Virus record (IMG/VR): IMGVR_UViG_3300034064_000201 | Location: 1 to 24,680 of that record | Direction: 5' to 3' (one strand) | Length of the DNA: 24,680 bases | Origin: a virus | Shown here: positions 1-24,680 of the stretch, in pieces | How the letters are laid out: each line of letters opens with the position of its first letter | How positions within the stretch are numbered: position 1 is the first letter of the stretch | The notes under the pieces: model-generated | Database searches by the model: none | What the model saw: only the letters and a program-made list of their open reading frames with translations | Told to the model about the DNA's origin: nothing | Translations under genes and position numbers: made by a program

Positions 1-378
1 CAATCTTCACGACCCTCATATTTCACGTTTTGGCAGGAACAGATCCATCTTTTCCCGAAGCCTGATGGCATCTATCCGCTTGTTGTTCGTGGATATCGTA
101 AGCCTACTAACTGGTCTGCTTCAGATGGTACTGAGGTTGATGCGGACGCAAGGCTTCATCAGCCTCTTGTGTACTACGGGGTTGCGCAAGTGTACCAACT
201 GCAGGAAGATATTGAACTCGCCTCGTTTTACCGTAAATCGTTTGACGAAGCGGTAAGGCTTGCTGCTGCGGACATTATGCGTCCGCCTTCGCAACGCCCT
301 CTTGCTGTATCTGATGGGATACCTCGCATGTCTAATCGTTTGTGGATGCAATCACTTGGTAGGACTCTTGGTCAATGA
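1..378 (+). CDS. Head-tail adaptor-like protein, C-terminal part (5' truncated by window edge)
   Basis: The frame is open from base 1 to a TGA at 376-378 and gives 125 residues, so the start lies outside the window. Visible features are an aromatic and proline-rich stretch (YFTFWQEQIHLFPKPDG, then YPLVVRGYRKP near residues 7-38) followed by a helical tail (DIELASFYRKSFDEAVRLAAAD). This pattern, a beta segment followed by 'P..lhqPLVYYG.A' and a helical C-terminus, resembles podoviral head-to-tail adaptor proteins that link portal to nozzle. The next gene overlaps it by four bases and is nozzle-like, which fits that role. The identification is by pattern and synteny only; no catalytic residues apply. 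Confidence 0.6.
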   Translation, partial: QSSRPSYFTFWQEQIHLFPKPDGIYPLVVRGYRKPTNWSASDGTEVDADARLHQPLVYYGVAQVYQLQEDIELASFYRKSFDEAVRLAAADIMRPPSQRPLAVSDGIPRMSNRLWMQSLGRTLGQ

Positions 379-1988
379 GTCGTCTGTCGTTGCTTCGTAC
401 AGAAGATTTTACTGGTGGACTCAACCTTCGTGCTGACCCATTCCAGTTAGGTCGTACTGAATCACCCGATCTGTTGAACGTGGATATTGATCCACGTGGT
501 GGTTTAACTATGCGTGGTGGCATGACTAAGTTGAATACGTCTGCTATTGGTAGTATTGCTAATGGTTCGTTTACTCCCAAAGCGTTGTACGCTTGGGATA
601 ATAGTACGCCACAACTTTTATTGTCTGCTAATAATGCTGTTTATTCGGCAGCGACAACAACGTTTACTTCTTTGAGTATTACTACGACTGCACCTTTTGG
701 TGCGTCGTTTACTTCGTGGTCTGCTAGTAATGAAAGTTTTCTTTATATTGGTACTGGTGCTGCTAGTTATAAATGGAATGGTACTACTTCTGCTACGGCT
801 TTGACTGATGCTAGTACGGCGTATGCGGATGACTATTCTTCTCCTGTTACTGGGTTTGCTCCCAAATGTCGCTACATTGCTTCACATGTTGATCGTTTGT
901 GGTGTGCATATGTGACCGAGGGTTCTACTGATTACCCTAACCGTGTCCGTTTTTCTCATCCTATTAATCGTGAGTCGTGGGCAACTAACGATTACATTGA
1001 TATTGTTGAGGGTGGTTCAGGTATTACTGCAATCATTCCTTTTAACGGCAACCTTCTTGTGTTCAAGAAGCGTGCCGTGTTCGCTATTATGGGTTATTCA
1101 ACTGATACGTTTCAAGTTATTAACTTGACTAACGAAGTTGGTGCTGTTAACCCTTTGAGTGTTGTTGCTACTGAGGCTGCCGTATATTTCTTTTCTTGGC
1201 CTGATGGACTGTTCAAATATGATGGTCAGCAGTTTAGCGATTTGTTTACTTCTATTCGTCCTCTGATTCAAACTGGACAGGTTAATAATATTGCTCAGGA
1301 TGAAATTCGTGTTGCGGACGTAAACCATAAAATTTGGGTTTCGCTTCCTTTGGGTACTGACACTAAAGTTTCTGCTTGTTATGTTTATGATCCTTCTTTG
1401 AAGCAAAGTGGTGCTTGGACCGAATATCAGACTTCTGATGCGAAAGGTGTTGGTAGTGGCTGCGATTTTGTTACGTCTACTGGTGCGACTTACAATTTGG
1501 TTTGTCATCCTTCTAACGCTTATGTGTTGAAGGTTGATCAGTTGAGTGTGTATCAAGATGATGTTGGTACTGGTCCTTCTAACTTCACTTCGTATTATAC
1601 GACTCCTTGGCAGGACGCTAATAATGTTTCTGCTAAGAAAATGTGGCGACGACCCGACTTTGTTGTGAAGCAAACTTCTGTTGCTACTGATCTGTTTTTG
1701 AGTGTTTATCATGACTGGGAAGAGTCTGTCGTCGCTAGAAGTTATGTGATTGGTTTGGATGCTTCAGGTACTGCTCTTATTTGGACTGCTCCTGCTACTG
1801 AACCTGATGGTATTGCTGGTTGGAATGAAGCCAACTGGGGTGAGAGTGCTAGTGGTTCTTCTTTTGCTGTCGGCAAGTCTTTAGGACTTGCTCGCAGCGT
1901 CCAGTTAAAAATTCAGGGTGAAGGCGGAAAACCTTGGGGTGTTAACTCTATTACTTATAAATATAATCCACGAAAGGTGCGTGCCTGA
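375..1988 (+). CDS. Tail nozzle / tail tubular protein B-like structural protein
   Basis: 537 residues; the ATG overlaps the adaptor stop (ATGA). The N-terminus (TEDFTGGLNLRADPFQLG, then ESPDLLNVDIDPRGGLTMRGG) is the usual opening of podoviral nozzle/stabilisation proteins of the P22 gp10 and T7 gp12 type. The rest is beta-rich with repeated aromatic/glycine segments (for example YFFSWPDGLFKYDG near residue 276), as expected for a propeller-like domain. The C-terminus ends in a basic tail (YKYNPRKVRA). Such proteins extend the portal-adaptor channel and anchor the fibres. It is followed directly by two fibre genes, which supports the call. Codon use is heavily T-ending, like the other rightward structural genes. 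Confidence 0.7.
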   Translation: MSRLSLLRTEDFTGGLNLRADPFQLGRTESPDLLNVDIDPRGGLTMRGGMTKLNTSAIGSIANGSFTPKALYAWDNSTPQLLLSANNAVYSAATTTFTSLSITTTAPFGASFTSWSASNESFLYIGTGAASYKWNGTTSATALTDASTAYADDYSSPVTGFAPKCRYIASHVDRLWCAYVTEGSTDYPNRVRFSHPINRESWATNDYIDIVEGGSGITAIIPFNGNLLVFKKRAVFAIMGYSTDTFQVINLTNEVGAVNPLSVVATEAAVYFFSWPDGLFKYDGQQFSDLFTSIRPLIQTGQVNNIAQDEIRVADVNHKIWVSLPLGTDTKVSACYVYDPSLKQSGAWTEYQTSDAKGVGSGCDFVTSTGATYNLVCHPSNAYVLKVDQLSVYQDDVGTGPSNFTSYYTTPWQDANNVSAKKMWRRPDFVVKQTSVATDLFLSVYHDWEESVVARSYVIGLDASGTALIWTAPATEPDGIAGWNEANWGESASGSSFAVGKSLGLARSVQLKIQGEGGKPWGVNSITYKYNPRKVRA

Positions 1989-2869
1989 TGGCTACTGCTT
2001 CTGTTACTTATGTGTTCGCTAATGGTACTAACGCTGATGGTACTCAAGTTAACTCTAACTTCAATAATGTTGTTAACTTTTTGAACACTGAAACTGTTCA
2101 ACGTGACGCAAGCATTGCGTTCACTGCTATCCCTACTGCTCCTGCTACTGACCCTACGACTGATAATCAACTTGCTCGTAAAGCGTATGTTGACAACTAT
2201 ACGCCTGCTGGTGTGATCACTCAGTATGGTGGTGCTTCTGCACCGACAGGTTGGTTGTTGTGTCAGGGTCAGGCTATTAGTCGTAGTAATGCTTTGTATA
2301 CTCGTTTGTTTGCTGCTATTAGCACTACGTATGGTGCTGGTGATGGTACGACTACTTTTAATATTCCTAACTTGCAGGGTCGTATTCCTGTGGGTAGGGA
2401 TTCTACTCAGACTGAGTTTGATACGTTGGCTGAGGTTGGTGGTTCTAAGATAACTGCTTTGATTACGGCTAACTTGCCTTCTCACCAACATGGTGTTGGA
2501 ACTATTTTGCCTAATACTATTGCTGATCATCAACATGGTGTTGGGACTATTGCTGCTGATACTATTGCTGATCATATTCATACTCATACTCTTGCTGTTG
2601 CGGACCACCCGTGGACTACTTTTAATGGTGCAGGCATAAGCGGTACATTTATTAATTTGAACAATGGACCTGCAACTTATTTTATGGAACACACACTTAC
2701 TGGATCAATCATTGCAGGAGGCGGACACAGCCACGTCATGAGTGGCTCTACCGTCCTCGCTGGTGGACACACACACACCATGAGTGGCTCTACTGCCCTT
2801 GAAGGTAGTGGAACATCATTCAGTAACCTTGCCCCCTATATTGTGGTGAACTACATTATCAAACTATGA
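1988..2869 (+). CDS. Short tail fibre / receptor-binding protein with phage tail collar domain
   Basis: 293 residues; start and preceding stop share one base (TGATG). After a short N-terminal anchor (NGTNADGTQVNSNFNNVVNFLN) comes a clear phage tail collar domain at about residues 75-140: GVITQYGGASAPTGWLLCQG, then YGAGDGTTTFNIPNLQGR and IPVGRD. The C-terminal half is very histidine-rich with HxH motifs and two families of short repeats, described separately. HxH motifs in T4-type fibre tips bind metal ions that hold trimers together, so a trimeric metal-stabilised tip is inferred. The terminal strand SNLAPYIVVNYIIKL is typical of collar-domain fibres. Codon use changes from about 2590 onward towards A/C-ending codons, which suggests a mosaic tip. 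Confidence 0.85.
   Translation: MATASVTYVFANGTNADGTQVNSNFNNVVNFLNTETVQRDASIAFTAIPTAPATDPTTDNQLARKAYVDNYTPAGVITQYGGASAPTGWLLCQGQAISRSNALYTRLFAAISTTYGAGDGTTTFNIPNLQGRIPVGRDSTQTEFDTLAEVGGSKITALITANLPSHQHGVGTILPNTIADHQHGVGTIAADTIADHIHTHTLAVADHPWTTFNGAGISGTFINLNNGPATYFMEHTLTGSIIAGGGHSHVMSGSTVLAGGHTHTMSGSTALEGSGTSFSNLAPYIVVNYIIKL
2486..2575 (+). repeat. Two 45-bp tandem units in the collar-fibre gene
   Basis: Units 2486-2530 and 2531-2575 each begin CAACATGGTGTTGG and end ATTGCTGATCAT. They encode QHGVGTILPNTIADH and QHGVGTIAADTIADH, followed by a shorter degenerate relative (IHTHTLAVADH). Each unit carries an H-x5-x-DH type histidine pattern in the putative metal-binding shaft. Confidence 0.85.
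2723..2806 (+). repeat. Two 42-bp tandem units in the collar-fibre gene
   Basis: Units 2723-2764 and 2765-2806 encode GHSHVMSGSTVLAG and GHTHTMSGSTALEG. Both keep the GHxHxMSGST core. The HxH pairs fit metal-coordinating residues in a trimeric fibre tip (inference from T4-type fibres). Confidence 0.85.
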
Positions 2870-4848
2870 CCAAATGGACTGCGCCTGATATTGCATCACT
2901 TCGTGGTGACAATAGTAGACCTCTACAAAAGATCTTCGGATCTTTAACAGAGTACCTTAAAGACACTTTAAGTCAGACGACAGAAGTTTCTCAAACGTAT
3001 GTGCGTAATGGTGAAACGACAGCGTTAACTATTGGTACTGTAGTATATTTGGATGCTCGGCAGGGTAATAGGGCTACTGTGAAGCGTGCGTTTAATACGA
3101 GTGATGCTACGAGTGCTAAGACCCTTGGTGTCGTCGCAGAGTTAATTCCTGCTCATGGTGATGGTCTTGTGACTACGTTGGGTTATTTGGAGAAAGTTAA
3201 TACGTCTGCGTTTACTGCTGGACAAACTTTATATTTGGGTGCTACTGCTGGGACGTTTACTGCCACTAAACCTCATGCTCCTAACCATATGGTTTATGTT
3301 GGTGTTGTTGTTCGTGCTAATGCTGGCAACGGCATTATTTATGTCCGTTGTCAGAATGGTTATGAGTTAGATGAGATTCATGATGTTTTGATTACGTCTC
3401 CTACTGCTGGGCAGACTTTGTCGTATGATGCTGTTAATAGTTTGTGGAAGAATGCGACGTTTAGTGATGGTGGTGGGTTGACTAACCTGAACGCAAGTAA
3501 TCTTGCGTCAGGTACTGTCCCTACTGGGCGTATGAGTGGTTCGTATGCAGGTATTACTGGTGTTGGTACTTTAAGTGGTCTTACTTCTTCAGCACGAGTT
3601 TGGGCGCAAACAGACTTAAGAGTAGGAAACGCTAACTCTACAGTTCTATCGTCAACCTTATACAATTTGGTTGTGACACCACAGGCATATACGGGTCTAC
3701 AGGTTCTTCTTGGTGAACATTACGGTCTCACAAGCGTAGGTACAACTAATAATGATTTTACAGTTTTTGCTAATACAACTGTAAGAATTAAATATGTAAA
3801 CACCACGATAGCAACCTTTAACTCAACTGGTATGACAATTGATGGTGCTGGATCTCCTTCTTTTACTCTCGGTGATACTGGGTTTGCAGGTTATTCGGGA
3901 CTTGTAGGGGATAAAGGTTATTTGCTATTAGGCAACAGTGTTAGCGACCCCGTAATGTATTTACGAACTAGTGGTAGTGGTCCTGTTTATCTTGGTGCAG
4001 CAAACAGCAACACTCTTCAAGTTGGTAATGGTTCAACAACTCTTATTGCTGGTTCGGGCATAACAATGCAAGCAACAACACAGACGATGATTAACGGCAC
4101 AAACAATAATGCTGGCATTTATCTTGGTGGCGGTATCGCCTCAACAGCAACAGGTGGCATTGAAGCATCATGGCGTGACGCAGCAAACCCAAGTATTGCT
4201 ATTGGTGTTACGAGAGATAACAACCGAACAATGACCGTTCATTCTTATGTAGATAATACGATCAGATTTTTTGCAGGTAATACTGTCAAAGCATATGTGA
4301 ACAGTAGCGGTTTTTTAGCAACTCATTATTACGGCAATGTGCAATACGGTTTTTATGGGTCTATGTCTGTGTATGGCATTAACAACAGTTGGTATGGAAT
4401 AGTTTTTCCTGAATCTGCATCAACAATGATGGTGCAAAACAACACTTTTGGTCATTACCGTAACAACTCCACATGGAACTTTTATGTTACAGGTGGCACA
4501 TTTACTCCGTCAGACGCAAGATATAAAAGAGACATTGAACCATTAGAACACGGAATGAATTTTATACGAGAAATTGTTCCTGTCACTTACGACCCATTAA
4601 CAGAAAATACTGACGATGACCCTGAAGCGACTGTTGGTAGAACCCATTACGGGTTTACAACACAAAACATTTTGCAAGCACTCACAAATGCGGGCGAAAC
4701 AAGAGATGTAGCAATAGTGGATGTTGGTGGTTGTGACCTTTCTATGGGTAGCGATAGGCAATATTTGAACCATTCGGCGCTTATTGCGCCTATAGTTAAA
4801 GCAATACAAGAGTTAGATTTACGACTACAACAATTGGAGACAGTATGA
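2866..4848 (+). CDS. Tail fibre/spike with C-terminal peptidase S74 intramolecular chaperone
   Basis: 660 residues; ATGA overlap with the preceding gene. The N-terminal about 190 residues are a beta-rich virion-binding region. A glycine/serine/threonine-rich linker (LTNLNASNLASGTVP, about residues 205-219), of a sort common in phage fibres, leads into a long repetitive beta shaft. The C-terminus (about residues 546-660) is a peptidase S74 domain starting FTPSDARYKRDIEPL, with the Ser549-Lys554 dyad. It is followed by the chaperone body and ends in a coiled coil (AIQELDLRLQQLETV). This family trimerises the fibre and then cuts itself off N-terminal to the serine, so the mature fibre should lose about 112 residues. 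From about 3590 onward ACA, GCA and TCA codons become common, unlike the T-ending first third, which suggests an acquired tip. It probably determines host range. Confidence 0.88.
   Translation: MTKWTAPDIASLRGDNSRPLQKIFGSLTEYLKDTLSQTTEVSQTYVRNGETTALTIGTVVYLDARQGNRATVKRAFNTSDATSAKTLGVVAELIPAHGDGLVTTLGYLEKVNTSAFTAGQTLYLGATAGTFTATKPHAPNHMVYVGVVVRANAGNGIIYVRCQNGYELDEIHDVLITSPTAGQTLSYDAVNSLWKNATFSDGGGLTNLNASNLASGTVPTGRMSGSYAGITGVGTLSGLTSSARVWAQTDLRVGNANSTVLSSTLYNLVVTPQAYTGLQVLLGEHYGLTSVGTTNNDFTVFANTTVRIKYVNTTIATFNSTGMTIDGAGSPSFTLGDTGFAGYSGLVGDKGYLLLGNSVSDPVMYLRTSGSGPVYLGAANSNTLQVGNGSTTLIAGSGITMQATTQTMINGTNNNAGIYLGGGIASTATGGIEASWRDAANPSIAIGVTRDNNRTMTVHSYVDNTIRFFAGNTVKAYVNSSGFLATHYYGNVQYGFYGSMSVYGINNSWYGIVFPESASTMMVQNNTFGHYRNNSTWNFYVTGGTFTPSDARYKRDIEPLEHGMNFIREIVPVTYDPLTENTDDDPEATVGRTHYGFTTQNILQALTNAGETRDVAIVDVGGCDLSMGSDRQYLNHSALIAPIVKAIQELDLRLQQLETV
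3486..3512 (+). repeat. Inverted repeat within the fibre linker coding sequence
   Basis: CCTG-(A)-ACGCAAG, loop TAAT, CTTGCGT-CAGG: an 11-bp stem with one bulged A. It lies in the codons for the conserved TNLNASNLASGT linker, about 80 bases before the codon-use change in this gene. Confidence 0.6.
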
Positions 4849-4988
4849 ACGAGCAATCACAGGTAGATGCAGGCAAAGTTATTGAGTCTTTGCTACGACA
4901 GGTAGCGGATTATGCTCAGAAGGTTGCTTTGTTGGAGGCTTTTGTGGCTTCTGTGGATAAGGGTGAGGGTAACGAAAAGGGTGATTAG
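4845..4988 (+). CDS. Small acidic helical protein (47 aa), unknown function
   Basis: ATG at 4845 overlaps the fibre stop (ATGA) and the frame closes with TAG at 4986-4988, just before the next gene. The product begins MNEQSQVDAGKVIESLLRQV, continues as one predicted amphipathic helix (ADYAQKVALLEAFVAS), and ends in a charged tail (VDKGEGNEKGD). It has no signal peptide or membrane segment. Heptad-like spacing of Val/Leu suggests a short coiled coil. The overlaps at both ends and the otherwise unexplained gap make it a convincing gene. Its position between the fibre and the internal-protein genes suggests a small structural or assembly role, but no function can be assigned. Confidence 0.65.
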   Translation: MNEQSQVDAGKVIESLLRQVADYAQKVALLEAFVASVDKGEGNEKGD

Positions 4989-4990
4989 TG

Positions 4991-5422
4991 ATGGCTTACA
5001 CTGATATAGGTTTAAATTACGAACCTCAAAAGCGTGGCGCTGCCCAGCAGCGTGACGCTTCTTTAGCGATGAACGCATATAGTCGTATGTTGTCGCAGCA
5101 GCGTGGTTCTCGTGATCTTATGGCTGCCGATAAGGCTGCTGCTAAGGGTCTTGAGGGTTTTGGGGCTGGTTATGGTCGTCGTGGTTTGCGTAATAGTGGT
5201 CTTTTCCGTAATGCTGCTTCTGATTATTCGCAGAATTGGATGAATCAGCGTAATGATCAGTTGGATGCTTTGCGTCAGCAGTTGGCACAGTATGACTTAC
5301 AGGATGCGCAGTCGCAGAGTGGTTATGAAAGTACTTTGGCTGATATTGAATTGGCGAAGCAGCGTGACATTCTTGCCACGGCTGCTTCCTTACAGGGCTT
5401 GCGCCCATTTTTAGGAGCGTGA
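4991..5422 (+). CDS. Probable virion-associated protein (143 aa), unknown family
   Basis: The start could be GTG 4988, which overlaps the preceding TAG, or ATG 4991; the ATG is chosen. The N-terminus (MAYTDIGLNYEPQKRGAAQQ) is followed by a glycine/arginine segment (GFGAGYGRRGLRNSG, about residues 54-68). A glutamine-rich helical stretch follows (NQRNDQLDALRQQLAQYDLQ) and then a hydrophobic end (LQGLRPFLGA). There is no catalytic motif. It sits at the head of a run of Q/A-rich genes leading to the giant internal protein, which fits a small internal or ejection-type virion component. That role is inferred from position and composition only. Confidence 0.6.
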   Translation: MAYTDIGLNYEPQKRGAAQQRDASLAMNAYSRMLSQQRGSRDLMAADKAAAKGLEGFGAGYGRRGLRNSGLFRNAASDYSQNWMNQRNDQLDALRQQLAQYDLQDAQSQSGYESTLADIELAKQRDILATAASLQGLRPFLGA

Positions 5423-5425
5423 GTC

Positions 5426-6877
5426 ATGGCTAGTGCTGATCAATATGCAAGGGATGCGGACCGTAAAAGGACTGTTGGAACACAAAATAGCAATACTGGT
5501 ACTAAGCGTAATGTAGGTAAAAGGCTTACCCCTATTCAGGACTTGTATGGGGGTACGGAGATTTGGAATCGTACTGATCCTATTAGTAGGGCTGCTATTG
5601 CTGCTTGGGATGCTGGAGATCTTGTTGCTGGTCCTAATGGTAAATGGGATGCTATTAACATGGCTGGCATTGGGGCAAGAAATGCTGTTTATGAAGCCAC
5701 AAAGAATAATGCTCCTCCTCCTCCTACTGGTGGTGGTACTGATAATAAGGCTTTGATGGCTTCCTTGACACAATATGCGAACAATATGGGTTCTAATACT
5801 GGGATGGACTCTATCAACAATTTGTATAACCAATTGTTGACTGATACTCGGAGCAGTGGGCAGTCTCAGCAGGATGCTATTAATACTTTTTATAACAAGT
5901 TGTTGACTGATACTCAGAGCAGTGGGCAGTCTCAAGAGGATGCCATTAAACGTTTGTATGGAACATTGTTGGGTGATACTACTGCTCGTGGTAAATCTCA
6001 GCAGGATGCTATCAACAAGTTTTATGGTGGCGCTGAAACACAACTTGGTGGTTTGAACGCTGATGCTTTGGCTATGTTGCAGAATCAGTATAATCAGATT
6101 AGTGGTGAGATTGGTACTCAGTCTGATGCTGGTCGTACGACTATTGATGAGAGCACTCAGCGTGCTTTGGCTGCCCTTGGTGGGCAGTCAAACCCTTATG
6201 CTGGGTTGCAGATGGCTGATGTTGGTGCTGTAACTGATCCTATGGCTGCTTATAGTCAGGCTGTTGGTGCTCCTCAGGGTGGTATTGATGCGTTGCAGCA
6301 GATGTTGCAGTCACAGAACGCAGCGACAAGGGGAGGGTTCGGTAACCTTGCTCAGTTGTTGGGTGCTTCTCAGCAGGCTGCTCAGCAGTCTCGTATTGGT
6401 GATGTGAATGTGGCTCGTGCTGGTGCTCAGCAGGATTTGGCTGCTAATCAGCGTGCTGCAGCGTTGCGTGCATTGCAGCAGTCTCAGCAGGCGCAGCAGG
6501 CGCAGCAGGGTACTTATGCCCAGCAGATGATTGGTTTGGGTCAGAATCGTTTGCAATCTAATTTGAGTGCTGAACAGAGCATGGGCGATATGTTGAGTCA
6601 GTTGCAGCAGAATCAGTTGAATGCCCAGTTGGGTACTCAGCAAAATACGGGTAATTTGCTGAGCCAGTTCGGACAGAACCAGTTGAATGCTCAGTTGGGT
6701 AGTCAACAGAATATGAGTGGTTTGTTGAGTCAGTTGCAACAAGGTCAGTTGAACTCCCAGTTGGGTCAACAGCAGAATAATCAGGGTCTTCGCAATGATT
6801 TCATGGATCAGTTGTTAGGTCTTGCTGGCAAGGGTATTGATGTGTCGCAGATTATCGCTCTTCTAGGAGGTCAATGA
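5426..6877 (+). CDS. Glutamine-rich internal virion-type protein with two 22-residue repeat arrays
   Basis: 483 residues; AGGAG at 5413-5417 stands eight bases before the ATG. The N-terminal 120 residues carry a W-containing conserved-looking region (ETEIWNRTDP-type, then GPNGKWDAINMAG) and a PPPP linker. Residues 131-196 hold three 22-residue repeats. A Q/A-rich helical region follows (about 290-365), then residues 367-454 hold four further 22-residue repeats of different sequence. The C-terminus (MDQLLGLAGKGIDVSQIIALLGG) is hydrophobic. A 22-residue period equals two 11-residue (hendecad) turns, so long helical rods are predicted. Gene position before the giant internal protein suggests an internal-core or ejected channel protein (inference). 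No enzymatic motif is seen. Confidence 0.65.
   Translation: MASADQYARDADRKRTVGTQNSNTGTKRNVGKRLTPIQDLYGGTEIWNRTDPISRAAIAAWDAGDLVAGPNGKWDAINMAGIGARNAVYEATKNNAPPPPTGGGTDNKALMASLTQYANNMGSNTGMDSINNLYNQLLTDTRSSGQSQQDAINTFYNKLLTDTQSSGQSQEDAIKRLYGTLLGDTTARGKSQQDAINKFYGGAETQLGGLNADALAMLQNQYNQISGEIGTQSDAGRTTIDESTQRALAALGGQSNPYAGLQMADVGAVTDPMAAYSQAVGAPQGGIDALQQMLQSQNAATRGGFGNLAQLLGASQQAAQQSRIGDVNVARAGAQQDLAANQRAAALRALQQSQQAQQAQQGTYAQQMIGLGQNRLQSNLSAEQSMGDMLSQLQQNQLNAQLGTQQNTGNLLSQFGQNQLNAQLGSQQNMSGLLSQLQQGQLNSQLGQQQNNQGLRNDFMDQLLGLAGKGIDVSQIIALLGGQ
5816..6013 (+). repeat. Three 66-bp tandem repeats (array 1)
   Basis: Units 5816-5881, 5882-5947 and 5948-6013 encode residues 131-196, with pattern xxxYxxLLxDTxxxGxSQxDAI. 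A fourth unit starts (NKFYGG) and stops. Units 1 and 2 are close at DNA level (GACTGATACTC.GAGCAGTGG shared); unit 3 is more diverged. Confidence 0.9.
6524..6787 (+). repeat. Four 66-bp tandem repeats (array 2)
   Basis: Units 6524-6589 (degenerate), 6590-6655, 6656-6721 and 6722-6787 encode residues 367-454, consensus LLSQLQQNQLNAQLGxQQNxGx. The same 22-residue period as array 1 appears with unrelated sequence. Confidence 0.88.
6865..6870 (+). promoter_or_regulatory. Strong Shine-Dalgarno AGGAGG that decides the downstream start
   Basis: AGGAGG is followed by TCAATGATG. The ATG at 6877 has the usual six-base spacing, while the ATG at 6874 would have only three. The downstream gene is therefore started at 6877. 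Confidence 0.7.
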
Positions 6878-8064
6878 TGGCAGGAGAAGATGTTCTTCTT
6901 GATTGGTTAATGTCTCAAGCGAACACTAAGGGTGGTTCTAAACAAACTAACAATATTCAGGATCTTGTGTCGTCGCTGTTCTCTCCTGAGTTTGGTGCGC
7001 TAACTGGATCTGTTGATCCGTTAGCGACGCAGGCTGCTCCTTATGTTCCGAATGTTCCTTTGTTGACTGCTTATACGAATGATCCTAATGCTGATGTTCG
7101 TAATGCTGCTTTGCGCATTGCGAACGGGGATTCTCCTCTTGATGTGAAGATGGAGTTGCGTGGCAAGTTTGGTTTGAAGACGGAGAAAGATTTTACTGAT
7201 TCAGGTTTGACTATCAAGGAACTTGATGGCATTGTTGATGACATGTATAAGGAGTATGCAAGTAACTTGAGCGATGAGGCTGCTTATAACGCTGCTTCTG
7301 CTAAGGCTTTGGCTTCTAACGTTTTTGGTGATGCTATGTTGCCTCAACCCACTGAACGTTACACAATGGACACGATGCCTGTGACTTCTGATTTGCAGGC
7401 TATGTTAACTCGTCTGCAGGCTGAAGGTAAAAAAGTTATGGAGATGGGCGAGAATGTTCAGGGTGCTGCTGATTTGGAAAAGCAAGTGATGTTGAAGTAT
7501 GCGCAAGAAAATCAGACACCTGCCCCTAAGAAAATTAAACCTATTTCAAATGAGGATGCTTTAAAAACTATTCCTTTGCCTACATTTAAGTCGTATGAGG
7601 ATGCCGTTAAGTATGGGGATTCTATAGTTCCTGAGGGTGGACGCAAATTTGGTGAAGCATGGTCGCTCGCCAATAATGCTTCTATCTATTTCCTTAAAAC
7701 TAAACCTAACGCTACCGAGGCGGATCGTCAGGCTTATGTTAAGGATATGTGGCGTAAAAACCTAGAGACCACTTTCCCTGATTTGGGTAAGCAAATGAAT
7801 ATTAATAATCCGAATAAAACTGATTTTAATAGGTTTGCTGTTTCTGATGAAAATAAGCGTGAAGATGCTTTGATGCTTGATCGTGCTGCTAAGTCTGAGG
7901 CTAAACGTACTGTTGGTGATGATTACAGCAAGAAAAGAAAACTGTTGCTCAAGCAGGCAGGTATTGCTCAGCAGAAAAAGGCTGGGGAACTTATTGCTTT
8001 ACAGATGCTCGGTCAAACGCCTTTGTTGGACGCTTTAAAGATGCGTACAACTGGGCTTGGCTGA
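6877..8064 (+). CDS. Probable internal virion protein (395 aa), unknown family
   Basis: Start chosen at 6877 by SD spacing; the alternative ATG at 6874 adds one Met. The N-terminus is MAGEDVLLDWLMSQANTKGG. A region at about residues 65-130 (NDPNADVRNAALRIANGD, then SGLTIKELDGIVDDMYKEY) is compact and helical, and a lysine-rich C-terminal half ends AGELIALQMLGQTP. There is no transmembrane segment or catalytic motif. Three structural-type genes precede the giant protein in a T7- or P22-like position for internal/ejection proteins. By position it could be a core or ejection protein, but it could equally be a scaffold or accessory factor. No family recognised. Confidence 0.6.
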   Translation: MAGEDVLLDWLMSQANTKGGSKQTNNIQDLVSSLFSPEFGALTGSVDPLATQAAPYVPNVPLLTAYTNDPNADVRNAALRIANGDSPLDVKMELRGKFGLKTEKDFTDSGLTIKELDGIVDDMYKEYASNLSDEAAYNAASAKALASNVFGDAMLPQPTERYTMDTMPVTSDLQAMLTRLQAEGKKVMEMGENVQGAADLEKQVMLKYAQENQTPAPKKIKPISNEDALKTIPLPTFKSYEDAVKYGDSIVPEGGRKFGEAWSLANNASIYFLKTKPNATEADRQAYVKDMWRKNLETTFPDLGKQMNINNPNKTDFNRFAVSDENKREDALMLDRAAKSEAKRTVGDDYSKKRKLLLKQAGIAQQKKAGELIALQMLGQTPLLDALKMRTTGLG

Positions 8065-8087
8065 TGTAACAACTTCACCTATTATTG

Positions 8088-11000
8088 ATGGCTGTTTATA
8101 ATCCTCGTTTTGACCCAAATAGTATGGGTGCTTCTACTGGCTCTTCACCTAAGGTGCAGAGCCTAAAGGATATCCTTGCTGCTCAACCTGTTCAAAAGCG
8201 TGAATCTTCGCTAGGTAAGAGCGCCTCTACCAAGGGCGCTCCTGATGAGGGTGGATGGCGTGGTCTTGTAGGGGATGTTCTTGGCAGTGCTCCTGCCAAG
8301 TTATTGTTGAAACCTTTGATTGCGCTTGACGTTCCCCGTCGTGTCGTTATCTCAGGTATTAAAGAAGGCATTGACATCTTCGGTCCTGATGATGCGTCTT
8401 TGGGCGATTTCATGAAGCAGGTTAAAGATCCTACTTTTGGTGCTGGAGATTTTGTTAATACGGGAAGCAAATGGGCTGACCGTATTCTTGGTTTTGTTGG
8501 TGACGTTGCTCTTGACCCTTTGACTTACGCTACGTTCGGTGCTTCGCATTTCGCTGGTAGTGCTGGTCGTCTTGCTTTGGCTAACCTTGCTAAGGACGCT
8601 GGCATGTCAGGCGCTAAACTTGGTGACATTGCACGCTATGGGCGTGCTGCTCTTGATGCTGACGAGATCGCTCGTCTTGGTGTCAACCGTAGCGGTGTGT
8701 ATATGTTTGGTAAGCGTCTGACTGCGAGACGTATTCCTTTGACTGGCAGAATTGGTGAGTTGAGTGAGAAAGGTTTGGCTAGTCTTCGTCTTGCTGGATC
8801 TGAAACTAAACTTGGTTCTGCAATGCAGAAGGCTTTTACTCCTAAAGATTATAAAGAGTTACGTATCGCTTTGGCTAAGGGCGATATTCCTGATAGTAAA
8901 GTTGGCGATGTTATTACGACGATTGTTTCTCGTGATACTGAACGTCAGGCTGCTGCACGTGGCGCTAACGAAGGTCAGCGCCGTGTGGCACAGACTATGG
9001 CTGAGGCTGGCGAAGCAGAGATTCAGTCAACACGTAAGACGTTGCATAAATATATGGAGAACCCAGCGTTGCTTGCCAACGCTTCTCCTGTAGAGCAGAA
9101 GGCTTTGTCTCGTTGGACTACTTTGTTTGGTTCTTTTTGGGATGACGTTGATGCAATTATTAAACTTGTAGATCCTAGTGGTGGCTTTGGTCGTTTCCAA
9201 AACTATTTCCCTCACATGAGCACTGATGCTGCTAATAAGTGGATGCGTGAATCACGTGGTGCTTACAGTAAGGAAGTCGCTGAACTCATTGATCGTCCTC
9301 TTGACCCTGCCTCTGTTTTCCAGCATCGTAAATTAAAAGAGGGCATGGAATGGTTTGGTACTAAGTTAGGTAAGGACGATTTAACTGTTGATCGTTTGAA
9401 TGAGATTGCACGTAATGGTGGTTTCACTGACGACTTCTTTGAGACTGACATTATTACTGTTGCAGAAAAGTATGTTGGTAGTTATTCAAAGCAGATGGGT
9501 ATCTCTTCTCGTTTGAAAGAACTGTCAGATAAGGGTGTTCTTAAAACTCTTTCTGATCGTGCTATTGATGAAACGATTATTGACACTGGCGCTAAGGCTG
9601 CTCATGAGGTAGTTCTTAAGGCTGCTACTAAAGATCTTGTTGATGTTGGGGTGAACTTTAAGAGTGCTTTGCAGATGGCTGCCGAAGGTGTTGTCGTCGC
9701 CAAGAATGAGGCTGTTGCTGGTATCGCTAATGTTACTGAGGTTGCTTTAAAGGCAACGTCTGCAGCCGATGCTGCTGCGTTGCAGTTAGCAAACGTTAAT
9801 AAGAAGATGGACGATGCTGTCAGTCTTCTTGATAACTATCAGAGAACTATTGAAGGTCTTCTTGCTCCTGATGGTTCTTATCCTATTAGTGCTGGTCCAG
9901 TTTTCAAGCAGTTGGACGAACTGAAGATTCAGTTAGTCCAGTTTAAGGATGAGTTTGCTGGGGCTTCTGCTAATGAGGCTAGGTTTGCCGAGGAACTTGC
10001 TGCTGCTAAAGCGGAGGGTGCTGCTGCTGAGGCTGTTGTTAAGAAGCGTCAGGCTGCGGAGCGTGCGACGACAAAGAGGGCAACTGATGCGAAGGCTAAG
10101 AAGGTTGCGACTAAGATTGAGAAGACTATTACTGATGTTCAGGACACGGTTAATTATAATCAGTTGTTGACAGAGAATTATAATTCTATTGTTGAGGGTA
10201 CTGTGTTCACTGGTGCTAATAGTGATCTTCTTAATAACATTGGTGAGTGGATTGGTTCGCAGCCTTTGGCTTCTGCTACTCGTGGTCGTAAGGGTGTTCA
10301 ACCAAAGTTTAGTGGTGGTGTAGATGCGTATATTAAAACTAATCTCGGTAATCGTGAATGGTTTAAGCGTTTAACTGGTAAGAATAAAATATCTCCAACT
10401 AGCGTTGCCAAGTTAAACTATGAGGGTAGCGAGAATACTGTTGTTGCTTTGTTGAACTCAGGACCATCTTATATTGAAGATGGTCGTCGTGCTGGCATGT
10501 GGATGTTGGCTCGTGATGAGAAGTTCTTTGGTGAGGATGTTCCTGAGATTCTTGCTAGAGCACGTGAGGATCTTGTTCGTTCTCTTGAGGATGCCGAGAC
10601 TGCTGTTATTGCTGATGCTGCTAGAGCGAGTGCAGCAAAAAAGACTGAGACAGTGAGTGATGCTGTTGTTGTCGGTGCGACTGCGACTAAGAAGCAGCAG
10701 GGTGAAATTGCTGCTGCGTCTGCGAGTCTTACTGGGGAGAACACTGCAGGTCGTATTGCTGCTCGTCGTGTTGAAGATGTGAATATTGTTGCTGATGAGG
10801 CAGGCCAATATGCTGCACGTTTGGAAAAGTTCTCTAATGTTCGTGAACAGTTAGAGGCTGCTGGTCTTTCTAATTCTGCTGAGCCTTTGACTCAGGAAGC
10901 AAAGGTTAAGTTTGCTCAGATGCTTGTTGGTGAAGAGGCATTGGCTGAGCGTGCTGCTGCTGCCAATGCAGATGAACTCGTGGGTGATGTTGCGGATTAT

Positions 11001-14000
11001 AATGTTTCTGATGAAATCTTTGCGAAGACAGGCGTTGATGAAGAAGCAGCAATGGATGTTGCGAACGCTGAAGATTATGGTAGTACTCTCGCTGACTCTA
11101 CTGATACAAGTGTTTATTCTAAGTCTGATTATATTGAGGGTGGATCTGTACGGAATATTTCAACTGCTAGTGACACTATTACTATTGATAGCGATTTCCA
11201 AAACGCTATCAATAATGCTATTGCTAAACCTATTGAAACTTTCGCTGATCTTCATCGTGTTGTTAAAGAGATTGAAGACAACATTGTTGGGCGTACGTGG
11301 GAAGTTGGTCAGGGCGCAACTCAAAGAACATACACTGTTCGTGATGCAATCGTTGCTCCTACTGCCAAGGATGGTAAGTCTGCTATTCAGCGTGCGGTTG
11401 AAAACAACTTAACTAAGGCAAATGTTAAGGCTGCAGAGATTAGTGGCTTGACCACTCAAGAGGTTTCTCAAGTTGTTGCCGAGAAGTTAACTCAGTACAT
11501 GGTGTTGTCTGAGTTGCATCAGAGGTTTGTTAATATTGGCGCTGTCCTTGGTAAGCATGGTCAGACTGTCACTAAGGACATGTTGTCTGATACTGCGAAG
11601 AATGTGACACGCAACCTTCGCCAGCATTGGCAGGCAAAGGTTGAAAAATTGACTGCTTTGGGTGGTCCTGAGTTGGAGCGTGCTCAGAATGTATTGAAGC
11701 AACTTGATTCCATTACTCTTGAACCTTCTGATGAGTTGTTCTCTCGTATGCTTGGAGATATGTCTGTCCGTGTTCGCAACACGGCTGCCGATGCATCTGA
11801 TGCTACTCGTGTGAGTGGCTTGTCTAATGCTGCTCGTGGCAAGATGGATGATGCTACTGATTCTTTGCAGAAGATGAAGTCCACTCCTCAGTATGTTAAG
11901 GCTATGCATGATAAAGATATGGTTAATGCCATGGACGATCTTGCTGCTTCTAATCTTGATCAATATGTTCTTCCCGATGGTACTCAAGGTTTCCTAGCCA
12001 AGGATGCCGAGGGCAACGTTGATGTGTTGATGATGCCTGATGGTGTTACTCCTGTTTCGTTCACTGAGGCTGAGTGGCGTTCTCTATATAAAGACCCTAA
12101 GGCTAATGTTGTTGCTGACACTACTAAGGTCACTGCTCTTGAAGATGACATCTCCAAGTTGGCAAACAACATTCAAAATGGCAAAACTACTTTAACTAAT
12201 ATGGAGAAGGCTCGTGCTGCTGGCAAGTTAACTGAAGCAGATATAGCCACGCAGCAAAAGATCATTAATGCTCTTGGTGCTGCGCAACAAAAACTTGATG
12301 GACTACAAATAGATTTAGCAAAACTAAAATCTGTTGCTGATGTTCATAATCCTGCCGTTCAACAGATGGCTCTTGAAAAGATGCGCATCCTCGTACATGG
12401 TAACGGCAAGCAGCAAGGCTGGTACAACTCAGGGGTTGACCTGAAGGGTGTTCTTAACTCTGACAATGCTGCTGTCGCTTTGCGTCGCACAAACATTAAG
12501 TCCGCATGGGAATCAGGACCGCAAGCAAAGTTCTTGGCTGAAGTAGATAATACTGCAGCCAAGGCTGAAGTGTATGCGCAACAAAGTTTCTCCAACTCTG
12601 TCGTCGCAATTAACGATCATGCTGATGTGTTAACCAAGGCTGCTGATGACGCTGCAAAGTTAGCGCAGGAGAAGGCTGCTAAGGAGGCTGCAGATGCTGC
12701 AGCCGAAGCACCTGAAGTTATCCCTGATGTTATTCCTTCTGCTCCTGTTGACAACACTAAGGTTTCTACTTTGACTGCGATGTTAAAGGAAGCGAGTACT
12801 GGTACTTCTGCTGCTAGAGCGAGTCTTAAAAAAGTTGAAACTAAGATTAGTAAGTTGGAAGCAACTCTTGCTTCTGTTCGTCAGCGTGAGGCTACACGCC
12901 TAGCAGGCAAGGCTGAGAAGCAACAAACTGTTGTTAATAAGTTGGCTGACACGCTGCATCAAGCACAAGGTGCTTTTGATGCTGCTGAGGCTGTGCGTGC
13001 TTCTGCTCAAGAGGTTGCTGAGCGTACTATCCCGTGGCTTGAGGACACTATTGCTTTTGTGGATTCTGTTATTGATGGGACTGTGAAGTTGCCTCAGACT
13101 CGTACGGGTGGCAAGTTTGGTCCTCGTCCTGTTGCTACTCCTATGCCTCAGACTGTTGCAGATCGTGCTGCTCAGACTGCAGCAGATCGTGCTTTGACTG
13201 GCAAGAATGCTGCTGCTCGTTTGCGTAAGGCTGGTCTTACTAATGATGAGGCGAATGAGTTGACTCGTTGGCGTAAGACTACGCAGTTGGCTATGAAGGC
13301 TTTTAATGATGATCCCAATGATCCTATTGCTCGTGTGCTTATGGCTGCTGCGCATGCTGAAGGTAAGTATTTCATGGCTGATCTTACTGTGCGTCAGAAT
13401 CAATTGATTATGCGCACTATTGATCAGGGTGATATTGCGACGACATTCAAGAAGGCAACTGAGGATGGTTTTGCTTCGTTGGAGAAGATTGGTTTGAAGG
13501 GTACGCAAGCACCCAAGGAGATCGCTGAAGTTTTGCAGAACGTTCGTCGTGCCGATCAGCCTGCTTGGGCTAAAGAACTTAATCGTTTCTTTGGTAAGTA
13601 CACACGTTTCTTTAAAGCGTATGCAACGTTAAGTATTGGTTTCCATGTTCGCAACGCTATGTCTAACACGTTCTCTCTTGTCGCTTCGGGTGCTGATATT
13701 AAGAATATGCATCGTGGTTTTGATTTGTATCGTGATCTTATTTCTCATGTGAATAATAAGGGCAAGATTGATGACTGGCTTGCTAAGTTTAGTGGCGAAG
13801 AGGCTAAGCGTGTTGAGATCGCTGTTCGTGCTATGGAGTCTGCTGGTGGTGGTCGTGTTGAGGAAGCGTTCGCTGGCTTCGCACGTAAGGGAAGCACTAT
13901 TACTGACAACCCTTTGACTCGTGGTTCAATTAAGATAGGTGAGCGTGTTGAGGGTTCGGGTCGTTTCATGCTCGCTTATGACTCTGCTGCTAAAGGTTTA

Positions 14001-14720
14001 GATTTTAATACTGCGACTGCTCGTGTGAAGCGTTACTTGTTTGACTACAACGATGTTGGTTCTTTTGATGAGAACATTCGTCAGATTGTACCGTTTTGGA
14101 TTTGGATGTCACGCAACCTCCCATTGCAGTTGGTTAACCAGTGGAGTAACCCTCGTGCGTATGCGATGTATAACAATCTAATGAGGAACGTTGGTCAGGA
14201 CGATTCTAAGGATGTTGTTCCTTCTTGGTTGAAGGAACAGGGTTCTGTGAAGATTGCTGATGGATGGTATCTTGCACCTGATCTTGGTTTCAACAGGTTG
14301 AGTAAGGACTTGGAGCAGTTGAAAGATCCTGCTCGTTTGTTGTCGTATGTTAACCCTGCGTTGCGTCTTCCTGTTGAAGTGTTTGGTGGACGTAAGTTCT
14401 ATAACAATGTTCCTTTCAGTCAGGATAAGGAGAAGGTTGCTGCTGGTTTTGGTGCTTCTCCTGTTATTGCTGCACTCGCTGATTTGCTTGGGCAAACCGA
14501 GCGAGGTCCGAATGGTCAGCAGTTGGTTGATCCTAAGTTGAACTATGTTCTTCAGTCTCTGTTGCCGATGTTGGGTAAGAGTGAACGTCTTGTTCCTGAA
14601 TCGGATGAGATGAAGCCGAAGGTTCTTGGTAACTGGGCTTCGTTCTTGGGTGTGCCTGTTCGTCAGGTTACTCAGGGTATGCGTGATAATGAATTGCGAC
14701 GACAAAGTAGTGGAGGTTAG
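8088..14720 (+). CDS. Giant internal (ejection-type) virion protein, 2210 aa
   Basis: This is the largest gene, 27% of the window. A TTG at 8085 precedes the ATG at 8088 and the ATG is preferred; no good SD is visible. The N-terminal region (to about residue 170) contains GFVGDVALDPLTYATFGA, a pattern I associate with large phage internal proteins. A GGFGRFQNYFPHMS segment lies near residue 370 ('YFPH' is common in phage polyvalent proteins). A central third rich in Ala/Lys/Glu coiled coil follows (about 520-690, 820-900, 1345-1420, 1560-1660). The conserved-looking C-terminal part (about 1830-2050) contains RFFKAYATLSIGFHVRNAMS and a hydrophobic IVPFWIWMSRNLPLQLV near residue 2000. No peptidase, transglycosylase or polymerase motif was found by eye. 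A role as an ejected DNA-translocation or internal-core protein is inferred from size, coiled coils and place between the tail genes and the lysin. Confidence 0.7.
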   Translation: MAVYNPRFDPNSMGASTGSSPKVQSLKDILAAQPVQKRESSLGKSASTKGAPDEGGWRGLVGDVLGSAPAKLLLKPLIALDVPRRVVISGIKEGIDIFGPDDASLGDFMKQVKDPTFGAGDFVNTGSKWADRILGFVGDVALDPLTYATFGASHFAGSAGRLALANLAKDAGMSGAKLGDIARYGRAALDADEIARLGVNRSGVYMFGKRLTARRIPLTGRIGELSEKGLASLRLAGSETKLGSAMQKAFTPKDYKELRIALAKGDIPDSKVGDVITTIVSRDTERQAAARGANEGQRRVAQTMAEAGEAEIQSTRKTLHKYMENPALLANASPVEQKALSRWTTLFGSFWDDVDAIIKLVDPSGGFGRFQNYFPHMSTDAANKWMRESRGAYSKEVAELIDRPLDPASVFQHRKLKEGMEWFGTKLGKDDLTVDRLNEIARNGGFTDDFFETDIITVAEKYVGSYSKQMGISSRLKELSDKGVLKTLSDRAIDETIIDTGAKAAHEVVLKAATKDLVDVGVNFKSALQMAAEGVVVAKNEAVAGIANVTEVALKATSAADAAALQLANVNKKMDDAVSLLDNYQRTIEGLLAPDGSYPISAGPVFKQLDELKIQLVQFKDEFAGASANEARFAEELAAAKAEGAAAEAVVKKRQAAERATTKRATDAKAKKVATKIEKTITDVQDTVNYNQLLTENYNSIVEGTVFTGANSDLLNNIGEWIGSQPLASATRGRKGVQPKFSGGVDAYIKTNLGNREWFKRLTGKNKISPTSVAKLNYEGSENTVVALLNSGPSYIEDGRRAGMWMLARDEKFFGEDVPEILARAREDLVRSLEDAETAVIADAARASAAKKTETVSDAVVVGATATKKQQGEIAAASASLTGENTAGRIAARRVEDVNIVADEAGQYAARLEKFSNVREQLEAAGLSNSAEPLTQEAKVKFAQMLVGEEALAERAAAANADELVGDVADYNVSDEIFAKTGVDEEAAMDVANAEDYGSTLADSTDTSVYSKSDYIEGGSVRNISTASDTITIDSDFQNAINNAIAKPIETFADLHRVVKEIEDNIVGRTWEVGQGATQRTYTVRDAIVAPTAKDGKSAIQRAVENNLTKANVKAAEISGLTTQEVSQVVAEKLTQYMVLSELHQRFVNIGAVLGKHGQTVTKDMLSDTAKNVTRNLRQHWQAKVEKLTALGGPELERAQNVLKQLDSITLEPSDELFSRMLGDMSVRVRNTAADASDATRVSGLSNAARGKMDDATDSLQKMKSTPQYVKAMHDKDMVNAMDDLAASNLDQYVLPDGTQGFLAKDAEGNVDVLMMPDGVTPVSFTEAEWRSLYKDPKANVVADTTKVTALEDDISKLANNIQNGKTTLTNMEKARAAGKLTEADIATQQKIINALGAAQQKLDGLQIDLAKLKSVADVHNPAVQQMALEKMRILVHGNGKQQGWYNSGVDLKGVLNSDNAAVALRRTNIKSAWESGPQAKFLAEVDNTAAKAEVYAQQSFSNSVVAINDHADVLTKAADDAAKLAQEKAAKEAADAAAEAPEVIPDVIPSAPVDNTKVSTLTAMLKEASTGTSAARASLKKVETKISKLEATLASVRQREATRLAGKAEKQQTVVNKLADTLHQAQGAFDAAEAVRASAQEVAERTIPWLEDTIAFVDSVIDGTVKLPQTRTGGKFGPRPVATPMPQTVADRAAQTAADRALTGKNAAARLRKAGLTNDEANELTRWRKTTQLAMKAFNDDPNDPIARVLMAAAHAEGKYFMADLTVRQNQLIMRTIDQGDIATTFKKATEDGFASLEKIGLKGTQAPKEIAEVLQNVRRADQPAWAKELNRFFGKYTRFFKAYATLSIGFHVRNAMSNTFSLVASGADIKNMHRGFDLYRDLISHVNNKGKIDDWLAKFSGEEAKRVEIAVRAMESAGGGRVEEAFAGFARKGSTITDNPLTRGSIKIGERVEGSGRFMLAYDSAAKGLDFNTATARVKRYLFDYNDVGSFDENIRQIVPFWIWMSRNLPLQLVNQWSNPRAYAMYNNLMRNVGQDDSKDVVPSWLKEQGSVKIADGWYLAPDLGFNRLSKDLEQLKDPARLLSYVNPALRLPVEVFGGRKFYNNVPFSQDKEKVAAGFGASPVIAALADLLGQTERGPNGQQLVDPKLNYVLQSLLPMLGKSERLVPESDEMKPKVLGNWASFLGVPVRQVTQGMRDNELRRQSSGG
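14712..14716 (+). promoter_or_regulatory. Shine-Dalgarno GGAGG deciding the peptidase start
   Basis: GGAGG lies six bases before ATG 14723 and only three before GTG 14720, so the peptidase is started at 14723. It is embedded in the last codons of the giant gene. Confidence 0.65.
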
Positions 14721-14722
14721 TG

Positions 14723-15190
14723 ATGGCTTTATTTTTTAAGGGTCGCCCTTATACGGGGTGGAATGGTAATAGTAAGGGCAAGTTGAAAGGTACTGAAAAG
14801 TTCAAGGATTGGGTTGTGTTCTTGAATGGTGGCAAGATTAGGAATCTTGGTACGTGGAATGTTCGTCAGATGCGGAAGCATGCCAAGCCGAGTATTCATG
14901 GTACGGGTCGTGCTATTGATTTGCGTTACGCAAACCGTGAGGACGGTTTGGCGTTAATGGATTTCTTGGTCCGTAACGCTGAGGCGTTTGGTTTGGAATA
15001 TATTGGCGATTACCTTGGTGGCAAGTTTGGTCGTGGATGGCGTTGTGACCGTGATGGTTGGCAGGTATACAAAAAACCCACCATTGGTAGTGGTGGGTCG
15101 TGGATTCATGTTGAGTTAAGCCCTGCCGTAGCCAGCGATGCTGACTACGTGGACGCTGTGTTTGCTTGTTTATTGAAGCCTGTTAAGTAA
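14723..15190 (+). CDS. M15-type peptidase, probable endolysin
   Basis: 155 residues. The zinc-peptidase M15/VanY-like signature is clear: SIHGTGRAIDLRY at residues 57-69 gives His59 and Asp66 (HxxGxAxD), and SWIHVELS at 126-133 gives His129 and Glu131 (HxE). These supply the two His and one Asp zinc ligands and the catalytic acid. Such enzymes cut peptide cross-links or D-Ala termini in peptidoglycan. As the last gene of the rightward late operon it is the best endolysin candidate. It has no signal peptide and no cell-wall-binding domain, and no adjacent holin is recognisable. An alternative is a virion-associated lysin used at entry. Its codons 118-126 also form the stem of the leftward terminator. 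Confidence 0.82.
   Translation: MALFFKGRPYTGWNGNSKGKLKGTEKFKDWVVFLNGGKIRNLGTWNVRQMRKHAKPSIHGTGRAIDLRYANREDGLALMDFLVRNAEAFGLEYIGDYLGGKFGRGWRCDRDGWQVYKKPTIGSGGSWIHVELSPAVASDADYVDAVFACLLKPVK
15071..15098 (-). terminator. Intrinsic terminator of the leftward operon, embedded in the peptidase gene
   Basis: Read on the minus strand: ACCCACCA, loop CTACCAA, TGGTGGGT, with the stem running directly into TTTTTT (plus-strand AAAAAA at 15071-15076). The stem is a perfect GC-rich 8 bp with a 7-base loop and a U tract. On the plus strand there is no T tract after the stem, so it should act only on transcription from the right. Confidence 0.75.
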
Positions 15191-15433
15191 CTATTCCATT
15201 CGTAACTGCAGTATTTCTACTACTGTTGTTACGAATGACATTAGTTCTAGCATTGCCATAATGTTTCCTTCTGTCGCATTCATGTAGGTGCTGATGAATG
15301 CTTCTGCCCCACTATGGGGGATGAGTAGTTTGATCTCATAGAAGGTATCTGAGTCTGATTCTATTTTGTTTGCTCGTGCTTGAAGGTCGGCAAGGTCTTG
15401 AGGATCAAACGAGTTTAGGAATTCGTCGCTCAT
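15191..15433 (-). CDS. Small acidic protein (80 aa), unknown function
   Basis: ATG 15433 overlaps the stop of the upstream gene (ATGA); a GTG at 15442 would add MPA. The product starts MSDEFLNSFDPQDLADLQAR, is acidic, and ends in a hydrophobic helical stretch (NIMAMLELMSFVTTVVEILQLRME) that could be amphipathic or membrane-peripheral. It is the last gene of the leftward chain and stops at the base next to the stop of the rightward peptidase gene. No family recognised. Confidence 0.6.
   Translation of the reverse strand: MSDEFLNSFDPQDLADLQARANKIESDSDTFYEIKLLIPHSGAEAFISTYMNATEGNIMAMLELMSFVTTVVEILQLRME
15197..15237. repeat. Hairpin-forming inverted repeat at the convergent gene junction
   Basis: CATTCGTAAC (15197-15206) pairs perfectly with GTTACGAATG (15228-15237). 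Inside, CAGTA (15209-15213) pairs with TACTG (15221-15225) around a 7-base loop. It lies 7 bases past the end of the rightward operon and within the last codons of the leftward one. There is no T tract on either side. Confidence 0.7.
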
Positions 15434-15621
15434 GGCTGGCACTCATCTTGGTTGAAGCGGTAGATGGGGATGCAGGGATCATCGTACTCTTCGTATAGTT
15501 CTTCTTCTTCTGCTGTCAGGTATCCATCGTGGGTTGCGCAGTAGAAACTGATCCATCCTTTTCTCATGCCGTGTTGTATCCATGAATATCTGTCGTCGTA
15601 AACGTTTTGTGGGTCATCCAT
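15430..15621 (-). CDS. Small tyrosine/acid-rich protein (63 aa), unknown function
   Basis: The ATG at 15621 overlaps the end of the upstream 27-residue gene (ATGGATGA). The product has SWIQHGMRKGWISFYCATHDG near residues 13-33, then an acidic helix (LTAEEEELYEEYDDPC) and IPIYRF. The CxxHDG segment plus a later Cys (about residue 49) could form a small metal site, but only one Cys-x-x-His pair is obvious, so this is weak. Conserved-looking sequence suggests a real phage family. No function assigned. Confidence 0.6.
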   Translation of the reverse strand: MDDPQNVYDDRYSWIQHGMRKGWISFYCATHDGYLTAEEEELYEEYDDPCIPIYRFNQDECQP

Positions 15622-15697
15622 TTTTATCTTCTTTGATCATGGATGCGATAAGAATAAAGTTGATTACGAGGCTTGCGATTACCATTACGTCATACAT
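15614..15697 (-). CDS. 27-residue single-span membrane peptide (tentative)
   Basis: The minus-strand ATG at 15697 opens MYDVMVIASLVINFILIASM, followed by a charged end IKEDKNG and TGA at 15616-15614. The first 20 residues are one hydrophobic span with a single Asp near the N-terminus, followed by a charged cytosolic-type tail. AAGGAAGAAG lies about nine bases upstream as an SD. It overlaps both neighbours by eight bases, filling what is otherwise a hole in the gene chain. It could be a small membrane effector of early infection; it is too short and too early-placed to call a holin. Confidence 0.45.
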   Translation of the reverse strand: MYDVMVIASLVINFILIASMIKEDKNG

Positions 15698-15830
15698 GTT
15701 TTTTGCTTCTTCCTTTTTCTATTGCTGGAATAGTTTTTAGTTTCACATCATAGATGCATGCTAGGTGTGCCTTAGGCACTCCTAGTCTTACTGATTCACG
15801 TACTAGTTCGTCTAGTAGTTCATCAAGCAA
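15690..15830 (-). CDS. 46-residue basic-tailed protein with TTG start (tentative)
   Basis: The minus-strand frame starts at TTG 15830, overlapping the upstream stop by eight bases, and ends TGA 15692-15690, overlapping the next ATG by eight. The sequence is MLDELLDELVRESVRLGVPK (initiator shown as M), then AHLACIYDVKLKTIPAIEKGRSKKHV. Residues 1-27 could form two helices resembling a small HTH, and the tail is Lys/Arg-rich. It has no ATG and no clear SD, so expression would rely on translational coupling. Its support is the continuous overlap chain and lack of another explanation for this gap. Confidence 0.4.
   Translation of the reverse strand: MLDELLDELVRESVRLGVPKAHLACIYDVKLKTIPAIEKGRSKKHV
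15761..15785. repeat. Imperfect inverted repeat, 11-bp arms
   Basis: CTAGGTGTGCC, loop TTA, GGCACTCCTAG: ten of eleven positions pair (one T/T mismatch). It lies inside the tentative 46-residue gene. It has no adjacent T tract, so a terminator role is unlikely. Confidence 0.5.
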
Positions 15831-16023
15831 TGTCAGGTTCGTCCGCTGATACAACGAAGTCTCCCTTTACTCGGTCTGCGATTGAACCAATCTTGTCAAT
15901 GATTGTTTGATCTTCATTGATTTCGGCTAACCATAGGACTGTTGCGATGGCTAGTGCAGCGACATCAGTGAACTCTAGTGGCTTTAGTTCTTTGGTTGTT
16001 TCTTCTTTTGTTTCTTCGTTCAT
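15823..16023 (-). CDS. Small acidic protein (66 aa), unknown function
   Basis: ATG 16023 overlaps the upstream stop (ATGA) and has GAGG a few bases before it; longer upstream extension in frame is coding for the neighbour instead. The product begins MNEETKEETTKELKPLEFTD, a charged tail, then a helix-rich body (VAALAIATVLWLAEINEDQT, IIDKIGSIADRVKGDFVVSA). The AALAIATVLWLAEI segment is hydrophobic but contains Glu nearby and is probably a buried helix rather than a membrane span. No known family recognised. Confidence 0.6.
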   Translation of the reverse strand: MNEETKEETTKELKPLEFTDVAALAIATVLWLAEINEDQTIIDKIGSIADRVKGDFVVSADEPDIA

Positions 16024-16790
16024 TTTTCCTCGCTTAGTTGTAGATTGAATGTTTCGTTCCATACCATCATTGCGATGGTTGCGTATCCTACTAGGTCTTG
16101 CCATGTGTCTACTAATGCTTCGTTCTTAGGACGATGTCCTTCTTCTACGAGTGTTAGTAGTCGTGCGATCTTGTCGCACATTCTGATTGCGATTCCTGTT
16201 AGACCAAACAGGTTGATGTTGTTATGTCCGTAGTCTCGTTGTTTGTTGACTAAGAGTTTGTGCATTGAGTCTGCTTGCCAAATGCCATCGTGTTTAAGTT
16301 GTGCGCAAGCCATGTCTCCTACGTCACCGATGAGTTCTAGTGGGACTTCTATTTGTGATCGTACGCATTGTGCGAGTCGTTTCTGCATTCCTTCTATTTG
16401 TGTGAGGATTGCAGGATTGGTTGGTATGAATGAGTTCATGTCATCAATGATTGCTCTTGATGCTTCTTCCCATGTTGTGAACATTGTGTACCTCATGTTG
16501 ATTGAGTGGTCGTTGATTAGTAGTCGTTCTAGTTCTGCCATTGCTTTCTTGGATAGTCGCCATGCGTGAGGTTTGCTCACGCCTAAGCGCCCACCTAGTT
16601 GGCTGTATGAGACACCTTCGTAGAAGATTGCTTCAATGCAGAACTTTGATTGTGGTCCTAGTTTATCTATTGCGTCTTGGACTGCTTCAATGTGTGATGT
16701 GTCTTCGGGATCAAACACGTCACCGTTTTGAAGCATTCGTTCTGCTTCTGTTGTTGGCTTTGCTGCTAGTAGATCAAGGTTGAATGTCAT
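16020..16790 (-). CDS. Sigma-70 region 4-like HTH fused to DUF1599 (nucleotide-modification-associated domain 1)
   Basis: 256 residues from ATG 16790, which overlaps the upstream gene by 17 bases; an in-frame upstream start would overlap it far more. Residues about 33-90 look like a sigma-70 region 4 helix-turn-helix: AVQDAIDKLGPQSKFCIEAI, then GVSYSQLGGRLGVSKPHAWR and LSKKAMAELERLL. Residues about 177-247 match DUF1599/Nmad1: HKLLVNKQRDYGHNNINLFG, AIRMCDKIARLLTLVEEG and ALVDTWQDLVGYATIAMM, an all-alpha domain that in phages accompanies nucleotide metabolism or base-modification genes. The linker between is helical. A transcription regulator coupled to nucleotide sensing is one reading; another is that the HTH is only DNA-binding. 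No sigma region 2 is present, so it is not a complete sigma factor. Confidence 0.7.
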   Translation of the reverse strand: MTFNLDLLAAKPTTEAERMLQNGDVFDPEDTSHIEAVQDAIDKLGPQSKFCIEAIFYEGVSYSQLGGRLGVSKPHAWRLSKKAMAELERLLINDHSINMRYTMFTTWEEASRAIIDDMNSFIPTNPAILTQIEGMQKRLAQCVRSQIEVPLELIGDVGDMACAQLKHDGIWQADSMHKLLVNKQRDYGHNNINLFGLTGIAIRMCDKIARLLTLVEEGHRPKNEALVDTWQDLVGYATIAMMVWNETFNLQLSEEK

Positions 16791-17238
16791 GGCGTATCGG
16801 CTCTGTTGGGAAGTAGTCAATGTGGAGTGCGAAGTATGGTTTGTTGTTGTCGGGGAATCTGTCAACGACACCGAACTTGTGGAATGCTTTAACCCATTCG
16901 GCTAGTGGGGCTACCCAATAACGTTTCTTACTTGAGTCCCATATCCATAGGTTGACTGGTCCTATTGCTTGCCATACTGACATTGATGTCAGTTTGTCAA
17001 AGCGTGTCTTGAGCATGCTGTCGCCTCGTGAGGCGCACCCCATGACTTCGTATAGACCATCGGGGAGCATGTAGTCGGGGGCGTAACGCATTGTGTCTCG
17101 CATGTGTCGTGTATCAAACGTTGGGCGTAGCATCCCCAGCCTGTGGGCTGAGGGATTGACAGATTCAAATGCTGTTTCTGCTGTGTCTCCCATTGTTTTG
17201 ATTCGTGTTGACCACGGTTGGTTCTTGTAGGTGCTCAT
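16774..17238 (-). CDS. Probable PD-(D/E)XK-fold phage protein (154 aa)
   Basis: ATG 17238 overlaps the resolvase stop (ATGA). A nuclease-like order of motifs is seen: Glu21 in GDTAETAFESV, then YAPDYMLPDGLYEVMG at about residues 52-67 (Pro54-Asp55, Glu64-x-Met66), then Lys77 in DSMLKTRFDKL. The hydrophobic strand PVNLWIWDSS comes next. This is the layout of restriction-endonuclease-fold proteins, but the usual Lys of ExK is Met here, so the activity may be lost or the Lys may have moved to position 77. It lies between a RusA-type resolvase and the HTH-DUF1599 gene. The fold assignment is by motif reading only. Confidence 0.5.
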   Translation of the reverse strand: MSTYKNQPWSTRIKTMGDTAETAFESVNPSAHRLGMLRPTFDTRHMRDTMRYAPDYMLPDGLYEVMGCASRGDSMLKTRFDKLTSMSVWQAIGPVNLWIWDSSKKRYWVAPLAEWVKAFHKFGVVDRFPDNNKPYFALHIDYFPTEPIRHDIQP

Positions 17239-17651
17239 GCTTTGATCGCAGTCAACTTGACGACTTGTGAGTCGTCTTTCCAAGCCACACCATTCAATCC
17301 ATCTAGGATAGTTTTAACATAGTTGTCTATGTCTCCACGTAAAGATGATTTGGTTTCAATGTCAATTCGTTCAACGATGATTGCCATTCCTTCTTTGTCA
17401 ACGACAATGTGGACAGCGACTTCACCTTCAAAGACTGGACCATCCCATGCTGCAGCGATTTCTTTTTCTGCTTGAATGGTTTTGGCTGGGGTGTACATGA
17501 ATGTTTTGCCAGCCTTGGACACTGCTGCCCGTGGTCGTTCTTTAGGGTGTGGTCTTTGTTCTATGAAGATTGAGTGTGACCGTACGCTCTTACCAGTAAC
17601 TTCTCCAGTTCCAGTCGTCCCGTCTCGCCTCGCATCAGATATTTTCCCCAT
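17235..17651 (-). CDS. RusA-family Holliday junction resolvase
   Basis: 138 residues. The core begins SIFIEQRPHPKERPRAAVSK near residue 27, as in RusA. The acidic active-site region is clear: RGDIDNYVKTILDGLNGVAW at 106-124 (Asp107, Asp109, Asp117) followed by KDDSQV (Asp126, Asp127). RusA enzymes cut four-way DNA junctions as homodimers; in a phage this would resolve recombination or replication intermediates before packaging. No other start codon exists between the ATG at 17651 and the core, so the gene overlaps the primase-polymerase gene by 91 bases and has a 25-residue extra N-terminus. GGAGG lies 13 bases before the ATG, a long spacing. Confidence 0.85.
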   Translation of the reverse strand: MGKISDARRDGTTGTGEVTGKSVRSHSIFIEQRPHPKERPRAAVSKAGKTFMYTPAKTIQAEKEIAAAWDGPVFEGEVAVHIVVDKEGMAIIVERIDIETKSSLRGDIDNYVKTILDGLNGVAWKDDSQVVKLTAIKA

Positions 17652-18457
17652 CTTAAATCAGCATCCTCCAAGATACTCATAGCATCCTCAGGATTGAGTG
17701 ATGCTTTACGGCATTCGTGTGCGAGGTGTGTCAACGTGGTTGACCTGTCACGTCCTTCAATAGGTCCGTCTCTGAAGATGGCTCTACCTAGTGGTGTCAG
17801 TTGCCTTGCTGCTTGTGCCATGTCGTGTGACGGTGCTCCTACAGTAATTGTGGCTACTTTAGGTGGCTGGTAGTAGTCTGCTATCTCGGCTACTTTTGTT
17901 GGTGTCACTCTTGTGGCAATCGCTTCGGGAACAAACTCAGATAAACTGATCTTGTTTCCTTCACGATCTACCATGTATCGTACACCATTACCATAGTCAG
18001 GGTACGGTAAACGAACATAGTTACCTAGTTGTCCAACGTTAAGTGTTTCTTGTTTCGGGTTTACTTCTTTGGGGTTGAGCCCTGTGACTTGGTGCGCTGC
18101 AAGGAACATGCGTCGCATGTCTCCTGCGAGCATCAGTTCTGTACCGAACACCCAAATGTGGTAGCCACGACGAGTCTTTTCAACCCATGATGGTATGCCT
18201 ACTGCTTGAAATGCATCGTGTAATGACCATGCTTCTTCGGGAGCATCGTAGTCAATGTCTGTGCAGCCCCACACGCATTGTGTTTGACCATTGTGTGACA
18301 AGCATGGATAGACACCGATGAATGGACCGTTGGCTAAATGGTTTTTGAAATGGTCGGGAGTCAAAGGTGATCTGACACACCCACCTTCCCATGAACCATA
18401 AGCATCGCCACGTCCACGGAATAGTGTGACAAATCCTTTAAGGATTTCGTCATCCAT
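17561..18457 (-). CDS. Archaeo-eukaryotic-type primase-polymerase (Prim-Pol)
   Basis: 298 residues from ATG 18457, which overlaps the helicase stop by eight bases (ATGGATGA). AEP active-site motifs are visible: WGCTDIDYD at 64-71 (Asp67, Asp69, metal-binding DxD), RRGYHIWVFG at 97-105 (His100, nucleotide-binding sxH) and GNYVRLPYPDYGNG near 145-158, which is typical of the TOTE-like AEP branch. The C-terminal 100 residues are helical (TLTHLAHECRKASLNPEDAM), probably an accessory helical domain. The enzyme would synthesise primers, and possibly extend DNA, with the adjacent DnaB-type helicase. The last 30 codons are also read in another frame as the start of the RusA gene. Confidence 0.82.
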   Translation of the reverse strand: MDDEILKGFVTLFRGRGDAYGSWEGGCVRSPLTPDHFKNHLANGPFIGVYPCLSHNGQTQCVWGCTDIDYDAPEEAWSLHDAFQAVGIPSWVEKTRRGYHIWVFGTELMLAGDMRRMFLAAHQVTGLNPKEVNPKQETLNVGQLGNYVRLPYPDYGNGVRYMVDREGNKISLSEFVPEAIATRVTPTKVAEIADYYQPPKVATITVGAPSHDMAQAARQLTPLGRAIFRDGPIEGRDRSTTLTHLAHECRKASLNPEDAMSILEDADLRWGKYLMRGETGRLELEKLLVRAYGHTQSS

Positions 18458-19505
18458 TGCCGACCTCACGTAGGAACTGAGAAGGCAACTCACCATCACG
18501 TAAACGAGTGAGACGACCTGATCCTTGTTCAATCTCAAAGTCAATGTCATCAATAAGATTGCCAGCAGGACGCTTGTTCTTCACGAGGTTGAGTGTCAAC
18601 GTATGTGAATGAATGCGTGACTCGTAACGAAGGTTGTCTAGTTGTTCCATCGCACGCTCTGATGCTGTTGACTTATCTAGTTTGGCTTCAAGTTCACGTA
18701 TCTGTGACTCAATCTCAAACCGCTTACGACGCACACCAATGATGTGTGTCGCTTGCTGCTCGCCACCAAACGATCCTGATGAGATCGTCAGGCGCTTACC
18801 ATCAGATCCTGATGAGCGTGAAGTCTGATGCAGCACCAAAAGTGGTACGTCATGTCGTCGCCCCCAAGCCTTCATCGTGTTGGCTTTAGATGGTACGTCT
18901 TCCCCTCCACCTTGGAGTAGTTCAAGATAGTCAAAGACGACAAGGTCGGGCTTCTGTCCCCACATGTCAGAGACTTCAGACATGGCTTTCTCCATATCGG
19001 AGAGAGCCATAGGCTGGTCAAGAACAGCGAGGGTTGGGAAGTGTTCGTTTGCTGTCTGCTTCAATAAGTCAATTGCCTCGGTGTCGTCCATTGCGATGAG
19101 GCGTTCAAGATCTGCTGCGTTCACGCCGTGTGTAACACAGGCGAGTTTAATTAATACGAGTGTACGTGGTTCGTCAGGTACAAAATAAATAATGTTCTTG
19201 TTGCTATTAGCCTTCAACATTTCCAGCAACGTTAATGTCTTACCACTATGACTGTACCCAATGACTAGACACATCTCTCCTGCAGCGATGCCACGCATCT
19301 CACGATCAAGATCATTGAACCCTGTGTAGATACGTTCGTGTGGTGACTGCGCCCAACGTACAAACTCATCTGCTGCTTCTTCAAGAGGATGATAGTAAGT
19401 ATGTCCTTTGTGTTCTGATACGGGGGAAAGAGATGGGGACGATTGCTCGTCCCCATCCTTCAATGCTTTCCACTTCGCAGAAAAATCTACGGTGGGTTCT
19501 GTCAT
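18450..19505 (-). CDS. DnaB/RecA-fold replicative helicase
   Basis: 351 residues from ATG 19505, which overlaps the upstream stop (ATGA). Walker A is GYSHSGKT at 83-90, preceded by TGFNDLDREMRGIAAGEMCL as in DnaB/KaiC-like ATPases. Walker B is LVVFDYLELL at about 188-197, and the sensor-like HQTSRSSG begins at 226. C-terminal NLVKNKRPAG matches the helicase 'KNR' segment. The DnaB N-terminal primase-binding domain is absent, so it is a single-domain RecA-fold helicase. Between the ATPase core and the KNK motif a charged helical insertion of about 40 residues (RKRFEIESQIRELEAKLDKS) is predicted to form a coiled-coil hairpin. It would unwind DNA ahead of the neighbouring primase-polymerase. Confidence 0.85.
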   Translation of the reverse strand: MTEPTVDFSAKWKALKDGDEQSSPSLSPVSEHKGHTYYHPLEEAADEFVRWAQSPHERIYTGFNDLDREMRGIAAGEMCLVIGYSHSGKTLTLLEMLKANSNKNIIYFVPDEPRTLVLIKLACVTHGVNAADLERLIAMDDTEAIDLLKQTANEHFPTLAVLDQPMALSDMEKAMSEVSDMWGQKPDLVVFDYLELLQGGGEDVPSKANTMKAWGRRHDVPLLVLHQTSRSSGSDGKRLTISSGSFGGEQQATHIIGVRRKRFEIESQIRELEAKLDKSTASERAMEQLDNLRYESRIHSHTLTLNLVKNKRPAGNLIDDIDFEIEQGSGRLTRLRDGELPSQFLREVGNG

Positions 19506-19972
19506 GATGCACTCTTGGGTGGCCAAAATGCTGCTGGCTCTTGACCGTCAACAGCGTCTGCCTGCTTGAACCAAGGACGCTTTGTGCCAACTGCTTGGTC
19601 ACGGTTGTCCCATACACGACCCACGCCTGCCTTCTTGCATGCGCTGACCAACCAGTTAGGAAGATCGCCGTGTTGCTTGCCAGCGACGACAAGTGTGCCA
19701 CTGCTCATTGGTTGTGGTGCTGCAGCCTTGGTGAATGTGGGCTTAGGTGCTTCAACTGCTTCTTCCATAGTTGAGTTAGGGAATGTCTGCTGAAGCATTT
19801 CAACACCGTGGTCTGAGTTAAAACCATGTGCATTGTTGAGGGCTTCGCTTACTGCATCAAAAGCGATAAGCCACTCAGCAATGTTGCTCATGGTATTCGT
19901 GTCCTTCACGATCAGTTCGGCTGCGATCTTTGCAGCCACCTGAGTGACAATGGATTGGTCTTTGCTGATCAT
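19502..19972 (-). CDS. Unknown replication-operon protein (156 aa), possible ssDNA-binding accessory
   Basis: ATG 19972 overlaps the nuclease gene stop (ATGA). The N-terminal half is helical (SIVTQVAAKIAAELIVKDTN, SNIAEWLIAFDAVSEALNNA), the middle is a P/A-rich linker (EAPKPTFTKAAAPQP), and the C-terminus has GDLPNWLVSACKKAGVGRVW, DNR, then RPWFKQADAV and AAFWPP. The WDNR...PWFK...FWPP order resembles a zinc-ribbon-like tail seen in phage proteins, but only one Cys remains, so metal binding is probably lost. Its position between a nuclease and helicase suggests a single-strand binding or recombination partner; this is inference. Confidence 0.5.
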   Translation of the reverse strand: MISKDQSIVTQVAAKIAAELIVKDTNTMSNIAEWLIAFDAVSEALNNAHGFNSDHGVEMLQQTFPNSTMEEAVEAPKPTFTKAAAPQPMSSGTLVVAGKQHGDLPNWLVSACKKAGVGRVWDNRDQAVGTKRPWFKQADAVDGQEPAAFWPPKSAS

Positions 19973-20799
19973 TTTAGTGATCCTTCCTGTGGTTGTATAT
20001 CTGATGAAGTTAACTTGCTTCCCTTGCATATTGACCAGTATGAGCACCAAGTCTGACTACACAAATAGTGTGTGTCATTCTTGGTCCACGACTGCTCTGT
20101 GCCGAGGAGGAGTGCCTGCCTAATGAAAGGTCTGACAATCTCTTTAAGCCAATCGGCATGGCTCTCGTTACGGTGGACAGACAGTATTTGTGCCGATCCT
20201 CCACGAACTAAAATTCCGTACTTGAATGTTGCTGGGTATTCAAGCCACTCATTTGCGACTGCTGCTGCAGCGTACATGGTTGGCTGTACTGCTTGTGATT
20301 GCTTGTCACGTTGATTGTATTTTCGGGCTGCAGTTTTCCAGTCCCAAATACCAGTCGTCGTTAGACAATCCATTGTACCAATGCCATGGACCTTCACTGT
20401 GTTATCGCCTAAAATAAATTCGTCCATAGGGAAAGTAAATGATTTTTCTACGGCGACAACTTCGCCAACGTGGGGCAGAATGTTCTTATCAAATTCTGTT
20501 ACGAGTTCGTGGACGAAATCGTAGAGTTGTTCGTTGGTGTACTTGACACGGTTGAATGGTTCGTCAAGGAGTTTGTTTAACTCTGCGAGTCCAACCTTAA
20601 TACCTTCACCCTTGCCTTCAAGGATGCTGGCGATGCCAGCATGGACTGCAGTGCCTAGGATGGTTGCATCGTTGGGCATGTTCCACTCTGACCTGATCAT
20701 GCCTTGGCGACCACGCTCATTACACATGAGCGCATCACCAATCCAAGACTGGCGTACGTAGACGTTGGTTGTGCCATCGTCATCTATTTGAATCTTCAT
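19969..20799 (-). CDS. Cas4/RecB-family PD-(D/E)XK exonuclease with probable Fe-S cluster
   Basis: 276 residues from ATG 20799, which overlaps the upstream stop (ATGA). RecB-type nuclease motifs: GTAVHAGI at 49-56 (His53), HGIGTMDCL at 138-146 (Asp144), GIWDWKTA at 150-157 (Asp153, Lys155) and QPTMYAAA at about 172-179 (Gln/Tyr motif). Four cysteines fit a [4Fe-4S] cluster: Cys26 in DALMCNERG, and Cys247, Cys252, Cys258 in LCSQTWCSYWSICKG. This is the Cas4/AddB-like layout. In phages such enzymes resect DNA ends for recombination or replication. No CRISPR array or other cas gene is nearby, so a CRISPR role is not supported. Confidence 0.85.
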   Translation of the reverse strand: MKIQIDDDGTTNVYVRQSWIGDALMCNERGRQGMIRSEWNMPNDATILGTAVHAGIASILEGKGEGIKVGLAELNKLLDEPFNRVKYTNEQLYDFVHELVTEFDKNILPHVGEVVAVEKSFTFPMDEFILGDNTVKVHGIGTMDCLTTTGIWDWKTAARKYNQRDKQSQAVQPTMYAAAAVANEWLEYPATFKYGILVRGGSAQILSVHRNESHADWLKEIVRPFIRQALLLGTEQSWTKNDTHYLCSQTWCSYWSICKGSKLTSSDIQPQEGSLK

Positions 20800-21242
20800 A
20801 GTTCTTCTTTCAGTTGGCGGTGCAAGCGTGCTGCATGAGCAGGAACGAGATCCATTCCCCACATCACAGTTACTAGCACTCTTATTTGAGTTGCTGTTGA
20901 ACCTTGCTTTACTCTACGTCGCAGTTCAGTCATTTGTTCTTCAGTGAAATTAAGTTTGCGTTCGGTGCGACGACGATTAAGTTCAGCGCCAGTCAACCTA
21001 GCAGTACGAGTGAGAACTATCCACTCGTCATGGAACATGACTTGTGCTTGAAAGAACTGCACCATTTTCTCATCTGTCCAAGGTGTACCAAGGTCTAAGT
21101 ATTCTGCAATCTCTAATCCACACCAGCCTTCGTTAACTGGATCTACTTTGATCTGCGTTGGAGTCTTCACGACGACATCGCAGAGGCATTCAATGCTATG
21201 TCCGACGACATTGCATGTTTCAGGTTTTACTTGTGGTGGCAT
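20796..21242 (-). CDS. HTH-like protein (148 aa), first gene of the replication chain
   Basis: ATG 21242 has a good SD (AAAGGAGATGAA) and lies ten bases from a copy of the 17-base palindromic motif. Four cysteines occur in the first 45 residues (TCNVVGHSIECLCDVVV, EGWCGLE), which might bind metal. The C-terminal third is helical: LNFTEEQMTELRRRVKQGST, then ATQIRVLVTVMWGMDLVPAH, with a helix-turn-helix feel and high Arg content. As first gene in the chain it could be a DNA-binding regulator or a replication initiator. No family recognised by name. Confidence 0.55.
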   Translation of the reverse strand: MPPQVKPETCNVVGHSIECLCDVVVKTPTQIKVDPVNEGWCGLEIAEYLDLGTPWTDEKMVQFFQAQVMFHDEWIVLTRTARLTGAELNRRRTERKLNFTEEQMTELRRRVKQGSTATQIRVLVTVMWGMDLVPAHAARLHRQLKEEL

Positions 21243-21251
21243 TTCATCTCC

Positions 21252-21268
21252 TTTAATTTGAAATTAAA
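21252..21268. promoter_or_regulatory. 17-base palindromic motif, copy A
   Basis: TTTAATTTGAAATTAAA, 8-base perfect arms around a single G. It lies immediately before the SD of the replication chain's first gene (start 21242). Confidence 0.75.
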
Positions 21269-21271
21269 TAG

Positions 21272-21317
21272 GTACTGTATCCAATCCGATCACTCCGTGT
21301 CGGATTGGATCTAGTAC
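21272..21317. promoter_or_regulatory. 46-base dyad in the leader of the replication operon
   Basis: ATCCAATCCGA (21279-21289) and TCGGATTGGAT (21300-21310) are a perfect 11-bp inverted repeat around a 10-base loop. Outside them GTACT (21272-21276) and AGTAC (21313-21317) pair after a two-base internal mismatch. It sits in the 143-base gap before the gene starting at 21242. It has no T tract after it, so a regulatory hairpin, operator or origin-like element is more likely than a simple terminator. Confidence 0.7.
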
Positions 21318-21340
21318 TCGTGCTAATCCCCGTTAGGGAT

Positions 21341-21363
21341 AGTATACACATTGAATTGGTCAA
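21341..21363 (-). promoter_or_regulatory. Weak promoter candidate for the replication operon
   Basis: On the minus strand TTGACC (21363-21358) is followed by TATACT (21346-21341). Each resembles a -35 or -10 box, but the spacing is 11 bases, not 16-18. Pairing TTGACC with TATCCC (21341-21336) gives 16 bases but a poor -10. It is offered only because a promoter is expected in this gap. Confidence 0.25.
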
Positions 21364-21385
21364 CATGCATAATACCTGCTCACGG

Positions 21386-21529
21386 CTACTTTTTTGGTTT
21401 GGGTATTTCTTTCATGTGAGGGTGACCCCGATGCTTCGCACATGTCGGTGCTGATTTCAAAGGCACATGAGTAATGATTGTCGCTGCGCATTTCTCACAG
21501 AACCACCACTTCTTGTCGTCGCTAGTCAT
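21386..21529 (-). CDS. Small zinc-ribbon-like protein (47 aa)
   Basis: ATG 21529 overlaps the upstream stop (ATGA) and the frame ends at TAG 21388-21386. The sequence starts MTSDDKKWWFCEKCAATIIT and continues HVPLKSAPTCAKHRGHPHMK, ending EIPKPKK. Cys11-x2-Cys14 and Cys30-x2-His33 (with His36/His38) form a convincing zinc ribbon or knuckle. Basic residues around the ligands suggest nucleic-acid binding. It is the last gene of the 22204-21386 block, just upstream of the 46-base dyad. Confidence 0.65.
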   Translation of the reverse strand: MTSDDKKWWFCEKCAATIITHVPLKSAPTCAKHRGHPHMKEIPKPKK

Positions 21530-21774
21530 TGAGGTAGAAACCTTTGCTCTAGGTCTAACGTGTCTAGGATTGAATCAGCAAGGCGTACTGCTACGTCTTG
21601 CTCATCAACTGAATGGACTTCAACTGCTTCATCTTCATCATCATCTTCGTCCGTTGTCTTTAGCACGCAGCCAGTGAATGATGAACTGAAGTCAATTACT
21701 TTGTCAATCAGTTCACCATCCTCTCCGACTACGATGTGGACAATGGGTGAAAATGTAACGTGATATATTTTCAT
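21526..21774 (-). CDS. Small acidic protein (82 aa), unknown function
   Basis: Start at ATG 21774, with AAAGGAGATAAC before it; an upstream in-frame extension would run through the neighbour and is rejected. The product has a beta-like N-terminus (KIYHVTFSPIVHIVVGEDGE), a strongly acidic middle (TTDEDDDEDEAVEV) and a helical end (VRLADSILDTLDLEQ). The acidity could mimic DNA or recruit basic partners, but this is speculation. No known family. Confidence 0.6.
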   Translation of the reverse strand: MKIYHVTFSPIVHIVVGEDGELIDKVIDFSSSFTGCVLKTTDEDDDEDEAVEVHSVDEQDVAVRLADSILDTLDLEQRFLPQ

Positions 21775-21785
21775 GTTATCTCCTT

Positions 21786-22007
21786 TTAGAATACTGATAT
21801 TGAATAGTTGTCCCAAGTAAAGATCGTTGTGGCATCTACATGCCATAACGTGAAGCCCTCTTCGTCAACCTCTAACAGTTCACCGCAAGCGATCTCTTCA
21901 TCAGAGTCAGAGTGGTTGATGCATAGATGTTTGCCGATCAGGTTCTCCATGATGGTGATGATGAGTGCATACTCACTGTACGTATAGGTGAGTCTGATGG
22001 TCATCAT
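21786..22007 (-). CDS. Small protein (73 aa), unknown function
   Basis: ATG 22007 overlaps the upstream stop (ATGATGA; a second ATG at 22004 would remove one Met). The sequence MTIRLTYTYSEYALIITIME is followed by GKHLCINHSDSDEEIACGEL and EVDEEGFTLWHVDATT. It is beta-rich and acidic, with a compact SH3-like feel, but no family is recognised. The 11-base gap after its stop carries the SD of the next gene. Confidence 0.55.
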   Translation of the reverse strand: MMTIRLTYTYSEYALIITIMENLIGKHLCINHSDSDEEIACGELLEVDEEGFTLWHVDATTIFTWDNYSISVF

Positions 22008-22204
22008 GCACTCTCGTACAGAAGGCTAAGAATTTCTTCTTGAACTGCAACGAGGTTACGCATGTCTGCACTTGATTCTTTACCGTACTTAGAGTCAGGA
22101 CCGTACTTGGTCATCTTGCTAATCAGGTTTTGGATTGCGATGCCGATGGTTTTATGAAGTGATTCCACTTCTTGCAACGACAGGGTGATAGATAACTCTT
22201 TCAT
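22004..22204 (-). CDS. Small helical protein (66 aa), unknown function
   Basis: ATG 22204 with a weak SD (AAAGGAAACAA). The product is MKELSITLSLQEVESLHKTI then a helix (GIAIQNLISKMTKYG) and another (ADMRNLVAVQEEILSLLYES), a short two-helix coiled-coil-like protein. It heads a block whose leader contains motif copy B about 20 bases before the start codon, itself next to a terminator-like hairpin. No function assigned. Confidence 0.6.
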   Translation of the reverse strand: MKELSITLSLQEVESLHKTIGIAIQNLISKMTKYGPDSKYGKESSADMRNLVAVQEEILSLLYESA

Positions 22205-22224
22205 TTGTTTCCTTTGTTTGTGTG

Positions 22225-22241
22225 TTTAATTTGGAATTAAA
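22225..22241. promoter_or_regulatory. 17-base palindromic motif, copy B
   Basis: TTTAATTTGGAATTAAA, between a GC-rich hairpin and the SD of the gene starting at 22204. Confidence 0.75.
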
Positions 22242-22275
22242 TGGGTGGCAGGGCAGGGGGCTACCCCACCACCCA
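22242..22275 (-). terminator. Terminator-like hairpin after the DUF932 gene
   Basis: On the minus strand TGGGTGG (22275-22269) pairs with CCACCCA (22248-22242); inside, GGGG-TAG-CCCC forms a second small stem. It begins five bases after the DUF932 stop and runs straight into TTTAATT of motif copy B, which gives a modest U-rich tail. Confidence 0.55.
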
Positions 22276-22280
22276 CAGCA

Positions 22281-23282
22281 TTATGCGAAGGTACTGACAG
22301 CCTTCGCAGTAAGTGGGAAGTCATCACGAAGCAGGCGACGAATCGCAGCAACGTCACGACTATTGTTGCGGACAACTGAGCGATGTTGTTCATAGCCTTG
22401 GACAGCCATGACAGCATCAAACGCTGTCTCTCCACGAGTCTTCTCGTTCCACTCGGCAACGATGCCATCCCAAGCAGTGTCATACATAGTCTGACTACGA
22501 CCAGCCTCAGATGGACGTGACCCAATGACAGCAGGGATGACACGCTGTGTGAGCATGCGCTTGTCTGCCTCAATATCTAGAAGGCGATTGATCTCAAGAT
22601 CAAACTGATCAAACGAGGTCATCATCCCTTCCAAAGATTTGATTGCAGAAGTAGCGATGTCACTAGCGTTACGAGTGTGACGAATAGTGAACCCAGTGTC
22701 AGCACTCCAAGGAGTGAACGTGTTCTGACAGACCCAAAGGTTACTCATGTACTTGACAGCGAGAGGATAAGTCCCATTGTGCGAAGTATAGAGACCCATG
22801 TAGCGAGTCATCTTGTCAGTCTCGTCACCATCCTTGCGAACTACCTTGACCATGTCACGGAATTCAATGACAAGGAAGATGACCTGCCCACCCCATAGTT
22901 CCACAGCAGACACAGGGAACGCATCACCACGTGCTTGCATGATGACATCTGTATACTGACCGAGCACTTCGTTCTGCACAGTACCGTACTTGTTGCTGTG
23001 CATACCAAGGATGCTTTGCTTGTCGGTGCGAATGATTGCAGCATGTTGATCAGCATTCTCCTGAGTTAAACCCAACTCTGCAAGAGTACACTTCTCTACC
23101 TGCCAGTTCAATCCAGCAGTGACTAAGAGTTCGTCGCCAGTACGAACGCTGTCACTGATCTGAGTCTTCAGACCAACAACCTCACCCTTACTGTTACGAC
23201 TCTCACCGAGTCCATGCCACGGTGCAACACGGAACGCTCCGCTAGTCACACCACCCAATACGCCTGTTCTATCTTCACCCAT
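22281..23282 (-). CDS. DUF932 family protein (phage/plasmid-like)
   Basis: 333 residues, close to the usual length of the DUF932/TIGR03299 family. The family pattern is visible: APWHGLGESRNSKGEVVGLK at the start, LLVTAGLNWQVEKCTL near 52-67, AIIRTDKQSILGMHSNKYGT near 82-101, GDAFPVSAVELWGGQVIFLV near 118-137, and NLWVCQNTFTPW later. The biochemical role of the family is unknown; members occur on plasmids and phages near replication and recombination genes. The start has GGAG nine bases upstream, and motif copy C stands 24 bases before the ATG. It forms a one-gene block ended by a terminator-like hairpin. Confidence 0.85.
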   Translation of the reverse strand: MGEDRTGVLGGVTSGAFRVAPWHGLGESRNSKGEVVGLKTQISDSVRTGDELLVTAGLNWQVEKCTLAELGLTQENADQHAAIIRTDKQSILGMHSNKYGTVQNEVLGQYTDVIMQARGDAFPVSAVELWGGQVIFLVIEFRDMVKVVRKDGDETDKMTRYMGLYTSHNGTYPLAVKYMSNLWVCQNTFTPWSADTGFTIRHTRNASDIATSAIKSLEGMMTSFDQFDLEINRLLDIEADKRMLTQRVIPAVIGSRPSEAGRSQTMYDTAWDGIVAEWNEKTRGETAFDAVMAVQGYEQHRSVVRNNSRDVAAIRRLLRDDFPLTAKAVSTFA

Positions 23283-23305
23283 TTTAATTTCTCCTTTTGT
23301 TGTTG

Positions 23306-23322
23306 TTTAATTTGGAATTAAA
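23306..23322. promoter_or_regulatory. 17-base palindromic motif, copy C
   Basis: TTTAATTTGGAATTAAA, identical to copy B, four bases past the stop of the 223-residue gene and 24 bases before the DUF932 start. Confidence 0.75.
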
Positions 23323-23326
23323 TTAC

Positions 23327-23998
23327 TTACTTGCTTTTCTTCGCAACAGGGTCAGTGCTGGGGAACAACTCACGGTTGCTCGTCCAACGCTTGAACCATT
23401 CTTTACGAGTCTTATTTAATACGTTGACATACAAGCCAACGCACTCGTCAACAGTATCTCTGTCTAATGCTGTCTGACCCTTACGATACTTGTATGGAGC
23501 GAACACCAGTGTATCGTCACAGAATGCGCCTTCCACCTCAAGTAAAGTAATTGCTTCGTCATGGTCCTTGAACCAATATGAGACACGAAGATTGTCGTAC
23601 TCTTCTAGTTGAGGATAGTTCTCAATGTCTGCAGGGAACTCACCGATACCAGCAAGACGATCAGTGATCTCGCCAGTCTCTGATTCAACTACAGTTACTT
23701 TGACGAACTCACGTTCAACACCATCTAGTTCTGCTGTAAACGAATTCATTTTATTCTTGCCATGCACAAACATAGGTCCGAAAAGTTTTTCGTAGAAGTT
23801 TGCACGATAGTAGAACTCTTCTGCATGATCCAAGTCTTTGATGCACCCAATGTCAGTGACCATGCACAAGAATACAATTGCTTTGTATTCAACCTTTAGA
23901 TCTTTGTGTGCTGGCTCACCAATATATGGTGACTTGTATTCGTCGTAGAGATCATCCGTTGGGATGGTCGTATTTTTAAAGTCGTATGTTAAACTCAT
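23327..23998 (-). CDS. Unknown early phage protein (223 aa)
   Basis: ATG 23998 overlaps the upstream stop (ATGA) and has GGAG nine bases before it. The sequence has DDLYDEYKSPYIGEPAHKDL, then KVEYKAIVFLCMVTDIGCIK, a mixed alpha/beta body (MNSFTAELDGVEREFVKVTV), and a basic C-terminus (KTRKEWFKRWTSNR, then AKKSK). No active-site motif or membrane span is obvious. Length and composition suggest a globular soluble protein possibly binding nucleic acid through its basic tail (inference). It is translationally coupled with the 80-residue gene. Confidence 0.6.
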   Translation of the reverse strand: MSLTYDFKNTTIPTDDLYDEYKSPYIGEPAHKDLKVEYKAIVFLCMVTDIGCIKDLDHAEEFYYRANFYEKLFGPMFVHGKNKMNSFTAELDGVEREFVKVTVVESETGEITDRLAGIGEFPADIENYPQLEEYDNLRVSYWFKDHDEAITLLEVEGAFCDDTLVFAPYKYRKGQTALDRDTVDECVGLYVNVLNKTRKEWFKRWTSNRELFPSTDPVAKKSK

Positions 23999-24237
23999 TT
24001 TGTTTCGCTCCTCTTTTGTTTGTGTTCAATGATTGCGTCAGCAATCCAATCGTTAATATCTGCACCAGCATTATCCCAATCATCAAATTCTTGACAGATA
24101 TCTGCCCACATTTGATTACTCACTTCTTCACCATCCCAGTCATCTTCAAAGAAAGATGGCTTGGTCCACCAAAGACAAGCAATGTCGCTGTCAGGGTCTA
24201 GGTCTTGCAACCAGTTGATTATCTTTTGAACTTTCAT
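23995..24237 (-). CDS. Small Trp/Asp-rich acidic protein (80 aa)
   Basis: ATG 24237 with a good SD (AAGGAGAAAC). MKVQKIINWLQDLDPDSDIA begins like a family of short phage and bacterial acidic proteins. CLWWTKPSFFEDDWDGEEVS, ICQEFDDWDNAGADINDWIA and a basic tail (EHKQKRSETK) follow. Seven tryptophans and many Asp/Glu in 80 residues are unusual. Function is unknown. Motif copy D lies 14 bases before the start. Confidence 0.6.
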   Translation of the reverse strand: MKVQKIINWLQDLDPDSDIACLWWTKPSFFEDDWDGEEVSNQMWADICQEFDDWDNAGADINDWIADAIIEHKQKRSETK

Positions 24238-24251
24238 GTTTCTCCTTGTAG

Positions 24252-24268
24252 TTTAATTTGATATTAAA
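24252..24268. promoter_or_regulatory. 17-base palindromic motif, copy D
   Basis: TTTAATTTGATATTAAA, four bases past the stop of the 91-residue gene and directly before the SD of the gene starting at 24237. Confidence 0.75.
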
Positions 24269-24272
24269 TTGA

Positions 24273-24548
24273 TTAGGCTAAGTAAATAAGTGTTGTGAAT
24301 TGTGATGTGTCTGTGACGGTGCTGCAAATACCTGACTCGTCGCACTCAACCTTGAGTGCGTAAGCACATGCTTTGTATGCCTCCACTTCTTCGTCGTAGC
24401 AGATGTTGATGTCAAACCCCATGTATGAGTCCCACCAATCATCACCCAACTCTTCGTCGGACACAGTGTTAAATTTCTGTCTAGCAAATTCAACTAAGAA
24501 CGAACGTTGCTCTTTAGATAGTTTCAATTCCATTAGATACTCCTCCAT
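24273..24548 (-). CDS. Small acidic protein (86-91 aa), unknown function
   Basis: Two starts are possible. ATG 24548 has GAGAGGA seven bases before it, while ATG 24533 (MELKLSKEQRSFLVEF) has GGAGGAG six bases before it, formed by the first codons of the longer frame. The product is acidic, with EELGDDWWDSYMGFDINICY and KACAYALKVECDESGICSTV. It has a helical N-terminus and four cysteines, without metal-site spacing I would trust. It forms a block of its own, preceded by motif copy E. No family recognised. Confidence 0.55.
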   Translation of the reverse strand: MEEYLMELKLSKEQRSFLVEFARQKFNTVSDEELGDDWWDSYMGFDINICYDEEVEAYKACAYALKVECDESGICSTVTDTSQFTTLIYLA

Positions 24549-24563
24549 TTTGTTTTCCTCTCG

Positions 24564-24580
24564 TTTAATTTGATATTAAA
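24564..24580. promoter_or_regulatory. 17-base palindromic motif, copy E
   Basis: TTTAATTTGATATTAAA, identical to copy D, between a GC-rich hairpin and the SD of the gene starting at 24548. Confidence 0.75.
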
Positions 24581-24587
24581 TTGGGGT

Positions 24588-24631
24588 TGTGTGGGATGGG
24601 AGAGAGTACAAACGAACCCCCACCCCACACA
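24588..24631 (-). terminator. Terminator-like GC-rich hairpin
   Basis: In the leftward RNA GTGTGGGGTGGG pairs with CCCATCCCACAC over 12 bp with one G-U wobble. The same position is an A-C mismatch in the rightward RNA, so the structure favours leftward transcripts. It starts seven bases after the stop of the partial gene at the window end. The following U content (AATTTAAT of motif E) is modest. Confidence 0.6.
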
Positions 24632-24637
24632 GATCTA

Positions 24638-24680
24638 CTATTGTTCTTCTATTGAGATGTCAGTATATTCTGAGTAATCC
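24638..24680 (-). CDS. C-terminal end of a leftward gene (partial, window edge)
   Basis: Minus-strand frame DYSEYTDISIEEQ ends in tandem TAG TAG stops (24640-24635) just before a terminator-like hairpin. Other minus frames close within a few codons. Only 13 residues are visible, so nothing can be said about the product. Confidence 0.4.
   Translation of the reverse strand, partial: DYSEYTDISIEEQ

Follow-up and report, generated by a model that had tools for sequence, protein, structure and literature searches.

Genome setting and the convergent junction

The DNA analysed here, called the window, is the entire IMG/VR virus record IMGVR_UViG_3300034064_000201; it has 24,680 bases and 45% G+C, and no tRNA genes were found in it. 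The rightward genes encode structural proteins (PHROGs), and the last of them is a lysin-like gene of 156 aa (14720–15190, plus strand). The leftward genes include those for a DnaB-like helicase, a primase, RusA and a protein with sigma-70 region 4 (Pfam and PHROGs), and the leftward set stops at 15191. The last leftward gene (83 aa; 15191–15442, minus strand) has relatives in the two groups of close relatives described below, clades A and B, and in L012. Its stop codon adjoins that of the lysin-like gene. The two genes abut at 15190|15191 with zero intergenic bases, and an earlier sequence-only reading was right that no base separates the two operons. The leftward protein at 16020–16871 is possibly a phage transcription regulator; Pfam detects sigma-70 region 4 in it (5.2e-6), and it also contains a phrog_1485 region.

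A similar arrangement is found in the distant complete circular podovirus MW202803, whose helicase is 43.5% identical to that of the window. Its helicase-primase-RusA block likewise faces a late block with an annotated D-Ala-D-Ala carboxypeptidase, but the junction differs; it has about 200 intergenic bases, with a T-poor hairpin there past the replication block. A search of 50,697 phage records for relatives of the lysin in named phages found none. A scan of genome contigs with the lysin gave a single partial match (41%) on a Legionellales MAG contig, from which no host is deduced.

The lysin-like gene

Residues S58, H60, G63, A65, D67, H130 and E132 are invariant in 50/50 lysin family sequences. 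We take SxHxxGxAxD ... HxE to be the pattern of metal and catalytic residues of LAS/M15 metallopeptidases. The structure model of the lysin has a pLDDT of 91, and its best PDB matches were the zinc-bound C-terminal domain of VldE (E 2e-3, probability 1.00) and then Hedgehog domains, none of them below E 0.001. The window lysin had no match to Pfam and PHROGs at E 0.001; Peptidase_M15_3 of Pfam matched 1/50 family members at E 0.055, and no M15 family was above the cut-off. By modelled fold and motif, the gene product is a LAS/M15-type metallopeptidase, and this lysin-like protein would act in cell lysis.

A hairpin with a T-tract on the minus strand of the lysin gene

The minus strand of the lysin gene carries a hairpin, H1, at 15075–15099, consisting of eight Watson-Crick pairs, an outer G-U pair and a 7-nt loop. 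A T-tract lies at 15071–15076 of the same strand, where the plus strand reads AAA AAA and encodes Lys118-Lys119. Read leftward from 15099, the minus strand is GACCCACCA-CTACCAA-TGGTGGGTT-TTTTGTATAC. Positions 15091–15098 form the eight Watson-Crick pairs with 15076–15083, and 15099/15075 is the outer G-U. The sequence-only reading had described an 8-bp GC-rich minus-strand hairpin with a six-T tail; this was confirmed at the same place, with the correction that one T of the six-T run closes the 8-bp stem, leaving 4–5 free U beyond it. The reading had also placed the element within codons of the M15 gene, and the gene is correct, but the codons that overlap the hairpin and T-tract are 118–127 (KKPTIGSGGS), not 118–126. 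In the structure model, these codons form a predicted loop right ahead of the strand with the conserved H130 and E132 (HxE), and such a loop should tolerate changes of codon and residue.

As expected of an intrinsic terminator, the stem is G+C-rich and stable (−13.4 kcal/mol for the hairpin alone in the window scan), and the U-tract comes right behind it. The position is downstream of the unit that would be ended; 92 nt separate the last leftward stop from the stem, in agreement with the roughly 90 bases first reported, and H1 is located 91–115 nt inside the lysin gene. The H1 segment has a minimum free energy of −14.0 kcal/mol, which 7/200 dinucleotide shuffles of a 71-nt stretch equalled or bettered. 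For 15060–15190, the minus strand folds more stably than 200/200 shuffles (z −3.7) and the plus strand more stably than 189/200 (z −1.85). A bidirectional terminator would have a U-tract on both strands, but the plus strand beyond the H1 stem is TCGTGGATTC, and no scoring terminator site was found on the plus strand of the lysin. Rfam gave no matches at gathering scores. A frameshift signal, with the A6 run ahead of the hairpin, was rejected on inspection by eye; the codons are in the phase AAA AAA CCC, which does not suit a slippery heptamer, and the run is absent from clade B.

Codon choice and the strength of H1

Candidate terminators over the whole window were scored by subtracting 1.5 times a tail score from the hairpin free energy, and H1 ranked first on both strands with −18.9, followed by a runner-up at −16.2. 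Its score was matched by 0/5000 synonymous recodings of the lysin with late-gene codon usage, and by 0/5000 permutations of the lysin's own codons. It could still be argued that the peptide sequence produced H1 by chance, as a by-product; the codons for Pro-Thr and for Gly-Gly pair readily, Lys-Lys gives A6, and a functionless shape would have been inherited by one clade. We regard this as unlikely. When the local 17 codons were recoded, the H1 score was attained in 1/60,000 cases and a score of −16.5 in 3/60,000, which argues against a by-product. Rare codons are present on both arms of the stem (among late genes, CCC is used for 12/161 Pro, ACC for 19/372 Thr and GGG for 33/415 Gly), and H1 is located just beyond the leftward operon; both points also speak against chance.

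In favour of a by-product, an equally strong site arose somewhere in 16/150 trials when all listed genes of the window were recoded and both strands were scanned. Therefore, the argument is carried by place and not by strength alone: such strength is not rare per window, but it is rare at the exact location of H1. By proportion, chance would put such a site within the 120 nt past the leftward operon in roughly 1 in 3000 trials. A terminator scan of the window with a loose consensus found 10 sites against 9.5 expected.

Conservation of H1 among close relatives

Lysin relatives comprised 12 sequences from a search of viral contigs and 80 of the 155 found by profile search. The close group has 11 sequences including the window, at least 87% identical. 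A pattern search for the codons of the peptide in viral contigs returned only 10 contigs, all already in the set. The sequence-only reading had proposed comparing relatives for a maintained stem or compensatory changes, and the comparison supported it in part. Clade A, which consists of the window, L001, L004, L006, L007, L008 and L010 (7/11; five distinct lysin sequences), keeps the hairpin and the T-tract, and one of these shows a two-sided change. Clade B, consisting of L002, L003, L005 and L009 (4/11; three distinct sequences, 87–91% aa identity to the window), instead has AAG AAG TCC ACG and no U-tract. The sequence-only reading had named relatives with an unmaintained stem as counter-evidence, and these four sequences supply it in part.

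At the H1 position, clade B has a different minus-strand fold that is unusually stable (0/2000 recodings as stable) and has pyrimidines within the stem. Plain loss of the hairpin in clade B was rejected as a description, given this alternative stable fold without a U-tract. No strong replacement terminator was found in the four clade B sequences, and their best U-tailed candidates elsewhere are weak. By eye, lysin codons ~94–127 of L002, L003 and L009 show many synonymous differences from clade A and use other codons; this may be a recombined block.

The two-sided change is in L001. This sequence differs from the window at 22/438 sites, and within the 25-nt hairpin only at 15077 and 15097, which are stem partners on the minus strand. 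The change at 15077 turns a lysin Pro into Ser, that at 15097 is synonymous in Gly, and the pair is kept, C-G becoming U-A on the leftward RNA. Under random placement of the 22 differences, exactly one partner pair is hit with P ~0.007 and at least one with P 0.022. Over seven distinct rows, 90.5% of the cells of H1 are paired, and a single two-sided change was equalled in 215/500 shuffles. No covariation in H1 other than the 15077/15097 pair was detected. The L001 change is a further point against a chance by-product.

Clade A without L001 has one variable site across the ten codons of the hairpin, whereas stretches of this length average 5.0, and 12/137 ten-codon stretches of the lysin are as conserved; with L001 included, there are three variable sites and 36/137 stretches are as conserved. 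Synonymous constraint local to the hairpin is weak, and this favours the by-product explanation. The proposal that a leftward terminator shares its bases with lysin codons is supported in part, by the rare stem codons, the L001 change and a hairpin in L014, described below. Selection on H1 is supported mainly by codon choice and the single L001 event.

Distant relatives

In L014 (65% identical), the minus strand carries a U-tailed hairpin with 10 pairs in its stem; it spans −50 to −27 relative to the lysin stop, and the leftward ORF ends at −3 relative to that stop. This hairpin is nearer the stop than H1 and does not occupy the H1 position. When the codons of the L014 lysin were permuted, 0/5000 permutations were as good. 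With looser limits, no comparably strong hairpin with a good U-tract was found near the lysin end of L011, L012, L016, L018, L019, L020, L022 and L023. L011, which has the Pro-Thr..Gly-Gly peptide, carries a partial 6-bp stem at the H1 position without a U-tract; this is consistent with a chance by-product.

Over 78 loci (81 minus three repeats; 914,476 strand-bases), 32 sites scored −16 or lower. Five of these were H1 of clade A and one was that of L014. L067 has a strong hairpin (3727–3748) with T-tails on both strands, between convergent ORFs about 1.4 kb past the lysin, and this is an ordinary bidirectional terminator, a positive contrast from within the lysin family. L070, L074 and L075 also have a strong hairpin with T-tails on both strands past the lysin, as in L067.

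A second hairpin of the leftward RNA

A second minus-strand hairpin, H2, lies at 15127–15149, between the leftward stop and H1. It has 10 pairs and a 3-nt loop; both clade A and clade B keep it, and L012 has it in a different sequence. Terminator scans omit H2 because it has no U-tract, and the sequence-only reading had overlooked it; it is more widely kept than H1. Of the 11 close sequences, eight were tested after three repeats had been dropped, and in each of them 0–2/1500 recodings equalled the 48-nt H2 segment in minus-strand stability. Equivalent segments of L012 (61%) and L014 gave 1/1500 and 0/1500, with quite different sequences. H2-like stability on the minus strand was found in none of L011, L016, L018, L019, L020 and L022. 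On the plus strand, the H2 segment is weaker in the window (58/1500) and equally strong in L004 (0/1500). The two one-sided changes in the H2 core preserve pairing on the minus strand, as G-U, and would give A-C if the plus strand folded.

Along the lysin, H2 was the largest minus-strand deviation in 6/6 profiled sequences (z −6.4 to −10.6). It was followed by H1 in clade A (z −4.1 to −4.8) and by a palindrome at codons 65–84 that is strong on both strands. H2 is possibly an older element than H1. The view of H2 as unique had to be tempered; an antisense z of −6 or lower was reached by 7/1726 sixteen-codon stretches taken from the listed genes of the window, H2 among them. In the late genes, the antisense strand of 1851–1910, 8133–8180, 2708–2767, 1035–1082 and 11601–11648 also far exceeds recoded sequence in folding stability (z −6 or lower). 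Just beyond the lysin stop, at 15197–15237, the window and L001 have a 10-bp inverted repeat (CATTCGTAAC ... GTTACGAATG) with a 21-nt loop. By eye, this repeat has 7 bp in L007 and L010, and clade B has another repeat, which spans the gene junction.

Probable termination of the leftward operon and alternatives

We conclude that H1 and its T-tract are very probably a unidirectional intrinsic terminator of the leftward (replication) operon, located inside the opposing lysin gene, towards its 3' end. Directly seen for this reading are the hairpin and T-tract at this position, the codons chosen, the L001 change at both partners of a stem pair, and the U-tailed hairpin elsewhere in L014. It is the lack of space between the operons that would account for a terminator inside the lysin gene. 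RNA polymerase arriving from the right would pass the last leftward stop codon and transcribe about 90–120 nt antisense to the lysin, and the RNA would form H2 and then H1. The RNA would be released in the U-tract near 15071–15075, ahead of deeper entry into the late operon. The leftward RNA would then overlap the last 115–120 nt of the lysin mRNA, and its structured 3' UTR would be antisense to the lysin end. Termination would be polar, and H2 may act as a tandem hairpin, as a pause or as a guard of the 3' end.

If this holds, a single stretch of DNA codes for a protein loop and for a candidate terminator of the opposing operon, at a measurable cost, the use of rare codons for Pro, Thr and Gly. 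If phage genes are recoded, or terminators are called only in intergenic DNA, such signals would be overlooked. Lambda and T1, among other phages, already exemplify this economy of space, and our knowledge of termination is unchanged; this is a well-supported new instance in an uncultured phage, and the accompanying H2 is the one twist.

In addition to termination, the leftward 3' UTR (H2 and H1) might be a cis-antisense regulator of the lysin, like lambda OOP on cII. The early RNA would pair with the lysin mRNA at its 3' end, exposing that mRNA to RNase III until late infection. The anatomy is OOP-like, with a terminator within the 3' end of the opposing gene and an overlap of about 120 nt, compared with 52 nt in lambda (PMC5869508), and the retention of H2 in clades A and B and L012 is also consistent with it. 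However, no minus-strand promoter consensus site was found in 15099–17000, in a promoter scan that as a whole was at chance level (11 found, 12.9 expected) and has no power. We consider such regulation quite doubtful. A still bolder conjecture, to which we give little credence, is that the 3' UTR of the early mRNA, with H2 followed by H1, both terminates early transcription and restrains the lysin in OOP-like fashion until late transcription; it would then be a lysis-timing device that costs no extra DNA.

Collision-type bidirectional termination seems very improbable. Here, hairpins H1 and H2 of the convergent RNAs would position head-on polymerases, and both transcripts would end. Some plausibility comes from a model published for convergent genes of E. 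coli, in which such sites are positioned by RNA hairpins (PMC13082048), and from the finding that clade A shares no strong rightward terminator within 3 kb downstream. Yet a rightward RNA ending here would truncate the lysin message before its stop, and since the lysin plus strand has no scoring terminator, the signal is one-sided.

That the hairpin works instead in the lysin mRNA, for example by slowing ribosomes or protecting RNA, is the least credible explanation. In its favour, the H1 segment is equally stable on the plus strand (−14.8 versus −14.0 kcal/mol on the minus). Set against recodings, however, the minus strand is the more exceptional in the window (1/2000 equally stable, versus 22/2000 for the plus strand). 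The H2 core carries two one-sided changes, and each leaves a pair only on the minus strand. An A-run ahead of a stem also has no familiar role other than that of a T-tract on the other strand.

Comparison with known systems

We return to H1 as a probable one-sided terminator of the leftward operon. Our literature search on terminators inside opposing phage genes found, with the terms used, no paper directly on the subject and nothing in print on H1, and the precedents come from annotated records. A scan of annotated phages, of the same kind as the window scan with looser limits, recovered lambda tO in cII (−21.0), P22 oop in c1 (−23.2), a minus-strand terminator of T1 (−19.2) and the annotated terminators of phi29. 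P22 a23 was weak (only −9.2) and P22 sar was missed, and nothing strong was found at three further lambda junctions and one further P22 junction.

Lambda tO (38603–38628, in cII at 38360–38653) and P22 oop (32280–32311, in c1 at 32036–32314) are the closest in form, each being a leftward U-tailed hairpin within the coding sequence of a rightward gene, at its 3' end, with RNA antisense to that end. Lambda OOP overlaps cII by 52 bases, and its transcription stops at tO (PMC5869508). This RNA is short and is made from a promoter of its own, pO, whereas here a whole operon would be ended and the overlapped gene is a lysin. In T1, a leftward operon faces the lysis cassette, and the annotated terminator (43966–43988, minus strand) overlaps the end of the ST11 spanin gene, which ends at 43982. 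However, only the last bases of ST11 are overlapped and the facing genes are separated by a 122-nt gap, in contrast to the gapless junction and deeper hairpin of the window.

The convergent terminator of phi29 likewise ends a leftward early operon where the late operon meets it, but it is intergenic and annotated on both strands, while H1 is intragenic and one-sided. Bidirectional terminators of convergent bacterial genes also place a hairpin at the junction; in them an A-tract and a U-tract serve both strands (PMC7566282), whereas H1 has its U-tract on one strand. A review states that termination sites are often located within a neighbouring gene (PMC7154746). Compensatory change in terminator stems is documented for Bacillus cereus (PMC5381666). 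In Streptomyces, stem-loops without U-tracts occur at RNA ends, as I-shaped terminators or at Rho-dependent transcript ends (PMC8269248), and by analogy H2 may possibly play such a role at the end of the leftward RNA.
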